This document shows, piece by piece, positions 1-64,000 of a stretch of 64,000 bases of DNA. This stretch comes from Noviluteimonas gilva (GTDB lineage: Bacteria > Pseudomonadota > Gammaproteobacteria > Xanthomonadales > Xanthomonadaceae). The notes beneath the pieces are model-generated. The model saw only the letters and a list, made by a program, of their open reading frames with translations, had not been told where the DNA came from and did no database searches. Made by a program: the position numbers and the translations under genes. The stretch's first letter is position 1. Every line of letters begins with the position of its first letter. Location: assembly GCF_009740395.1 (NCBI RefSeq), contig NZ_WOXT01000001.1:1174464-1238463 (forward strand). The letters run 5' to 3'.

Positions 1-495
1 TGCCGTTCGATGTTCGGTCGTCCGTATTCGTGCGGCGAGTTCTATGACCTGGAGTGGTACGTCGACGTCATCGGCGCGCAGGGGTTGCACGCGCGCGTGC
101 GTCGCCCGGGGGTCGTGAAGTTGCCGGAGCAGGCGGCGTTCGACGAGATCCTGGCGAAACTCGACAAGGCGAACGCCGAGTGGAAGCCGGCGAAGCTGCC
201 GGAGATCCTGGTCGACAACGTGCGCAACGCCTTCGCGCGTTATCGCCGCGCGCTGGAACGCGACTATGCAGCCGCGCGCGTGGATCCGTCGAAGCACGAA
301 CACTTCGCCGACACCTACCTCACGCCGTTCTGGACGGTGATCGCGCGTCGGCCGGGCGGCAACTACGTGCCCGCCACGCCCGTGGATTCGGCGGCGGCGA
401 AAGCACCGCCCGCGCCATCGGCACCGCCGCGCAGCCAGATGCGGCGCGTGCTCGGTGGCGTCAAGCGCAGGTTCTTGCGTTTGGTCAGCGCGTGA
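1..495 (+). CDS. C-terminal part of an unrecognised protein (5' end outside window)
   Basis: The reading frame is open from the first base, and the first ATG at position 10 has no obvious ribosome binding site, so this is most likely the 3' part of a longer gene. About 164 residues are visible. The fragment is soluble-looking, has many Trp, Tyr and Arg residues in its first half, a stretch rich in Ala and Pro at about residues 125-145, and a basic tail ending in RRFLRLVSA. I do not recognise a family. It converges with the next gene, with 18 bp between the two stop codons. Confidence 0.55.
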   Translation, partial: CRSMFGRPYSCGEFYDLEWYVDVIGAQGLHARVRRPGVVKLPEQAAFDEILAKLDKANAEWKPAKLPEILVDNVRNAFARYRRALERDYAAARVDPSKHEHFADTYLTPFWTVIARRPGGNYVPATPVDSAAAKAPPAPSAPPRSQMRRVLGGVKRRFLRLVSA

Positions 496-506
496 ATCGG
501 AACGGC

Positions 507-523
507 CGCGCCCTCAGGGCGCG
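507..523. terminator. Short G+C hairpin between two convergent genes
   Basis: A perfect 7-bp stem (CGCGCCC / GGGCGCG) has a 3-nt loop that is itself the stop codon of the leftward gene. There is no T-run on either side, so it may only partly stop transcription from either direction. Confidence 0.35.
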
Positions 524-2106
524 ACCGACCACGAAATCGGCAGCGTGGTGACGGACGTCAGGAACGAACTCGACGCGCTGCGCCAGATCACGTTGTTGCC
601 CGTCGTCGCGTTGCGCCACAACAGGTCCGCGCGGCGATCGCCGTTGTAGTCGGCCACCGCTTCGATGCGCCATGCGGTGTTGGCGATCGCGGTGACCGGC
701 ACGCCCATCGCGGAGTTCGCCGAACGCCAGATCGCGTTCTGCCCCGACACGTTGCGCCACACGACATCCGCGCGGCCGTCGCCGTCGAAATCGCCGATAC
801 CGGCTGCGCTCCAGGTGGTCGCGAGCGTGGTGACCGAGGTCGGCGTCGCGCTCGAAGCACTGCGCCACACCGAATTGGCACCCGTCGACCCATTGCGCCA
901 CAGCAAGTCGGCGCGGCCATCGCCGCTGAAGTCGCCCACGCCCGCGATGCGCCATGGCTGCGGCAATGTCGAAACCGCCGTACGCAGCGCGGAACTGCCC
1001 GAACGCCAGATCGCGTTCTGGCCCGACAGATTGCGCCACACGATGTCCGACTTGCCGTCGCCGTCGAAGTCGCCGATGCCGCCGACGCTCCACGTCGAAT
1101 CCAGCGACGTGACGGAGGTGAGGAACGAACTCGACCCGCTGCGCCAGATCACATTCGCGCCGGTGGTCGAATTGCGCCACAACAAATCGGCGCGGCCGTC
1201 GCCGTTGAAGTCGCCGATGCCGGCGATGCGCCATTGCAGGTTCGTCACCGCGGTCACGCCGACGCGCGTGGCCGAATTGGCCGAATACCAGATCGCGTTC
1301 TGCCCCGACAGGTTGCGCCACGCCAGGTCGGAGCGTCCGTCGCCGTTGAAATCCGCCCAGGGCCGCGCCGTCGGCGTGGTGACCAGGCACGTGCTCGAAC
1401 ACGCGTCGCCGTTGGACACATTGCCGTCGTCGCATTGTTCGAGACCTTCGATCGCGCCGTTGCCGCAGGTCGAAGGCGGCACCGTGCCGAGCGTGTTGTT
1501 GTTGTTCCGCGGCGCCGGCAGGCCGCTGGTGAAGTCGGCGGCGCAATTGTCGGTGTCGTCGCTGGCATCGAGCATCGTCGTCGACGTGCCGCCGTTGATG
1601 CGCCGAATGGCCGCGCGTCCCGACACCAGGCCACCACCCGTCGCGTTGAACGGCGTGCCCACGCCCGCGGTGCCGCCGGTGAAGGCGCCCCACGCTACGC
1701 AATCGATGCCGTCGGCAAAGCAGACCTTGCCGCCCGCCGCCATCAGCGACGCGGGCATCGTGAAATCCGCCTGGACATTGAAGAACGCGACCGCTTCCGG
1801 CGTCGCGATCAGGATCTTCGCGTTGTTGGCGCCGTTGGGCACATTGCTCGGGAACGCGAAGCTGCCCGTGAGTTGCCCGGCGGCGTTGAAGAACTGGAAG
1901 TCGTGCCCGTCGACGAGGTTCTGCCCGGCCGCGTTCATCTGCAATACGACGTACTGCGCCTGCGGCGCCGCGCGCGTGCCGGGGAAGATTTCCACGATGT
2001 TCATCAGGTGGAACGTCGCCTGCGCCGGACCCAGCGCCAGCAGGAGGAAACCCGCGGCCAGCGCGCCCTTGAACCAGTGCCGATTGCCCCGCCGAATCGT
2101 GCGCAT
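514..2106 (-). CDS. Secreted FG-GAP/VCBS-repeat protein with a Myxococcus-type Cys-rich repeat
   Basis: This 530-residue protein starts with a basic N-terminus and a hydrophobic segment ending in GPAQA, a classical signal peptide cleaved near residue 30. The next 200 residues are unassigned but resemble a lamin-tail-like beta domain. At about residues 214-243 is a Cys-rich module beginning CGNGAIEG and containing EQCDDGN, the signature of the Myxococcus cysteine-rich (DUF4215) repeat. From residue 250 to the end there are six FG-GAP/VCBS repeats of about 46 residues, each with a DxNGDGRxD-type calcium loop; two repeat types alternate (SGQNAIW and TTGANVIW), giving three 92-residue super-repeats. 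The last calcium loop is altered (NGDRRAD). The family is usually extracellular; no catalytic domain is visible. Its promoter should lie in the 146-bp gap shared with the divergent TetR gene. Confidence 0.8.
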   Translation of the reverse strand: MRTIRRGNRHWFKGALAAGFLLLALGPAQATFHLMNIVEIFPGTRAAPQAQYVVLQMNAAGQNLVDGHDFQFFNAAGQLTGSFAFPSNVPNGANNAKILIATPEAVAFFNVQADFTMPASLMAAGGKVCFADGIDCVAWGAFTGGTAGVGTPFNATGGGLVSGRAAIRRINGGTSTTMLDASDDTDNCAADFTSGLPAPRNNNNTLGTVPPSTCGNGAIEGLEQCDDGNVSNGDACSSTCLVTTPTARPWADFNGDGRSDLAWRNLSGQNAIWYSANSATRVGVTAVTNLQWRIAGIGDFNGDGRADLLWRNSTTGANVIWRSGSSSFLTSVTSLDSTWSVGGIGDFDGDGKSDIVWRNLSGQNAIWRSGSSALRTAVSTLPQPWRIAGVGDFSGDGRADLLWRNGSTGANSVWRSASSATPTSVTTLATTWSAAGIGDFDGDGRADVVWRNVSGQNAIWRSANSAMGVPVTAIANTAWRIEAVADYNGDRRADLLWRNATTGNNVIWRSASSSFLTSVTTLPISWSVAP

Positions 2107-2225
2107 GTTCGCCTCGAAGCTGGACGTGCCGCACCTGCATTACCCGGCGGGGGAGGCCGGGTTCAATGGCCGGCGGAGCGGGCCCGATGCAAGCTTCATA
2201 CCCACACGCGCCCTCACTTGCCCTA

Positions 2226-2241
2226 CCTACCGAGTGGTAGG
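2226..2241. promoter_or_regulatory. Probable TetR operator: perfect 6-4-6 palindrome
   Basis: CCTACC and GGTAGG flank GAGT as an exact inverted repeat ending 11 bp before the start codon of the TetR-family gene and lying in its divergent promoter region. TetR-family dimers commonly bind such palindromes over their own promoters. An AGGGG ribosome binding site follows at 2247-2251. Binding by this regulator is inferred from position. Confidence 0.6.
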
Positions 2242-2252
2242 CAAATAGGGGC

Positions 2253-2864
2253 ATGCCCGAAACGCGCGCCCGACTGCTCGCGGAAGCCGAGGTCCTCCTG
2301 CGGACCCGCGGCTATGCGGCTTTCAGTTACGCCGACCTCGCCGACCGCATCGCGATCCGCAAGGCCAGCATCCACCACCACTTCCCGACCAAGGAAGCGT
2401 TGCTGACCGCGCTGGTCGACGAATACCTCGCACGGTTCATCGCGAAGCTCGCGGAAATCGGACACACCCCCGTGCAAGTGCGCGAGCGCCTGCGCACGTA
2501 CGCGCACCTGTTCCTCGACGGCATCGAACAAGGCTTGTTGCCGCTGTGCGGGGCGTTGTCGGCCGAACGCGCGGCGCTGCCCGACGGCATGCGGCCCGTG
2601 GTCGCGCGCTTCTTCCGGTTGCACCTGGATTGGCTCGTCGAACAGATCGAATCGGGCATCGCATCGGGCGAATTTCCGACGCAGACGAACGCGAACGATG
2701 CGGCGCACCTGCTGCTCGGCGCACTCGAAGGCGGCAGCTTCGTGGCATGGGCGCTCGACGAGCCCGCCACGATGCTGCGCGCATTCGATGCGGCGATGCG
2801 CACCCTCGCACCACAACGCATGGCGCCGGCGACACGGCGCTCTTCCCCCAGGAGATCGTCATGA
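2253..2864 (+). CDS. TetR/AcrR-family transcriptional regulator
   Basis: The 203-residue protein has the usual TetR length. The N-terminal helix-turn-helix covers about residues 5-50, with the conserved core AFSYADLADRIAIRKASIHH followed by HFPTKEALL. The rest is the variable all-helical ligand-binding and dimerisation domain, including a Cys (LLPLCGAL) near residue 98. The stop codon overlaps the start of the next gene (ATGA), so the regulator and the GFA-family enzyme are co-translated. The palindrome just upstream suggests autoregulation. The ligand is unknown; the linked enzyme suggests a reactive aldehyde or similar electrophile, but this is inference. Confidence 0.85.
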   Translation: MPETRARLLAEAEVLLRTRGYAAFSYADLADRIAIRKASIHHHFPTKEALLTALVDEYLARFIAKLAEIGHTPVQVRERLRTYAHLFLDGIEQGLLPLCGALSAERAALPDGMRPVVARFFRLHLDWLVEQIESGIASGEFPTQTNANDAAHLLLGALEGGSFVAWALDEPATMLRAFDAAMRTLAPQRMAPATRRSSPRRSS

Positions 2865-3289
2865 GCAACACGTATCGCGGCACCTGCTTCTGCGGTGCCG
2901 TCGAAGTCGAAACCACGGGCGCGCCGGTCGGCATGGGTTATTGCCATTGCCAGTCCTGCCGCAGCTGGTCCGCGGGGCCGGTCAACGCCTTCACGCTATG
3001 GCAGCCCGATGCGGTGCGCGTGACGAAGGGACAGGAAGTCCTCGGCCACTTCAGCAAGACGCCGCTGAGCGATCGGCATTACTGCACGCAGTGCGGCGGA
3101 CACGTCATGAACAAGCATCCGCCGCTGAATCTCGTCGACGTCTTCGCGGCCATGTTGCCGACGCTGAAGTTCGAGCCCGGCGTGCACGTCAATTACGCCG
3201 AGACCGTCCTCCCGATGAAGGACGGCCTGCCGAAGTTGAAGGATTTCCCGAAGGAACTCGGCGGCAGCGGCGAAACGCTGCCCGAGTGA
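2861..3289 (+). CDS. GFA/CENP-V family zinc protein (formaldehyde-activating enzyme-like)
   Basis: The 142-residue protein carries the family's Cys pattern: CFCGAVE near residue 9, CHCQSC near residues 28-33 and CTQCGG near residue 75, which bind a structural and a catalytic zinc in the GFA (glutathione-dependent formaldehyde-activating enzyme) fold. Many family members have no proven formaldehyde activity, so the substrate is open. The start ATG at 2861 is preceded by CAGGAG and overlaps the TetR stop codon by 4 nt. A strong intrinsic terminator follows directly, closing a two-gene operon. Confidence 0.85.
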   Translation: MSNTYRGTCFCGAVEVETTGAPVGMGYCHCQSCRSWSAGPVNAFTLWQPDAVRVTKGQEVLGHFSKTPLSDRHYCTQCGGHVMNKHPPLNLVDVFAAMLPTLKFEPGVHVNYAETVLPMKDGLPKLKDFPKELGGSGETLPE

Positions 3290-3297
3290 CGCAAGCG

Positions 3298-3326
3298 GAC
3301 CCGGCCTCGGCCGGGTCCTTTCTTTT
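3298..3326 (+). terminator. Rho-independent terminator of the TetR-GFA operon
   Basis: A 9-bp stem (GACCCGGCC / GGCCGGGTC, 3298-3306 and 3309-3317) is followed by CTTTCTTTTTC. It ends exactly where the leftward membrane-protein gene ends. Confidence 0.9.
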
Positions 3327-3809
3327 TCATGTCGCGGCGGCCGTCTTTTTCTCGTTGCCGAGCCAGCGATAGAAGCGCACCACCAGTTCTTCGGCGACCA
3401 GCATCGCGATCACCACCACGATCAGCACGACGATGCCGTTCCAGCGGCCTTCGAAACGCACCGCATCACCGAACGCCATCGACAACGCTTCGAGGATCAC
3501 GAACTTCGAGCCGAACAACACCACCCATGCGAAGAAGAACTTCAGGAAGGTCATCAATGCACCGGGCCGGGGCTTGAAGAAGTCCATGACCAGGTGCTCG
3601 ACCCAGATCGTCACCTTCAACAACACTTGCAGCAGCAGCGCGGCCAGCAGCGAGATGCTGAAGGAATCGACGAAGACCTTGCCCGAGAACTCGACGAACA
3701 GGTTGAGCACCACCAGGTCGATCAGGACGGCCGTGAAGTAACGCATGAACATGCGCTGCCGATCCGATGGCATCTGGGCCGAAACGGGCATCAGGCCTTC
3801 GCTGGACAT
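3327..3809 (-). CDS. Small integral membrane protein of unknown function
   Basis: The 160-residue protein has about four hydrophobic segments: two near residues 22-65 with a short charged gap, one around 88-108 and one around 122-143. A positively charged tail contains VVRFYRWLGNEKK. No catalytic motif is visible. I chose the ATG at 3809 because the sequence upstream in this frame is an Arg-rich shadow of other frames. The neighbours do not suggest a function: it converges on the TetR-GFA operon and is divergent from the thioesterase gene. Confidence 0.7.
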   Translation of the reverse strand: MSSEGLMPVSAQMPSDRQRMFMRYFTAVLIDLVVLNLFVEFSGKVFVDSFSISLLAALLLQVLLKVTIWVEHLVMDFFKPRPGALMTFLKFFFAWVVLFGSKFVILEALSMAFGDAVRFEGRWNGIVVLIVVVIAMLVAEELVVRFYRWLGNEKKTAAAT

Positions 3810-3972
3810 GGTCGCGCTCCGCTGTTCGGGGACGGCGGAATAGTCCCACGGTTTCGAGGCGTCGAGCCACTTCGCGCATGGGACCAAAGTCCATGTCGCG
3901 ACGCTTCCGGTGCGACGTCGAGACCGCCCTTCCGGGCGTAGACTCGGCGCAGCCCCGGTGGAGTCGGTATCC

Positions 3973-4461
3973 ATGAGCGAGCGTCCACGCAGCCTCACCC
4001 TGCAGTTCCTCGCCGAGCCCACCGACGTGAACTTCGGCGGCAAGGTGCACGGCGGCGCCGTCATGAAGTGGATCGACCAGGCGGGCTTCGCCGCGGCGGT
4101 CGGATGGAGCGGGCGGTATTGCGTGACGGTCGCGGTGGGCGGCATCCGCTTCCTCGCGCCGGTGAAGATCTCCGACCTGGTGTCGGTGTCCGCGATGCTG
4201 GTGCGCACGGGGCGCACGTCGATGCAGTTCGCCGTCGACGTGCGCGCACGCAGTCCGTTGGGTGGCGACGATCGCCTGTGTACGCATTGCATCATTTCGT
4301 TCGTCGCGGTCGATCGGGAAACCGGAGCCACACTCGAAGTTCCTTCGTGGGCGCCGGCGAACGACGAAGACCGCAAGCTGTACGAGTACGCCGAAAAAGT
4401 CATGGAGTTGAGCAAGGGAATCGAAGCCACCGTCGCGCGCTATGCGCCGACGAAACCCTGA
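3973..4461 (+). CDS. Acyl-CoA thioesterase, hotdog fold (YciA-like)
   Basis: The 162-residue protein has the single hotdog-domain length of cytosolic acyl-CoA thioesterases. The family signature is seen near residues 17-36: DVNFGGKVHGGAVMKWID, where the glycine-rich turn leads into the central helix and the Asp is the likely catalytic residue. Members hydrolyse acyl-CoA esters to free CoA and acid. The chain-length preference cannot be read from the sequence. The gene ends 21 bp before the AI-2E-type permease, which may be co-transcribed. Confidence 0.85.
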   Translation: MSERPRSLTLQFLAEPTDVNFGGKVHGGAVMKWIDQAGFAAAVGWSGRYCVTVAVGGIRFLAPVKISDLVSVSAMLVRTGRTSMQFAVDVRARSPLGGDDRLCTHCIISFVAVDRETGATLEVPSWAPANDEDRKLYEYAEKVMELSKGIEATVARYAPTKP

Positions 4462-4482
4462 TGCGTCATCGGAGCCATCGAC

Positions 4483-5616
4483 ATGGTGCCTGCAACGCCT
4501 GCTGAACCCATCTGGTCGCGTCCGCTGCTCGACGTGCTGTTGCGCACGGGGCTCGTCGCGGTCCTCGCCCTCGCTTGCTACGCCGTCTTCCGGCCCTTCC
4601 TCAACCTGATGCTGTGGTCGGTGATCCTGGCGATCACGCTCTATCCACTGCAGGGCATGTTGCGGCGCCGATTGCATTGGCGGGAAGGGCGCCTTGCGAC
4701 GCTGATCGTCGTCGTGATCATCGCGGTGTTGCTGGTGCCGATGTACTTCATGGCGTATTCGCTGGCCGAGTCGGCGCACCACGCGATGGAAGTGGCGCAG
4801 TCCGGGCGATTCCACGTGCCGCCCCCGTCCGACGCGGTCCGGGATTGGCCGATCGTCGGCGAGCGCCTGCATGCGCTGTGGACGCAGGCGGCGACCGACC
4901 TGACCACCCTGGCGCGCAAGCTCGCACCGCAATTGCGCACCTTCACCTTTGCCGCGTTGGGCAAGATCGCGGGCGCTGCGCTGGGCTTCGTGTTGTTCCT
5001 CGCCGCGTTGGCGATCGCCGCGATCTGGATGGCGTATGCCGAGAGCGCGACGCGCGCGGCCGAGCGGATCTCCGGGCGTCTATTCGGCGCCGATCGCGGA
5101 CATCGCATCGCGGTGCTGTGCACGGCGACCATTCGCGCGGTGGCACAGGGCGTGGTGGGCATCGCCTTCATCCAGTCGCTGCTGATCGGCGTGGGCTTCG
5201 TGCTGATGGGCGTGCCGGGCGCGGGGATCCTAGCGCTGCTGGTGTTGCTGCTGGGGATCATGCAGGTGCCGGCGTCGATCGTGACGATCCCCGTGATCAT
5301 CTACGTGTTCGCGACGAAGGGCTTCGACGTGGGCACGATCGTGTTCGGCGTGTATGTGTTCGTCGCGGGGCTGGTCGACAACGTGCTCAAGCCGTTGCTG
5401 CTCGGTCGCGGCGTGGAAGTGCCGATGCCGGTGGTGTTGATCGGCGCATTGGGCGGGATGGTGACGATGGGCGTCGTCGGTTTGTTCATCGGGCCCGTGC
5501 TGCTCGCGGTGGGCTACCAGTTGTTCTGGGCGTGGGTGGATACGCCGCCGACCGCGCAACCGGCACCGCCGCCCGCGCCGGTGACGGAATCTCCCACCGA
5601 TGCCGGCGCGGACTGA
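4483..5616 (+). CDS. AI-2E family (PerM-like) membrane transporter
   Basis: This 377-residue protein has the family layout: two hydrophobic segments at residues 20-50, a third near 65-85, a periplasmic or cytoplasmic domain (about 90-155), then a dense set of membrane segments from 155 to 355. The long segment with LVDNVLKPLLLGRG around residues 303-316 is the conserved C-terminal motif. The tail is Pro/Ala-rich. The family includes the autoinducer-2 exporter TqsA and Na+/H+ antiporter-like proteins, so the substrate is not predictable. It sits 10 bp upstream of a channel-like gene. Confidence 0.85.
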   Translation: MVPATPAEPIWSRPLLDVLLRTGLVAVLALACYAVFRPFLNLMLWSVILAITLYPLQGMLRRRLHWREGRLATLIVVVIIAVLLVPMYFMAYSLAESAHHAMEVAQSGRFHVPPPSDAVRDWPIVGERLHALWTQAATDLTTLARKLAPQLRTFTFAALGKIAGAALGFVLFLAALAIAAIWMAYAESATRAAERISGRLFGADRGHRIAVLCTATIRAVAQGVVGIAFIQSLLIGVGFVLMGVPGAGILALLVLLLGIMQVPASIVTIPVIIYVFATKGFDVGTIVFGVYVFVAGLVDNVLKPLLLGRGVEVPMPVVLIGALGGMVTMGVVGLFIGPVLLAVGYQLFWAWVDTPPTAQPAPPPAPVTESPTDAGAD

Positions 5617-5626
5617 GGGATAGCGA

Positions 5627-6076
5627 ATGCTCGTGCGTGCGTTGCTGGCGGGCTTGCCCACCCTGGTGTTGTGCGTGGCGTTGCAGGCGCTGTTCGTCAG
5701 CCTTGCCTTGAAGTGCTACGACCGCATGCGGCCGCGCGCGGGTGCACGCCTCACGCAATGGCGCTCGGTGAAGCTGCTGTCGGCGATCATGATGCTGATG
5801 TTGCTCGGCAACTTCCTGCAGATGGGGCTGTGGGCGTTCCTGTTTCGCCTGCTCGGCGAATTCGCCGACTTCCCTTCGTCGCTGTATCACTCGGCCGTGA
5901 ACTTCACCACGCTGGGCTACGGCGACGTCGTGATGTCGCCGCGCTGGCGCTTGCTGGGCGCGCTCGAAGCGGCCAACGGGATCCTGATGTTCGGCGTGTC
6001 CACCGCGGTGATGACGGCGGCGGTGATCGAGATGCTGCGGCTGGAGGCAAGGTCGCGCAACGACGACGCGAAGTAA
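5627..6076 (+). CDS. Two-helix K+-channel-like protein
   Basis: The 149-residue protein has an N-terminal membrane helix (about residues 5-27), a second segment (about 45-68), then the pore region with the potassium selectivity filter FTTLGYGD around residues 88-95, and a last hydrophobic segment near 105-130. It matches the minimal pore-domain ion-channel family. No cytoplasmic RCK or cyclic-nucleotide domain is present. It follows the AI-2E-type gene by 10 bp with GAGGGA as a likely ribosome binding site, so the two are probably one transcript. Confidence 0.8.
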   Translation: MLVRALLAGLPTLVLCVALQALFVSLALKCYDRMRPRAGARLTQWRSVKLLSAIMMLMLLGNFLQMGLWAFLFRLLGEFADFPSSLYHSAVNFTTLGYGDVVMSPRWRLLGALEAANGILMFGVSTAVMTAAVIEMLRLEARSRNDDAK

Positions 6077-6082
6077 GCCGGC

Positions 6083-7087
6083 CTATGCCGATGCCGCGGG
6101 CCGTGGCACGCGGTGCCAGGCGAAACCCATCATCACCACCGCGAACGCGCCCGCCACCGAGAACTGGAACAAGCGCACCAGCCACAGCGACAAGGAACTC
6201 GATCCTTCCGCGATCGCCTGGCCGAAGATGATCAGCATCGCGTTGCACGTGATCACGTAGACGGGCAACAACGATCCGCCGACCGCGATGCGCGCGCCGA
6301 AGGCGAGCGTCACGACGAACAGCAGCGTCGCGAGGAAGGGCACGTTGGGCGTCGTCAGCAACACCGCATGCATCAGGAAGCCCATCAACCCGCCGACGAA
6401 ATTGCCCGCCACCATGCCCAGCGCGTGCAGGCGACCGCGCCCGGGATCGAAATTCGCCACCAGCATGACCGTGGCGATCATCACCGGCAGCACGTCGACC
6501 AGGCCGAACAGCAAATACACCAGCATCAGCGGCAGGATCACCGCGGTCGCGCGCAACGCCAGCGACAACGGGGAGGCGGCGAGGACGGGCGGTGGGGCCG
6601 GGGGCTTGGGCGGAATGGGTTCCGGCCAGACGATCCACACCAGCGCGATGACCGCCAGCGCCACCAACATCCCGCGCACCAACGCCAGCGGCAACACGTG
6701 CGCATAGGGCGGCGCGGTGAGCGCGATCACCGGGATCACCGCCAGACAGATCAGCATCAGCAACGGCGGCAGCGGCGAACCGCCGCCGAGCATCTTGTGG
6801 TACGCCAGCAGCACGCACAGCCCGAGCAATCCGAACAGGATGACCGGCGTGTCGCGGAACCACACCGACAGCAGGAACGCGAGCAAGGCCGCGAACGAGA
6901 TCGAAATGAGCAATCCGATCGCGAGCTTCGGTGAGAGCCGCACCGGCAGGTTCCCCAGCAATGCCACCGTGAGCGCCGCGGCGAGGAAGGACGGCGACCA
7001 CCGCAACAACTCGCACGCGACGAACGCCACGGTCACGCCGACCGCGAAGCGCAAGGTGGCATGCCATTGCGCCCTGTCCTGCTTCAT
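6083..7087 (-). CDS. DUF2955/FUSC-type inner membrane component of an efflux system
   Basis: The ATG at 7087 overlaps the stop codon of the HlyD-type gene by 4 nt and gives MKQDRAQWH as the N-terminus, 334 residues. The protein is almost entirely hydrophobic, with about ten predicted membrane segments in two halves separated by a Pro-rich loop (PPKPPAPPP) near residue 165. This matches the aromatic-acid/fusaric-acid-resistance superfamily (DUF2955). In such systems the inner membrane protein works with the adaptor and outer membrane factor encoded immediately upstream. It is last in its operon and converges on the channel gene with 6 bp between stops. The substrate is unknown; aromatic or organic acids are likely by family. 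Confidence 0.8.
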   Translation of the reverse strand: MKQDRAQWHATLRFAVGVTVAFVACELLRWSPSFLAAALTVALLGNLPVRLSPKLAIGLLISISFAALLAFLLSVWFRDTPVILFGLLGLCVLLAYHKMLGGGSPLPPLLMLICLAVIPVIALTAPPYAHVLPLALVRGMLVALAVIALVWIVWPEPIPPKPPAPPPVLAASPLSLALRATAVILPLMLVYLLFGLVDVLPVMIATVMLVANFDPGRGRLHALGMVAGNFVGGLMGFLMHAVLLTTPNVPFLATLLFVVTLAFGARIAVGGSLLPVYVITCNAMLIIFGQAIAEGSSSLSLWLVRLFQFSVAGAFAVVMMGFAWHRVPRPAASA

Positions 7088-8181
7088 CTCAGGTAGCTCA
7101 ACCAGGACACGATGCGGATCCACACGCGCGCCAGCGGATTGAATACCGAGGTCTCTTTCGTGAGGACGACGACGTTGGCCTGCGCGCCCGCGCGCCCCGG
7201 CGGCAGCGGCGTGTCGCCTTCTTCGGGCGGATCCAGCACGACGCGCACGGGGAAGCGCTGCGGTTCGCGCAGCCAGCCCGCGGGTGCGGCGACGTCGGGC
7301 AGCGTGCCGGTCGGCGCTTCGCCGCCCTGCGTAACGCCCCAGCCCACGCTTTCCACGCGCGCGCGGAACACGCGGCCGGGATGATCGTCGAACACGACCA
7401 GCGCACGATTGCCCTTCGCGATGCGCCCCAGTTGGTTCTCGCGCATCGCCGCGCTCACCCAGCGCGGGCCGCCGGCGATGAAGCTCAACACCGGTTGCCC
7501 GCGATTGGCGAACTGCCCCGGCGCAAGGCGCAGGTTCGTCACCACGCCCTCCGCGGGCGCGACCACGCCCGTGCGTTGCAGGTCGAGCTTCGCCTGTTCG
7601 AGCGCCGCCAGTGCCTGGCGCACTTGCGGATTGCCGTCGGGGCCCTCGCCGAGGCGAATGCGCGCGCGCGCCGCTTCGGCTTCCGCCTTGCTGACGCTCG
7701 CGCGCGTCTTGTCGATGTCGGCCCGCGCGCGGATGGCGGAGGTCTCCGATAACGCGCGCTTCTGCGCCAGGTCCAGCACGATCTTGCCGAGTTGCTCGCT
7801 CGCATGCAGGTCTTCGCGCTGGAACTTCAACTGCGCATCGGCCACGTCCACGTCGGCCTGCGATGCGTCTTCGTTCTGCATCGCCACGGCCAGGTTGGCC
7901 TGCGCCGACTGGAGCGCGATGCGATAGGGGTCGGCGTCGATGCGGAACAAGGGCTGCCCCTTGCGCACTGCTCCGTTGTCGCGCGCGCCGACTTCGACGA
8001 CGCGCCCACTCACTTCCGGTGCGACCTGCACCAGGAAAGTCTCGACATTCGCCTGCGTCGTGTACGGCGTGATGCGATCGGCGAACACGTGGTACACGAA
8101 CATCACGATCAGCACGCCCAGCGTGATGCGCACCAGCTTGCGCATGCGATCGGGTCCATCGGTGGCCGGTGTCGTCGACAT
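7084..8181 (-). CDS. HlyD/EmrA-type periplasmic adaptor of a tripartite efflux system
   Basis: The 365-residue protein has one N-terminal membrane anchor (about residues 14-35), a first lipoyl-like half near residues 45-90 (VAPEVSGRVVEVGARDNGAV), a long helical hairpin (about 95-195, rich in Ala, Glu, Gln and Arg) and the second lipoyl half starting VVAPAEGVVTNLRLAPGQ. The ATG at 8181 starts 4 nt after the stop codon of the outer-membrane-factor gene. The downstream gene overlaps by 4 nt. Together the three genes form a complete envelope-spanning pump. Confidence 0.9.
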   Translation of the reverse strand: MSTTPATDGPDRMRKLVRITLGVLIVMFVYHVFADRITPYTTQANVETFLVQVAPEVSGRVVEVGARDNGAVRKGQPLFRIDADPYRIALQSAQANLAVAMQNEDASQADVDVADAQLKFQREDLHASEQLGKIVLDLAQKRALSETSAIRARADIDKTRASVSKAEAEAARARIRLGEGPDGNPQVRQALAALEQAKLDLQRTGVVAPAEGVVTNLRLAPGQFANRGQPVLSFIAGGPRWVSAAMRENQLGRIAKGNRALVVFDDHPGRVFRARVESVGWGVTQGGEAPTGTLPDVAAPAGWLREPQRFPVRVVLDPPEEGDTPLPPGRAGAQANVVVLTKETSVFNPLARVWIRIVSWLSYLR

Positions 8182-8185
8182 CAGG

Positions 8186-9592
8186 TCATTCCTCTTTCGT
8201 CCATTCCCCGCCGAGCGCGCGATACAGGTCGACGTGCGCGCGATAACCATCCCCGCGCGCAGAGGCCAACGACAATTGCGCGTTGAACAGGCTGCGCTCG
8301 GCATCGAGCACGTCAAGGTAATTGGCAGCGCCGTTGTCGTAACGCAACGTCGCCAGTTCGACCGCGCGTGCGAGCGCCTGCACGCGGCGGTCGAGCGCCG
8401 CGGCGAGTTCGCGCGTTTCGCGCAGCGACACCAGGGCATCGTCGACGTCGCGGAACGCATCCTGGATCGTCGCGCGATACACCTCGAGCGCCTGTTCGTG
8501 CTGCGCTTCGATTTGCTTGTTCGTGGATTCGATGGCGCCCCCGGAGAAGATCGGCCCGAGCAATTGCCCGGAGAACGACCAGATGCGTGCCGGTCCGGAG
8601 AACAGATCCTCGAGCTGCGTGCTCGCGGTGCCCGCCGAACCCGTGAGCGCGATGTTCGGGAAGTACAGCGTGCGCGCCACGCCGATGCGCGCGTTGGCGG
8701 CAACGAGTTGTTGTTCGGCCTGCAGGATGTCGGGGCGCCGTTCGAGCAGCGCGGAGGGCAGGCCGGGTGCGATCGCGGGTGCGTCGAGGGCTTCGAGCAC
8801 ACGGTCCCGCGCGATCGGCCCGGGATTGCGGCCGGCGAGCGTGGACAACGCGTTCTCCTGTTGCGCGACGGCCTGGCGCAAGTCCGGGATGGCGGCGAGC
8901 GCGGCTTCGTATTCCGCGGTGACCTGCATCATTTCGAAGTCGGAGACCGCGCCGCCTTCCAGGCGCATCTGGAACAACTCGACGCTCTTCTTCCGCCCGG
9001 CGGCGGTGGCCTCGGCGATCGCCAGGCTGCGGTCGAGCTCGAGCAGCGTGATGTAACCGGAGACGACGGTCGACACCAGCGTGAGCGCCACGCCGCGCCG
9101 CGCTTCCTCCGTCGCGAACAGGTCGGCGCGCGCCGCCTCGTTCTCGCGACGGATGCGACCCCACAGATCGAGTTCCCAACTCGCGGACACCCCGGTCGAA
9201 TAATTGCCGATGGCGCCGCCGCCGAGGTCCTGTCGCCCCGCCTGCGCGGCATAGCCGACCTGCGGCAGCCCCTGCGCGCGCGTGACGCCGGCGCGCGCGG
9301 CGAATTCGTCCACGCGCGCGGTGGCGATGCGCAGGTCGTGGTTGGCCGCGAGCGTTTCGCGCACGAGCGCGTCGAGGTCGGGGTCGCCGAAGCCGGTCCA
9401 CCATTCGGAGACATCGGCGAGCGAACGGGCGGCCCGTGCTTCCGGCGAATCGAAACGATAGGTCGCGGGCGCGTCGATGGTCGGGCGCGCGTAGTCGGGG
9501 CCCAGCGTGCACCCACTGGCCAGCACGGCGGCCAGGCCTGCAATCAACGCGGCAATTGGGGCCCGGACGTCGCGCAAATCTTGCCTCCGCAT
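8186..9592 (-). CDS. NodT-type outer membrane efflux lipoprotein (TolC family)
   Basis: From the ATG at 9592 the protein has 468 residues and begins with a lipoprotein signal ending LAAVLASGC followed by TLGPDYARP, the hallmark of RND/EmrAB-type outer membrane factors. Two long Ala/Glu/Arg-rich helical OEP repeats follow. A longer frame starting at 9649 exists, but its extra 19 residues would displace the lipobox from a typical signal length, so I prefer 9592. It is first in an operon with the adaptor and the DUF2955 protein. Its promoter should lie in the 193-bp gap facing trpG. Confidence 0.85.
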   Translation of the reverse strand: MRRQDLRDVRAPIAALIAGLAAVLASGCTLGPDYARPTIDAPATYRFDSPEARAARSLADVSEWWTGFGDPDLDALVRETLAANHDLRIATARVDEFAARAGVTRAQGLPQVGYAAQAGRQDLGGGAIGNYSTGVSASWELDLWGRIRRENEAARADLFATEEARRGVALTLVSTVVSGYITLLELDRSLAIAEATAAGRKKSVELFQMRLEGGAVSDFEMMQVTAEYEAALAAIPDLRQAVAQQENALSTLAGRNPGPIARDRVLEALDAPAIAPGLPSALLERRPDILQAEQQLVAANARIGVARTLYFPNIALTGSAGTASTQLEDLFSGPARIWSFSGQLLGPIFSGGAIESTNKQIEAQHEQALEVYRATIQDAFRDVDDALVSLRETRELAAALDRRVQALARAVELATLRYDNGAANYLDVLDAERSLFNAQLSLASARGDGYRAHVDLYRALGGEWTKEE

Positions 9593-9785
9593 CTGCCGCC
9601 ACGCTTGTACCACGGTGTATCCCCGGCAACTAATTGCACTTTGGGCCATGCGATCATGGCGACTCCCACGGGACGGCCGGAACTGCCTGCCGCCCCCGGG
9701 GGCGAATCGGTGGCCAGTCTAGGTCGGCCTTCGGGCCTCCGGCACCTGCGAAAATGCTTTTTCCATTCAGGACGTTAGAGTCGCG

Positions 9786-10379
9786 ATGCTGTTGATGATC
9801 GACAACTACGACAGCTTCACCTTCAACCTCGTGCAGTACCTGCAGACTTTGGGGGCCGAAGTGAAGGTCGTGCGCAACGACGCGCTCACCGTCGAAGAGA
9901 TCGAAAAGCTCGCGCCGGAGCGGATCATGATTTCGCCGGGACCGGGCACGCCGAACGATGCGGGCGTCTCGCTCGATGTCATCCGCGAACTCGGTCCGCG
10001 CATTCCCGTGTTCGGCGTGTGCCTCGGGCACCAGACGCTCGGCCAGGTGTACGGCGGCGACGTGGTGCGCGCGAAGACGATCATGCACGGCAAGACCTCG
10101 CGCATCCGCCATGAAGGGCGCGGCGTGTTCGCCGGGTTGCCCGATGCTTACGAAGCCACGCGCTACCACTCGCTCGTCGTGGCGAAGGACACCTTGCCCG
10201 ATTGCCTCGAAATCACCGCGTGGACGGAAAGCGCCGACGGCGGCTTCGACGAGATCATGGGCCTGCGCCATCGCGAACATCCGGTCGAAGGCGTGCAGTT
10301 CCATCCCGAGTCGATCCTCACCGAGCACGGCCACGCGCTGCTGCGCAATTTCCTGCTCCAAGACAAGCGGAAGCGTTGA
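9786..10379 (+). CDS. trpG: Anthranilate synthase component II (glutamine amidotransferase)
   Basis: The 197-residue protein is a class I glutamine amidotransferase. [11 protein letters not shown] opens the domain, SPGPGTP forms the oxyanion loop, GVCLGHQ contains the nucleophilic Cys79, and FHPESI near residue 170 carries the catalytic His and Glu. It supplies ammonia to TrpE for anthranilate formation; trpE is not adjacent, being replaced upstream by a divergent efflux operon. The stop codon is 2 nt before trpD. The 193-bp upstream gap has a self-complementary CGCCCCCGGGGGCG at 9691-9704 and a GGCC-TTCG-GGCC hairpin near 9726-9737, but no convincing leader peptide or attenuator. Confidence 0.95.
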
Positions 10380-10381
10380 GG

Positions 10382-11422
10382 ATGACCATCACGCCACAAC
10401 AAGCGTTGCAACGCACGATCGAGCATCGTGAAATCTTCCACGACGAAATGGTCGAGCTGATGCGCGCGATCATGCGCGGCGAGGTGTCGCCGACGATGAC
10501 CGCGGCCATCCTCACCGGCCTGCGCGTGAAGAAGGAAACCGTCGGCGAGATCGCCGGCGCGGCGACGGTGCTGCGCGAATTCGCGCGCCCGGTGCCGGTG
10601 CGCGATCGCGGCAACCTGGTCGACATCGTCGGCACGGGCGGCGACGGCGCGCAGACGTTCAACATCTCCACCGCGTCGATGTTCGTCGTCGCCGCGGCCG
10701 GCGCGCGCGTGGCCAAGCACGGCAATCGCAGCGTGTCGTCGAAATCGGGCAGCGCGGACGTGCTGGAAGCGCTGGGCGCCAACATCGAGTTGTCGCCCGG
10801 CGCGGTCGCCGAGTGCATCGACCGCACCGGGATCGGCTTCATGTTCGCGCCCGTGCACCATCCGGCGATGAAGGTCGTCGCACCGGTGCGCAAGGAAATG
10901 GGCGTGCGCACGATCTTCAACATCCTCGGTCCGCTCACCAATCCCGCGGGCGCGCCGAACATCCTGATGGGCGTCTTCCATCCCGACCTCGTCGGCATCC
11001 AGGTGCGCGTGCTGCAGGAACTCGGCGCGCAACGTGCTCTGGTGGTGTGGGGACGCGACGGCATGGATGAACTCTCGCTCGGTGCAGGCACGCTGGTCGG
11101 CGAATTGCGCGACGGCGTGGTGCGCGAGTACGACGTGCATCCGGAAGACTTCGGCATCGCGATGGCGGCCTCGCGTAACCTGCGCGTGAGCGATGCGGCC
11201 GAATCGAAGGTGATGCTGCTCGCGGCGCTGGAAGACACGCCGGGCTTGCCGCGCGAGATCGTCGCGCTCAACGCGGGCGCGGCGTTGTATGTCGCGGACA
11301 AGGCCGAATCGCTGGAAGCCGGCATCGCGCTGGCGCGCCGCGCGATCGCCTCGGGCGCGGCGCGCGCGAAGCTCGACGAATTCATCTCCGCCACGCGCGC
11401 GCTCGCCGGAGCCGCCGCATGA
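10382..11422 (+). CDS. trpD: Anthranilate phosphoribosyltransferase
   Basis: The 346-residue length is typical. The PRPP-binding glycine loop [13 protein letters not shown] lies near residues 83-95, with [21 protein letters not shown] following around residues 111-131 (the KHGNR motif and the Ser-rich loop), and GPLTNPA near residue 182. It attaches phosphoribose to anthranilate in tryptophan synthesis. The ATG at 10382 sits 2 nt after the trpG stop codon. The stop codon overlaps the next ORF by 4 nt, so translation is coupled through the operon. Confidence 0.96.
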
Positions 11423-11766
11423 GCATGCACGCGGGGTTCGCGAACCTGCCCGAACCGCCGTACTACGCGGTGATCTTTTCCTCGTTGCGCAACGGCGACG
11501 ACGAAGCCGGTTACGCCGCCGCCGCCGACCGCATGCTCGAACTGGCCGCGCAACAGCCGGGCTATCTCGGCGCCGAAAGCACGCGCGGCAGCGACGGCTT
11601 CGGCATCACCGTGTCCTACTGGGCGAGCGAAGCCGCGATCTCCGCATGGAAGCACCAGGCCGAACACGCCGCGACGCGCAACTACGGACGCAAACATTGG
11701 TATGAACATTTCGAGTTACGCGTTGCGAAAGTCGAGCGCGCCTACGGCAAGCCGACGAAGGGTTGA
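11419..11766 (+). CDS. Antibiotic biosynthesis monooxygenase (ABM)-domain protein inside the trp operon
   Basis: The 115-residue protein has the ABM ferredoxin-like pattern: a beta strand with YYAVIFSS, a helix around [18 protein letters not shown], a strand with ITVSYW and the helix-strand end [15 protein letters not shown]. The pattern W..H..H with a final [17 protein letters not shown] is typical of this small heme-free monooxygenase or stress-protein family. It overlaps trpD by 4 nt, and trpC begins 1 nt after its stop codon. The function is unknown; co-translation with the trp genes suggests a role near indole or anthranilate chemistry, or simple hitch-hiking. Confidence 0.8.
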
Positions 11767-11767
11767 A

Positions 11768-12556
11768 ATGAAGGACGTCCTGAACACCATCCTCGCGCGC
11801 AAGGCCGAAGAGATCGCCGACCGAAAGCTTGCGCGTCCGCTCGAAGCGGTGCGCGAGGCGGCGTTCGCGATGCCGGAGCCGCGCGGTTTCGCGCAGGCGA
11901 TCCGCGCAAAGCGCGCGCAGGATTTGCCGGCCGTGATCGCCGAGGTGAAGAAGGCGAGCCCGTCGAAGGGCCTGATCCGCGCCGACTTCGATCCGGCCGC
12001 CATCGCGCGCAGCTACGAAGCCGGCGGCGCGACGTGCCTGTCGGTGCTGACCGACGTCGACTACTTCCAGGGCAGCGATGCCTACCTGCAACAGGCGCGC
12101 GCCGCGTGCACGCTGCCGGTGTTGCGGAAGGATTTCACGATCGACGAATACCAGGTGTACGAGTCGCGCGCGCTCGGCGCCGACTGCATCCTGCTGATCG
12201 TCGCCGCGCTCGACGACCTGCGCCTGGCCGAACTGACCGTGCGCGCACTCGAACTCGGCATGGACGTGCTGGTCGAAGTGCACGACCTGGACGAACTCGA
12301 ACGCGCGCTGCAGGTGCCCGCGCCGTTGCTCGGCGTGAACAACCGCAACCTGCGCACGTTCGATGTCTCGCTCGACACCACGCTGTCGCTGCGCGAGGCC
12401 GTGCCGGCCGACCGCATCCTCGTCACCGAAAGCGGCATCGTCACGCGCGCCGACGTGCAGCGCATGCGCGATGCATCGGTCAACGCGTTCCTGATCGGCG
12501 AAACCTTCATGCGCGCGCCTGATCCGGGTGCGGCGCTGCGCGAGTTGTTCGCATGA
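11768..12556 (+). CDS. trpC: Indole-3-glycerol phosphate synthase
   Basis: The 262-residue TIM barrel carries the family residues: [13 protein letters not shown] near residue 58 (catalytic Glu and Lys), [12 protein letters not shown] near residue 118, [10 protein letters not shown] near residue 190 and ESGI near 220. It converts CdRP to indole-3-glycerol phosphate. There is no fused TrpF domain. The ATG at 11768 is 1 nt after the ABM gene. The stop codon overlaps the HAD-family gene by 4 nt. Confidence 0.95.
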
Positions 12557-13245
12557 CCGACGCACGCCTGGTCGTCTTCGACTTCGACCACACGCTGTAC
12601 GACGGCGATTCCGGCGGTCATCTGGTGATGTGGCTGCTCAAGCGCAGTTGGTTGCGCTGCATCGGTGCGTTGCTCGCCACGCCGATCCTGTTGCCGCTGG
12701 TCGCGTTCCTGCCGACGCGGCGCTACGGCATTTCCGGTTACCTGTGGATCGGCACGCTCGGCTTGCACGCGCGACGCGAGCTCGACACCCTGATCGATCA
12801 ATACGTCGCGCACGACGAACAACGCATTCGCGCGCGCCTGCTGCCCAAGGCGCTCGCCGTGCTCCAGCAGCATCGCGATGCGGGCGACCGCGTGCTCGTC
12901 GCCACCGGCGCGCCGCCGGAATTGGCGCGCGCGATCCTGGATTTCGTGGCGCACCAGGATCTGCCGGTGATCGGCAGCGTGTCGCGCCCGTTCCTCGGCG
13001 GGCTGGTCACGCGCGACCACTGCCACCATGAGAACAAGATGCGCATGGTGCGTGCGGCCGGCTATGGGCCGATCGATGTTGCGTATTCGGACAGCGCGGC
13101 GGATTTGCCGCTGTTGCTCGCGGCGCGTGCGCCCGTGGTTGTGAATCCGAAGGCGGGGCGTGTGGAGATGTTCCGGCGTGTGTTGCCGCCGGGGACGCCG
13201 ATCCTCAATTGGGGTTGCGTGGATCGGGGTGGGGATCCCGTCTGA
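12553..13245 (+). CDS. HAD-IB family phosphatase (SerB-like fold)
   Basis: The 230-residue protein starts with the HAD motif [15 protein letters not shown], with nucleophile Asp10 and acid/base Asp12. A Trp/Arg-rich hydrophobic cap follows (residues 22-60). Motif II is the ATGAP region near residue 117, and motif III/IV contains [11 protein letters not shown] near residues 177-187. This is the subfamily of phosphoserine phosphatase-like hydrolases. It overlaps trpC by 4 nt and is the last gene of the operon. The substrate is unknown; a link to serine or tryptophan metabolism is only inferred. Confidence 0.85.
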
Positions 13246-13249
13246 GTTT

Positions 13250-13299
13250 TATCCCCCTCGAGCGCGCTTTGCGCGCTCGATCCCCCTTGGAAGGGGGAT
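13250..13299. repeat. Double hairpin, probable bidirectional terminator or REP-like element
   Basis: Two adjacent perfect hairpins sit between convergent genes. The first is a 10-bp stem TCGAGCGCGC / GCGCGCTCGA with TTT loop (13258-13280). The second is ATCCCCCTT-GG-AAGGGGGAT (13280-13299). The segment ATCCCCCT also occurs just before the first hairpin (13251-13258), so the right arm can pair with either copy. The modular build resembles dispersed intergenic elements of xanthomonads, but only this copy is seen here. Confidence 0.6.
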
Positions 13300-13305
13300 G
13301 AGGCG

Positions 13306-13761
13306 CTAGTCGCCCAGCAGCTTCACGAAGTGGCGCGAGCCATCGCTGTAGCCGCACGCGTGATAGAAGGCGTGCGCGCCGGTGCGCGAAGGGTTGCTCG
13401 TGACTTCCAGGCGGATCGCGCCGTTGCGGCGCGCCAGCGTTTCCATCTCGCGCAACAACCGCCGGCCGATGCCCTGGCCGTAGCTGTCTTCGGCGACGAC
13501 GAGCGCGGTCAGGCGTGCGACGTCCGCACCGCGCGTGAGCGAGTAGTTGAGCTTCATCGCCGCCAGGCCCGCGGGGGCGCCATCGCGATCGGCGATCAGC
13601 AGGAACTGCCGCGCCTCTTCGCGGAATTGCGCGATGCGCGCCTTGGCCTCGACGACCGTGCACGGATAACCGAGGGCTTCGAGCAGGGCGGCGACGGCTT
13701 CGGCGTCGCCCGGCTCGAAGCCGCGCACCCGCAACACGATGGCGGATGCGTCGGCGGACAA
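13306..13761 (-). CDS. GNAT-family N-acetyltransferase
   Basis: The 151-residue protein has the GNAT order: an N-terminal strand VLRVRGFEPGD, a middle strand LTALVVAEDS, the acetyl-CoA loop YGQGIGRRLL (Q/RxxGxG/A motif) near residues 93-102, and a C-terminal EVTSN...AFYHACGYSD segment. The start codon is TTG at 13761, 1 nt after the clp stop codon; there is no in-frame ATG until well inside the fold. It is therefore probably translated by coupling to clp. The acyl acceptor is unknown. Confidence 0.85.
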   Translation of the reverse strand: MSADASAIVLRVRGFEPGDAEAVAALLEALGYPCTVVEAKARIAQFREEARQFLLIADRDGAPAGLAAMKLNYSLTRGADVARLTALVVAEDSYGQGIGRRLLREMETLARRNGAIRLEVTSNPSRTGAHAFYHACGYSDGSRHFVKLLGD

Positions 13762-13762
13762 C

Positions 13763-14446
13763 TCAGCGCGTCCCGTAGAGCACGACGGTCTTGCCGCGGG
13801 CGTGCAGCTTGCCCTCGGCTTCGAGCTTCTTCAGCACGCGACCGGCCATCTCGCGCGAACAACCGACCAGGCGAGCCAGCTCCTGGCGCGACACGCGCAA
13901 CTGCGTGCCCTGCGGATGGCTCATCGATTCGGGCTCACGCGCCAGGTCGTGGAGCGTGCGCACGATGCGGTCGGTGACGTCGAGGAAGGCCAGGCGGCCG
14001 GCCTTGCGGCTGGTGTCGAGCAGGCGGCGCGAAAGCTGCGCGCCGATCATGTAGAGGATCTTCGGCGCGTCGGCGATCAGCGGGCCGAGCAGCAGTTGGT
14101 ACAGGCGCTCGTAGCTGATCTCGGCCAGCTCGCACGGCGTGCGGGTGCGCAGTGCGACCTCGCGCCGCTCGGTTTCGATGAACAGGCCCATCTCGCCGAC
14201 GAACTCGCCGGTGCCGAGATAGCCGAGCACCAGCTCACGGCCGTCGTCTTCCTCGGTGATGATGCTCACCGAGCCGTTGACCACGTAGTAGAGCGTGCCG
14301 GCCGGATCGCCGGGGCGGAAGACGTCGGTGCGGGTGGGATAGCGGCGGCGGTGGCATTGCGCGAGGAAGCGCTCAAGCGTGGGACCGTCGGGCGCGAGTG
14401 GGCTGGAGGCGCGTCGGAGCGGCGTGGCGTGGAAAGTTGGGCTCAT
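13763..14446 (-). CDS. clp: CRP-like regulator Clp (xanthomonad global regulator)
   Basis: The 227-residue protein has a cyclic-nucleotide-binding beta-roll (about residues 20-135) with YYVVNGSVSI and GEFVGEMGLF, a dimerisation helix with LLDTSRKAGRLAFLDV, and a C-terminal winged HTH containing SRQELARLVGCSREMAGRVL. This is the length and motif set of xanthomonad Clp, which in Xanthomonas responds to cyclic di-GMP and controls extracellular enzymes, polysaccharide and pili. The start ATG at 14446 is followed by SPTFHATPL. It lies divergent from speD with a 177-bp gap and is followed by a GNAT gene 1 nt downstream. Confidence 0.9.
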   Translation of the reverse strand: MSPTFHATPLRRASSPLAPDGPTLERFLAQCHRRRYPTRTDVFRPGDPAGTLYYVVNGSVSIITEEDDGRELVLGYLGTGEFVGEMGLFIETERREVALRTRTPCELAEISYERLYQLLLGPLIADAPKILYMIGAQLSRRLLDTSRKAGRLAFLDVTDRIVRTLHDLAREPESMSHPQGTQLRVSRQELARLVGCSREMAGRVLKKLEAEGKLHARGKTVVLYGTR

Positions 14447-14623
14447 GGGCGCTGTTGACTCAGGGGGATGTTGGAAACACGGGGGATCGCGGGAGCTTAG
14501 GCCCAATTCCGGGGCAGCGGTAGATACGTGCACGCCATGCGATGCCGCTTCCGGGCCGCATGCCGCATAATCGCGCCCCTCGACGGCTCCCCCTTGCCGT
14601 AGCACCACCCAAGGACTCGACCG

Positions 14624-15415
14624 ATGGTCAAGCCGCTGCCGCGCCTCAAGCTCCAGGGTTTCAACAACCTGACCAAGGCGCTGTCGTTCAACATCTACGA
14701 CGTCTGCTATGCGGTGTCGGAAGAGCAGCGCCAGCGCTACATCGAATACATCGACGAGGAATACAACGCCGACCGCCTCACCCAGATCCTGACGGACGTG
14801 GCGGAGATCATCGGCGCCAACATCCTCAACGTGGCCCGCCAGGACTACGACCCGCAGGGCGCGTCGGTGACCATCCTGATCAGCGAGCAGCCGGTCGTGG
14901 AGAAGGCGCTGGCCAAGGGCGTGATCTCCGAGGCGGTGGTCGCGCACATGGACAAGTCGCACATCACGGTGCACACCTATCCGGAGACCCACCCGGACAA
15001 CGGCATCGCGACCTTCCGCGCCGACATCGACGTGGCGACCTGCGGCGTGATCTCCCCGCTGAAGGCCCTGAACTACCTGATCGAGAGCCTGGAATCGGAC
15101 ATCGTGGTGATGGATTACCGCGTGCGCGGCTTCACCCGCGACATCAAGGGCCGCAAGCACTACATCGACCACAAGATCAACTCGATCCAGGATTACCTGG
15201 CCAAGAACGTGAAGTCGCGCTACGAGATGCTCGACGTCAACGTCTACCAGGAAAACATCTTCCACACGAAGATGCACCTGAAGGAATTCGACCTCGACAA
15301 CTATCTGTTCGAGGAAAAGGCGAAGAACCTGTCGTTCAAGGAGCGCATGAAGATCGAGGCGCGCCTGAAACGCGAGATCGAAGAGCTCTACCACGGTCGA
15401 AACCTGACCGAATAA
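14624..15415 (+). CDS. speD: S-adenosylmethionine decarboxylase proenzyme
   Basis: The 263-residue protein matches the E. coli-type AdoMetDC. The self-cleavage motif [12 protein letters not shown] places the pyruvoyl-forming serine at residue 112, exactly as in E. coli. The enzyme makes decarboxylated AdoMet for spermidine. The ATG at 14624 has AAGGA 8 nt upstream. A possible -10 box CATAAT lies at 14566-14571. A hairpin and a strong terminator follow. Confidence 0.95.
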
Positions 15416-15416
15416 C

Positions 15417-15468
15417 CTCCCCTCCAGGGGAGGTCAAAAAGAAACCCGCCGACGGCGGGTTTCTTTTT
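15417..15468. terminator. Terminator pair after speD, usable from both strands
   Basis: A first hairpin CCTCCCC-TCCA-GGGGAGG (15417-15434) is followed by a strong stem AGAAACCCGCC / GGCGGGTTTCT with a GAC loop (15440-15464). A-runs precede it and a T-run follows it, so it can end both speD and the convergent coq7 transcript. Confidence 0.9.
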
Positions 15469-15491
15469 GGGTGGGGTAAAGGAACGACGAA

Positions 15492-16130
15492 TCAGATCCG
15501 GTAAGCAATCGCCTTCATCAGGTTAGAAGCCGCCGCCATCAACGTCGGCACCGGCTGCGGCAACACCCGCGCCCCCTGCGCTTCCGCGTGGTCCGCATGC
15601 CGCGCTTCATCGGCCTTCATCGTTTCCAGGATCGCGCGGCTGCGCAGGTCGGCGGCGGGCAGGCGCTCGAGGTGTTCGTGCAGGTGGGCTTCCACCTGGC
15701 GCTCGGTTTCGACCACGAACCCGAGGTTCCACCCATCGCCCCGCAGGCCGGCGAGCACGCCGATCGCGTAACTGCCGGCGTACCAGACCGGGTTGAGCAG
15801 GCTGGGGCGGGCGTCGAGCTCGGCGAGCCGGTCGGCGCACCAGGCCAGGTGGTCGGTCTCTTCGGCCGCGGCGGCGAGCAGGGCCTGGCGCGTCTGAGGG
15901 TCGCGTGCGACGGAGGCCTGGCCGACATAGAGCGCCTGCGCGCAGACCTCGCCGACATGGTTGATGCGCATCAGGCCGGCGGCGTGCCGGCGCTCGTCGT
16001 CTTCCAGCACGACGTCCGCGGTTTCGCCCGCGGGGTTGTCGCGGGTCGGGTCGGGGCGGCCGAAGACGGTCGACAGCGCGTTCTGGGCGTCGATCAGGAA
16101 GCGGTCCAGCGGAGTGATTTCACGCGGCAT
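15492..16130 (-). CDS. coq7: 3-demethoxyubiquinol 3-hydroxylase (Coq7-type diiron enzyme)
   Basis: The 212-residue protein has the di-iron carboxylate pattern of Coq7: ..[15 protein letters not shown] near residue 55, [10 protein letters not shown] near residue 90, and a second repeat with [12 protein letters not shown] near the C-terminus (ExxH pairs). It hydroxylates the ubiquinone precursor in the last ring modification steps. The ATG at 16130 fits the usual [14 protein letters not shown] start. It is divergent from the autotransporter gene with a 238-bp gap. Confidence 0.93.
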
Positions 16131-16368
16131 GGGCGCCAGTGTAACGATCCTGTTCCCGCAATCCGGGCGATCCGCGCCCGCGAGGGGAGTTCAGGTCACT
16201 GAATGTCTTCTTTCGGTAACCGTGATCGGCGTCCTATTCCATTCGTGAGGTTTTTCACCTTAGACTCGGCTGAACTGAGTTGAAACCGAGACTCGGGTCA
16301 CAGGGGTTGGGGTCTACGCATCGCAGGGAGCGGCGCGGGGCTTCGTAAAAAATTATCAGGGGAACAAC

Positions 16369-19300
16369 TTGAAGATCGATCGCACCCGTGCGAGCCGCAA
16401 GGCCGCCCGTCGCTACAACGTTTCTCCCGTCGCGCGCGCCGTTCGCTCCGTTCTCACCATCTCCGCCGCCGCCCTGATGTTCTCGGGCACCGGCGTCGTC
16501 CTCGCGAAGTCGCCGGTCGTTGCGCCGCTCCCCATCGAGCGCGCCAGCCTGTCGCATGAATTCGCGAAGGTCGTCGACCTGACCCGCGTCGCGGACGAAT
16601 GGACGCCCAAGAGCGTCGTCGACGAAGAATTCGAGTCTTTCGCAGCGCCCATGGGCGTTGCGCAGACGTTCGCTGCAAGCGCGACCGTCGAAGCCTTCGG
16701 CCTGGTCGACGATCTCACCGTGCTGCCCGGCTCGTTCCATCCGGGCCCGGGTGGCGTGAGCGGCAGCGACGATTTCATCGGCTACAACGCCGCCAACTTC
16801 CCCGGCACGTACGGGTATGCGTGGGGCACCGCGACCGGCACGTCCACCACCGGCTTCGCGGACGGCTTCTTCGTTTCGACCGCTGGCGACTTCCACACCA
16901 ACAACCACGCGACGATCGACGTCACCGGCTACACATGGGCCGCGGGCTTCGAAGTGGAAACCGGCGGCAATGCGCTCTTCGACAACAACGTGTCGGTCAG
17001 CGCAACCGCGACCGGTTACGACAGCATCGCCTTCGGCGTGTACCAGGTCGCCGACGGCAGCTCGACGATCAACAACAACAGCACGCTCAATGCGACGGCC
17101 AGCGGCGAATCCTCCACGGCGATCGGCGCGTACGCGCTGGGCTTCGGCGGCGACGCGAGCACGACCAACAGCGCGACCGGCACGATCACCGCGACCGGCT
17201 CGGGCCTGGGTTCCGACGCGACCGGCATGTACGCCGCCTCGCTCGACGGCAACGCGAGCGGCAGCAACGCCGGCACGATCACGGTGTCCGCGGATTCCGG
17301 CAACGCCATCGGCGGCAACGCCTTCTCGATCTACGGCGACGCCACGCAGACCAACACCGGCACGCTGGTCGTCAGCGGCTACAACGCCACCGGCCTGTAT
17401 GCCTATTCGATCTACGGCGATGCGCTCGTCGACAACGACGGCACGCTCAAGGTCGACGGCACGAACACCGCCCAAGGCGGCTGGGCGAAGTCGTACTACG
17501 GCAACGCGACGGTCGACAACGGCGCGACCGGCGTGGTCAACGTCAACGGCACCTACGGCGCGGCCGGCCTGATCGCCGGTGCATACTACGGCACCGCGAC
17601 GGTCGCCAACGCGGGCAGCGTCAGCGCGAATTCGGATCTGGGCGTGGCGCGCGGCGTGTTCGCGTACGGCGACTCGGCCGTCGTGACCAACGCCGGCACC
17701 GGCACGATCAACGCCAACGGCAACCTGCAGGCGATCGCCATCGATGCCGAAGGCCTCCGCGGCGCGACGGTCACCAACGACGGCGCGCTGACCGCGACGT
17801 CCAACGGCGACGCGATCGGCGTGTGGGCGACGAGCTACGGCGACAGCGGCGTGACCAACAACGGCAGCATCGACGTCGACGCCATCAACGGCATCGCGTA
17901 CGGCGTCTACGCCGGTGGTTACAACGCGTACGTGCGCAATTTCGCGAACATCGATGCCGCGTCGGTCTATGGCGACGCGATCGGCGTCGGCGTGGGCGGC
18001 GTGTACGCCTTCGCGCAGAACGACGGCCTGATCAACGCCAACGGCGGCTCGGCCGGCGTGGGCATGTTCGGTTACGGCGTGGTGTCGGCGAACCTCAACA
18101 ACACCGGCACCATCAACGCCACCGCCAGCGCGACCGACGGCTTCGCGGCCGGCATCCTCGCCGTCGGCGACGCGGCCGGTTCGTACAACGGCGGCACGAT
18201 CACGGCCGTGGGCGCCTACGCCACCGGCATCGACATTCGCGCGACCAGCGACGGCTCGGCCGTCAACGTCAACCAGGTCATCGTGCGCGGTGGCGACGTC
18301 ACCGGCATCAGCGTGCGCGCCAGCGGCGAAGGCGGCACGGCCAACGTCCTGAACTACGGCGTCGTGGATGCCGAAGGCGACCTGTTCGCCGTCGGCGTCG
18401 CGGCGGTCGCGCGCGGCTATCTCGGCACGGCGAGCGTCTACAACGGCGGCAGCGTCTACGCCTCGGCGAAGTACGGTTCGGCGCAGGGCATCGTCGCCTC
18501 GGCCGACATGGACGCGTCCGTCGACAACCAGGGCAGCCTGGTCACGCTCGGCGGCGACAGCGCCTACGGCATCCTCGCGCTGTCGGCCGACGGCGACGTC
18601 ACCGTCGACAACGGCTTCCAGATGGCCACCGTCGCCAGCAACCGCGGCTACGGCATCGCGTACGGCATCGCCGCGCAGTCGAACAACGGCCTGGTCACGA
18701 TCAACAACGACGGCCAGATGATCACCGTCGGCGATTCCACCGCGATGGGCATCTACGCCTCGACGAAGTGGAACGACGTCGAGGTCACCAACAGCGGCCA
18801 GCTGTATTCGGTCTCCAAGTACGGCGGCGCCACGGGCGCGATCGCGATCACCTACACGGGCGACGCGAACGTCTCCAACGGCGAATACGGCCAGGTCATG
18901 GTGCAGGGCGGCTACTCGGCCGGCGGCCTGCGCGCGATCTCGCTGTACGGCGATGCGAACGTCACCAACGACGGCGACGTGCAGACCACCGGCGGCGTGC
19001 TCGACCGCGGCCTGACCGCACGTTCGCTGTACGGCGGCACCGCGACGATCACCAACAACGGCACCATCTCCACCGAAGGCGGCTACAGCTCCTACGGCGT
19101 GTGGGCGCGTTCGGATTACGGCGACGCCACGGTGAACAACATCGGCGGCATCGAGTCGTACTCGGCGTACGGCGTGGCCTACGGCGCGCTCGCCGGCGGT
19201 GCGTACACCATCAGCATCGACAACAGCGGCGACATCCGCGCCTACGCTGCGGATACCGCGGCCGGCGTGCTGGCGTACTCGGTGGCCGGCGATGCGACCG

Positions 19301-22300
19301 TCGTCAACAGCAACTACCTCCTCGGCGTTGCGGGCAACGCGGCCTACGGCGCGCAGGTCATCGCGAATGCCGGCACGGCGACGCTGACCAACACCGCCGA
19401 CGGCCGGATCGTGGCCAGCGGCTACAACGTCGCCGACGCGGTGTTCGCGTCCGGCGCCGTGGTGAACGTCACCAACGACGGCACGCTGATCGCGGATGCG
19501 GACGGCTGGGCCGCGGGCATCGAAGCGGTCGGCGGCGACATCAACCTCGTGTCGAACACGGGTGCCGACATCTCCGCCTACGCGTACTCCGGACGCGCCA
19601 CCGGCATGTTCGCCAGCGCCGACGGCGATGCGACCGTGCGCAACGGCGGCGCCATCGACGCCGAGTCGGACGCGGGCGATGCGTTCGGCACGTTCGCGCA
19701 GGCCGGCGGCAACGCGGTGCTCACCAACGGCGGCGCGCTCAACGCGACCTCGCACCACGGCAACGCCTTCGGCATGGTCGGCATCGGCTACAACGCCGAC
19801 CTCAGCCAGAGCGCCTCGATCACGGTCAGCGGTTACGGCACGGCGGTCGGCATCGAAGGCGTGGGCTACGCGCACGCGAACATCATCAACAACGGCGATG
19901 TCTCGGTGACGGCGGTGTCCGGCATCGCGGCGGGCCTGTACACGTACTCGGTGCACGACACGCGCCAGGTCAACAACGGCACCATCGACGTGCACGCCGG
20001 CAGTGGCCGCGCGTTCGGCATGTATGCCTACGGCTTCGATGACGTGGAGCTGGTCAACCGCGCGGGTCGTTCGATCACCGCATCGGTCGACAACGGCACC
20101 GCCTACGGCATGTATGGCTACGGCGGCCGCACGATCCTGACCAACGACGGCGCGATCGACGTCACCTCCGGCGACGGCGCGGCGATCGGCATGCTCGGCT
20201 TCGGTTACGAAACCAGCAACGTCTCCAACGGCGAAACCGGATCGATCCTCGGGCACGCCAACCAGGTGCTCGGCCTGATCTCCGCCGGCGACGTCGCGAC
20301 GGGCTCGAACGCGGGCGACATCTCGGTGCACGGCGGCCAGCTCGCGATCGCGATGCAGGGCGCCGGCATCGACGAAGACAGCACGGTGTCGCTGTACAAC
20401 ACCGGCACGCTGTACGCCAACGTCTCCAACAAATACGGCACGGCCGCGGGCATGGTCGGCAGCGCCGACGGCGACGTGCACATCGACAACGCCAATGCGA
20501 TCGACGTGCGCAACGGCCGAAACACCTACGGTGTGCAGGGCCGTTCGGAATACGGCACCGTTTCGATCGACAACAGCGGCGCGATCACCAGCTACGGCAC
20601 CCTCTTCAACGGGGCCGCGTTCGGCATCGAAGCGTCGGGCTACGGCGGTGTCTCCGTCGATTCCTCCGGTTCCATCGTCGTCGAAGGCAAGTACGCCACC
20701 GGCATCCGGGCGATCTCCGAAGGCGGCGACGTCACGGTCGACAACTCCGGTTCGATCGAAGCGGGCGGGCTCGTGCGCCAGGCGCTGGGCATTCTTGCGA
20801 TCACCGATGCGGGCGACGCCACGGTCACCAACTCGCACAGCGTGACGATCGAGGGAACCGCAACGGGCTCGGGGGTCACGGGCATCATCGCCGGTTCGTA
20901 CAACGGCACCGCCACGATCCACAACGTCGATGGCGCGACGGTCACCACCACGTCCGAGTACGGCAATGCCGGCGGCCTGTACGCCTTCGGCCCGGACGTC
21001 ACGATCGACAACGGCGGCGACGTGCTGGTCAGCGGCGGTCTCTCCGCGGTCGGCGTCGGGTTCGATTCGGACCACGCCACCATCGTCAATGGCGGCACGA
21101 TCACCGTCGCGCAGACCGGCGGCAGCGCACCGCAGCCGCCGACCCTGACCGTCAACCCCGGCAACGGCATCGGCATCGCCGGTTACGTCGGCGATGGTGG
21201 TTCGGCGCATGTCACGAACGATGGTTCGATCGATGTCGCGGCGCTCGATTACGCCTTCGGCATCAAGGTCGACGGAGCGGGCGACGTCACGATCGACGGC
21301 ACGGGTTCGATCAACGTCGGCGGGCAGACTGCGCTGGGCATCTACGTGGAAGCGCTGACGGTCGACATCACAACGGGCGAAACGCTTTCGGCCCATGGTT
21401 CGAATGTGGCGCTGGGTGTGTCCGCGTACGGCAACGAAGTCGCGATCCACAACGCCGGAACGACCGACGTATATGCGAGCTTCCACGCGGTCGGTCTCCA
21501 GGGCATCGGTATCGACGACGTCGCGATCGACAACAGCGGCGATTTGCTCGTGTACTCCTACGGCCACGAGGCGACGGGCATCTCGGCGCTCTCCGGCGCG
21601 CACGCGACCGTCGACAATGCCGGCGATATCTCGGTCTCCATCGGCCAGGGCGGCGACGGCGAAGCGTTCGGCATCCACGTTCGGAGCGGCGGGTACGGCG
21701 CGGTGGTGAACGGCGGAACGATCACCGTCGACGCCTCGGCGATGCCGCAGGACGGGCTCGCCACCGGCATCTTCGCGCTGGGCGAAGCGGCGGTGAACGT
21801 CGACAACACCGGCGACATCACGGTGACCGGCGCCTACACGGCGACCGGCGCCCACGTCTGGGGTCTCGATGCAAGCTTCCACAACGCCGGCGACATCACC
21901 GCGACCGGCCGCCGTGCCGCGGTCGGCGCGCACGTGGACGCCGGGACTGCCGACTTCGACAACGCCGGCGATATCACCGCCCACGCCTACCTGGCCTACG
22001 GCGTCCTCGCCTTCGGCGACGACCTCACGCTCATCAACGGCGGCGACATCACGGCGACCGCAGAGCTCAGCGCGATCGGCCTGGGCGCCCTGGGCGACGA
22101 CCTCATTACCGCGAACAACACGGGCGACATCTACGCGATCGCCTACCAGGGCGACGCGATCGGTGCATTCGTGCAGTCGTACGGCAACGTCGACTTCGTC
22201 AACGGCGGCTCGATCACCGCGCACGCCGCGGGCGAAACCATCGGCCTGGAAGTTCGCGCCGAAGACGCGCACGTGACCAACAGCGGCCTCATCGGCGCCG

Positions 22301-24087
22301 TCCACCAGGACTACGCCATCGCGCTGGACCTCGATGTCGTCGGCAACGCCACGGTCGACAACGTCGGCGACATCGTCGCGCAGGCCTCCGAAGAAGGCAG
22401 CATCGCCATCCACGGCGGCGACGGCTTCGACCTGGTCACCAGCAGCGGCTCGATCTCCGGTGCGCTGTTGATGGGCGCGGGCGACGACCGCTTCACCAAC
22501 GCGGCCGGCGGCACGTGGATCGTGCGCGGCCACGCGACCGACTTCGGCGACGGCGACGACGCCATCGTCAACGGCGGCACTATCGTGCTGCACGACGCGG
22601 CGATCAGCCTCGGCGGCAACAGCGCGACGGGCAACAGCTTCGCCAACAACGGCCTGATCTCGGTCCGCGGCGACAGCCTGATCGACATGGGCACCGGCAG
22701 CCCGGCGCCGCTCGCGGGCAACAACGCCCCGATCGACGTGCTCAACCCGGTCGCCTTCACCAACAACGGCACGATCAGCTTCCTCGACGGCGCGCCGGAC
22801 GACGTGCTCACCGTCACCGGCGGCGACTTCGCCGGCCAGGGCGCGCTGGACGTCGACGTCTCGCTGCTCCACGGCACCAGCGACATGCTGTACATCGACG
22901 GCAACATCGCCAGCACCTCGGTGCAGACGCTGAACGTCAACGTGCTCGACCTGCTCACCAGCGCCACCGAGATCGACATCCCGGTCGTGGTGGTGGAAGG
23001 CGAGTCGACGGAGAGCAACGTGCAGGCGGGCAACATCATCGCCGGCAACGTGAACTTCAACGCGAACAACTTCCTCGACCTGAAGGTCGGCGTGAAGACG
23101 CACCTCAACGCCGACAACAGTTCGGTCGACATGTTCTCGCTGACGCTGGGCTTCGGTGGCCTCAACGACACCGGCGCCATCGCCACCGCGATCGCCCCGG
23201 GCGCGCACAGCCTGATGGCGGCGCAGGTCGGCACGTTCCGCCAGCGCATGGGCGTGTTCTCGCAGCTGGGCGACAGCGACAAGGGCGCGTGGGTGCGCGT
23301 GTTCGGCGACAAGGGTTCGATCACGCCGGATGCGCAGCTCGACAACCTGCCGGCGACGAACAACTTCGCGTTCGACCAGACCAACCAGGGCGTGGAAGCG
23401 GGCGTCAACGCGCTGGTCACCGATGGCTTCTTCATCGGCGCCAGCCTGTCGAAGTCGCGCGGCAAGCAGGACCTGTCCAACGGCTTCGGCAGCGACGACA
23501 TCGACGGCACCACCGTCGGCGGTTACGTCACCTGGCTCGGCCAGAACGGCATGTACGCCGACGTCTCGTACCGCTGGATGCATTTCGACGCCGACATGAC
23601 CTCCTTCGGCGGCCAGCGCGAAGTGGGCGGCGACGCCGGCGCGATCAACGCCGAACTGGGTTGGAACGTGTGGACCTCCGCCGGTGGCATGAAGCTCGTG
23701 CCGCAGGTGCAGTACACCCGCACGAAGGTCGAGAACATCGATCGCATCGAAGGCGACCTGGCGGACTTCGTTTCCGAAGGCGGCACGTCCTCGCGCGCCC
23801 GCCTGGGCCTGGAGATGGAGCAGACCTTCCAGTCGGCCTCGGGCACGAAGTGGACGCCGTACGGCGTGGTCAGCATCGTTCGCGAATTCGACGGCGAGAC
23901 CAGCTTCACCGTCGCCGACACGTTCAGCGGTCGCATGAGCACCGAAGGCACCAGCGGCCAGCTGGAGTTCGGCGTGAACGCGAAGATCGGCGAGCGCGTC
24001 GACGTGTGGGGCGGCCTGAACTACCTCGACGGCGGTGCCATCGACGGCGTGTGGGGCGGCCAGCTCGGCATTCGCTACACCTGGTAA
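16369..24087 (+). CDS. Giant autotransporter (type Va), 2,572 residues
   Basis: The start is TTG at 16369 with AGGGGA about 6 nt upstream. The N-terminus is an extended, basic signal peptide cleaved near residue 46 (after GVVLA). From about residue 178 to 2010 the passenger consists of some 60 repeats of 27-33 residues with the pattern A-x-G-[IV]-x-A then YGDA-x-V-x-N-x-G-x-[IL]-x-A, typical of a right-handed beta-helix. A short Pro-rich interruption (APQPPTLTVNPG) occurs near residue 1590. Residues 2017-2280 form a non-repeated passenger end with DGGDGFD-like and GAGDDRF stretches. The autotransporter beta-barrel covers about 2285-2572 and ends in RYTW, the aromatic terminus needed for outer membrane insertion. 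Function is unknown; adhesion or aggregation is likely by architecture. There are no Cys residues and no protease triad that I can see. Confidence 0.9.
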   Translation: MKIDRTRASRKAARRYNVSPVARAVRSVLTISAAALMFSGTGVVLAKSPVVAPLPIERASLSHEFAKVVDLTRVADEWTPKSVVDEEFESFAAPMGVAQTFAASATVEAFGLVDDLTVLPGSFHPGPGGVSGSDDFIGYNAANFPGTYGYAWGTATGTSTTGFADGFFVSTAGDFHTNNHATIDVTGYTWAAGFEVETGGNALFDNNVSVSATATGYDSIAFGVYQVADGSSTINNNSTLNATASGESSTAIGAYALGFGGDASTTNSATGTITATGSGLGSDATGMYAASLDGNASGSNAGTITVSADSGNAIGGNAFSIYGDATQTNTGTLVVSGYNATGLYAYSIYGDALVDNDGTLKVDGTNTAQGGWAKSYYGNATVDNGATGVVNVNGTYGAAGLIAGAYYGTATVANAGSVSANSDLGVARGVFAYGDSAVVTNAGTGTINANGNLQAIAIDAEGLRGATVTNDGALTATSNGDAIGVWATSYGDSGVTNNGSIDVDAINGIAYGVYAGGYNAYVRNFANIDAASVYGDAIGVGVGGVYAFAQNDGLINANGGSAGVGMFGYGVVSANLNNTGTINATASATDGFAAGILAVGDAAGSYNGGTITAVGAYATGIDIRATSDGSAVNVNQVIVRGGDVTGISVRASGEGGTANVLNYGVVDAEGDLFAVGVAAVARGYLGTASVYNGGSVYASAKYGSAQGIVASADMDASVDNQGSLVTLGGDSAYGILALSADGDVTVDNGFQMATVASNRGYGIAYGIAAQSNNGLVTINNDGQMITVGDSTAMGIYASTKWNDVEVTNSGQLYSVSKYGGATGAIAITYTGDANVSNGEYGQVMVQGGYSAGGLRAISLYGDANVTNDGDVQTTGGVLDRGLTARSLYGGTATITNNGTISTEGGYSSYGVWARSDYGDATVNNIGGIESYSAYGVAYGALAGGAYTISIDNSGDIRAYAADTAAGVLAYSVAGDATVVNSNYLLGVAGNAAYGAQVIANAGTATLTNTADGRIVASGYNVADAVFASGAVVNVTNDGTLIADADGWAAGIEAVGGDINLVSNTGADISAYAYSGRATGMFASADGDATVRNGGAIDAESDAGDAFGTFAQAGGNAVLTNGGALNATSHHGNAFGMVGIGYNADLSQSASITVSGYGTAVGIEGVGYAHANIINNGDVSVTAVSGIAAGLYTYSVHDTRQVNNGTIDVHAGSGRAFGMYAYGFDDVELVNRAGRSITASVDNGTAYGMYGYGGRTILTNDGAIDVTSGDGAAIGMLGFGYETSNVSNGETGSILGHANQVLGLISAGDVATGSNAGDISVHGGQLAIAMQGAGIDEDSTVSLYNTGTLYANVSNKYGTAAGMVGSADGDVHIDNANAIDVRNGRNTYGVQGRSEYGTVSIDNSGAITSYGTLFNGAAFGIEASGYGGVSVDSSGSIVVEGKYATGIRAISEGGDVTVDNSGSIEAGGLVRQALGILAITDAGDATVTNSHSVTIEGTATGSGVTGIIAGSYNGTATIHNVDGATVTTTSEYGNAGGLYAFGPDVTIDNGGDVLVSGGLSAVGVGFDSDHATIVNGGTITVAQTGGSAPQPPTLTVNPGNGIGIAGYVGDGGSAHVTNDGSIDVAALDYAFGIKVDGAGDVTIDGTGSINVGGQTALGIYVEALTVDITTGETLSAHGSNVALGVSAYGNEVAIHNAGTTDVYASFHAVGLQGIGIDDVAIDNSGDLLVYSYGHEATGISALSGAHATVDNAGDISVSIGQGGDGEAFGIHVRSGGYGAVVNGGTITVDASAMPQDGLATGIFALGEAAVNVDNTGDITVTGAYTATGAHVWGLDASFHNAGDITATGRRAAVGAHVDAGTADFDNAGDITAHAYLAYGVLAFGDDLTLINGGDITATAELSAIGLGALGDDLITANNTGDIYAIAYQGDAIGAFVQSYGNVDFVNGGSITAHAAGETIGLEVRAEDAHVTNSGLIGAVHQDYAIALDLDVVGNATVDNVGDIVAQASEEGSIAIHGGDGFDLVTSSGSISGALLMGAGDDRFTNAAGGTWIVRGHATDFGDGDDAIVNGGTIVLHDAAISLGGNSATGNSFANNGLISVRGDSLIDMGTGSPAPLAGNNAPIDVLNPVAFTNNGTISFLDGAPDDVLTVTGGDFAGQGALDVDVSLLHGTSDMLYIDGNIASTSVQTLNVNVLDLLTSATEIDIPVVVVEGESTESNVQAGNIIAGNVNFNANNFLDLKVGVKTHLNADNSSVDMFSLTLGFGGLNDTGAIATAIAPGAHSLMAAQVGTFRQRMGVFSQLGDSDKGAWVRVFGDKGSITPDAQLDNLPATNNFAFDQTNQGVEAGVNALVTDGFFIGASLSKSRGKQDLSNGFGSDDIDGTTVGGYVTWLGQNGMYADVSYRWMHFDADMTSFGGQREVGGDAGAINAELGWNVWTSAGGMKLVPQVQYTRTKVENIDRIEGDLADFVSEGGTSSRARLGLEMEQTFQSASGTKWTPYGVVSIVREFDGETSFTVADTFSGRMSTEGTSGQLEFGVNAKIGERVDVWGGLNYLDGGAIDGVWGGQLGIRYTW
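16900..22420 (+). repeat. Coding tandem-repeat array of the autotransporter passenger
   Basis: About 60 degenerate units of 81-99 bp encode the beta-helix repeats. Recurrent DNA words include variants of AACAACGGC, GGCGACGCGA and ACGATCACC. Units differ clearly from each other, so the array is old rather than freshly expanded; spacing is not perfectly constant (27-33 codons). Confidence 0.8.
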
Positions 24088-24097
24088 CCGCATCGGT

Positions 24098-24119
24098 CCC
24101 GGCGGCTGTCGCCGCCGGG
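24098..24119 (+). terminator. G+C hairpin after the autotransporter gene
   Basis: A 9-bp stem CCCGGCGGC / GCCGCCGGG with a TGTC loop lies 11 bp after the stop codon. It has no T-run, so read-through into the next gene is plausible. Confidence 0.45.
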
Positions 24120-24227
24120 GCCCATTCAGTCGGAACACCCCCCGCATGGGGAGCAGAAAGCGCTGGCTCCCGGCGCGGAAATCGATTCAACTGTCCCGCT
24201 CGCGAGAGGGGACATCTGGAGAAGTTC

Positions 24228-25400
24228 GTGGCAACCAGCAAGAAGACGCCCGGCGGCAACAAGCCCGCCGCGCAGGCGCCTGAGGCGCCCGCCGCAGACG
24301 CCGCGGCAAAGCCGGCCCAGAAGCCGCCGCTCGACCTCACCCAACTCAAAGTCGAAAAGAGCTGCTCGCGCGGCCTGTCGACGTGGTTGTCGAGCAACCG
24401 CGTTTCGCTCGCGATCTCTTCCTACCAGACCGGCCGCGTCTACCTGGTCGGCAGCGACCAGCAAGGTCGCGTGTCGTTCTTCGAACGCATCTTCGAACGC
24501 GCGATGGGCATCGTCGGCAACGCGCAGCGCATCTATCTCGGCGGCCTGTACCAGTTGTGGCGCTTCGAGAACGTGCTGCGCCAGGGCGAGGTCATCCACG
24601 GCAAGTTCGACAAGTGCTACGTGCCGCGCAACGCGCAGACGATCGGCGATCTCGACATCCACGAGCTCGGCATCCGCAGCGATGGCCGCGTGGTGTTCGT
24701 CAACACCAAGTACTCGTGCCTGGCCGAGCTGAGCACGACGCACAGCTTCAAGCCGATCTGGAAGCCGAACTTCATCAGCAAGCTCGCGCCGGAAGATCGT
24801 TGCCATCTCAACGGGCTGGCGATGGTCGACGGCAAGCCGAAGTACGTCACCGCGGTGTGCAAGTCCGACGCCGTCGACGGTTGGCGCGACCGCCGCATGA
24901 ACGGTGGCGTGGTGATCGACGTGGAGACCGACGAGATCGTCTGCGAAGGCCTGTCGATGCCGCACAGCCCGCGCTGGGCGAACGGCAAGCTGTGGGTGCT
25001 CAACGCGGGCACCGGGCATTTGGGTTACGTCGATTTCGCGACGAAGTCCTTCGTGCCGACCGCGTGGTTCCCGGGCTTCCTGCGTGGCTTGTCGATTGTC
25101 GGCAACGTCGCGGCGGTGGGTTTGTCGAAGCCGCGCAACCAGCGCTTCGAAGGCCTGCAGCTGGACGAAGAACTCAAGAAGCGCGACGCCGAACCGTGGT
25201 GCGGCGTGCAGATCGTGAACCTGTCCAACGGCGACGTGGTCAACTGGATCCGCTTCGAAGGCGACATCAGCGAAATCTTCGACATCAGCTTCCTGCCCAA
25301 TGTCGTCAACCCGATGATGATCGGCCTGCGCACGGCGGAAATCCGCGAGCTGATCACCTTCGAACCCGAGCAACAGTCGCAGTCCGAGGCGCTCGCATGA
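24228..25400 (+). CDS. TIGR03032 family protein of unknown function
   Basis: I place the start at GTG 24228, with GGAG 6 nt upstream, giving 390 residues. The first 35 residues are Ala/Pro/Lys-rich. The rest resembles the TIGR03032 (DUF4915) family: SSYQTGRVYLVG, then LYQLWRFEN, HGKFDKCYVPR, HELGIRSDGRVVFVNTKYSCLA, CHLNGLAMVDGKPKYVTAV, MPHSPRWANGKLWVLNAGTG and FPGFLRGLSIVGNVAAVGLS. The repeated short strands suggest a beta-propeller, which is inference. No signal peptide is seen. It follows the autotransporter by 140 bp on the same strand, and the EF-hand gene overlaps it by 4 nt. Confidence 0.75.
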   Translation: MATSKKTPGGNKPAAQAPEAPAADAAAKPAQKPPLDLTQLKVEKSCSRGLSTWLSSNRVSLAISSYQTGRVYLVGSDQQGRVSFFERIFERAMGIVGNAQRIYLGGLYQLWRFENVLRQGEVIHGKFDKCYVPRNAQTIGDLDIHELGIRSDGRVVFVNTKYSCLAELSTTHSFKPIWKPNFISKLAPEDRCHLNGLAMVDGKPKYVTAVCKSDAVDGWRDRRMNGGVVIDVETDEIVCEGLSMPHSPRWANGKLWVLNAGTGHLGYVDFATKSFVPTAWFPGFLRGLSIVGNVAAVGLSKPRNQRFEGLQLDEELKKRDAEPWCGVQIVNLSNGDVVNWIRFEGDISEIFDISFLPNVVNPMMIGLRTAEIRELITFEPEQQSQSEALA

Positions 25401-25831
25401 ATCGCCGCATCTTCGTCGCCGTCGCATTGATGGTGGCCGCGCCCGCGTTCGCGCAACAGGCCGCCAAGCCGGCGCCGCAGCCTGCGTTGCAGGGCGGCCC
25501 CGACGCGACCTTCGCCGCGTGGGACAAGGACGGCAACGGCACGTTGTCGAAGGACGAATTCCGCGCCGGCTGGCTGGCCACGCGCGAGGACCTCGCGCTG
25601 CGCCGCCTGCGCACCGAGTTCGCGCGCCACGACGCCGACAAGAGCGGCAAGCTCGAAGCCGGCGAGTACGCCAAGCTCGCGCTCGTGCAGCGCGCGGGCA
25701 CGTCGGCGCCGGCGATGACGGCGTTCGACAAGGACAAGGACGGCGGCTTGCAGTTCGCCGAGTACCTGGAGTTCGTGAAGGTCGCAGGCGCGCAGCAACA
25801 GCCACGCGCGGCCGCGCCGAAGGCGAAGTGA
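25397..25831 (+). CDS. Exported EF-hand calcium-binding protein
   Basis: The 144-residue protein has a signal peptide (cleaved after VAAPAFA, about residue 19) and three EF-hand loops: [12 protein letters not shown] near residue 43, [12 protein letters not shown] near residue 78 and [12 protein letters not shown] near residue 115. The first and second loops are canonical 12-residue calcium sites. The C-terminus is Gln/Ala/Lys-rich. It overlaps the TIGR03032 gene by 4 nt (ATGA) and is 2 bp from the next gene, so the three genes are co-translated. A periplasmic calcium-buffering or sensing role is inferred. Confidence 0.85.
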
Positions 25832-25833
25832 CG

Positions 25834-26385
25834 ATGGCTTATTCGATCGTTCCCGTCTGGCGCAACGTCACGCCGGAATTGCAGGCCGAGCTCGTCGACT
25901 TCTGGATCGGCCACAAGGCGATGGCCGACGCCGAGCGCGCGAAGCTGCGCGCGCAGCAGGCCGTGTGCGTGTTGCGCGATGCCGACGGCGCGCTGTGCGG
26001 CGTGGCCACGGCCTTCGTGCAGGTGCGCCCGCGCCTGCGCCAGCCGATGTACTACTTCCGCCAATTTATTGCTCCAGAGCATCGCCGGCAGCAGCAGGCG
26101 ATCCCGATTTTCAAAGCCGCCTGCGAAATCCTCGAAGCGGCCAATCGTGCGTCGCCCGAATGCCTGGGCGTGCTGATGGAGATCGAAAACCCCGACCTGG
26201 CGCGGATCTTCTCGCACGTGGTCGGCGCCCGCACGGGTGCGGTCTTCCTGGGCTACTCCCCGCGCGGCCACCAGCTGCGGGCGGTGTATTTCCAGGGCGC
26301 CAAGCTCTTCCAGCCTGCGCCGCTGCGCCGCCGCCAGGCCGCGCCGGGCCTCGCGAAGACCCCCGAACAAGCCCCAACCGCCTGA
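25834..26385 (+). CDS. Unrecognised protein, possibly a GNAT-like acyltransferase
   Basis: The 183-residue protein has a strand-helix pattern like a GNAT fold: [20 protein letters not shown] at the N-terminus, [20 protein letters not shown] in the middle, then [18 protein letters not shown], which resembles an acyl-CoA loop without the classic glycines, and a C-terminal [17 protein letters not shown]. The last 25 residues are Arg/Ala/Pro-rich. It is the last gene of the unit that begins with the TIGR03032 gene. I cannot assign a substrate; possible roles include modification of one of its co-encoded partners. Confidence 0.6.
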
Positions 26386-26403
26386 TTTCACGGGGGGTCC
26401 GAC

Positions 26404-26432
26404 TTGCGGTGCCTCCGCGGCGCCGCTATGAT
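26404..26432 (+). promoter_or_regulatory. Sigma-70-type promoter of rplM-rpsI
   Basis: TTGCGG at 26404-26409 and TATGAT at 26427-26432 are separated by 17 bp. This would start an mRNA with a leader of about 80 nt before rplM. No obvious L13-binding structure was identified in the leader. Confidence 0.7.
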
Positions 26433-26519
26433 TCCGCCTCTTTTGTTCCGCCCTACATCGCGCGGCAACCTTCCGGCGTCCCCGGAACAAGCCCGACCAT
26501 GTACCAATCGAGTCACGCA

Positions 26520-26948
26520 ATGAAGACTTTTACCGCCAAGAACGAGACCGTCCAGCGCGACTGGTACATCGTCGACGCCGAAGGCAAGACCCTCGGCCGC
26601 CTCGCCACCGAGCTCGCACGCCGCCTCCGTGGCAAGCACAAGCCCGTTTACACGCCCCACGTCGATACCGGCGATTACCTCGTGGTGATCAACGCCGAGA
26701 AGATCCACGTGACCGGCCGCAAGCTGCAGGACAAGATGTACTACCGGTTCACCGGTTACATCGGCAACCTGAAGTCCGAATCCCTCGGCCAGGCGCTCGA
26801 GCGCCACCCCGAGCGCGTCATCGAAACCGCCGTCAAGGGCATGCTGCCCAAGAACCCGCTGGGCCGTGCGATGTATCGCAAGCTCAAGGTCTACGCTGGC
26901 CCGAATCATCCGCACACGGCCCAGCAGCCGCAGCCCCTGGACATCTAA
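26520..26948 (+). CDS. rplM: 50S ribosomal protein L13
   Basis: The 142-residue length equals that of E. coli L13. The N-terminus [20 protein letters not shown] and the core [20 protein letters not shown] are diagnostic, and the C-terminal [13 protein letters not shown] is conserved. It is a large-subunit assembly protein. rpsI follows 9 bp downstream, the universal gene pair. Confidence 0.98.
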
Positions 26949-26957
26949 GGCAACCAT

Positions 26958-27350
26958 ATGGCTATCCAGCAGAATTACGGCACCGGCCGCCGCAAGTCCT
27001 CGACCGCCCGCGTGTTCCTGCGCAAGGGCACGGGCACCATCACCATCAACGAGCGCACGATCGAAGACTTCTTCGGCCGCGAAACCGCCCGCATGATCGT
27101 GCGCCAGCCGCTCGAACTCACGCAGTCGACCGACAAGTTCGACATCCTCGTGACGGTCGAAGGCGGCGGCATCACCGGCCAGGCCGGCGCGATCCGCCTC
27201 GGCATCTCGCGCGCGCTGGTCGAATACGACGAGTCGCTGAAGACCGAACTGCGCAAGGCTGGTTTCATGACCCGCGACGCGCGTGAAGTCGAGCGTAAGA
27301 AGGTCGGTCTCCACAAGGCCCGCCGCGCCACGCAGTTCTCGAAGCGCTAA
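26958..27350 (+). CDS. rpsI: 30S ribosomal protein S9
   Basis: The 130-residue protein has the conserved [18 protein letters not shown] start and the basic tail ending RRATQFSKR, whose final Lys-Arg contacts P-site tRNA. It is co-transcribed with rplM. There is no terminator between its stop codon and the tRNA gene, which has its own -10 element. Confidence 0.98.
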
Positions 27351-27379
27351 TTTTTCGGGCAACGCAATCGCGGTACAAT
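27351..27379 (+). promoter_or_regulatory. Promoter of the tRNA-Gln gene
   Basis: TACAAT at 27374-27379 is a good -10 box, 16 bp before the mature tRNA. The -35 region 17 bp further up (TTTTTC) is poor and overlaps the end of rpsI. Confidence 0.55.
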
Positions 27380-27395
27380 CAAAACAAGCACGTAT

Positions 27396-27470
27396 AGCCC
27401 CGTCGCCAAGCGGTAAGGCACCTGACTCTGACTCAGGCATTCGGTGGTTCGAATCCATCCGGGGCTGCCA
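27396..27470 (+). tRNA. tRNA-Gln (anticodon CTG)
   Basis: The 75-nt gene folds as a full cloverleaf: acceptor AGCCCCG / CGGGGCT, D-arm with AAGCGGTAAGGC, anticodon stem CCTGA / TCAGG around the loop CTCTGAC with anticodon CTG, T-arm with GGTTCGAATCC, discriminator G and encoded CCA. It reads CAG codons. Sequence and length agree well with gammaproteobacterial tRNA-Gln. No attachment-site duplication or integrase is nearby. Confidence 0.97.
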
Positions 27471-27479
27471 AACAAGAAG

Positions 27480-27507
27480 ACCCGCCGAAAGGCGGGTTTT
27501 CTTTTTT
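27480..27507 (+). terminator. Terminator after tRNA-Gln
   Basis: Stem ACCCGCC / GGCGGGT with a GAAA tetraloop (27480-27497), followed by TTTCTTTTTT. Confidence 0.92.
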
Positions 27508-27549
27508 CCGTACAATGCACGGCTCCCACGCGTCGGAAGAGCCCCTGCA

Positions 27550-28542
27550 ATGAAGCTCGGTTCCCTCAAGGAAGGCGGCCGCGACGGCACGCTGATCGTC
27601 GTCTCCCGCGACCTCAAGCGCGGCGTGCGCGCCACCACCATCGCGCCGACCCTGCAGCGCGCACTGGAAGACTGGTCCAACACCGCGCCGCGCCTCAATG
27701 CGTTGTCCGACGCGCTCGATGCCGGCGATGCGCCCGATGCTTTCGACATCGACATGGCCGCGCTCGCCGCGCCCTTGCCGCGCGCCTATGAATTCGTCGA
27801 CGGCAGCGCGTATCTCCCGCACGTCGAACGCGTGCGTCGCGCGCGTGGCGCCGAAGTGCCGGAAAGCTTCTACGTCGACCCGCTGATGTACCAGGCCACC
27901 AGCGCCGGCTTCCTCGGTCCGCGCGATGCGGTGAAGGTCGTCGACGAAGGCTATGGCATCGACCTGGAAGCCGAGATCGTCGTGATCACCGACGACGTGC
28001 CGATGGGCGTCTCCCCGGAGCGCGCCGCCACGCACATCCAGTTGATCGGCCTGGTCAACGACGTCTCGCTGCGCAATCTCATTCCCAACGAACTCGCCAA
28101 GGGCTTCGGCTTCCTGCAGTCCAAGCCGCGCTCGGCGTTGTCGCCGGTGTTCGTGACGCCGGACGAGCTCGGCGATGCCTGGCAATCCAGCAAGGTGCAC
28201 CTGCCGCTGGTGACGCATATCAACGGCGAATGGTTCGGTGCGCCGGAAGCGGGCGTCGACATGCAGTTCGACTTCGCGCAGTTGGTCGCGCATGCGGCGA
28301 AGACGCGTCCGTTGTCGGCCGGCACCATCGTCGGCTCGGGCACGATCGCCAACGAAGACACCAGCAAGGGCGCCTCGTGCTTCGCCGAAAAGCGCACGGT
28401 GGAAACCCTGGCCAACGGCAAGCCGACGACGCCCTTCATGTCCTTCGGCGATGCGGTCCGCATCGAGATGCTGGACGCGCAGGGCCGCAGCATCTTCGGC
28501 GCCATCGACCAGCGCATCGAACGCCAGACGCCGGCCGTCTGA
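27550..28542 (+). CDS. Fumarylacetoacetate hydrolase family protein
   Basis: The 330-residue protein has FAH-domain features: GIDLEAEIVVITDDVP near residue 138 (metal-binding acidic residues), VNDVSLRNLIPNELAKGFGF near residue 175, and LSAGTIVGSGTIAN with TSKGASCFAEKR near residues 258-285. It is immediately upstream of maleylacetoacetate isomerase, so it most likely cleaves fumarylacetoacetate to fumarate and acetoacetate in tyrosine degradation. It is shorter than eukaryotic FAH but normal for bacteria. It starts about 45 bp after the tRNA terminator. Confidence 0.9.
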   Translation: MKLGSLKEGGRDGTLIVVSRDLKRGVRATTIAPTLQRALEDWSNTAPRLNALSDALDAGDAPDAFDIDMAALAAPLPRAYEFVDGSAYLPHVERVRRARGAEVPESFYVDPLMYQATSAGFLGPRDAVKVVDEGYGIDLEAEIVVITDDVPMGVSPERAATHIQLIGLVNDVSLRNLIPNELAKGFGFLQSKPRSALSPVFVTPDELGDAWQSSKVHLPLVTHINGEWFGAPEAGVDMQFDFAQLVAHAAKTRPLSAGTIVGSGTIANEDTSKGASCFAEKRTVETLANGKPTTPFMSFGDAVRIEMLDAQGRSIFGAIDQRIERQTPAV

Positions 28543-28640
28543 GGCGCGTTCCTGAGGGCGCGCCCGGCGGGCTTTCGCGCCCGCCTGCGCCAAGCTAAGG
28601 TGACTGCGCCGCCAGCCGCGGCACGGGGGGAAGGGCGGCA

Positions 28641-29312
28641 GTGAACGACCGGCTTCGTCTGTATTCGTACTGGCGCTCCAGCGCCGCGTATCGCGTGCGC
28701 ATCGGCCTGAACCTCAAGGGCCTGCCGTACGAACTGTTTCCCGTGCACCTGTTGCGCGACGGCGGCGACCAGCACAAGCCGGCGTTCCGTTCGGCGAATC
28801 CGCAGGGCCTGGTGCCGGTGCTCGAACACGGCCAGCGCATGCTGCGCCAGTCGATGGCGATCCTCGAATACCTCGACGAAGTGTGGCCCGATCCGCCGCT
28901 GTTGCCGGCCACCGCGCGCGACCGCCAGCGCGTGCGCGCGCTCGCGCAACTGGTCGCATGCGACATCCATCCGCTCAACAACCTGCGCATCCTGCAGTAC
29001 TTCGAACGCGAGTGGCACGTGCCGCAACCCGAGCGCGACGAGTGGGTGCGCCACTGGATCTGCGACGGCCTGGATGCGTTCGAAGCGATGCTGCACGACC
29101 ATCCCTCCACCGGCAGCTTCTGCGACGGCCAGGTGCCGACCATCGCCGACGCCTGCCTGATCCCGCAGCTCTACAACGCGCGCCGCTTCGGCGTGGACAT
29201 CGCACGCTTCCCGACCATCGCGCGCATCGAGCAGGCCTGCCTTGCGCATCCGGCCTTCGACGAAGCGCGGCCGGAGAAGCAACCCGATGCGCCGGAGAAG
29301 AGTCCCGGCTGA
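28641..29312 (+). CDS. maiA: Maleylacetoacetate isomerase (zeta-class GST)
   Basis: The 223-residue protein starts at GTG 28641 with GGGGGGAAGGG upstream. The GST N-domain has LYSYWRSSAAYRVRIGLNL; the zeta-class Ser-Ser pair is kept but the third residue of the usual SSC is Ala. NPQGLVPVLEHG and QSMAILEYLDE are the glutathione-binding turns, and the C-terminal half is helical with DAFEAMLHDHP. It isomerises maleylacetoacetate to fumarylacetoacetate, the substrate of the upstream enzyme; the two genes are 98 bp apart. Confidence 0.92.
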   Translation: MNDRLRLYSYWRSSAAYRVRIGLNLKGLPYELFPVHLLRDGGDQHKPAFRSANPQGLVPVLEHGQRMLRQSMAILEYLDEVWPDPPLLPATARDRQRVRALAQLVACDIHPLNNLRILQYFEREWHVPQPERDEWVRHWICDGLDAFEAMLHDHPSTGSFCDGQVPTIADACLIPQLYNARRFGVDIARFPTIARIEQACLAHPAFDEARPEKQPDAPEKSPG

Positions 29313-29368
29313 AAATTTCGAGTCGATCGCTAGGTTGAACGGCTGCCGGCGATTCTCGAAGGGCGTCA

Positions 29369-29397
29369 TTGACGCCTATGCGTCACTGGCGTACATT
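29369..29397 (+). promoter_or_regulatory. Promoter and operator of the RelE/NadS toxin-antitoxin operon
   Basis: TTGACG (29369-29374) and TACATT (29392-29397) form a strong -35/-10 pair with a 17-bp spacer. A perfect inverted repeat TGACGC-CTAT-GCGTCA (29370-29385) overlaps the -35 box and spacer, the usual place for an antitoxin operator. Transcription would begin at about 29403-29405. Confidence 0.75.
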
Positions 29398-29401
29398 CGC
29401 C

Positions 29402-29713
29402 GTGATTTTCATCGAGACCAGTTACTTCACCCAGGACGTTCTCGAGCTTCTCAGCGATGAGGAATACGCCCGTCTGCAGGCGTGGCTGGCGTCGAATCCA
29501 GATGCCGGAGACTTGATCCAGGACACCGGCGGATTGCGCAAGGTGCGTTGGTCCGCAGGCGGGAAGGGCAAGCGTGGCGGTGTTCGCGTGATCTATTACG
29601 ACGCGAGCGACGTGCATCAGATTCGCATGCTGCTCATCTACCGGAAGGGCGTGAAGGACGATCTGACCGCGAAGGAAAAAGCCATCCTTCGTTCCATCAA
29701 CGCGCAGTGGTGA
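29402..29713 (+). CDS. RelE/HigB-type toxin of a type II toxin-antitoxin pair
   Basis: Family toxins begin MIFIET-SxFT; here the matching residues start with GTG at 29402, giving 103 residues. The body has LLSDEEYARLQAWLA, GDLIQDTGGLRKVRW and GKRGGVRVIYYD, the core of ribosome-associated mRNA interferases. An in-frame ATG (29378) and TTG (29369) lie upstream, but they sit inside the promoter, so the message would be leaderless or nearly so. The toxin precedes the antitoxin, the order seen in HigBA/NadS-type modules; the antitoxin starts 1 nt after its stop codon. Confidence 0.85.
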   Translation: MIFIETSYFTQDVLELLSDEEYARLQAWLASNPDAGDLIQDTGGLRKVRWSAGGKGKRGGVRVIYYDASDVHQIRMLLIYRKGVKDDLTAKEKAILRSINAQW

Positions 29714-29714
29714 C

Positions 29715-30011
29715 ATGGACGCGAAACTCTTCAAGCGTTTGGTCGGCAGCATGGAGGCGATGGACGAGATCGTTCGCGGAGAGCGACCGCCGTCGCGCGA
29801 ATTCCATGTCGATGCCGTGGGCGTGCGCGAAATCCGCAAGGCGACCGGGCTTTCGCAGCAGAAGTTCGCCGACATCATCCATGTCAACGTGGGCACGCTG
29901 AAGAATTGGGAGCAGGGGCGCCGGGAGCCGACGGGTCCTGCGAAGGCCTTGTTGCAGGTGATCAAGGCAGACCCGCAATACGTCATCGAGACGCTGGCGC
30001 ACGCGACCTGA
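29715..30011 (+). CDS. NadS-type helix-turn-helix antitoxin
   Basis: The 98-residue protein carries an Xre/Cro-type HTH around residues 38-75: IRKATGLSQQKFADIIHVNVGTLKNWEQGRR. This is the pattern of NadS/HigA-like antitoxins encoded downstream of RelE-type toxins. It should neutralise the toxin and repress the shared promoter through the palindrome at 29370-29385. A strong terminator follows 2 bp after the stop codon. Confidence 0.88.
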   Translation: MDAKLFKRLVGSMEAMDEIVRGERPPSREFHVDAVGVREIRKATGLSQQKFADIIHVNVGTLKNWEQGRREPTGPAKALLQVIKADPQYVIETLAHAT

Positions 30012-30013
30012 AA

Positions 30014-30045
30014 AAAAGCCCCGCATCGCGGGGCTTTTCGTTTCT
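30014..30045. terminator. Terminator between the toxin-antitoxin operon and pilU
   Basis: An 11-bp stem AAAAGCCCCGC / GCGGGGCTTTT with an ATC loop is flanked by A-rich and T-rich runs, so it can work in both directions for the two convergent operons. Confidence 0.92.
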
Positions 30046-30062
30046 TTCGATGTCGTGCGACG

Positions 30063-31169
30063 TCAGTGCGCTTCGAACACGTCCGCATACGGGTCGTGCT
30101 CGCCGGTCGCGCCTTCGGACAAGCGGAACTTCAGCGCCAGGCCGTCGCGCGAGTCGGCCGCGTTGAGCGCCGATTCCTTTTCGACCTTGCCTTCCTTGTA
30201 GAGACGGAACAGGCACTGGTCGAACGACTCCATGCCCGCTTCCAGCGATTCTTCCATCGCCTGCTTCAACTCGTGCACCTGGCCGCGGCGCAGCAGGTCG
30301 CGGATCATCGGCGTGTTGATCAGCACTTCGCACGCGGGGATGCGGCGGCCGTCGACGCCGATCACCAGGCGCTGCGAAATCACGGCCTTGAGGTTCAGCG
30401 CGAGGTTCATCAGCACGTTCTTGTGCGCGGCCTCGGGGAAGAAGTTGAGGATGCGTTCGATCGTCTGGTCGGCGTTGTTGGAGTGCAGCGTCGCCAGGCA
30501 GATGTGGCCGGTTTCGGCGAAGGCGATCGCCGCTTCCATCGTCGTGGCGTCGAGGATTTCGCCGATGAGGATCACGTCCGGCGCTTCGCGCATCGCGTTC
30601 TTGAGCGCGTTGTGGAAGGCGTGCGTGTCCAGGCCGACTTCGCGCTGGTTGACGATCGACTTCTTGTGCTTGTGCAGGTATTCGATCGGATCCTCGATGG
30701 TGAGGATGTGGCCGGCCGACGTGCTGTTGCGGTGGTCGATCATCGAGGCGAGCGTGGTGGACTTGCCCGAACCGGTGGAACCCACGATCAGCACCAGCCC
30801 GCGCGGGGCCATGATGATTTCCTTGAGCACCTGCGGGAGCTGCAGCTCCTCGATGGACGGGATCACGCTGCGGATGGCGCGGATCACCATGCCCACTTCG
30901 CCGCGCTGCTTGAACACGTTCACGCGGAAACGGCCCGAGTCGGCCAGGGCGATGGCGATGTTGAGCTCGAGCTCGCGCTCGAACTGCGGCACCTGGCCCT
31001 CGTCCATCAGCGAATAGGCGATCTTCTTGACCATGCCCGCGGGCAGGCCGGTGTTCCCGAGCGGATAAAGCTTGCCCTCGACCTTGATGTACACCGGCGC
31101 ACCGGTGGTCAGGAACATGTCGGAGGCATTCTTCTCCGTCATCAGCTTCAGGAAATAGCCGATATCCAT
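30063..31169 (-). CDS. pilU: Type IV pilus retraction ATPase, PilU type
   Basis: The 368-residue hexameric ATPase has an N-terminal PAS-like domain (FLKLMTEKNASDMFLTTG), Walker A GSTGSGKST at residues 130-138, an Asp box near IEDPIEYL, Walker B VILIGEIL and the His box AETGHICLATLHSNN. PilU differs from PilT at the GEIRD site; here it reads GEILD, fitting PilU. PilU assists PilT-driven pilus retraction (twitching). pilT is not next to it here, unlike in many relatives. The 101-bp gap to the OmpA gene should contain its promoter. Confidence 0.9.
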   Translation of the reverse strand: MDIGYFLKLMTEKNASDMFLTTGAPVYIKVEGKLYPLGNTGLPAGMVKKIAYSLMDEGQVPQFERELELNIAIALADSGRFRVNVFKQRGEVGMVIRAIRSVIPSIEELQLPQVLKEIIMAPRGLVLIVGSTGSGKSTTLASMIDHRNSTSAGHILTIEDPIEYLHKHKKSIVNQREVGLDTHAFHNALKNAMREAPDVILIGEILDATTMEAAIAFAETGHICLATLHSNNADQTIERILNFFPEAAHKNVLMNLALNLKAVISQRLVIGVDGRRIPACEVLINTPMIRDLLRRGQVHELKQAMEESLEAGMESFDQCLFRLYKEGKVEKESALNAADSRDGLALKFRLSEGATGEHDPYADVFEAH

Positions 31170-31270
31170 AGCGCGTACTCTCTCCCGAAGGCGACCGTTT
31201 GCATGCGCGGCGCCGGCTTAACACAATGACTGCGCGCTCAATCCCCTAAAGACCGGCACGGCACCCCTCT

Positions 31271-32581
31271 ATGCGCCCAAGCTTCGCACACTTCACCCGA
31301 ACGCAACACGCGAGGCTCTGCGGCCTTGTGATCGCAATCGCGTTGTCAGGCTGCGCCAGCGTGCCGCCGCCGACCAGCGAGTTGTCGGCGGCGCAGCAAT
31401 CGGTCGCGCGGGCCGAAAGCGCCGATGCGGACCAGTACGCAACCTCCGAACTGGTGGCCGCGCGCAACGCGCTGGAATCGGCCCAATCGGCGATGTCCGC
31501 CGGGGACGACGAGGATGCGCTGCGCTTCGCGACCTCCGCTTCGGCGTGGGGCGACCTGGCGCTGGCCCGCAGCCGCGCGGCCACCACCCAGGCCGATTAC
31601 GACCAGCGTCGCGCGGAGATCGCCGGCCTGCGCCAGCGCCTGCAGTTGGGCGCGAACGATGAAACCCCGGCGCTCGCTTGGCCCGCACCGGCGCCGGCGC
31701 AGGGTCCGGACGTGGCCGCGGCGCTTTCGCAGCGCCTGGTCGCGCTCGATGCCGACGCCCGCCTGCAAGGCCTCGCCGCCTACGAGCGGCTGCGCGCGCG
31801 GCAGGCCGTCGACGTGTTGCCCGAAGCGCGCAAGAGCGATCGCGCGCAGGCGACCCAGATCGCGCAGCAGCGCGTGCAGACCGCGGAAATCGCGGCCCAG
31901 ACCGAAGCCACGCGCCGCGAAGTCGATCGCCTGGACCGCGAGCGCAGCGAACTGCTCGTCGAAGCCAGCCGCCAGGAAGCCGAGCGCGCGCGCCAGGAAG
32001 CCGAGCGCCTGCGTTTCGAAGCCCAGATCCAGATGGAAGAGGCGCAGCGCCTGCGCGCGACCGCCGAATCCGAAGCCGCCGCCCGTGCGCAGGCCGAGGA
32101 GATCGTCCTCGACGTCGCCGGCGACCAGGCCGCCAAGCTCGCCGCCGCCAAGGCGCGCGACGCCGAACTGGCGCGCAAGGAAGCCGAGCTCTCCGGCGCG
32201 GTGGGCGACCTGCCGCCCTCCAAGCGCAGCGGCGGTTCCGAAGTCTTCACCCTCGGCGGCGATGCCTTCGCTTCGGGCAAGGCCGCGCTGTCGTCCAGCG
32301 GCAGTGGCAGCGTTCGCGCGCTGGCCGCGTACATCGCCGCCGCGCCGACGGGCCGCATCCGCATCGAGGCCCACACCGACGGGCAGGGCGAAGCGGCCGC
32401 CAACAAGGACCTCTCCCAGCGCCGCGCCAACGCCGTGCGCGACGCACTGGCCGCCGCGGGCGTCCCGAAGTCGAAGATGACCGCCACCGGGATGGGTGAA
32501 TCGTCCCCGATCGGCAGCGACGACACCGCCGCCGGGAGAGCGCGCAACCGCCGCGTCGAGATCATCGTCGCCGACAAATAA
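31271..32581 (+). CDS. OmpA-family lipoprotein with DUF4398-like N-domain
   Basis: The 436-residue protein has a lipoprotein signal ending AIALSGC (Cys near residue 28). A helical N-domain (residues 35-110) with QSVARAESADADQYATSELVA resembles DUF4398. A long coiled coil rich in Glu, Arg, Ala and Gln follows at about 170-310. The C-terminal OmpA peptidoglycan-binding domain (residues 325-436) contains IRIEAHTDGQGEAAANKDLS and RRANAVRDAL, with the Asp and Arg that hold diaminopimelate. It likely tethers the outer membrane to peptidoglycan. It is transcribed divergently from pilU. Confidence 0.88.
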   Translation: MRPSFAHFTRTQHARLCGLVIAIALSGCASVPPPTSELSAAQQSVARAESADADQYATSELVAARNALESAQSAMSAGDDEDALRFATSASAWGDLALARSRAATTQADYDQRRAEIAGLRQRLQLGANDETPALAWPAPAPAQGPDVAAALSQRLVALDADARLQGLAAYERLRARQAVDVLPEARKSDRAQATQIAQQRVQTAEIAAQTEATRREVDRLDRERSELLVEASRQEAERARQEAERLRFEAQIQMEEAQRLRATAESEAAARAQAEEIVLDVAGDQAAKLAAAKARDAELARKEAELSGAVGDLPPSKRSGGSEVFTLGGDAFASGKAALSSSGSGSVRALAAYIAAAPTGRIRIEAHTDGQGEAAANKDLSQRRANAVRDALAAAGVPKSKMTATGMGESSPIGSDDTAAGRARNRRVEIIVADK

Positions 32582-32915
32582 CCTTTTATTTTCAATGTCT
32601 TGACGTCGCCTTGCCGACTGTCGGCAAGCGGCGGCAAATCATCAAAGGTCCTCTTGCCGAGTCGTGGGGGGAGGAGTAGCGTCGGTTCCCCGAGCACTCT
32701 TTTTGCTCGGCTCGCGAGAGACCAGGCCGATGACGCAAACGCCCGCATCCGAGGAGCGTGCCGCCGGACGAAATGTCCGGGCCGGCGCTGAATCGAATGT
32801 CACGGCGGCCTGCGAACACAACGACCTGATGCCATCCTCGCCCCCATGGACGCCCCGTGCCCCCAGGCCCGGGGCGTTCGCGTTTCAGAAGTAGTGGATC
32901 TACCAGGAGGCTGAC
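32582..32915 (+). ncRNA. 334-bp gene-free structured region, candidate riboswitch or leader RNA
   Basis: No convincing gene is present; a frame at 32730-32894 (54 codons) has no family match or ribosome binding site. The stretch is rich in inverted repeats: CTTGCCGA-CTG-TCGGCAAG (32610-32628, with another CTTGCCGA at 32653), CCGAGCA / TGCTCGG (32690-32710), and a C-rich loop closed by GCCCCG / CGGGGC near 32851-32880. GGAGTAGC at 32673-32680 and GAGACC at 32718-32723 recall the conserved ends of the yybP-ykoY (manganese) riboswitch, but the downstream gene is not a metal exporter and the core was not verified. TTGACG at 32600-32605 could be a -35 box, but no clear -10 follows. Confidence 0.3.
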
Positions 32916-33131
32916 ATGTTCGAAGGGCAACCGCAGGCGGAACTCGACGCGCTGATGAAGACCAATCCCGAGTTCAAGAGCCTGTATCAGCGCCACAAGG
33001 AACTCGACAAGAAAGTGCTCGACGCCGAACTCGGCGTGCTGGCCGTCGACGACCTCACCTTGTCGAAAATGAAACGCGAAAAGCTCGCCGCGAAAGACCG
33101 CCTCGTGACGATGTACGACGGACGACACTGA
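32916..33131 (+). CDS. DUF465 (YdcH-family) small coiled-coil protein
   Basis: The 71-residue protein is almost all helix, with charged heptad-like segments: FKSLYQRHKELDKKVLDAE and LSKMKREKLAAKDRL. This is the hallmark of the short DUF465 family, whose members have no known enzyme activity. An ideal AGGAGG lies 5 nt before the ATG, so it should be strongly translated. Its transcript may include the structured region directly upstream. Confidence 0.88.
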   Translation: MFEGQPQAELDALMKTNPEFKSLYQRHKELDKKVLDAELGVLAVDDLTLSKMKREKLAAKDRLVTMYDGRH

Positions 33132-33284
33132 CGACTTCCTAACCGTCGCGGGCGGCACCGGCGTCCTCGTCCGCCGATGCCGTCCGCGGTGGCAACCGGA
33201 CCCGCTGCATGGGCGCCGGCATTCCTAAGCGATAATCGCCCCCTCCCGCCGCACAGCATTGCGGCCGCACCAGGGCGACACCGC

Positions 33285-34667
33285 ATGCCGATCCACCACT
33301 CCGTGCTCGAATTGATCGGGCAAACGCCGGTCGTACAGGCCCAGCATCTCGACGCGGGCCCGTGCACGCTGTTCCTCAAGCTCGAAAGCCAGAACCCCGG
33401 CGGGTCGGTGAAGGACCGCATCGGCGTTTCGATGATCGAAGCCGCAGAGAAAAGAGGCGACATCAAACCCGGTGACACGCTGGTCGAAGGCACCGCGGGC
33501 AACACCGGCATCGGCCTTGCACTCGTCGCGCAGCAGAAGGGCTACAAGCTCATCCTCGTCGTGCCCGACAAGATGAGCCGCGAGAAGATCTTCAACCTCA
33601 AGGCGATGGGCGCGCAGGTCGTGCTCACGCGCAGCGACGTCGCCAAGGGGCATCCGGATTACTACCAGGACATGGCCGAACGCATCGCGCGCGAAACGCC
33701 CGGCGCGTACTTCATCAACCAGTTCGGCAATCCCGACAACCCGGCCGCGCACGAGTTCGGCACGGGCCCGGAAATCCTGCGGCAACTGGATGGCGATCTC
33801 GACGCCATCGTCTTCGGTTGCGGCAGCTCGGGCACGATGACGGGCCTGTCGCGTTGCTTCGCGCAGCACTCGCCGAAGACCGAGTTGATCCTCGCCGATC
33901 CGGTCGGCTCGATCCTCGAGGAATACATCAATCGCGGCACGCTCTCCGACAAATCGGCGAGCTGGATGGTCGAAGGCATCGGCGAGGATTTCCTGCCGCC
34001 GATCTCCGACTTCTCGCGCGTGAAGAAGGCCTACGCGATCTCCGACAAGGAGAGCTTCCTCACCGCGCGCGAGTTGCTGGCGAAGGAAGGCATCCTCGGT
34101 GGGTCGTCCACCGGCACGCTGCTCGCCGCCGCGTTGCGCTGGTGCCGCGAACAGACCACGCCCAAGCGCGTGCTCGTCTTCGTCTGCGACACGGGCAACA
34201 AGTACCTGTCGAAGATGTACAACGACTATTGGATGCTCGACAACGGCTTCCTCGAACGGGAAACGCACGGCGACCTGCGCGACCTGATCCTGCGCCCGTA
34301 CTCGCGCCGCGACACCGTCGTCGTCGCGCCGACCGACCTGCTCGTCACCGCGTACCAGCGCATGAAGCTCTACGACGTCTCGCAGCTGCCGGTGATGGAC
34401 GGCGAGAAGATCGTCGGCATCGTCGATGAGTCCGACGTGCTGCTGCACGTCTACGGCAACGAAGATCGCTTTCGCGATCCGGTGTCGACCGCGATGGTCT
34501 CCAAGCTCGACATCCTCGACGTGCGCTCGCCGATGGAATCGCTGCTGCCCGTGTTCGATCGCGGCCACGTGGCGATCGTCACCGAGCCCTCGCCGGAAGG
34601 CCCGCGCTTCCTCGGCTTGATCACGCGCATCGACCTGCTCAACTGGCTGCGGCGCCGGGTGCAGTGA
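33285..34667 (+). CDS. Cystathionine beta-synthase (PLP domain plus CBS pair)
   Basis: The 460-residue protein has an N-terminal PLP fold with the Lys43 Schiff-base site in NPGGSVKDR, the EGTAGNTGIGLAL phosphate/serine loop, and GCGSSGTMTG near residue 180 for phosphate binding. The C-terminal 120 residues form two CBS motifs (YDVSQLPVMDGEKIVGIVDE and the last ITRIDLLNWLR). This is the cystathionine beta-synthase layout, joining homocysteine and serine; a cysteine synthase activity cannot be excluded. The ATG at 33285 follows a possible -10 GATAAT (33231). It starts the + strand cluster and overlaps the glycosyltransferase gene by 4 nt. Confidence 0.88.
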   Translation: MPIHHSVLELIGQTPVVQAQHLDAGPCTLFLKLESQNPGGSVKDRIGVSMIEAAEKRGDIKPGDTLVEGTAGNTGIGLALVAQQKGYKLILVVPDKMSREKIFNLKAMGAQVVLTRSDVAKGHPDYYQDMAERIARETPGAYFINQFGNPDNPAAHEFGTGPEILRQLDGDLDAIVFGCGSSGTMTGLSRCFAQHSPKTELILADPVGSILEEYINRGTLSDKSASWMVEGIGEDFLPPISDFSRVKKAYAISDKESFLTARELLAKEGILGGSSTGTLLAAALRWCREQTTPKRVLVFVCDTGNKYLSKMYNDYWMLDNGFLERETHGDLRDLILRPYSRRDTVVVAPTDLLVTAYQRMKLYDVSQLPVMDGEKIVGIVDESDVLLHVYGNEDRFRDPVSTAMVSKLDILDVRSPMESLLPVFDRGHVAIVTEPSPEGPRFLGLITRIDLLNWLRRRVQ

Positions 34668-36004
34668 CCCCCGACGCGGACCCGCGATTGCGCCGGTGGA
34701 CCGCGCCGCTGCGGTTCGCCGCGCGGCTGTTCACCGGTCGCGCCGCGCCCGGCGAATTGCGCGCAGCGTGCGTGCGCGTGCTCGCCAACGTGCCGTTCGC
34801 CGACGGCGCACGTCGCCGTTTGCTGCTGTCCACGCGTCCGAACCCGTTCGCGCCCCGCGACCCGCACGCCCATGCATGGCCGCGCGATCTGATGCGGCCC
34901 GCGCCGCCCGTCGCCGGCAAGCCCGATGTCTTCGTGTGGGCGCTGATCGACTGGCATTTCCGCATCCAGCGCCCGCAGCATCTCGCGCACGCATGGGCGC
35001 AACGCGGACACCGCGTGTTCTATGTGTCGAACGAATCGATCGACGCACCGGCGCCCGGTTTCTCGCCGGAATTGCTGGATGCGAACGCGCGCCTGTACCA
35101 GGTGCATCTGCACGTCAGCAACGCGCCGACGATCTATCACGCGATGCCGACGGCAGCGCAATCGGCCGAGCTCGACGCGAGCCTGCGCGCATTCCTCGAA
35201 TGGACCGGCGCGACCGACGCCATTTCGGTGGTGCAACATCCCTTCTGGTCGGACCTCGCCACGCGCGTGTCCGGTGCGCGCGTCATCTACGACTGCATGG
35301 ACCACCATGCCGGTTTCGACAACAACGCGCCCGACGTGATCGAAGCCGAGCATCGCCTCGTTGCCGAGGCGGAAAGCGTCGTCGTCACCAGCGCATGGCT
35401 TGCGCAATCCTTCGAAGGAAAAGCGCGTCGGGTGCAGGTCGTGCGCAACGCGTGCGACTACACGCTGTTCGCAACGCCGCCGCGTGAACGCTTCCGCGAT
35501 GAAGCGGGTCGCCGCGTCATCGGCTACCACGGCGCGATCGCACCGTGGTTCGACGTCGAACTCGTCGCGCGCGTTGCGCGCGCATTCCCGGACGCGCTCG
35601 TGGTGCTGGTCGGCGCGGACACGACGGGCGCGGCTGCGCAACTCGCCGAGTTCCCGAACGTCCGCTTCACGGGCGAAGTGGACTACACCACGCTGCCTTA
35701 CTGGGTTCACGGATTCGACGTCGGCCTGCTGCCTTTCCGCGTGACGCCCCTGACGCTGGCGACCAACCCCGTGAAGGTTTACGAATACCTGGCCGCGGGG
35801 AAACCGGTCGTGGGCGTCGACCTGCCCGAAATGGCGCAGTTCGACGAACTCGTTCACATCGCGCGTGACGACGGGCACTTCCTCGCCGCCGTGCGCGCCT
35901 GCCTCGACGCCGCGCCGGACGAACACCAACGCCGTGCACGCCAGGCATTTGCCTCACAACAGACCTGGGGCCGCCGCGCGGATGCCATCCTCCCCGGCTG
36001 CTAG
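34664..36004 (+). CDS. Glycosyltransferase with RPQH motif (GT-B like)
   Basis: Start GTG 34664 overlaps the cystathionine beta-synthase stop codon (GTGA). The 446-residue protein has VWALIDWHFRIQRPQHLAHA near residues 90-105, a motif shared with the second glycosyltransferase of the cluster. The middle has VIYDCMDHHAGF, and the C-terminal half has GYHGAIAPWFD, FTGEVDYTTLPYW, FDVGLLPFR and NPVKVYEYLAAGKPVVG, the nucleotide-sugar binding pattern of GT4-like enzymes. The N-terminal 60 residues are Arg-rich without a clear membrane helix. The sugar and acceptor are unknown. Confidence 0.85.
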   Translation: MTPDADPRLRRWTAPLRFAARLFTGRAAPGELRAACVRVLANVPFADGARRRLLLSTRPNPFAPRDPHAHAWPRDLMRPAPPVAGKPDVFVWALIDWHFRIQRPQHLAHAWAQRGHRVFYVSNESIDAPAPGFSPELLDANARLYQVHLHVSNAPTIYHAMPTAAQSAELDASLRAFLEWTGATDAISVVQHPFWSDLATRVSGARVIYDCMDHHAGFDNNAPDVIEAEHRLVAEAESVVVTSAWLAQSFEGKARRVQVVRNACDYTLFATPPRERFRDEAGRRVIGYHGAIAPWFDVELVARVARAFPDALVVLVGADTTGAAAQLAEFPNVRFTGEVDYTTLPYWVHGFDVGLLPFRVTPLTLATNPVKVYEYLAAGKPVVGVDLPEMAQFDELVHIARDDGHFLAAVRACLDAAPDEHQRRARQAFASQQTWGRRADAILPGC

Positions 36005-36055
36005 AATCGTCGACGCACGCACATTTTGCGCACTCACGCTAATGGGACCCCGCGG

Positions 36056-37237
36056 ATGAAACCAGAAGGACAGGGCGGCACGCGACACGGGCTCGGTACG
36101 CTCGCGATCCACGCCGGGCAATCCCCCGACCCCTCGACCGGCGCCGTGATGACGCCGATCTACGCGACCTCGACGTATGCGCAGTCCAGCCCCGGTGAAC
36201 ACCAGGGCTTCGAGTACTCGCGCACGCACAATCCCACGCGCTTCGCCTACGAGCGCTGCATCGCCGGCCTGGAAGGCGGCACGCGCGGCTTCGCGTTCGC
36301 CTCGGGCCTGGCGGCGACCTCCACGTTGCTGGAAGTGCTGGACAGCGGCGACCACGTGATCGCGATGGACGATGTCTACGGCGGCACGTTCCGCCTGTTC
36401 GAGCGCGTGCGCCGCCGCACGGCGGGCCTGGATTTCAGCTGGGTGGATCTCACCGATCCGGCGAAGTTCGAAGCCGCGATCAAGCCCAACACCAAGATGG
36501 TGTGGATCGAAACCCCGACCAATCCGTTGCTGAAGATCGTCGACATCGACGCGATCGCGAAGATCGCGAAGCAGCGCGGCCTGCTGGTCGTCGTCGACAA
36601 CACCTTCTCCTCGCCGATGGTGCAGCGCCCGCTGGAACACGGCGCGGACATCGTCATGCATTCGGCGACGAAGTACCTCAACGGCCACAGCGACATGGTC
36701 GGCGGCATCCTCGTGGTCGGCGACGACGCCGAACTCGCCGAGAAGCTCGCCTTCCTGCAGAACTCCATCGGCGCGGTGCAGGGGCCGTTCGACAGCTTCC
36801 TCGCGCTGCGCGGCCTCAAGACGCTGCACTTGCGCATGCGCGCGCATTGCGACAACGCGCTCGCGTTGGCGCAGTGGCTGGAATCGCATCCGGCGATCGA
36901 ACGCGTCGTCTATCCGGGCCTGGCCTCGCATCCGCACCACGCGCTCGCCAAGCGCCAGATGGACGGGTTCGGCGGCATCGTCACGATCTTCGTGAAGGGT
37001 GGCCTGGAAGCGTCCAAGCGCTTCTGCGAACGCACCAGGCTGTTCACGCTGGCCGAATCGCTCGGCGGCGTGGAAAGCCTCGTCAACCATCCCGCGATCA
37101 TGACGCACGCGTCGATCCCGCCGGAACGCCGCGCGCAACTGGGGTTGTTCGACAACCTCGTGCGCCTGAGCGTGGGCGTGGAAGACCTCGAAGACCTGCG
37201 TCGCGATCTCGACCACGCACTGCAATCGAAGACCTGA
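36056..37237 (+). CDS. Cystathionine gamma-synthase/lyase (PLP enzyme)
   Basis: The 393-residue protein belongs to the Cys/Met metabolism PLP family: TLAIHAGQSPDPSTGAV at the start, SRTHNPTR near residue 57, HSATKYLNGHSD with the PLP Lys206, and SLGGVESLVNHPAIMTHASI near 340. Together with the cystathionine beta-synthase two genes upstream it completes the homocysteine-to-cysteine reverse transsulfuration route if it acts as a lyase; a synthase role is also possible. TAGAAT at 36002-36007 could be a -10 box, overlapping the upstream stop codon. It overlaps the next gene by 1 nt (TGATG). Confidence 0.88.
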   Translation: MKPEGQGGTRHGLGTLAIHAGQSPDPSTGAVMTPIYATSTYAQSSPGEHQGFEYSRTHNPTRFAYERCIAGLEGGTRGFAFASGLAATSTLLEVLDSGDHVIAMDDVYGGTFRLFERVRRRTAGLDFSWVDLTDPAKFEAAIKPNTKMVWIETPTNPLLKIVDIDAIAKIAKQRGLLVVVDNTFSSPMVQRPLEHGADIVMHSATKYLNGHSDMVGGILVVGDDAELAEKLAFLQNSIGAVQGPFDSFLALRGLKTLHLRMRAHCDNALALAQWLESHPAIERVVYPGLASHPHHALAKRQMDGFGGIVTIFVKGGLEASKRFCERTRLFTLAESLGGVESLVNHPAIMTHASIPPERRAQLGLFDNLVRLSVGVEDLEDLRRDLDHALQSKT

Positions 37238-38829
37238 TGAGCACCGATACGCCAGCCAGCCTGCAGCCCCAACGGGATGCGGCGCCTGCGATGCAAGACA
37301 GCGACGCAGCGCTGCTGCAAGCGCGCCGCGACGTGCTGTCCTACAAGTACGAAGTCGACCGCCTCTACACCGAATACCAGCGCGTGCACGGCGCCTACGC
37401 GCATTCGTCGGTCGAATTGCTCGCGCAGTACAACAAGGTGGTGGACGAGCTCGGCCGTTCGCGCCTGTGGCAGTTGTTCACGAAGATCGCGAAGGTCTGG
37501 TCGCGCATCCGCTACAAGCGCGAATACACCGACGTGATCCGTTCGATCCCGTTGCCGCGCGTCGTGCCGCCCGCGGGCTCGCGCCTGCGTCGCCCGGAAC
37601 TGCCGGACATCGGCGCGATCGAATACCGCGCGCACCCGGTGCCTGCCGAGAAGACCTGGGAAGCGACGTCGTTCCTGTCGCACACCTACTACAACAAGAT
37701 CGAAACGATCCTCGCGCGCCAGCCCGAGGGCCAGCGCCGCGTGTTCGTGCAGTCGGCGATCATCGATTGGTTCGTGCCGCTGTTCCAGCGCCCGCAGCAC
37801 ATGGCGCTCGCGATGGCGCGCCAGGGCTACCTGGTGTTCTACGTGACGGCCAACATGCTCGGCGATCGCGCGAAGGGCTTCCATGAAGTCGCGCCGAACG
37901 TGTTCATCACCAACCAGCCCGCGCATCTGATGGTCGATGACGCGCTGGTGTCGTGCTATTCGACGGTGGCCACGCTGCTGTCGTGGCAGGCCGACGTGGC
38001 CAGGAAGGTGCGTGCGCGCAACAACAAGCTGCTGTACGAGTACATCGACCACATCGATCCCGAAATCTCGTTCCACACCACCGGCCAGCTGGCCCGCCAG
38101 TTCGCATTGGTGGACGACGAGCACATCGACCTGGGCCTGGCATCGGCCGCGACGCTGCGCGAGGAACTGCGCGCGAAGCTCAACACCGTGCCCGTGACCT
38201 ACGTGCCCAACGGCGTGGACACCTATCACTACGACGAAGTGCTGCGCCACGACCGCCGTGCGACCGTGCCGCCGGACATGCGCGACGTGGTCGAAGCGGG
38301 GCGTCCGATCGTGGGCTACTTCGGCGCGATGGCACCGTGGTTGTGGTACGAGGCGATGAACGAACTGGCCAAGCAGCGCCCGGACCTGTCGTTCGTCTAC
38401 ATCGGCCCGGATTACCTGGACGCGGCGCGCAAGCTGGAGTCGCTGTCGAATGTCTACGCGCTCGGCGCGGTCGACTACGCGGTGCTGCCGTATTTCGCGC
38501 AGCACTTCGACGTGGCCATCATCCCGTTCAAGCAGGGCGAGATCGCGCGGACCACGTCGCCGCTCAAGCTGTTCGAATACTTCGCGCTCGGCCTGCCGGT
38601 GGTCGTGACGCAGGGCATGGAAGAGTGCGAGCAATTCCCCGAAGTGCTGACCGCGGGCTCCGCCGAAGCGTATTCGGTGGCGATCGACGAGGCGTTGTCG
38701 CGTTCGCGCGATCCGGAATGGATCGAACGCTTCCGCGCACTGGCCGAAGAAAATACCTGGGACAAGCGCGCGCAGGTGCTCAGTGCCGCGCATGACGCCG
38801 TTCTCGAAAACAAATCCGTGAGCAACTGA
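37237..38829 (+). CDS. Glycosyltransferase with N-terminal coiled coil
   Basis: The 530-residue protein has a coiled-coil-like N-terminus (residues 30-80, YKYEVDRLYTEYQRV), a region with RVVPPAGSRLRRPELPDIG, then SAIIDWFVPLFQRPQHMALA near residue 175, the same RPQH motif as the upstream glycosyltransferase. The C-terminal half has VPNGVDTYHYDEVL, GYFGAMAPWLWYEAM, LGAVDYAVLPYFAQHFDVAI and SPLKLFEYFALGLPVVV, a GT4-like donor domain. The similar middle and C-terminal parts suggest that the two enzymes arose by duplication. It overlaps both neighbours. Confidence 0.86.
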   Translation: MSTDTPASLQPQRDAAPAMQDSDAALLQARRDVLSYKYEVDRLYTEYQRVHGAYAHSSVELLAQYNKVVDELGRSRLWQLFTKIAKVWSRIRYKREYTDVIRSIPLPRVVPPAGSRLRRPELPDIGAIEYRAHPVPAEKTWEATSFLSHTYYNKIETILARQPEGQRRVFVQSAIIDWFVPLFQRPQHMALAMARQGYLVFYVTANMLGDRAKGFHEVAPNVFITNQPAHLMVDDALVSCYSTVATLLSWQADVARKVRARNNKLLYEYIDHIDPEISFHTTGQLARQFALVDDEHIDLGLASAATLREELRAKLNTVPVTYVPNGVDTYHYDEVLRHDRRATVPPDMRDVVEAGRPIVGYFGAMAPWLWYEAMNELAKQRPDLSFVYIGPDYLDAARKLESLSNVYALGAVDYAVLPYFAQHFDVAIIPFKQGEIARTTSPLKLFEYFALGLPVVVTQGMEECEQFPEVLTAGSAEAYSVAIDEALSRSRDPEWIERFRALAEENTWDKRAQVLSAAHDAVLENKSVSN

Positions 38830-39860
38830 TGACGACTTTGCGTGTTGGGCTGGTGGGGTACTACGGCTGGGGCAACTACGGCGACGAGTTCTTCAAGGAC
38901 GTGCTCGAAACCGAATTGAAGGATTGCCGCTTCCGCGTCCTCCACGACCTCGGTCCGAAGGGCGAGTTGATCCTGGACAACCTCCAGGCGAACATCGCCG
39001 ACGTGGACGTCATCATGATCGGCGGCGGCGACCTGGTCATCCCGTTCTCGCTCAGCACGCTGTACTGGCGCCCGGAATTCCTCGCCAAGCCGGTGGTGAT
39101 CTACGGCGTGGGCGTGCCCAAGTGGGGCGGTTACAACGCCGATGTCGTGCTGAAGATGCGCGAGTTCTTCCAGCATCCGTCGGTGAAGAAGATCACCGCG
39201 CGCGACCAGGAAAGCGCGGAGTGGATTTCGCAGCACCTCAAGCCGACCGCGCCGGTCGAATGCGCGCCCGACATCGTGTGCGCGTACACGCACGAATACG
39301 TCGCGCCGCGCGATCGCACCTTCGGCGTGGTCCTGCGCCACCAGCAGAATGGCGTCAGCCAGGAAAAGACGCGCGCGCTGCTCGATGCCGTCCGCGCCCG
39401 CGGCTTCCACCCGCGCCTGCTGATGCTCGCCACGGGCCGCACGCTGGCCGACGACTTCGATACGGTCGCGCGCCTGGACCTGGGCAACGCCGACATCGTG
39501 ATCCGCGACAACCTCGCCTCGTTGACCGATGAACTGATCTCCTGCGATCGCGTCGCCTCGATGAAATTCCACGGCTGCGTGGTGGCGATGACGCACGGCG
39601 TGCCGTGCCTGGCGTTGTCGTCGGCGAACAAGTTCAAGAATTTCTACGCCGAACTCGGCAAGCAGGCGTGGGTGTCCTCGCTCGCCGACGCCGCGCTGGA
39701 AACCAAGCTCGACGCCTTCCTCGACGCGCCACGCATGGCCTTCCCGCCGTCGATCCGCGAACACGCGCGCGAAGGCCTGGCCGCGCTGCGCCAGGACCTG
39801 GGCGACGCGGCCGGTGGTACGGTGAAGCACGCCCGCGGCGAGCGCGCCGTCGGCCACTGA
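38829..39860 (+). CDS. Polysaccharide pyruvyl transferase family protein
   Basis: The 343-residue protein begins RVGLVGYYGWGNYGDEFF, the family signature with its glycine-rich loop, and has IGGGDLVIPFS near residue 61, VECAPDIVCAY near residue 145 and MKFHGCVVAMTHGVPCLAL near residue 245. Family members add ketal pyruvate from phosphoenolpyruvate to sugars of exported glycans. It overlaps the upstream glycosyltransferase by 1 nt and is 13 bp from the exporter permease, so pyruvylation of the exported glycan is likely. Confidence 0.88.
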   Translation: MTTLRVGLVGYYGWGNYGDEFFKDVLETELKDCRFRVLHDLGPKGELILDNLQANIADVDVIMIGGGDLVIPFSLSTLYWRPEFLAKPVVIYGVGVPKWGGYNADVVLKMREFFQHPSVKKITARDQESAEWISQHLKPTAPVECAPDIVCAYTHEYVAPRDRTFGVVLRHQQNGVSQEKTRALLDAVRARGFHPRLLMLATGRTLADDFDTVARLDLGNADIVIRDNLASLTDELISCDRVASMKFHGCVVAMTHGVPCLALSSANKFKNFYAELGKQAWVSSLADAALETKLDAFLDAPRMAFPPSIREHAREGLAALRQDLGDAAGGTVKHARGERAVGH

Positions 39861-39873
39861 CGGATTCGATCCC

Positions 39874-40668
39874 ATGCCCATCGGCACGTTCGGACGCGAC
39901 CTGGCCGCGACCTTGCGGGAACCCGCGTTCTGGGGCTACTCGAGCTGGCTCGACATCCTCGTCAAGTATCGGCGCACGTCGATCGGCCCGGTGTGGATGG
40001 TGCTGCCGCCGTTCGTGTTCGTCGTGCTGCTCGGCACCATCTATTCGCAGCTGATGCATTTCCCGCCGCAGCACTACCTGCCGTTCCTCGGCGTTGGGTA
40101 TCTGCTGTGGCGCGTGATCATCCAGGTGATCACCGAATCGACGTCGGTGCTGCGCAACCACAAGTCCTTCATCTTCGACGGGCGCGTGCGGCTGACCGAC
40201 TATTTCCTGCGCACGCTGTCGAAGGCGATGTTCTATTTCGTGGCGTCGCTGCCGATCCTCGCGGGTGTGTTCGCGTGGTCGGACGAGATGCACGTCGCCA
40301 ACCTCGCGACGTTGTTGGTGACGATGCCTGTCTTCCTGCTCGGCATGCTGTGGCTCGCCGCGCACCTGGCCTTGTTCGGCGCACGCTTCCCGGATACTGC
40401 GGAATTCACGAACACGATCCTGATCTTCGCGTTCCTGGTCACGCCGATCCTCTGGTATCCGCAGCAGGCGCATGGCGGTCACGTGCTGACCATGGTCACG
40501 CGCGCCAATCCGGCCGCGCACCTGATCAACTTCGTGCGCGATCCATTGCTCGGCAAGATGCCGGACGCGTACACGCTGTGGTTCGTGGGCATCTTCGTCG
40601 TGGTCGGCGGTCTGTCGACGTCGTGGTTGTATCGACGCTACGGCCGCTACGTGCCGCTCTGGATCTGA
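39874..40668 (+). CDS. ABC-2 type permease of a polysaccharide exporter (Wzm-like)
   Basis: The 264-residue protein has six predicted membrane segments and an amphipathic N-terminus with LVKYRRTSIGPVWM, typical of Wzm/TagG-type permeases for O-antigen or capsule. The membrane part contains FPPQHYLPFLGVGYLLW and LFGARFPD. With the ATPase 7 bp downstream it forms an exporter that moves lipid-linked glycan across the inner membrane. Confidence 0.9.
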   Translation: MPIGTFGRDLAATLREPAFWGYSSWLDILVKYRRTSIGPVWMVLPPFVFVVLLGTIYSQLMHFPPQHYLPFLGVGYLLWRVIIQVITESTSVLRNHKSFIFDGRVRLTDYFLRTLSKAMFYFVASLPILAGVFAWSDEMHVANLATLLVTMPVFLLGMLWLAAHLALFGARFPDTAEFTNTILIFAFLVTPILWYPQQAHGGHVLTMVTRANPAAHLINFVRDPLLGKMPDAYTLWFVGIFVVVGGLSTSWLYRRYGRYVPLWI

Positions 40669-40675
40669 GGCGCAC

Positions 40676-41842
40676 ATGGCATCGAACCCCAAGCAGGGCG
40701 CGTCCATCCGGCTCAGCCGCGTCACGCTGAAGCTGCCGACCTTCTTCCAGCACCAGAAGGCCGAGGATTCGTGGCTGAAGACCTTGTTCGGCGCGGCGAT
40801 CGACCGCCCGGACCGGCGCCTCAACACGATCCTCAGCGACATCGATTTCGAAGCCAACGATGGCGACCGCATCGCGCTCATCGGGCGCAACGGTGCCGGC
40901 AAGACGAGCCTGTTGCACCTGTTGACGGGCTGCTACCTGCCCACCGAAGGCGAAGTCGAAATCCACGGTTCGCGCCAGGCACTGCTCAACGTTTCGCTCG
41001 GCTTCAATCCGGAAGCGACGCTGCGGGAAAACATCTTCCTTCGCGGCGCGGCGATGGGCGCGCCGATGCACACGATCCGCGACTCGGTGGGTTCGATCCT
41101 GGAATTCGCCGAACTCGGTGCGCTCGCGGGCCGACGCCTGGCGACGCTGTCGGCGGGCCAGCGCATGCGCCTGGGCTTCGCCATTTCCACCAGCGTGCAG
41201 CCGGACATCATGTTGCTCGACGAGTGGATCGGCACGGGCGATGCGCAGTTCATCAAGCGCGCACGCGAACGCATGCAGGACCGCGTGTCGGGTTCGCGCA
41301 TCATGGTGCTCGCCAGCCACAGCGACGACCTCGTGCGGCGCGTGTGCAATCGCGGGCTCGTGCTCGAAGCCGGTCGCGTGGTGTTCGATGGCGCGATCAA
41401 GCAGGCGCTCGATCACTACCGGCATTTGATCGCGCCGAAGGAACAACCCGCCGCCGCGGCCGCCGCGCCTGCGTTCGTTCCGCAGCGCCTCGCACATGCG
41501 ACGGGTCACGGCATTCGCTTCGCGAAGCCGCCGCATCGCCTGTTCGAAAACCTGGGCGAAGGCCGTTACGGCTTCACCGTGGAAATCCACGACGACACGC
41601 TCGCCAACGCGCTTGCATCGCTGTCGGCATCGCTCGCCGCGCGCGGGCTGCGGCCCAGCGCGTTCGCGTCGACGACGCGTGGCCTGCCGAATGTCTTCGA
41701 ATTCACCGGCGCCGGCGGCGCCACCGCGCGCGTCACGCTGACCGCATACGTGCCCAACGACACTGCGCGCCAGGCGCCCGGTGCGGTCGGTCGCATCCAT
41801 TTCGCGATGGTCGACGCCGCGCACGCCAACGCGCATTCCTGA
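40676..41842 (+). CDS. Wzt-like ABC ATPase with C-terminal extension
   Basis: The 388-residue protein has an NBD with Walker A GRNGAGKTS at residues 70-78, the signature LSAGQRMRLGF, Walker B IMLLDEWIGTGD and a switch His in LASHSDDLVRR. About 130 residues follow the NBD (from about 260), beginning after a Pro/Ala linker. In Wzt proteins this position holds a carbohydrate-binding domain that recognises the capped glycan; here it is similarly placed but the sequence is not diagnostic. It partners with the permease upstream. A small lipoprotein gene follows 34 bp later. Confidence 0.88.
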   Translation: MASNPKQGASIRLSRVTLKLPTFFQHQKAEDSWLKTLFGAAIDRPDRRLNTILSDIDFEANDGDRIALIGRNGAGKTSLLHLLTGCYLPTEGEVEIHGSRQALLNVSLGFNPEATLRENIFLRGAAMGAPMHTIRDSVGSILEFAELGALAGRRLATLSAGQRMRLGFAISTSVQPDIMLLDEWIGTGDAQFIKRARERMQDRVSGSRIMVLASHSDDLVRRVCNRGLVLEAGRVVFDGAIKQALDHYRHLIAPKEQPAAAAAAPAFVPQRLAHATGHGIRFAKPPHRLFENLGEGRYGFTVEIHDDTLANALASLSASLAARGLRPSAFASTTRGLPNVFEFTGAGGATARVTLTAYVPNDTARQAPGAVGRIHFAMVDAAHANAHS

Positions 41843-41876
41843 TTATTTCCGACCCCAATCCATTCGAGGCCACCTC

Positions 41877-42368
41877 ATGTCGCTCTTCCGTAACGCCGCG
41901 CTGATCGCCGCTTCCGCGCTCGTCCTTGCCGCCTGCCAGCGCAGCGAAACCGCCGCCGATGCGGCGACCGACGCCGCCGCGCAGCAGACCGTCCCCACCG
42001 CCGCCACCGTCGCGACCGCGCCGGCCGCGATCGCCGGCCCGCACATCGCGTCGGTCAGGGTCGGCCGTTACATCGAACCCAAGACCTTCCAGGTCGGCGG
42101 CGTGGCCACCAAGTTCAAGCAGGGCGAGAAGCTCTTCGCGATGGTGCAGCTGGAAAACATCGACGCGCCGACGCGCGTGGACGTCGCGCTGATCGATTCG
42201 CAGGGCGGCAACGTCGCCGGCGACAGCAAGACCATCGCGGCGAAGGGCGCGCATCGCGCCAACTTCTCGCTCGCGCCTGCCACCACGCTCGCTGCCGGCA
42301 GCTACACGCTCGAAGCGACGATGGAAGGCCAGGCGCAGCCGGAAAGCGTTTCGATCGAAGTGCGCTGA
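41877..42368 (+). CDS. Small periplasmic lipoprotein of unknown function
   Basis: The ATG at 41877 gives 163 residues with a lipoprotein signal ending LVLAAC (Cys about residue 20). An Ala/Thr linker follows to residue 55, then a compact beta-rich domain (IASVRVGRYIEP, FAMVQLENIDAPTRVDVALID, SYTLEATMEGQAQPES). The second half resembles an immunoglobulin-like fold of small outer membrane lipoproteins. It is the last + strand gene of the polysaccharide cluster, so a link to glycan export is possible but unproven. Confidence 0.8.
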   Translation: MSLFRNAALIAASALVLAACQRSETAADAATDAAAQQTVPTAATVATAPAAIAGPHIASVRVGRYIEPKTFQVGGVATKFKQGEKLFAMVQLENIDAPTRVDVALIDSQGGNVAGDSKTIAAKGAHRANFSLAPATTLAAGSYTLEATMEGQAQPESVSIEVR

Positions 42369-42384
42369 GGCACTTCGCTTCGAG

Positions 42385-43539
42385 TCACGCGTCGCGCGAT
42401 GCGAAGCGCGACGCGATGACCTGTGCGATGCGCTTGCCCGCCAGGCCATCGCCGTACGGATTGTGCGCGGTCGACATCCGCGCATAAGCCTGCGCGTCGT
42501 CGAGCAGGTGCGCCACGCTTTCGGCGATGCGGTTTTCGTCGGTTCCCACCAGCAGCACCGTGCCGGCATCGACGGCTTCCGGGCGCTCGGTGGTGTCGCG
42601 CATCACCAGCACCGGCTTGCCGAGCGACGGCGCTTCTTCCTGCACGCCGCCCGAGTCGGTGAGAATCACGTAGCTGCGCTGCATGAGGAATACGAACGGC
42701 AGGTAATCCTGCGGTTCGACCAGGTGCACGTTCGACAGGCCCGCCAGATGGCGGCGCACGGGTTCCTGCACGTTCGGATTCAGGTGCACCGGATACACGA
42801 TCTGCAAATCGGGCCGCGCCGCGAGACGCGCGATGGCGCGGCAGATGCGTTCGAAGCCTTCGCCGAAATTCTCGCGACGATGACCGGTGATGAGCAGCAG
42901 GCGGCGGTTTGGATCGAGGAAGGGGAAGCGCGCTTCCATCGCGCCGCGCAGTTGCGCGTCTTCGCGCAGGCGCGCGTCCACTTCGAGCAGCGCGTCGATG
43001 ACGGTGTTGCCGGTGACGTGGATGCCGTCGGCGGCGATGCCTTCGCGCTCGAGGTTCTCGCGCGAGCGCGGCGTCGGTGCGAAATGCAGCGCGCACAGCG
43101 GCGCGGTCAGGCGGCGATTCATTTCCTCCGGCCACGGCGCATGCATGTTGCCCGTGCGCAGGCCCGCTTCGACGTGGCCGATGGGCACGCGTGCGTAGAA
43201 CGCCGCCAGCGAGGTCGACAAGGTCGTCGACGTATCGCCATGCACGAGCACCAGGTCGGGCGCGAACTGCTGGAACACCGGCGTCATGCCGGTGACGATG
43301 CGGCTGGTGAGGTCGGGCAGGGTCTGGCCCTGCTGCATCAGGTCGAGGTCGGCGTCGGGGCGGATGTCGAAGACTTCCAGCACCTGGTCGAGCATCTGCC
43401 GATGTTGTGCGGTCACCACGACCTGCGCTTCGAGGTCGGGGTGGGCCTGGATCGCATGCACCACCGGCGCCATCTTGATGGCTTCCGGTCGCGTGCCGAA
43501 TACGACCATGACGCGCCTGCGCCCTTCGCTAGTTGTCAT
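42385..43539 (-). CDS. wecB: UDP-N-acetylglucosamine 2-epimerase (non-hydrolysing)
   Basis: The 384-residue protein has the family motifs: [16 protein letters not shown] at the start, [16 protein letters not shown] near residue 95, [20 protein letters not shown] near residue 115 and [19 protein letters not shown] near 290. It interconverts UDP-GlcNAc and UDP-ManNAc for surface glycans such as the enterobacterial common antigen type or O-antigen. It is 25 bp downstream of the gtrA gene, on the same strand. Confidence 0.94.
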
Positions 43540-43564
43540 GGGAGGTACTCGTCTCCGGGCCGCA

Positions 43565-43966
43565 TCAGCCCGGCCAGCGTTTGAAGACCCAACGGTCCAG
43601 GAAAAAGAACACGACCACGGGCACGAAGGTCATGGTCGCGATGACCCCGTAAAGATACCCGGCATGCAGGACCGAGACCACAAGGTGCATCACGGCCGCG
43701 GACGCGGCGATGTTGCCCGCATGCACGAGCAGGTAGCGCGGAAGATCGCGCTGCACGCGGTTCTCCGAGCGGAACGCGAAGCCGCGCTGCAGCAGGAAAT
43801 TCAGCGGCACGGCCGCAAGGTAAGCCAGCACGGACGCGGGCACGGGTGCCACGCCCGCATGTTCGACGAGCAGCCACGCCATCACGCCGTAGAACAGCGT
43901 GGTCGCGCCGCCCACCATCGCGAAGCGCACGAAGCGCGCCGCCATCGCGGAGAGGTCCATCGTCAT
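43565..43966 (-). CDS. GtrA family membrane protein
   Basis: The 133-residue protein has four membrane segments with [16 protein letters not shown] and [14 protein letters not shown], the signature of GtrA, which takes part in moving lipid-linked glycans across the membrane. The ATG at 43966 overlaps the stop codon of the upstream GT2 gene by 4 nt, so the pair forms the classic GT2-GtrA set for glycan side-chain modification. Confidence 0.88.
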
Positions 43967-44925
43967 CCGCCTTTCCGCGCGGACAGGCGACCGACGGTCT
44001 TGCGCACGACGTACTGCGGCTTGCCGTTGAGCGTGAGCAGCACGCGGCCCACGTATTCGCCGATCGCGCCGAGCGAGAGCAACTGGATGCCGCCGAGGAT
44101 CAGTACGGTGACGATCAGCGAGGCCCAGCCGACGGTCCATTCCGGATGCAGCAACTTGGACACGACCACCACGCCCGCCATCAGGAACCCGAACACCGAC
44201 GACAGCGCACCGACCAGCGAGACGAAACGCAGCGGCACGACGGAGAAACTCGTCGCCATCTGCGACCACAGCGAGACCAGCTTGGTGAAGCTGTAACCCG
44301 AGCGCCCGTCGCCGCGCGCATGGTGTTCGACTTCGACCGTCGCGATGTTGCGCGTGGCCTGCAGGATGAGCCCGTCGACATAGACGAAGGGGCCGTCGTA
44401 ACGCAGCACTTCGTCGCGAATCTCGCTGCGCATCGCGCGGAACGGCGAGAGGTACAACCCCTTTGGCTTCTTCAGCAAACGCTGCGCGACCCAATCGTTG
44501 AAGCGGCTGCCGAGCACCTTCCACGCCGCGTGTTCGCGCCGCGCGAAGTTCGCGTAGCACACGTCCGCGCCGCCTTCGATCTTCGCCACGAGCGTGGCGA
44601 TGTCGTCGGGCGAATGCTGCAGGTCGTCGTCCATCGTGACGACGATGGCGCCGCGCGCGTGCGCCAGGCCCGCCATCACCGCGTTGTGCTGGCCGGCGTT
44701 CATGCGCAGGTCGACGCCGCCGAGCCAGGGATGTTGCGCGGCGAGCGATTCGATCACTTGCCACGCATCGTCGGGCCCGCTGTCGTGCACGAGCACCGCT
44801 TCGAAACCGTCGAGGCCGTAGCGCGGCGCGAGCGCGGCTTCGAGCCGGCGCGCGAGCTCCGGCAGGATGCGCGCGCTGCCGTAGACCGGGATCACGACCG
44901 ACAGCGCGATGGGCGTCTCAACCAT
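43963..44925 (-). CDS. GT2 glycosyltransferase with C-terminal membrane pair (dolichol-type)
   Basis: The 320-residue protein has the GT2 core: ALSVVIPVYGSARILPEL, then MNAGQHNAVMAGLAHARG and TMDDDLQHSPDDI (the DxD region). Two membrane helices lie at the C-terminus near residues 235-290, followed by a cytoplasmic end. It likely transfers a sugar to undecaprenyl phosphate, with GtrA as its partner. It overlaps the epimerase-like gene upstream by 8 nt. Confidence 0.88.
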   Translation of the reverse strand: MVETPIALSVVIPVYGSARILPELARRLEAALAPRYGLDGFEAVLVHDSGPDDAWQVIESLAAQHPWLGGVDLRMNAGQHNAVMAGLAHARGAIVVTMDDDLQHSPDDIATLVAKIEGGADVCYANFARREHAAWKVLGSRFNDWVAQRLLKKPKGLYLSPFRAMRSEIRDEVLRYDGPFVYVDGLILQATRNIATVEVEHHARGDGRSGYSFTKLVSLWSQMATSFSVVPLRFVSLVGALSSVFGFLMAGVVVVSKLLHPEWTVGWASLIVTVLILGGIQLLSLGAIGEYVGRVLLTLNGKPQYVVRKTVGRLSARKGG

Positions 44926-45625
44926 AGTATTTCCCGATGACGCGTTCGAGGTAGCGCGCGTCGAAGCCGATGCCGATGCGTGCGGCGATACTGCGCGCGA
45001 GCGCGGTGTCGACGGGCATCGGGCGACCGAGGTCGAGCGAGGTGTAATTCGCCTTGCGGCCGAGCACCTGCTCGAATACCGCGACGATCTTCGGCATCGG
45101 CGTGGAGGCCGGGCTGGCGATCGTGACGGTGCGCCGGTCCTCCGGCCACTTGTCCAGCAACGCGGCGACGATGCGCACGACATCATCGACGTCGACGAGG
45201 TTGCGCTCGGCGTTCGCCCACAGATCGAAGTGCTCGCCGCGCACGATGCGGTCGCGCAGATAGTTGGTGAGCGTGTGCGGATTGTCGGTGCGCCCGACGA
45301 CCTGCGGCAGGCGCACGATTCGGCCGCCGTGCGCGCGCACCAACGCTTCCATCGCCAGTTTGTGGCGGATGTAGGGACGGCGCGCTTCGTGTTCGTCGGC
45401 GACGCCGCAACTGCTGAAATACAGCAGCGTGCGCGGATCCTGGAGGTGTTCGCGCAGCAGCGCTTCTTCGCGCGCGAACGCCGCCGGATCGGTTTCCGTC
45501 GAATTGGAAACGCCCGATGCGAAGGCGATGCACCCGTGGCGCGCTTGCACGACCGGCGCCATCGCGTGCGCGAGCATGCCGCGTCCCACGATCGCGGCGC
45601 CTGTCACGGGCCTCAGGTGCGTCAT
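44918..45625 (-). CDS. NAD-dependent epimerase/dehydratase-like protein
   Basis: From ATG 45625 the protein has 235 residues. The Rossmann glycine loop is modified (AAIVGRGMLAHAM), and RTLLYFSSCGVADEHEARRPYIRHKLAMEAL carries a YxxxK-type active site (Tyr in PYIRHK) with FSSCG in the catalytic Ser/Thr position. It is shorter than most sugar epimerases, lacking part of the middle. The cluster context suggests nucleotide-sugar modification; its reaction cannot be named. The SAM methyltransferase gene lies 4 bp upstream. Confidence 0.75.
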   Translation of the reverse strand: MTHLRPVTGAAIVGRGMLAHAMAPVVQARHGCIAFASGVSNSTETDPAAFAREEALLREHLQDPRTLLYFSSCGVADEHEARRPYIRHKLAMEALVRAHGGRIVRLPQVVGRTDNPHTLTNYLRDRIVRGEHFDLWANAERNLVDVDDVVRIVAALLDKWPEDRRTVTIASPASTPMPKIVAVFEQVLGRKANYTSLDLGRPMPVDTALARSIAARIGIGFDARYLERVIGKYYG

Positions 45626-45629
45626 CGGG

Positions 45630-46316
45630 TCACGCGCGTCCGCTCGCGACGTATTGCGCGCCCATCGGCACGCGCGTGAGCAGGCGTTCGAGCGGGCGCA
45701 GCGCGGCGAGCGCATGCGGGAAGAAGATCGTGTAGTCCACGTGCGTGTCGTTGAAACCCGCATCGCGCATCAGGCTGCGCGTTTCGATGCTGCTGAGCAG
45801 GATGGCGTCTTCGTCGAACGGACATTCGTCGACGACCTTGCGCGTCAGCGGATTCCACGGATTGTGTTCGAACACGAACAGCCGGCCGCCCGGCTTGAGC
45901 ACGCGACGCAATTCGCCCAGCCAATTCGCGCGTTCGACCGGCGCGATGTGGTGGAAGACGCACGCGGCCACCGCGACGTCCACCGCAGCGTCGTCCATCG
46001 CGAGGCGGTCGCCTTCGATCACGGACAGCGCGACATCCGGATGCGCCTGCGCGGCCATCGCCAGGCTTTCGCGCGAGACATCCATGCCGTGCAGTTTCGT
46101 ACCGGGCAGGGCGTCGCGCAGGAAGCCGAGCGTGCCGCCGATGCCGCAGCCGAAATCGAGCAGGCGCGCCGGCGTTTGCGCAGACATCGCGCGCGCGACA
46201 TACGCGGCCTTGGAGGCGGCGAAGTACGCCGGCTCCTCGCCGCTGGCGCGGATGCTTTCGCCGTGCAGGCGCGCGTAATCGCGCGCGTAGCGGTCGAATT
46301 CGGGAGGCGTGTCCAA
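45630..46316 (-). CDS. Class I SAM-dependent methyltransferase
   Basis: The 228-residue protein has motif I LLDFGCGIGGTLGFL near residue 52, a post-I acidic turn MDVSRES near 78, VAACVFHHIAP near residue 115 and LKPGGRLFVFEHNPWNP near residue 138, typical of small-molecule methyltransferases. It begins at TTG 46316, with GGGGCGG upstream; no nearby in-frame ATG fits better. The other genes of the cluster suggest a sugar or lipid-linked substrate. etfA lies 13 bp upstream on the same strand. Confidence 0.85.
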   Translation of the reverse strand: MDTPPEFDRYARDYARLHGESIRASGEEPAYFAASKAAYVARAMSAQTPARLLDFGCGIGGTLGFLRDALPGTKLHGMDVSRESLAMAAQAHPDVALSVIEGDRLAMDDAAVDVAVAACVFHHIAPVERANWLGELRRVLKPGGRLFVFEHNPWNPLTRKVVDECPFDEDAILLSSIETRSLMRDAGFNDTHVDYTIFFPHALAALRPLERLLTRVPMGAQYVASGRA

Positions 46317-46329
46317 AGCCGCCCCTGCG

Positions 46330-47268
46330 TTAAAGCGCCTGCTGCAATTCCGGCAGCAGTTTGAACAGATCGCCGACCAGGCCGATGTCGGCGATCTCGA
46401 AGATCGGCGCCTCGGGATCCTTGTTGATCGCCACGATCGTGCCGGCGTCCTTGATGCCGGTCAGGTGCTGGATCGCGCCGCTGATGCCGACGGCGACGTA
46501 CAACTCCGGCGCGATGATCTTGCCGGTCTGGCCGACCTGCAATTCGTTCGGCACGTAACCGGCGTCCACCGCCGCGCGCGAGGCGCCGACCGCGGCGCCG
46601 AGCTTGTCGGCGAGCTCGTAGACGATCTTGAAGTTTTCCGCCGAACCGACGCCGCGGCCACCGGAGACCACGCGCTTGGCACTCTGCAGGTCAGGACGAT
46701 CGGACTTGCCGGCGGCGAGTTCCTTGAAGCGCGTGTGCGTGGGCAGCGTCGCGTCGGCGTTCGCCGCTTCGACGGCGGCGCTGCCGTCGCGCGCGACTTC
46801 CGGCCACGAGGCCGTGCGCACGGTCGCGACGACCGGGCGGCCCTGCGGCGCTTCGACGGTGACGATCGCGTTGCCCGCGTAGATCGGGCGCTTGAACGTG
46901 TGCGTGCCTTCGACCGACATGACATCGGACACCTGCGACACGCCGAGCAGTGCGGCGACGCACGGCATCAGGTCCTTGCCGAAGGTCGTGCTGGGGCCGA
47001 ACACATGCGTGTAATCGGCGGCGAGCTTCGCCACCTGCGGCGCCTGCACCTGCGCGAGCGCATGCGCGTTGGCGGCGTTGGCGACGGTGAGCACGCGCGC
47101 GACGCCCTGCAACTTCGCGGCATCCGCGGCGACGGAAGCGGGATCGGCCGCGAGCACGACGACGTCGATCGACTCAGGTTTAAGCGCCTTCGCTGCGGAC
47201 ACGCACTTGGCGGTGGATGCGTTGAGCTTGCCGTCGAGATGTTCGGCGACGATCAGGACCTTGGACAT
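46330..47268 (-). CDS. etfA: Electron transfer flavoprotein alpha subunit
   Basis: The 312-residue protein begins [13 protein letters not shown] and has the C-terminal FAD domain with [42 protein letters not shown] and [17 protein letters not shown]. It binds FAD and passes electrons from acyl-CoA dehydrogenases to the ETF-ubiquinone oxidoreductase, whose gene is 7 kb away at 54.2 kb. It overlaps the etfB stop codon by 1 nt. Confidence 0.95.
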
Positions 47269-48014
47269 CAGAGCAACCCCTTCGCTTTCAGTGCGGCGAC
47301 CAGTTCGGCCGCGTCCTTCACCATCACGCCCTTGCTGCGCTTGGCAGGCGGCGCGTAGTGCGTGGTCTTGAGTTCGTCGGCGGCGTCGAGGCCGAGATCG
47401 GCGAACGGAATGGATTCGAGCGGCTTGCTCTTGGCCTTCATGATGTCGGGCAGCTTGATGAAGCGCGGCTCGTTGAGGCGCAGGTCGGTGGTGACCACCG
47501 CCGGCAGGTCGACTTCGAGCGTTTCCAGGCCCGCGTCGACTTCGCGCACGACCGTGGCCTTGCCGTCGGCGACGTCGAGCTTCGACGCGAAGGTCGCCTG
47601 CGGGCGGCCCCACAGCGTGGCGAGCATCTGGCCGGTCTGGTTGGCGTCGTCGTCGATGGCCTGCTTGCCGAGGATGACGAGGTCGGGCTGTTCCTTCTCG
47701 ACCAGCTTCAACAGCGCGCGCGCGGCGGTGAGCGGGGCGATCGCGCCGTCGGCGACCACGTGGATCGCGCGGTTGGCGCCCATGGCCAGGCCGTTGCGCA
47801 GGTGGGCCTGGGCGTCGGCGGGGGCGATGGTGGCGACCACGACTTCCGTCGCGATGCCCTTGTCGCGCAACCGCAGGGCTTCTTCCAGCGCGATTTCGTC
47901 GAACGGGTTGGCCGACAGCTTGACGCCGTCGGTGACCACGCCCGAACCGTCGGGTTTGACCTGGATGCGGACGTTGTAGTCCACCACGCGCTTGTAGCCG
48001 ACGAGGATCTTCAT
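47268..48014 (-). CDS. etfB: Electron transfer flavoprotein beta subunit
   Basis: The 248-residue protein has the beta-subunit start MKILVGYKRVVDYNVRIQVK, GANRAIHVVAD near residue 80 and LGKQAIDDDANQTGQMLA near residue 117, the AMP-binding and interface segments. It forms the soluble electron carrier with EtfA. Its start lies 129 bp from the divergent CoA-transferase genes; the gap should contain both promoters. Confidence 0.95.
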   Translation of the reverse strand: MKILVGYKRVVDYNVRIQVKPDGSGVVTDGVKLSANPFDEIALEEALRLRDKGIATEVVVATIAPADAQAHLRNGLAMGANRAIHVVADGAIAPLTAARALLKLVEKEQPDLVILGKQAIDDDANQTGQMLATLWGRPQATFASKLDVADGKATVVREVDAGLETLEVDLPAVVTTDLRLNEPRFIKLPDIMKAKSKPLESIPFADLGLDAADELKTTHYAPPAKRSKGVMVKDAAELVAALKAKGLL

Positions 48015-48143
48015 TGGGGGAGGGGCATCCGATGATCGAAGCGGACCGCGATTTTAGCCCGCCCGGCCGGCAAGGTGGACGAAAGACCGATGGGGCCCGG
48101 ACGTGCCCGCGCTAGAATCCAGCCTCTTTGCATCGGAGGTTCC

Positions 48144-48854
48144 ATGGCCGGCAACAAGCTCTTCCCGGACGCGGCCACGGCCCTGGCCGACCTCGTCCAA
48201 GACGGACAGACCCTCGCGGTCGGCGGTTTCGGCCTGTGCGGCATTCCCGAGGCGCTGATCGCCGCGTTGCGCGATACCGGCGCCAAGGGCCTGACGGTGA
48301 TCTCCAACAACGCGGGCGTCGACGGCTTCGGCCTCGGCCAGCTGCTCGCGACCCGGCAGATTCGCAAGATGATTTCGTCGTACGTCGGCGAGAACAAGGA
48401 ATTCGAGCGCCAGTACCTGGCCAACGAGCTGGAACTGGAGTTCAACCCGCAGGGCACGCTCGCCGAGCGACTGCGCGCGGGCGGCGCGGGCATCCCGGCC
48501 TTCTTCACCCGCACCGGCTTCGGCACGATCGTCGCCGACGGCAAGGAAACGCGCGAGTTCGACGGCCACAGCTACGTCCTCGAAACCGCGTTGCACGCCG
48601 ACGTCTCGCTGGTGAAGGCGTGGAAGGCGGACAAGGCCGGCAACCTGGTGTTCCGCAAGACCGCGCGCAATTTCAATCCGGCGTGCGCGATGGCCGGCAA
48701 GACGTGCGTGGCGGAAGTCGAGGAGCTCGTCGAAACCGGGCAGATCGATCCCGACCACGTGCACCTGCCCGGCATCTACGTCGACCGCATCGTCGTCAAC
48801 GCGACGCCCGAAAAGCGCATCGAACAGCGCACCGTCCGCCAGGGAGGCGTGTAA
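48144..48854 (+). CDS. scoA: 3-oxoacid CoA-transferase subunit A
   Basis: The 236-residue subunit has [17 protein letters not shown] near residue 27, [15 protein letters not shown], and a C-terminal YVDRIV end. The ATG at 48144 has CGGAGG upstream, and a -10-like TAGAAT lies at 48113-48118. With subunit B it moves CoA from succinyl-CoA to acetoacetate, which fits the acetoacetate released by tyrosine degradation. Overlap with scoB is 1 nt. Confidence 0.93.
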
Positions 48855-49483
48855 TGGCCTGGACCCGCGACCAGATGGCGCAACGCGCCGCGCAGGAACT
48901 CACCGACGGCGCGTACGTCAACCTCGGCATCGGCTTGCCGACGCTGGTGGCCAACTTCATTCCCGACGGCATGGATGTGTGGCTGCAATCGGAGAACGGT
49001 TTGCTCGGCATCGGCCCGTTCCCCACCGAAGACGAAGTCGACGCCGACCTCATCAACGCCGGCAAGCAGACGGTCACCGCGCGCGAAGGTGCGAGTTATT
49101 TCGGCAGCCACGATTCGTTCGCGATGATCCGCGGCGGTCACATCGATCTGGCGATCCTCGGCGCGATGCAGGTCACCGACCAGGGCGATCTCGCGAATTG
49201 GATGGTGCCCGGCAAGATGGTCAAGGGCATGGGCGGCGCGATGGACCTGGTCGCCGGCGTCAAGCGCGTGGTCGTGCTGATGGAACACACCGCGAAGAAC
49301 GGCGAACACAAGTTGCTTTCGCAATGCACGCTGCCGCTGACCGGCGTGGGCGTGGTGAATCGCGTGATCACCGATCTCGCCGTGCTCGACGTCACCCCCG
49401 CGGGCCTGAAGCTGGTGGAACTCGCGCCCGGCGTGACGCAGGACGAGCTGGCCGAAAAGACGGGCGTTGCCGTTCTCCCCTGA
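48854..49483 (+). CDS. scoB: 3-oxoacid CoA-transferase subunit B
   Basis: The 209-residue subunit carries the catalytic Glu motif [10 protein letters not shown] near residue 47, preceded by [16 protein letters not shown], and the typical LAILGAMQV and [15 protein letters not shown] segments. It completes the enzyme with subunit A. A 251-bp gap follows before the metalloprotease-like gene; I see no clear terminator or gene in it. Confidence 0.94.
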
Positions 49484-49734
49484 AAAGCGACCTGACGCGT
49501 TCAGGCAGCGAGCGCCCAAAAACGGCGTTCGCTGAACCATTCGCGTTACTTCCGGTAACCCCGGAAGGACATCATGCGGTGCGCGCGCCAATTGTGATGG
49601 GAATGCGCTTGCGTCCACCTGTGCAAAGGGATAATCCTTAGCCGAGCGGGGAGAGGATCGACCCGCGCACGCTGCATCAGGGGGCCGTCTCCCACGGTTC
49701 GCGGCGGACATCAATTCAACGGGAACCCATTCGA

Positions 49735-51816
49735 ATGCGCCTTCCTTTGCTCCTCGCCGGTGCGCTTGCCCTGGCGGCATGCACTGCTCACGACACTCCT
49801 TCCGACGGCAATGGATCCGCCGCGAAAGGCAACGCCACCGCGTCGGCGACGCAATCGCCCGCCGGCCTGCGCAACCACCGCGCGCGCGCCATCGCCGGCG
49901 TGCCCGACCGCGGCCAACTGTTCGCCTACACCGCGGCCTCGCCGCGCAGTCGCAGCGCGTACACGTGGCATGCGATCGCGCTCAGCGAGGACCACGCGCT
50001 CAACGCGATCGCGTCGGGCACGCTCGACGTGCCGGCGCCCGATGGTTCGACGATCTCGCTGAAGTTCGACCACGCGGTCGACCACGGCGACGGCAACTGG
50101 ACCTGGGTCGGCCGTCCGGCCGGCACCAAGCCGGGCACCGAAGCGATCATCACCTTCGGCCCGAAGGCCGTGTTCGGCACCGTGCCTTACGGCCGCAAGC
50201 CCGCGCTGCGCATCTCCTCGGCGCAGGGCCGCACGTTCCTGATGGAAACCGATCCGGTGAAGCTCGCGCGCCTGGACAACGTCGGCCGTCGCCCGACCGG
50301 TCCGGACTCGGTCGCGCCGCCGCCGGCGCTCGCCGCCGCGCGCGACAAGGTGCTCGCGCGCGCTGCCGCGCAGCCGAAGACGCAGTCGCTCGTCGCCTCC
50401 GCCGCGGCGCCCGAATCGAACACCGTCGATGTCGTCGTCGGTTACACGAACGGGTTCGCCACGCGCCTGGGCGGTGAGTCGCAGGCCGTGACGCGTTTGA
50501 CGCACCTGGTCGCAGTGACCAACCAGGCCTTCACCAACAGCCAGATCAATGGCGCGGTGCGCCTGGTCGGCACGGTGCAGGTGACGTATCCGGACGACAC
50601 CAACAACGAAACCGCGTTGCGCGCCCTCAGTGGCGTGACGTGCACCGAGTTGGAAAACGGCAACCTCAGCTGCAGCCCGGCGGCGATTCCCGCCGCGTTG
50701 CAGCCGCTGGTCACCGCGCGCGAAAACCTGCGCGCCGACCTGATGTCGCTCGTGCGCAACTTCACCGATCCGGAAAACGAAAGCTGCGGCATCGCCTGGG
50801 CGATCGGCAGCGGCGAAGCGCCGATCACGCAGGCCGACGCGGAAGCGGGCATTTCGATCATCAGCGACTCCAACGGCATCGGCGACGACGACAGCACCGG
50901 GCAGCCGTTCCCCGACAACGGCTACGTCTGCCGCAACGAAACCTTCGCGCACGAGCTGGCCCACAACATGGGTTCGGCGCACGACGCGACGACCGCCGCG
51001 GGCGTCGACGGCGTGCTGACGCTCGATGAGCACGGCCGTTATCCGTACTCGTTCGGCTACAAGACCGACGCGGGCAGCTTCTACACGATCATGGCGTACG
51101 GCGACGATGGCCAGCAGGCCTTCCGCGTGTTCTCCAATCCGCGCATCAGCTCGTGCGGTTCGATGGCGTGCGGCACGGCGAATGCGGACAACGCACAGAG
51201 CCTGAGCAACACCATCCCGGTGGTCGCGCAGTTCTACGCGTCGATCTACGGCGGTACTTTCGCCGACGTGCCGACCAACTTCTGGGCCTTCGCGGACATC
51301 CAGAGGCTTTACGAAGGCGGCATCACGGGTGGTTGCGCCACTTCGCCGCTGCGTTATTGCCCGGCCACCGCCGTGGCGCGTGATTCGATGACGGTGTTCC
51401 TGCTGCGCGCCAAGCACGGTCGCAACTACCAGCCGCCGGCGGCGACCGGCATGTTCGCCGACGTGCCCGCCAATTACTGGGCGCGCGCGTGGATCGAACA
51501 GGCCGCGCGCGAAGGCATCACCGGTGGCTGCGCGACCAACCCGGCGCGTTTCTGCCCGACGACCCCGGTCGCCCGCGACCAGATGGCCATCATGCTGCTG
51601 CGTGCGCGCCACGGCGCGGCGTACCAGCCGCCGGCGGCGACCGGCACGATGTACGTCGACGTGCCCAAGACCTATTGGGCGGCGGCCTGGATCGAGCAGT
51701 TGTCGAAGGAAGGCATCACCGGCGGGTGCAAAACCACGCCGAAGACCTACTGCACCACCACGAGCGTCGCGCGCGACCAGATGGCCGTTTTCCTCGGCCG
51801 CGCCTTTACGTTCTGA
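49735..51816 (+). CDS. Metzincin-type lipoprotein with SLH-like repeats (copy 1)
   Basis: The 693-residue protein begins with a lipoprotein signal ending LALAAC (Cys about residue 15). An N-domain (residues 45-200) with TWVGRP and related strands resembles a protease prodomain. The zinc site HELAHNMGSAHD begins at about residue 406, HExxHxxGxxHD as in reprolysin-type metalloproteases, and YTIMAYG about 37 residues on is the Met-turn. The C-terminal 190 residues hold three repeats of about 61 residues, each with FADVPxNYWA, EGITGGC and VARDQM; they resemble S-layer homology domains but each carries two Cys residues. It is probably secreted or displayed on the outer membrane and active as a protease. 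The substrate is unknown. A paralogue follows immediately. Confidence 0.85.
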   Translation: MRLPLLLAGALALAACTAHDTPSDGNGSAAKGNATASATQSPAGLRNHRARAIAGVPDRGQLFAYTAASPRSRSAYTWHAIALSEDHALNAIASGTLDVPAPDGSTISLKFDHAVDHGDGNWTWVGRPAGTKPGTEAIITFGPKAVFGTVPYGRKPALRISSAQGRTFLMETDPVKLARLDNVGRRPTGPDSVAPPPALAAARDKVLARAAAQPKTQSLVASAAAPESNTVDVVVGYTNGFATRLGGESQAVTRLTHLVAVTNQAFTNSQINGAVRLVGTVQVTYPDDTNNETALRALSGVTCTELENGNLSCSPAAIPAALQPLVTARENLRADLMSLVRNFTDPENESCGIAWAIGSGEAPITQADAEAGISIISDSNGIGDDDSTGQPFPDNGYVCRNETFAHELAHNMGSAHDATTAAGVDGVLTLDEHGRYPYSFGYKTDAGSFYTIMAYGDDGQQAFRVFSNPRISSCGSMACGTANADNAQSLSNTIPVVAQFYASIYGGTFADVPTNFWAFADIQRLYEGGITGGCATSPLRYCPATAVARDSMTVFLLRAKHGRNYQPPAATGMFADVPANYWARAWIEQAAREGITGGCATNPARFCPTTPVARDQMAIMLLRARHGAAYQPPAATGTMYVDVPKTYWAAAWIEQLSKEGITGGCKTTPKTYCTTTSVARDQMAVFLGRAFTF

Positions 51817-51823
51817 TCGTTTC

Positions 51824-51852
51824 CGGGCGGGGCGCCGCATGCGCCCCGCCCG
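51824..51852 (+). terminator. Strong hairpin between the two metzincin genes
   Basis: A perfect 12-bp stem CGGGCGGGGCGC / GCGCCCCGCCCG with a CGCAT loop begins 7 bp after the stop codon. Only a short ATTT follows, so termination may be incomplete. Confidence 0.65.
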
Positions 51853-51988
51853 CATTTCGTGAGCCGCCGGTGAAGGCGGCTGAAGTCCTGCCGCTGAGTT
51901 CATCACGCCTCTTGCATCTGAGCAGGCGTATCTCGCAATGCCTGAGCTCCCGCAGGGGGGGCCTTTCATGGCAGATCGGGAGAGCGAC

Positions 51989-54085
51989 ATGCGGAGCGGA
52001 ATCTTGGTAATGGGGGTACTCGCCGGCTTGCTGGCAGGGTGCTCGGCAGGTGGACAGACGGACCTTGGCGCGAACAGTCGCGCCGCGGCTTCGAGCGCGA
52101 CCGACGCGAAGTCGGTGGCGAGCACACGGCGCACGCAGGGTGCGCAGATCGCGTCGGCAGCCGACACCGGTTCGTTGTTCACGGTGGATCGCGCGCAAGC
52201 GCAGGTCCGTCGCGGCGGCATGGTGTACACGCCGGTCGCATTGAGCGAATCGCATGCACTGCGCGCGATCGCCGGCGGCACGCTCGACGTGACCGCGCCG
52301 GATGGCGAACGCATCGCGGTCAAGTACGCCCGCCACGTCGAACACGCGGACGGCAACTGGTCGTGGGTCGGCCATCCGGACGCGAAGACCGGGCAGGGCG
52401 GCGACGCGCTGCTCACCTTCGGCGAGAAGGCGGTGTACGGCACGATCAAGCGCGCCGATGGCCGCGAGTTGCAGGTCACCACGATGGGCGGCCGCACCTG
52501 GCTGGTCGAAGCCGATCCGATCGCCGCGAAGAACGCGCCGAATCCGGAACTGATGGCCGCCGACCACCTCGCGATGCCGGTCATGGCGCAGGTCGCCGAT
52601 GCCGCCGCGAAGGCGAAGACGAAGGCCTCCGCGATGAAGACCGCTTCGTCGATGAAGAGCGCTTCGAAGCTCCGCGCCTCGGCGGCGGGCCCGAACACGG
52701 TCACCGTCGACCTGCTCATCGGCTACACCGCCGGCCTGCGCACGCAGCTGGGCGGCGCCTCGCAAACGCAGACGCGCCTGACCAACCTCATCGACGTGGC
52801 GAACGATACGTTCGTGCAAAGCCAGGTCGATGCGCAGATCCGCCTCGTGCAGTCGATGGAAGTGAACTATCCGGACAACACCGCCAATCGCGTGGCGTTG
52901 ATGGAACTGAGCGCGGTGACGTGCGCGAACAGCAATGCGACCGACCGCACCCTGCCTTCGGGCGGCGTGACGTGTTCGCCCGCGGCGCGCCCGGCGGCCC
53001 TGGCGGCGCTGGTCAACGCACGCGAACAGGTCGGTGCCGACCTGGTCACGCTGATCCGCCCGTTGCGCATGCCCGACCAGCAAAGCTGCGGCGTGGCGTG
53101 GATGCTCGGTGGTGCGCAACAGCCCTTCAACAGCACCAGCGATGACTTCGCGTTCTCCGTGGTCAGCGATTCGAGCGGCGCCGGCTTCCCGAGCAACGGC
53201 TCGACCTGCCGCAACGAAAGCCTGATCCACGAACTCGGCCACAACATGGGCCTGCAGCACGACCGCACCGCCGCGGCCGGCGCCGACGCCGTGCTCGACG
53301 CCGACGAGTTCCCGCATCACGCCTTCGGCTTCGGCTACAACACGGCGACGTTCTTCACCGTGATGGCCGTGCGCCAGACGGGCCAGACCGGCATCCGCGT
53401 GTTCTCGACGCCGAACCTGTCGATCTGCCAGGGCCAGCCCTGCGGTATCGCCGACCAGGCCGACAACGTGCGCAGCCTGCTCGACACGTTGCCGACCATC
53501 GCCGCGTTCCGCGCGCCGCCGATGAACTTCGAAGACGTGCCGACCAACTACTGGGCCTACGATGCGATCCGTCGCGTGTTCGCCGCCGGCATCACCAGCG
53601 GCTGCAGCGCGGCGCCCGCGCGTTACTGCCCGACGGCCGTGGTCAAGCGCGACCAGATGGCGATCTTCCTGCTGCGCGGCATGCACGGTGGCAGCTTCCA
53701 GCCGCCGGGCGTGACCACCAGCTCGTTCGCCGACATCCCGCAAGGGTTCTGGGCGATCTCGTGGGTCGAGGCGCTGGTTAACGAAGGCATCACCAGCGGT
53801 TGCGGCGTGAACCCGGCGCAGTACTGCCCGGCCGGCTCGGTCACGCGCGCGCAGATGGCGGTGTTCCTGTTGCGCGCCAAGTACGGTGCGGCGTTCGTGC
53901 CGCCCGCCGCGACCGGCCGCTTCGCCGACGTCCCGACCAACTACTGGGCCGCGGCGTGGATCGAAGCGCTTGCCGACGAAGGCATCACCGGCGGTTGCGC
54001 CGCTTCGCCGGCGCGCTACTGCCCGGAGACGGCGGTCACGCGCGACCAGATGGCGGTCTTCCTGACGCGCACGTTCAACCTCTGA
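51989..54085 (+). CDS. Metzincin-type lipoprotein with SLH-like repeats (copy 2)
   Basis: I start at ATG 51989, with GGGAGAG upstream, which gives 698 residues and a lipoprotein signal ending AGLLAGC (about residue 15). A longer frame from 51938 would add 17 residues before the signal. The zinc site HELGHNMGLQHD starts at about residue 414 and VMAVRQ supplies the Met-turn Met. The C-terminus has three Cys-containing SLH-like repeats, as in copy 1, and a Lys/Ala/Ser-rich linker (residues 205-230) sits before the catalytic domain. The two genes share the same domain order and clearly arose by duplication. A strong terminator follows. Confidence 0.85.
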   Translation: MRSGILVMGVLAGLLAGCSAGGQTDLGANSRAAASSATDAKSVASTRRTQGAQIASAADTGSLFTVDRAQAQVRRGGMVYTPVALSESHALRAIAGGTLDVTAPDGERIAVKYARHVEHADGNWSWVGHPDAKTGQGGDALLTFGEKAVYGTIKRADGRELQVTTMGGRTWLVEADPIAAKNAPNPELMAADHLAMPVMAQVADAAAKAKTKASAMKTASSMKSASKLRASAAGPNTVTVDLLIGYTAGLRTQLGGASQTQTRLTNLIDVANDTFVQSQVDAQIRLVQSMEVNYPDNTANRVALMELSAVTCANSNATDRTLPSGGVTCSPAARPAALAALVNAREQVGADLVTLIRPLRMPDQQSCGVAWMLGGAQQPFNSTSDDFAFSVVSDSSGAGFPSNGSTCRNESLIHELGHNMGLQHDRTAAAGADAVLDADEFPHHAFGFGYNTATFFTVMAVRQTGQTGIRVFSTPNLSICQGQPCGIADQADNVRSLLDTLPTIAAFRAPPMNFEDVPTNYWAYDAIRRVFAAGITSGCSAAPARYCPTAVVKRDQMAIFLLRGMHGGSFQPPGVTTSSFADIPQGFWAISWVEALVNEGITSGCGVNPAQYCPAGSVTRAQMAVFLLRAKYGAAFVPPAATGRFADVPTNYWAAAWIEALADEGITGGCAASPARYCPETAVTRDQMAVFLTRTFNL

Positions 54086-54104
54086 CGCTTGCCTGAACCA
54101 ACAA

Positions 54105-54140
54105 GGGCGCCATCGAATCCGATGGCGCCCTTTCTTTTTG
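54105..54140. terminator. Strong terminator between the metzincin and ETF-QO genes
   Basis: An 11-bp stem GGGCGCCATCG / CGATGGCGCCC with an AATC loop is followed by TTTCTTTTTG on the + strand, ending the copy 2 transcript; the convergent ETF-QO gene ends 16 bp later. Confidence 0.92.
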
Positions 54141-54155
54141 CGCGAACGGTTTGCG

Positions 54156-55781
54156 TCAGAGGTTCTGGTAATTCGGCCCCGAACCGCCTTCCGGCGTGAC
54201 CCACGTGATGATCTCGTACGGATCCTTGATGTCGCACGTCTTGCAGTGCACGCAGTTCGCGGCATTGATCTGCAGGCGCTTGCCGGTGTTCGCGGGACCG
54301 TCGGGATCGTCGACGATTTCGTAAACACCAGCCGGGCAGAAGCGCGTGCACGGATTGTCGTACTCGGCCGCGCAACGCGTGACGCACACGGTGGGATCGT
54401 GCACGACCAGGTGCACGGGCTGGTCTTCGTCGTGTTCGGTGGCCGCGAAGTACACGCCGGCGAGGCGATCGCGCGGCGCGAGTTCGCGCGCGATGTAATC
54501 GACCTTGCTCGCCTCGTGCGTGCCGACCTTGTCGATGGAACTCCAGTCCGCCTTGTTCTTCAGCGTCCACGGCGACAGACCGAAGGTCACCGTTTCCCAT
54601 GCGGCGTTGAGCAGCCCGAACCACAGGCCCTTCTTGAAGGCGGGCTTGATGTTGCGCACCTTGCGCAATTCGGCCATCACCGCCGAGCCGCGCAGCTTCG
54701 CATCGAAGCCCGTGGACGACAGTTGCGAGGCGTGCAGATGTTCGGCGGCGAGCATCGCCGAGCGGATCGCCTGGTGCGTGCCCTTGATCTTGGGCACGTT
54801 GAGCGTGCCCGCGGTGTCGCCGATCAGCAGCGCGCCCGGCATTTCGCACTTGGGCAGCGACTGGTAACCACCGGTGACGATCGCGCGCGCGCCGGCCGAG
54901 ACGATGGTGCCGCCTTCGAGCAGCGATTTGACCGACGGATGGTTCTTCCATTGCTGGAAGGCTTCCCACGGCTTGTATTGCGGATCCTTGTAGTCGAGCC
55001 CGCTGATGTACCCCAGCGCGATGCGGCCCTTGTCCAGGTGATACAGGAACGAACCACCGTAGATGTCGGTGGGCAGCGGCCAGCCGAGCGAATGCACGAC
55101 CTTGCCCGGGCTCGTGCGTTCTTCCGGCACCTGCCACAGTTCCTTGATGCCGATCGAATAGCCCTGCGGATCGCAGTCGGCGGTGAGGTCGAATCGCTTG
55201 AGCAAACGCTTCGTCAGGTGCCCGCGTGCGCCTTCGGCGAGCACGGTGACCTTCGCGCGGATGTCGATGCCCTGCGTGAAGCCGGGTTTGTGCGTGCCGT
55301 CCTTCGCCACGCCCATGTCGCCGATGCGCACGCCGGCGACGCGGCCGTCTTCGTCGTGCAAGGTTTCGCTCGCGGCGAAACCGGGATAGATCTCCACGCC
55401 GAGCGCTTCGGCCTGCGGCGCGAGCCACGCGCACAACGCACCGAGGCTGACGATGAAGTTGCCCTTGTTGTGCATCTGCGGCGGCACGATGGGCGTCTTG
55501 ATCGACGAGGTCTTCGTCATCAGCAGGAATTCGTCGTGCGTCACGGGCACGCAGATCGGCGGCGGGTTGTCGCGCCAACCGGGGAGCAGGGCATCCAGCG
55601 GCTGCGGCTCGATCACCGCGCCGGACAGGATGTGCGCCCCGATGGTCGAGGCCTTCTCGATCACGCACACGGTGGTGTCGGGGCTGAGCTGCTTGAGCCG
55701 GATCGCGCAGGCCAGGCCGGCGGGACCGGCGCCCACGACGACGACGTCGTACTCCATTACGTCGCGTTCGGTGTCAGTCAT
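54156..55781 (-). CDS. Electron transfer flavoprotein-ubiquinone oxidoreductase
   Basis: The 541-residue protein has the FAD Rossmann start VVVVGAGPAGLACAIRLK, a central ubiquinone-binding part with LGWPLPTDIYGG and FLYHLDKGRIALGY, and a C-terminal 4Fe-4S domain with CTRFCPAGVYE and NCVHCKTCDIKDP. It passes electrons from ETF to ubiquinone at the membrane and so completes the pathway begun by etfAB at 46-48 kb. The length is normal for bacterial ETF-QO. Confidence 0.95.
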   Translation of the reverse strand: MTDTERDVMEYDVVVVGAGPAGLACAIRLKQLSPDTTVCVIEKASTIGAHILSGAVIEPQPLDALLPGWRDNPPPICVPVTHDEFLLMTKTSSIKTPIVPPQMHNKGNFIVSLGALCAWLAPQAEALGVEIYPGFAASETLHDEDGRVAGVRIGDMGVAKDGTHKPGFTQGIDIRAKVTVLAEGARGHLTKRLLKRFDLTADCDPQGYSIGIKELWQVPEERTSPGKVVHSLGWPLPTDIYGGSFLYHLDKGRIALGYISGLDYKDPQYKPWEAFQQWKNHPSVKSLLEGGTIVSAGARAIVTGGYQSLPKCEMPGALLIGDTAGTLNVPKIKGTHQAIRSAMLAAEHLHASQLSSTGFDAKLRGSAVMAELRKVRNIKPAFKKGLWFGLLNAAWETVTFGLSPWTLKNKADWSSIDKVGTHEASKVDYIARELAPRDRLAGVYFAATEHDEDQPVHLVVHDPTVCVTRCAAEYDNPCTRFCPAGVYEIVDDPDGPANTGKRLQINAANCVHCKTCDIKDPYEIITWVTPEGGSGPNYQNL

Positions 55782-55816
55782 GTAACCCTCCGGTCGATGG
55801 CGCCATTCTAAGGCGC

Positions 55817-56398
55817 ATGACGGCGCAGGCGATCCAATTGGCGGGGGCGAGCGTGACGTTCGACCCCGCGTGGCTGGGCGAAAACGAGGCGTGGGCCCTG
55901 TTCGAAGCGTTGTACGCGGCCCTGCCGTGGGAACGGCACCGCATCAAGGTCTACGGCCGTGCGATCGACGCGCCGCGGCTCAGTTGCTGGATCGGCGACG
56001 CGGCCTACAAGTATTCGGGGACGGTGTTCGAACCGCACCCCTGGCCGGCCGCGCTGGCGCCGGTGCGCGAGCGACTGGCGCGCGAACTGCAGGGCGACTT
56101 CAACAGCGTGCTCGCCAACCTCTACCGCAATGGCGCCGACCGACTGGGCTTCCATCGCGACAGCGAACCCGAACTGGGGCCCGAGCCGCTGATCGCGTCG
56201 GTGAGCCTGGGGGCGACGCGGCGCTTCCGGTTCCGCGCACGGCAAGGGGAGGGCACGCTCGGACTGGAGCTCTCGCACGGCAGCCTGCTGGTGATGTCGG
56301 GTGCCACGCAACGCAATTGGTTGCATGCGGTGCCGCCGACCGCGCGCACGGTGGGGCCGCGCATCAACCTGACGTTCCGGCATGTAGCGCCGCGATGA
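55817..56398 (+). CDS. AlkB-like Fe(II)/2-oxoglutarate dioxygenase
   Basis: The 193-residue protein has the iron ligands in GFHRDSEPELG (His113, Asp115), the third ligand His170 in NWLHAVP, and the 2-oxoglutarate-binding Arg in RINLTFR near the end. YGRAIDAPRLSCWIG near residue 46 matches the nucleotide-recognition lid region of AlkB-type DNA repair enzymes. Members demethylate alkylated bases. It is divergent from the ETF-QO gene (35-bp gap) and converges on rimI. Confidence 0.88.
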   Translation: MTAQAIQLAGASVTFDPAWLGENEAWALFEALYAALPWERHRIKVYGRAIDAPRLSCWIGDAAYKYSGTVFEPHPWPAALAPVRERLARELQGDFNSVLANLYRNGADRLGFHRDSEPELGPEPLIASVSLGATRRFRFRARQGEGTLGLELSHGSLLVMSGATQRNWLHAVPPTARTVGPRINLTFRHVAPR

Positions 56399-56404
56399 CG
56401 CGGG

Positions 56405-56890
56405 TCAATCTTCGTCGGCGAGCAACTCGAGCGCCATGACCAGCGCATCTTCGCGCCCATCTTTCGCCGGGTAATAGCGCGGGCGGCGGCCGATCTCGTT
56501 GAAGCCTTCGTCGTGGTAGAGCGCGATCGCCGGTGCATTCGACGGACGCACTTCGAGGAACACGCGCTGCGCGCCGCGACCGCGCGCGAGTTGCAGGATC
56601 GCGCGCAACAAGCGGCGACCATGGCCGCGGCCCTGGACTTCCGGCGCGGTGCAGACGTTGAGCACGTGCGCTTCGCCCGCGGCGACGCTCAGCACCGCAT
56701 AGCCGATGATGTCCGCGTCCTGCACGAGTACCCAAGCCGGATGATTGGCGAGCAGGCAATCGCGGAACACGCCTTGCGTCCACGGGAACGGGTAGGCGCG
56801 TTGTTCGATCGCCATGACCTCGGGCAGGTCGGCTTCGCGCATCGGGCGCAGCGACGCATGCGGCAGGCTGTCGGCGGCGAGCGCGCTCAT
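56405..56890 (-). CDS. rimI: Ribosomal protein S18 alanine N-acetyltransferase
   Basis: From ATG 56890 the protein has 161 residues with the RimI motifs: IEQRAYPFPWTQGVFRDCL near residue 30, AHVLNVCTAPEVQGRGHGRR (acetyl-CoA loop) and FLEVRPSNAPAIALYHDEGF. It acetylates the N-terminus of ribosomal protein S18 in model organisms. The ATG overlaps the stop codon of the upstream 83-residue gene by 4 nt. E. coli shows the same overlap with holD. Confidence 0.9.
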   Translation of the reverse strand: MSALAADSLPHASLRPMREADLPEVMAIEQRAYPFPWTQGVFRDCLLANHPAWVLVQDADIIGYAVLSVAAGEAHVLNVCTAPEVQGRGHGRRLLRAILQLARGRGAQRVFLEVRPSNAPAIALYHDEGFNEIGRRPRYYPAKDGREDALVMALELLADED

Positions 56891-57138
56891 CGGCGTGCGG
56901 CCTTGCGCAACGCGCGCAACTGCGGCCACAACGCGCGCTTGGCGGCGGGCGTGCGCAACTGCGCGAGCGGCGGGAGTTTCGGCAGCGCCGCCAGGTCGGT
57001 CTTCGCTGCGCGCGCGATGGCCTGCGTCAACGGCGTGTCTTCGATCGCGTCGGCGTTGTGCACGCGGAACACGACGTGGCCGAGCGCGTCGAGCATCTCG
57101 CGCTGGAAGTCGTCCCACGGCGGCGACGCATCGGTCAT
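56887..57138 (-). CDS. Short protein, possible compact DNA polymerase III psi subunit (HolD-like)
   Basis: The 83-residue protein begins MTDASPPWDDFQREMLDALG, reminiscent of the chi-binding N-terminus of HolD, and ends in LRTPAAKRALWPQLRALRKA, which resembles the C-terminal AxxALW-Q pattern of HolD. It is far shorter than E. coli HolD (137 residues), so the central nucleotide-binding-like domain would be missing. Position supports the idea: it directly precedes rimI with ATGA overlap, as holD does in E. coli, and overlaps pssA upstream by 4 nt. The assignment is inference from weak similarity and synteny. Confidence 0.5.
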   Translation of the reverse strand: MTDASPPWDDFQREMLDALGHVVFRVHNADAIEDTPLTQAIARAAKTDLAALPKLPPLAQLRTPAAKRALWPQLRALRKAARR

Positions 57139-57902
57139 GCGGTTTCGCTCACGACCTTGCGCCGACGGAACCACATCGCGGGCCCCGACAACGCGTACAA
57201 CGCCGTCGCTGCGAGCAGCACGCGCGGCGGGTCGATCCACAACGCGATGAGGATGGCGACGGCGACGACGATCGCGGTGAACGGCACGCGTTCGGCGCGC
57301 GCGCCGTGGCCGCTGCCCTTGAAGCTGTTGTAGCGCACGCGGCTGACCATCAGCAGGCCCGCGATCACCGCCACCACGGCGGCGGGGTAACGCAGCTCGG
57401 TGCCGGAGAAGCCGAGGTCGTCGCAGGTCCACACGAAGCTCGCCATCAGGCCCGCGGCCGCGGGACTGGCCAGGCCGATGAACCAACGCTTGTCGACCTG
57501 GCCCACCTGGCTGTTGAAGCGCGCCAGGCGCAAGGCCGCGCAGGCGGCGTAGAGGAACGCGACGAGCCAGCCGACCTTGCCGAAGATCGCGCCGTCGAGC
57601 TTCATCGACGACAGCGCCCAGTGATACATCACCAGCGCCGGCGCCATGCCGAAGCTGACCAGGTCGGCGAGGGAGTCGTACTGCACGCCGAACTCGGTCT
57701 GCGTGTTCGTCATGCGGGCCACGCGGCCGTCGATGCCGTCGAGGATCGCGGCGATGAAGATCGCGATGCAGGCCACCTCGAACTTGCCCTGGGCGGCGGC
57801 GATGATCGCGAAGAACCCCCCGAACAGGCCGCCGGTCGTGAACAGGTTGGGCAACAGGTAGATGCCGCGCGGGCGAGGCCGCGCTGGTTCGATGGGCTCC
57901 AT
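57135..57902 (-). CDS. pssA: CDP-diacylglycerol-serine O-phosphatidyltransferase
   Basis: The 255-residue protein has the CDP-alcohol phosphatidyltransferase motif DGIDGRVARMTNTQTEFG with the following D..AD and seven or eight predicted membrane segments. The N-terminus with RGIYLLPNLFTTGG is typical of the membrane-type phosphatidylserine synthase. It makes phosphatidylserine, the precursor of phosphatidylethanolamine. Its stop codon overlaps the start of the HolD-like gene, so the three genes are co-translated. Confidence 0.92.
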   Translation of the reverse strand: MEPIEPARPRPRGIYLLPNLFTTGGLFGGFFAIIAAAQGKFEVACIAIFIAAILDGIDGRVARMTNTQTEFGVQYDSLADLVSFGMAPALVMYHWALSSMKLDGAIFGKVGWLVAFLYAACAALRLARFNSQVGQVDKRWFIGLASPAAAGLMASFVWTCDDLGFSGTELRYPAAVVAVIAGLLMVSRVRYNSFKGSGHGARAERVPFTAIVVAVAILIALWIDPPRVLLAATALYALSGPAMWFRRRKVVSETA

Positions 57903-57989
57903 GGCCAAAGTGTAGCGCCTGCGACGCAGGTCGCTTGCGCGCCCCCCGTCGCAGTGCTGCAATCGCCCCACTATCCCGGGGGAAGCGCC

Positions 57990-58466
57990 ATGAACCGATC
58001 GACCCGCCTGCTCGTGGGCGCCTGCGCCCTGGTGATGTTCGCGCCTGCCTTCGCCCAGGCCGTCTACACGTGGAAGGACGACAAGGGCGTGACCCACTAT
58101 TCCGATTCGCCGCCGCCGTCGGGTGCGAAGAAGAAGAATGTGCGCACGTCCGCCGATCCGGCGCCTGTCGCCAAGCCCGTCGCCGAAGTGAAGGCGGCCG
58201 ATGCCGCCGACGCCGCGGCCAAGCCCGACAACGCCGCCGAGCAGGCCGCCAAGCAGGCGCAGGCGCAGGCCGCCGCCGAACAGCAGGCAAAGCAGCGCGA
58301 CCAAGCCTGCAAGCAGGCGCAGGCCAACCTCGCTGTGTTGAACAGCCAGGCCGGCGTGTCGGTCGACCGCGACGGCGACGGCAAGGCCGACGCGGTGCTC
58401 GACACCAAGCAGCGCGCGCAGGAAGCCCAGGCCATGCAAGCGGTCGCCTCCGCCAACTGCAACTGA
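57990..58466 (+). CDS. Exported DUF4124-domain protein
   Basis: The 158-residue protein has a signal peptide (cleaved after FAPAFAQ, about residue 23) followed at once by the DUF4124 motif VYTWKDDKGVTHYSDSPPP. The rest is a long Ala/Gln/Lys-rich coiled-coil-like stretch and an EF-hand-like DRDGDGKADAVLD near residue 126. No enzymatic motif is present. The family is found in the periplasm of proteobacteria with no known role. GGGGGA gives the ribosome binding site. Confidence 0.85.
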   Translation: MNRSTRLLVGACALVMFAPAFAQAVYTWKDDKGVTHYSDSPPPSGAKKKNVRTSADPAPVAKPVAEVKAADAADAAAKPDNAAEQAAKQAQAQAAAEQQAKQRDQACKQAQANLAVLNSQAGVSVDRDGDGKADAVLDTKQRAQEAQAMQAVASANCN

Positions 58467-58476
58467 CGCAAGCCGC

Positions 58477-58764
58477 ATGTACCTGCGCGCGGGCTGGGTG
58501 GTGATGGGCCTTGCGATCGTGGCGGGCACCGCGTGGTACGCCGCGCGCGACCCCGCCGAGCCGGCCCGCGAACGCGCCCGCCGCGAGCGCGCCGAACAGG
58601 CCTCCGCGGAAATCGCCGCCGACGCGCAACCGATGCTCTATCGCTGGCGCGACGCGCAGGGCCAGCTGCACGTCACGCAGGAACCGCCCGCGGGCCGCCG
58701 TTACGAACGCGTCCCTCGGGACGTGCCCGCGCGCGCCATCGAAGTCGACGGCAACCGCCCGTAA
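58477..58764 (+). CDS. Small membrane-anchored DUF4124-like protein
   Basis: The 95-residue protein has one N-terminal membrane helix (about residues 4-21), a charged Arg/Glu-rich coiled segment and a short motif LYRWRDAQGQLHVTQEPP that matches the DUF4124 core (YxWxDxxGxxHxT). It follows the larger DUF4124 gene by 10 bp, probably as part of the same transcript. It is likely anchored in the inner membrane with its domain in the periplasm. Confidence 0.78.
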   Translation: MYLRAGWVVMGLAIVAGTAWYAARDPAEPARERARRERAEQASAEIAADAQPMLYRWRDAQGQLHVTQEPPAGRRYERVPRDVPARAIEVDGNRP

Positions 58765-58844
58765 CGCAATCCGCGTGATGCGAGCGGGCCGGCGCGAGGT
58801 CCCGTGGCAGAATGCGGGTCTTTCCGCCGTCCGAAGTCCCCCCG

Positions 58845-60542
58845 ATGCGTCTGTCGCAATTCCATCTCCGCACCGTCAAGGAAACGCCCGCCGACGCCGA
58901 AGTCGTCAGCCACCAGCTGATGCTCCGCGCGGGCATGATCCGCAAGCTCGCCGCCGGCCTGTACACATGGTCGCCGCTCGGCCTGCGCGTGCTGCGCAAG
59001 GTGGAAGGCATCGTGCGCGAGGAAATGAACCGCGCCGGCGCGATCGAATTGCTGATGCCGTCGATCCAGCCGAGGGAATTGTGGGAAGAGACGGGCCGCT
59101 GGGAGAAGTTCGGCGGCCAGCTGCTGAAGATCAGGGATCGCAAGGAAGCCGAGTACTGCTACGGCCCGACGCACGAAGAAGTGATCACGGATTTCGCGCG
59201 CAACGAGCTGTCCAGCTACAAGCAGTTGCCGGTCAATTTCTACCAGATCCAGACGAAGTTCCGCGACGAGATCCGCCCGCGTTTCGGCGTGATGCGTGCG
59301 CGCGAGTTCCTAATGAAGGACGCGTACTCCTTCCACGTCGATGAAGCCTCGCTCGCCGACGAATACCGCAACATGTACGACACCTACGGGCGCATCTTCA
59401 CGCGCCTGGGGCTGAAGTTCCGCGCCGTGTCCGCCGATTCGGGCGCGATCGGCGGCAGCGTCTCGCACGAATTCCAGGTGCTCGCCGAGTCGGGCGAGGA
59501 CGCGATCGCGTTCTCCGATGGTTCGGACTACACCGCGAACATCGAACTCGCCGAAGCATTCCCGCCCGGTCCGCGGCAGGAAGCGGCGGAAGCCTTGCGC
59601 AAGGTGGAGACGCCGACGCAGAAGACATGCGAAGACGTCGCTGCGTTGATGGGCATCGCGCTCGATCGCACGGTGAAGTCGGTTGCGGTGATGGGCGACG
59701 ACGGCTTCGTGCTGGTGCTCGTGCGCGGCGACCACGTCGTCAACGAGGTCAAGCTGCGCAAGCTCGCGGGCCTGGCCGACTATCGCCTCGCGACCGAAGC
59801 GGAAATCACGACGCACCTGGGCGCCGATCCGGGCTTCCTCGGTCCGCTGCAACCGCGCGCCGACATCACCGTCATCGCCGATCGCAGCGTCGCGGCGATG
59901 CACGACTTCGTCGTGGGCGCCAACGAAAACGGCTACCACGTCGCCGGCGTGAACTGGGGGCGCGACCTGCCGGAAGCCGACATCGTGGCCGACGTGCGCA
60001 ACGTCGTCGCGGGCGATCCCTCGCCCGACGGCAAGGGCACGCTGGGCATCGCGCGCGGCATCGAAGTCGGCCACGTGTTCCAGCTCGGTCGCAAGTACGC
60101 CGAAGCCATGCAGTGCACCGTGCTCGACATGGCGGGCAAGGCCGTCGTGCCGTTGATGGGTTGCTACGGCATCGGTGTTTCGCGCATCGTGGCCGCCGCG
60201 ATCGAACAGAACAACGATGCCAACGGCATCCTCTGGCCCGAAGCGATGGCGCCGTGGCAGGTCGCCGTGTGCGTCATCAATCCGAAGAACGACGCGAACG
60301 TCGCCGCCGCCGCCGAAACCCTGCACCGCGAGCTCAACGCGGCGGGCATCGACACGGTGCTCGACGACCGCGGCCTGCGCCCGGGCCAGATGTTCGCCGA
60401 CATCGAGCTGATCGGCGTGCCGCATCGCGTGGTCGTGTCCGAGCGCGGCCTGGCCGCGGGCACGTTCGAGTATCGTGCGCGCACCGCCGCCGATGCCGAG
60501 CAGCTGGACCGCGAGGCCCTGTTCGCACGCTTGCGCACCTGA
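58845..60542 (+). CDS. proS: Prolyl-tRNA synthetase (bacterial type)
   Basis: The 565-residue protein has class II motifs: [21 protein letters not shown] near residue 24, [17 protein letters not shown], motif 2 with [20 protein letters not shown] near residue 136 and motif 3 [13 protein letters not shown] near 440. The insertion domain typical of the bacterial type lies between motifs 2 and 3 (about residues 230-385), and the C-terminal anticodon domain follows. It charges tRNA-Pro. The ATG at 58845 gives the usual [15 protein letters not shown] start. Confidence 0.97.
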
Positions 60543-60580
60543 AACCAGATCCTTCCTTCACCTTGCCGAGGAACGCCCCG

Positions 60581-60964
60581 ATGTCCATCGATCTCAACGG
60601 CCTGTCGGCCAAGGAACTCGACGCGCTGATCGCCCAGGCGAAGAAGCGTCGCACCACGCTGAGCAAGCGCAAGCCGATCGCGCTGGTGCGCAAGAAGCTC
60701 ACCGCGCTCGCGCGCGCCGAGGGGTACACGGTGGCCGAACTGTTCGGCGGCGCGGCGGGTTCGGCGCCGGCGAAGAAGGCCCCGACCAGCGCGGCGCCTT
60801 CGTCGCGCAAGTCGACCAAGGGCTACAAGCTGGGGAAGGTCGCGCCGAAGTACCGCAACCCGCAGAACGCCGCCGAAACCTGGGCCGGCCGCGGACAGCA
60901 GCCGAAGTGGATGGCCTCGCAGATCGCCGCGGGCAGGAAGCTCGAAGACTTCCTGATCCGGTAA
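60581..60964 (+). CDS. H-NS family DNA-binding protein
   Basis: The 127-residue protein has an N-terminal oligomerisation helix (LNGLSAKELDALIAQAKKRR), a basic linker and the H-NS C-terminal motif KYRNPQNAAETWAGRGQQPKW, where the AGRGQQP loop contacts the DNA minor groove. The linker contains GSAPAKKAPTSAAPSSRK. It likely silences AT-rich or horizontally acquired genes. It stands between proS and a convergent exporter gene, with 6 bp between the two stop codons. Confidence 0.92.
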   Translation: MSIDLNGLSAKELDALIAQAKKRRTTLSKRKPIALVRKKLTALARAEGYTVAELFGGAAGSAPAKKAPTSAAPSSRKSTKGYKLGKVAPKYRNPQNAAETWAGRGQQPKWMASQIAAGRKLEDFLIR

Positions 60965-60970
60965 ACGACG

Positions 60971-62254
60971 TCAGAGGTTGCGGCGCGCGGAGACCAGCAG
61001 GTTTCCGAACAACAGGCCCGCAACCAGTGCCATCAGCGAATTGAGCACCGCGATCGCCGCGGCGCTGCCTGCATCGACGTTCTGTTGTTGCACCAGGTCG
61101 ATCACGCCGCGCAGCGCGATGCTGCCTGGCACCAGCATGATGATGCCGGGCACGCGCACCAGCGCACCCGGTCGCTGCGAGAGGCGCGCATAAGCGTTGC
61201 CGAGCGCGGAGGTCGCGAGCGCCGCGAGGAACACGCCGCCCACGGCGTCGAACATCTGCCCACCGAAGCGCGCGATGAGATACCCGCCCGCCGCCGACAG
61301 CATCACCACCCAGTAGTCGCGCAAGCCTGCGCGGAACAACACGGCGAAGGCGAACGCGCCGCTGACGAGCGCGACGCCCTCGACCCATTCGGGTTGCGGG
61401 CGCGAGGCGCGGATCTGCGGATGCAGCCCGATGTACTCCGCGAGTTTGAACGCGATGACGGTGCCGATCGTGAGCTTGAGGATCGTCGTGAGCGCGCCGG
61501 CGAATCGCGCCGTGCCGGACACCAGGTGCCGGCTGGTGAGTTCGTTCACCGCGTTGGTGAGCGTCATGCCGGGGAGCAGCACGATGAGGGCGGCGATCGT
61601 GACGGTGTTGAGGTTGAGCGGGCCGACCAGGCTCGCCACCGTGATCGCGACCAGGCCCGCGACGACGCCGGCGATCGCGTCGCTCGCTTCGTTCAAGCGG
61701 ACGCGGCCCTGCGAGGCGAGTTCGAGCATGCCGATCAGCAGGCCGATCAGGCCGGCGGTGCCGATGTCGAGCCAGGGCAGGCGCAACAGGCCCGCGACGG
61801 CCGCCGAGGCCAGGCCGAAACCGAAGACCTGCATCGCGCGCTGTCGCGTCGTCGGCGGTCGCGACAATGCGCGAAGTTGCGCGTGTCCTTCCGCGATGCC
61901 GACGCGGCCGGCCATCACGTCTTCGGCGATGCGATCGGCCTCGCATAACTTGTAGAGGTGCGTGTCTCCGGGCGCCAAACGGATCACTCGCGTCGTATCC
62001 GAGACGCCCGCGGGTCGACGCGGATCGCTGAAGGACAGGATCATGCCCGTGGGGTTCGACCACGGTTCGCAGTCGAGTCCCAGGCGTTGCGCCACCGCGA
62101 CCACCGCGCCTTCCAGGCGTTGCGCGGTCGTGCCGTAGGCATGCAGGTGCTCGGCGACTTCGAGCACGAATTCGATGCGTTCGGCGTAGCCGGCGCTCGC
62201 GGCGTCGGCCGTTGCCGATGCCACCGTCGGAACCAGGGAAGGAGGCGCGCTCAT
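60971..62254 (-). CDS. Threonine/serine exporter (ThrE-type)
   Basis: From ATG 62254 the protein has 427 residues. The N-terminal half has the DUF1212 pattern: FVLEVAEHLHAYGTTAQRLE, SNPTGMILSF and HLYKLCEADRIAEDVMAG, then membrane segments from about residue 125. The C-terminal half contains another set of membrane segments (DUF3815-like). Such fused proteins export threonine and serine. A longer start (62272 or 62290) is possible but adds no recognisable sequence. It is divergent from the Xre/RES operon. Confidence 0.87.
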   Translation of the reverse strand: MSAPPSLVPTVASATADAASAGYAERIEFVLEVAEHLHAYGTTAQRLEGAVVAVAQRLGLDCEPWSNPTGMILSFSDPRRPAGVSDTTRVIRLAPGDTHLYKLCEADRIAEDVMAGRVGIAEGHAQLRALSRPPTTRQRAMQVFGFGLASAAVAGLLRLPWLDIGTAGLIGLLIGMLELASQGRVRLNEASDAIAGVVAGLVAITVASLVGPLNLNTVTIAALIVLLPGMTLTNAVNELTSRHLVSGTARFAGALTTILKLTIGTVIAFKLAEYIGLHPQIRASRPQPEWVEGVALVSGAFAFAVLFRAGLRDYWVVMLSAAGGYLIARFGGQMFDAVGGVFLAALATSALGNAYARLSQRPGALVRVPGIIMLVPGSIALRGVIDLVQQQNVDAGSAAAIAVLNSLMALVAGLLFGNLLVSARRNL

Positions 62255-62333
62255 ATGTTCGAAGCATCGCATGACACTCGCGACACACAAGGCGGCGGCG
62301 AGGGCACTCGGTCATCCATCATCGGACGAATCG

Positions 62334-62362
62334 TTGCATTCCGTCCCGGAATGGATTACAAC
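62334..62362 (+). promoter_or_regulatory. Promoter and operator of the Xre/RES toxin-antitoxin operon
   Basis: A perfect inverted repeat CATTCCG-TCC-CGGAATG (62337-62353) sits between a -35-like TTGCAT (62334-62339) and a -10-like TACAAC (62357-62362, 17-bp spacer). Binding of the Xre antitoxin here would shut its own promoter. The arrangement supports a start codon downstream, at 62390. Confidence 0.7.
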
Positions 62363-62389
62363 GGGATCATCTCCCGCCTGGGACGTGCC

Positions 62390-62806
62390 ATGGCCCAACC
62401 GCTCGAAAAACCGCAGGCACACGCACCGGACCTGTCTTCGGCGCAGTCCGCCGCGGCTGCGCTGCGCACCTTCTTCCGCATCGCCGATGCCTGGGGCCTG
62501 TCCAACGACCAGCAGCGCCAGTTGCTCGACTGCGGCCGCAGCACGTTCTACGAGTGGAAAAGCGGGCGCGTGAAGCGCGGCCTGGACAACGCCACGCTCG
62601 AGCGGATCTCCCACGTCTTCGGCATCTACGCCGCGCTGCAGGTGCTGCTGCCCATTCCCGAACGCGCGCACGCCTGGATCAAGCGCGACAACGCCGCGCC
62701 GCTGTTCGGCGGCAAGTCCGCGCTCGATCGCATGCTCGCCGGGCAGGTGTCGGATCTGTTCGTCGTGCGCCAGTACCTCGACGCGCAACGCGGCGGGTGG
62801 TCCTGA
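62390..62806 (+). CDS. Xre/MbcA/ParS-type antitoxin (DUF2384)
   Basis: From ATG 62390 the protein has 138 residues. The Xre-like HTH region covers about residues 25-70 with AWGLSNDQQRQLLDCGRSTF and EWKSGRVKRG, and the C-terminus has the DUF2384 (ParS/MbcA) signature AAPLFGGKSALDRMLAG followed by VVRQYLDAQRGGW. An earlier ATG at 62351 lies inside the operator and would not be transcribed, so I chose 62390. It pairs with the downstream RES toxin, which it should both neutralise and repress. Confidence 0.88.
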   Translation: MAQPLEKPQAHAPDLSSAQSAAAALRTFFRIADAWGLSNDQQRQLLDCGRSTFYEWKSGRVKRGLDNATLERISHVFGIYAALQVLLPIPERAHAWIKRDNAAPLFGGKSALDRMLAGQVSDLFVVRQYLDAQRGGWS

Positions 62807-62811
62807 CGCAC

Positions 62812-63498
62812 GTGCGGCTCACGCATGTCCAACTCGCGTGGGACACCTCGTGCCGGCTCGTCGCAAGCCGGTATCCGGCGGTGGGCCTGTTCGATGCGGT
62901 CGCCGATCCGCTGGACCTGGAGGTCGTGTTCGCGGTCGAAGCGCTCGGCAATCCGCGCCTGCGCCAGGAACAGGGCGCCCTGTCGCTGCTGCCGCAGGAC
63001 CAGCGCATCAGCGGCCCGGGCACCACGCCGATCATGTCGGCGTTCACCCATCTCAACCCCGAGGGCTCGCGGTTTTCCGACGGCACCTGGGGCGTGTATT
63101 ACGCGGCGAACGACCTCGACACCGCGATCGCCGAAGTCAGCCACCATCGTGCCCGCTTCCTCGCGCGCACCGCGGAGGCGGCCATCGAAATCGATCTGCG
63201 CTGCTATCGCGTGCCGGTGCGCGCGCGGCTGCTCGACCTGCGCGGCCGTCGCGCACCCGCGGGCATCCTCGATCCCGCCAGTTATGCCGCTTCGCAACCC
63301 TTCGCACGCACGCATCGCGATGCGAACGAGCCGGGCATCGTCCACGACAGCGTGCGGCGCCGCGGCGGGCAATGCGTCGCGCTGTTCACGCCGAAGGCGA
63401 CGGTGCCGCCGGCGCAGCAGGCCGAACACGTCGCCCTGTGCTGGAACGGTGAACGCATCCATGCGTGGTACCGCAAGTCGGACGCCCGGTTGCTGTAA
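62812..63498 (+). CDS. RES-domain toxin (NAD+-degrading)
   Basis: From GTG 62812 the protein has 228 residues. RES-family features are TSCRLVASRYP (conserved Arg), RFSDGTWGVYYAANDLDTA and AEVSHHR near residues 85-110, where the conserved Arg, Tyr and Glu form the NAD+-binding site. RES toxins deplete NAD+ and are blocked by Xre antitoxins. Another in-frame GTG (62797) would overlap the antitoxin gene by 10 nt; no ribosome binding site decides between them. The gene ends 60 bp before the MlaE-like gene. Confidence 0.88.
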   Translation: MRLTHVQLAWDTSCRLVASRYPAVGLFDAVADPLDLEVVFAVEALGNPRLRQEQGALSLLPQDQRISGPGTTPIMSAFTHLNPEGSRFSDGTWGVYYAANDLDTAIAEVSHHRARFLARTAEAAIEIDLRCYRVPVRARLLDLRGRRAPAGILDPASYAASQPFARTHRDANEPGIVHDSVRRRGGQCVALFTPKATVPPAQQAEHVALCWNGERIHAWYRKSDARLL

Positions 63499-63558
63499 AG
63501 CGCGCGTCCACGCCCGGCGCAAGCGGGACTCTGTATGCTCCGCGCCAAAGGGGACCCG

Positions 63559-64000
63559 ATGCGCGACGAGAGCCGCCCGCCCAGTCTTGAAAGCGATGCC
63601 GAAAGCCGCCTGCGCCTGCTCGGCAGCTGGACGCTCGCGCACGCCGCCGGGATGGCCGAGCAACTGCGGATGGCGCCGGACACCGTCGAAGCCGTCGACG
63701 CGTACGACATCGAACACCTCGACTCCGCCGGCGTGCTCCTGCTGCTGCGCTACGCGCGGCGCCGCGGCCTGGACCTGGACAGCTTCCACTTCCGCGACGA
63801 CCACGTCCCGCTGGTCTCGGCCATCGAGGACGTCGCCGACGACCGCCCGAAGAAGAAGCGCGAATTCGGCGTCAGCGCCGCGCTCGCGCGCCTGGGCTAC
63901 GCGGTGCACGACAACTGGCGCGAGATCCTCGCGCTGGTGGGCTTCCTCGGCGAGAACCTGATGAAGTTCGGCCGCATGCTCGCGCAGCCGCGGCGCTTCC
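63559..64000 (+). CDS. N-terminal part of a STAS-containing MlaE-like ABC permease (3' end outside window)
   Basis: The ATG at 63559 has AAAGGGG 6 nt upstream; an in-frame ATG at 63535 lacks a site. The first 100 residues look like a STAS domain (LRLLGSWTLAHAAGMAEQL, AYDIEHLDSAGVLLLLRYA). The sequence then enters the start of the MlaE permease with REILALVGFLGENLMKFGRML. Proteins of this fused type form the inner-membrane permease of phospholipid-transport (Mla) ABC systems. The rest is beyond the window end. Confidence 0.82.
   Translation, partial: MRDESRPPSLESDAESRLRLLGSWTLAHAAGMAEQLRMAPDTVEAVDAYDIEHLDSAGVLLLLRYARRRGLDLDSFHFRDDHVPLVSAIEDVADDRPKKKREFGVSAALARLGYAVHDNWREILALVGFLGENLMKFGRMLAQPRRF

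Follow-up and report, generated by a model that had tools for sequence, protein, structure and literature searches.

A giant open reading frame, described in an earlier note as an autotransporter of 2,572 residues with about 60 short repeats, raises the question of what such a protein is for and whether it acts alone. We examined the frame in its surroundings within the window (the whole 64,000-nucleotide stretch of DNA that was analyzed) and in related genomes. The autotransporter as such is ordinary. What is new is a conserved cassette in which it is joined by a protein of family DUF4915, a partner that lies outside the coordinates considered in the earlier note and is absent from it; the interpretation offered there is partly supported. 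Features are collected in Table 1.

Table 1. Features of the autotransporter locus, in window coordinates
Feature	Position	Strand	Remarks
GTGA-N6-TCAC palindrome, possible CRP/Clp-type operator	16245..16258	+	110 bp upstream of start
Antisense open frame, 2630 aa	16255..24147	-	probably a side effect of codon usage
Ribosome-binding site AGGGG ahead of TTG start	16358..16362	+	invariant in 4 species
Giant type Va autotransporter, gene 1 of cassette	16369..24087	+	2572 aa, TTG start
Putative signal peptide, extended and basic (residues 1-46), with core motif SPVARAVR	16369..16506	+	sequence by eye
Passenger made of 67 repeat units of ~28 aa (residues 146-2137)	16804..22779	+	autocorrelation and iterated HMM
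Pro-rich break, residues 1585-1600	21121..21168	+	composition
PF03797 autotransporter beta-barrel	23287..24018	+	profile matches; protein ends in RYTW at 24084
Gene 2, DUF4915/TIGR03032 protein, 390 aa, GTG start	24228..25400	+	profile matches
Gene 3, EF-hand protein, signal-peptide-like N-terminus	25397..25831	+	PF00036, 52.7 bits
Gene 4, 183-aa protein, uncharacterized family, alternative GTG start at 25828	25834..26385	+	no family match

The autotransporter and its repeat passenger

The autotransporter is confirmed as a real gene, and the coordinates and length first reported were both recovered, on the plus strand. The start context, AGGGG-N6-TTG followed by AAGA, is identical in the window and in three orthologs from the genus at the same locus, all four sharing the stretch ATCAGGGGAACAnCTTGAAGA; the TTG start is therefore credible. 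The type Va layout holds as well. Passenger and barrel form one uninterrupted chain in a single open frame, which begins with a basic and hydrophobic stretch, visible by eye and conserved between species, runs on through the repeats, and ends in a barrel whose last residue is Trp. The cleavage site was placed by eye, and a motif related to the signal peptide is matched by a regular expression in 21 of the 32 autotransporters found paired with DUF4915 (see below). The N-terminal 244 residues gave no Pfam match at E<=1, neither to the ESPR, for which Pfam includes a model, nor to any other family. In a scan of the C-terminal 295 residues, the barrel scored 102.6 bits against PF03797 (cut-off 26) and 128.6 bits against TIGR01414 (cut-off 16); scans of the whole protein returned neither model, but the genome search did recover the barrel. 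Pfam and NCBIfam scans of the whole protein and of its pieces detected no enzymatic domain, as the earlier note had stated. The palindrome GTGA-N6-TCAC, which may be a CRP/Clp-like site, occurs five times in the window against 0.76 expected; the copy upstream of the autotransporter is kept in three of four species of the genus and is broken in G004.

Autocorrelation of the passenger peaks at 28 residues (z 5.1), and 59 of the 67 units found by an iterated HMM score above 5 bits, 49 of them above 10 bits, in good agreement with the original estimate of about 60. Because the HMM was trained on the same protein, shuffled passengers serve as the control, and none of 50 yielded a unit above 5 bits. 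Searched with TRF (minimum score 40), the DNA showed periods of 12-18 bp only and no array at the repeat length. The units have therefore diverged, and their description as diverse rather than identical is borne out. The passenger has no Cys and carries 185 Asp and Glu residues against 41 Lys and Arg, for a net charge of about -144. Four of its ten Pro residues fall at 1588-1597 (1588, 1590, 1591, and 1597) and four more at 2112-2127, so that the Pro-rich break reported near residue 1590 exists, but is not the single one. The homolog in G002, a species of the genus, also has a Pro-rich spot at the position of the break. A search of the PDB at E<=0.1 found no sequence match to the passenger, nor did the passenger pieces match the AIDA-type family. 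Judged by its sequence features, the passenger is most likely a long acidic repeat solenoid folded as a right-handed beta-helix. A beta-helix rises 0.48 nm per rung, and 67 rungs would thus give a fiber of about 32 nm, which may act as an adhesin or aggregation factor.

A relative was found in all five of the genus genomes examined, the window's own included. These proteins measure 2572, 2555, 3007, 2291, and 1843 residues and contain 67, 68, 80, 58, and 36 units, respectively, as counted with the profile trained on the window protein. All five large alignment gaps relative to G004 (26, 27, 29, 52, and 82 residues) are close to one to three units in length, as are three of the nine relative to G001 (28, 29, and 78); the other six, of 32-44 residues, are not clearly so. 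Length differences between species therefore appear to consist partly of whole repeat units. Identity to G002 is 65% in the passenger and 90% in the barrel, while identity to G001 and G004 is 42-45% and 67-68%, respectively. By these comparisons the passenger evolves faster than the barrel.

A four-gene cassette and its insertion site

The autotransporter is followed, in order, by genes for a DUF4915/TIGR03032 protein, an EF-hand protein, and a 183-residue protein. Gene 2 scores 441.4 bits against PF16261 (cut-off 35) and 432.6 bits against TIGR03032 (cut-off 251.5). No signal peptide is visible in it by eye, and DUF4915 is therefore probably cytoplasmic. An ATGA overlap joins genes 2 and 3. 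A scan of 24060-26600 for plus-strand terminators, which has little power, found none. Gene 4 has no match in Pfam or NCBIfam (E<=0.01) or in PHROGs, and its profile finds none in the PDB. Only one of 21 members of its family matches PF00583 (GNAT), weakly (E 0.014), and comparison with the GNAT domains fused to DUF4915 (described below) gave a non-significant hhalign probability of 0.2%; on present evidence gene 4 is not assignable to GNAT. The alignment used, A4, holds 21 of 26 copies, the five omitted being those with short matched segments only.

In the genus the cassette lies between coq7 and rplM. The autotransporter adjoins coq7 and speD in four of the five genomes, while the copy in G003 is located elsewhere; this species has no gene 4, and no EF-hand gene beside its copy. 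In all 73 named loci that have both coq7 and rplM, the gap between the two is 134-1787 bp (median 225). The surroundings of speD in 80 named genomes, up to 10 kb on each side, contain no barrel, DUF4915, EF-hand gene, or gene 4, so the site is empty there, a result that says nothing of the gene content elsewhere in those genomes. The stretches of up to 9 kb examined beside DUF4915 in other genera contain no coq7 and no rplM. Found at different sites in different genera, the cassette thus behaves as a unit, but signs of vertical descent are present too. The two ends of the insertion were compared for direct repeats that might mark a scar; the longest exact match is 8 bp and no clear scar emerges.

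Distribution in the family

DUF4915 occurs in 40 of 198 genomes of the family, as 43 genes, all of whose surroundings were examined. Thirty-three are close to the window protein (phmmer E <1e-150) and ten are distant. An autotransporter frame lies upstream on the same strand at 32 of the 33 close genes, in one instance 1.8 kb away, the exception being locus L178; none of the ten distant genes has one. At the 33 close loci, EF-hand genes and gene 4 are each found 26 times and all four genes together 24 times, and neither companion was found at any of the 32 other DUF4915 loci. Gene 4 is present in 31 of the 198 genomes, all of them among the 40 with DUF4915 (Fisher 1.7e-28), in a search that scored up to 18 first-look candidates per genome. 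In five genomes of genus g26, gene 4 and DUF4915 are on different contigs.

The window's own genome has one DUF4915 gene only. Three further autotransporter frames were seen there, L024 (C1:383 kb), L025 (C4:235 kb), and L001 (C6:40 kb), with open frames of 1544, 3795, and 829 residues, the first showing 39% identity to the C-terminal part of the window autotransporter. As there is but one DUF4915, these three are unpaired.

DUF4915 beside other giant proteins and fused to enzymes

Beyond the family, DUF4915 was detected in 42 of 398 sampled genomes of the phylum (37 above the cut-off, the window's own included), and DUF4915 proteins are present in Pseudomonadota, Cyanobacteriota, and Planctomycetota. 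We found no paper on DUF4915, TIGR03032, IPR017481, CHP03032, or PF16261 in PMC full text, a scope outside which most subscription papers lie. Among 32 DUF4915 loci not paired with an autotransporter in the manner of the window (the ten distant loci and 22 taken from the 42 matching phylum genomes), eight have an open frame of at least 1200 residues on the same strand within 1.5 kb, compared with 0 of 80 for speD and 0 of 76 for coq7. The remaining 24 have no giant neighbor within that distance, in a count where some stretches end at contig ends and a giant 2.3 kb away at L215 was left out. Nine giants were inspected, including one at a greater distance; they are periodic and contain little Lys, Arg, or Cys. 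Two have a PF03797 barrel (68 and 106 bits), two others that were tested contain FG-GAP and RTX repeats, one of these with cadherin as well, and one giant has Ig-like matches.

A similar association is seen on plasmids. Of 15 named records with DUF4915, whose neighbors were read from an incomplete gene table, 12 have a large surface-type protein adjacent or one gene away, a count that has no control set. Five of these neighbors are annotated as autotransporters (in Novosphingobium sp. P6W, two N. resinovorum, Phyllobacterium, and Loktanella), and the rest are cadherin, VCBS, FG-GAP (two), Ig-like, and choice-of-anchor Q (two) proteins. The exceptions are Qingshengfaniella, a record that breaks off at this point, and Diaphorobacter, where a large IPTL-CTERM protein one gene from DUF4915 was not counted.

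Domains fused to DUF4915, or encoded next to it, are those of modifying enzymes. Fusions to TPR together with a GT9-like domain occur at L188 (where the Pfam GT9 match is below the curated cut-off), L193, L195, and L260, to GNAT at L255, L257, L261, and L262, to GT2 also at L262, and to TPR-GT41 at L256 and L262. A TPR-GT41 gene follows DUF4915 at L215 (318 bits) and L219, and in Diaphorobacter a sulfotransferase gene with an Asp/Asn hydroxylase domain precedes it. The window cassette itself contains no glycosyltransferase, and its genome has no GT41 and no BAHT (TIGR04414), with one GT9 away from the cassette.

We built a tree of 53 rows, comprising the window, 15 of the 31 other paired loci, 12 of the 15 plasmid records, and 25 further loci. 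Within it, 25 rows form a clade (support 100/99) that includes 22 with an autotransporter neighbor and three without, compared with 0 of the 28 rows outside it, and that spans, among others, the window's family, Novosphingobium, Phyllobacterium, and Loktanella. One branch of DUF4915 is therefore tied to autotransporters, while other branches stand beside other giants or none. Alignment A1 was made from 34 sequences. Invariant Asp, His, Cys, and Arg residues of DUF4915 fall in motifs that include DRCHLNG, MPHSP, and WR, and these polar motifs suggest an active site. A beta-propeller fold was considered for DUF4915, but the PDB profile matches are non-significant (soluble quinoprotein glucose dehydrogenase, E 0.29).

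Several further settings of DUF4915 were observed. Named phage records contain none, while IMG/VR viral contigs supplied one locus and eight loci; relatives at L226-L234 from that source lie in some cases, by eye, beside phage structural genes, and at L229 and L231 a giant open frame adjoins DUF4915 on the opposite strand. At L196, L197, and L224, DUF4915 is near small proteins with a start resembling phage tail collar (the PF07484 match was checked in L197 only), and at the latter two also near large repeat proteins. L205-L209 (family f47) have no giant neighbor within 1.5 kb.

Proposed modification of the passenger and alternative explanations

The presence of DUF4915 beside giant surface proteins suggests an unrecognized way of preparing them for export. 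Because its frequent companions are very long surface proteins and the domains fused to it are modifying enzymes, modification of the passenger is the most economical reading. As we envisage it, DUF4915 would be a partner protein in the cytoplasm that serves giant surface proteins specifically, and in the window's clade autotransporters. It would act on the passenger before Sec export, being either an enzyme itself or the component that binds the substrate within a modification complex. The product of gene 4 would be a second cytoplasmic factor, specific to the cassette, and the EF-hand protein would be a factor that is secreted and depends on calcium. The type Va passenger would then be displayed as a fiber some 30 nm long, making contact with cells or surfaces. 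Our data establish the type Va layout, the repeats, the cassette and the co-occurrence of its genes, and the link of DUF4915 to giants and to modifying enzymes; we infer the modification itself, the agent that makes it, the locations of the proteins, and the adhesin role. To the reading as a whole, in which the autotransporter heads a cassette that works as a unit, DUF4915 modifies the passenger before export, and gene 4 and the EF-hand protein serve as factors, we assign a probability of roughly one half. A broader proposal is tentative, and we hold it at a shade under even odds: that a cytoplasmic system, so far undescribed, modifies giants of any secretion route prior to export, with DUF4915 as its shared core, to which lineages recruit their own enzymes (GT41, GT9-like, GT2, GNAT, sulfotransferase), with one clade dedicated to autotransporters. 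The window would then hold a compact form that changes sites and has a lineage-specific fourth protein.

The main rival to modification is that DUF4915 handles these proteins without altering them, as a dedicated cytoplasmic chaperone or export-timing factor outside any modification pathway. Type V giants and those with FG-GAP, RTX, cadherin, or Ig-like repeats could indeed share a need for the handling of very long chains, and a protein without a visible signal peptide would be suitably placed to provide it. A chaperone, however, does not lead one to expect GT41, GT9-like, GT2, and GNAT domains, or a sulfotransferase with an Asp/Asn hydroxylase domain, in fused or adjacent positions, nor polar motifs as strongly invariant as those of DUF4915, and we consider this explanation unlikely.

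It might also be that the autotransporter is an ordinary adhesin and that the other three genes of the cassette are vertically inherited neighbors with no functional link to it. Autotransporters do occur unpaired in the same genome, and distances between DUF4915 sequences correlate with those between barrels (Mantel r 0.54, with 0 of 2000 permutations as high), as common descent would give; the two share their nearest neighbor in 16 of 32 cases. Vertical descent thus appears to account for part of the co-distribution. Yet the genes flanking the cassette differ in other genera, G003 has it at a separate site, the pairing with annotated autotransporters recurs in alphaproteobacterial plasmids, and gene 4 without DUF4915 was seen in none of the 198 genomes, with at most 18 first-look candidates scored in each. 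Absence of any functional link is accordingly improbable.

That the passenger is glycosylated by a known BAHT heptosyltransferase or HMW1C-type NGT, with DUF4915 incidental, is very improbable, as the genome encodes neither TIGR04414 nor GT41, the passenger pieces lack an AIDA-type match, and N-x-S/T sequons, depleted in G004 (z -3.1), are not enriched in the passenger, leaving HMW1C-type N-glycosylation unsupported.

A different kind of alternative concerns the opposite strand, where the 2630-residue antisense frame might be a second gene overlapping the autotransporter. The frame is fully open in G000, G002, and G003, and the coding parts of six homologous genes have one antisense stop (TTA, CTA, or TCA) where about 12 are expected from other window genes, which ranks it with the strongest of the depletions observed; with 5' extensions the six have 4 against 20 expected. 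For the window gene alone, however, only about 2.2 antisense stops are expected, so that finding none is unremarkable (a rougher gene set gives 3.8, P 0.02), and G004 has an antisense stop inside the gene. Other codons ending in A are also depleted (ACA 4 against 27, GGA 23 against 76, CCA 0 against 5), although in the six genes mostly less so than the antisense stops. This depletion mostly explains the openness. The frame most likely arises as a side effect of codon bias, and we give a second gene hardly any credence.

Comparison with known systems

Like the type Va autotransporters pertactin, AIDA-I, and Ag43, the window protein joins a putative signal peptide, a repeat passenger, and a barrel with an aromatic last residue in one chain. 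It differs from them in its passenger of about 2000 residues, made of 67 diverged units without a family match, in giving no match to ESPR, and in heading a DUF4915 cassette. A 2021 review counts two mechanisms of glycosylation for type V passengers, both cytoplasmic (PMC8151025), and the BAHT and NGT enzymes concerned are described there and in a second paper as modifying their own substrates before export (PMC4358343, PMC8151025). AIDA-I and TibA, with the BAHT enzymes Aah and TibC, likewise place an autotransporter beside a gene for a cytoplasmic protein. The window's genome, in contrast, has no BAHT, and the partner, a member of a different family, is usually downstream in the window's clade. 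HMW1A and HMW1C (an NGT of family GT41) again combine a giant adhesin with a dedicated cytoplasmic enzyme, and GT41 is fused or adjacent to some distant DUF4915 proteins. The genome of the window, however, has no GT41, its passenger is not enriched in sequons, and its autotransporter is type Va, whereas HMW1A is type Vb.

Gene 2 is a clear member of TIGR03032/PF16261 (DUF4915), a family filed under unknown function. If our reading is correct, a family that carries only that label would acquire a function, and a system built on DUF4915 would add to the ways in which type V passengers are prepared, besides those of AIDA-I and HMW1A. DUF4915 would, moreover, form a connection between type V proteins and giant surface proteins of other kinds.
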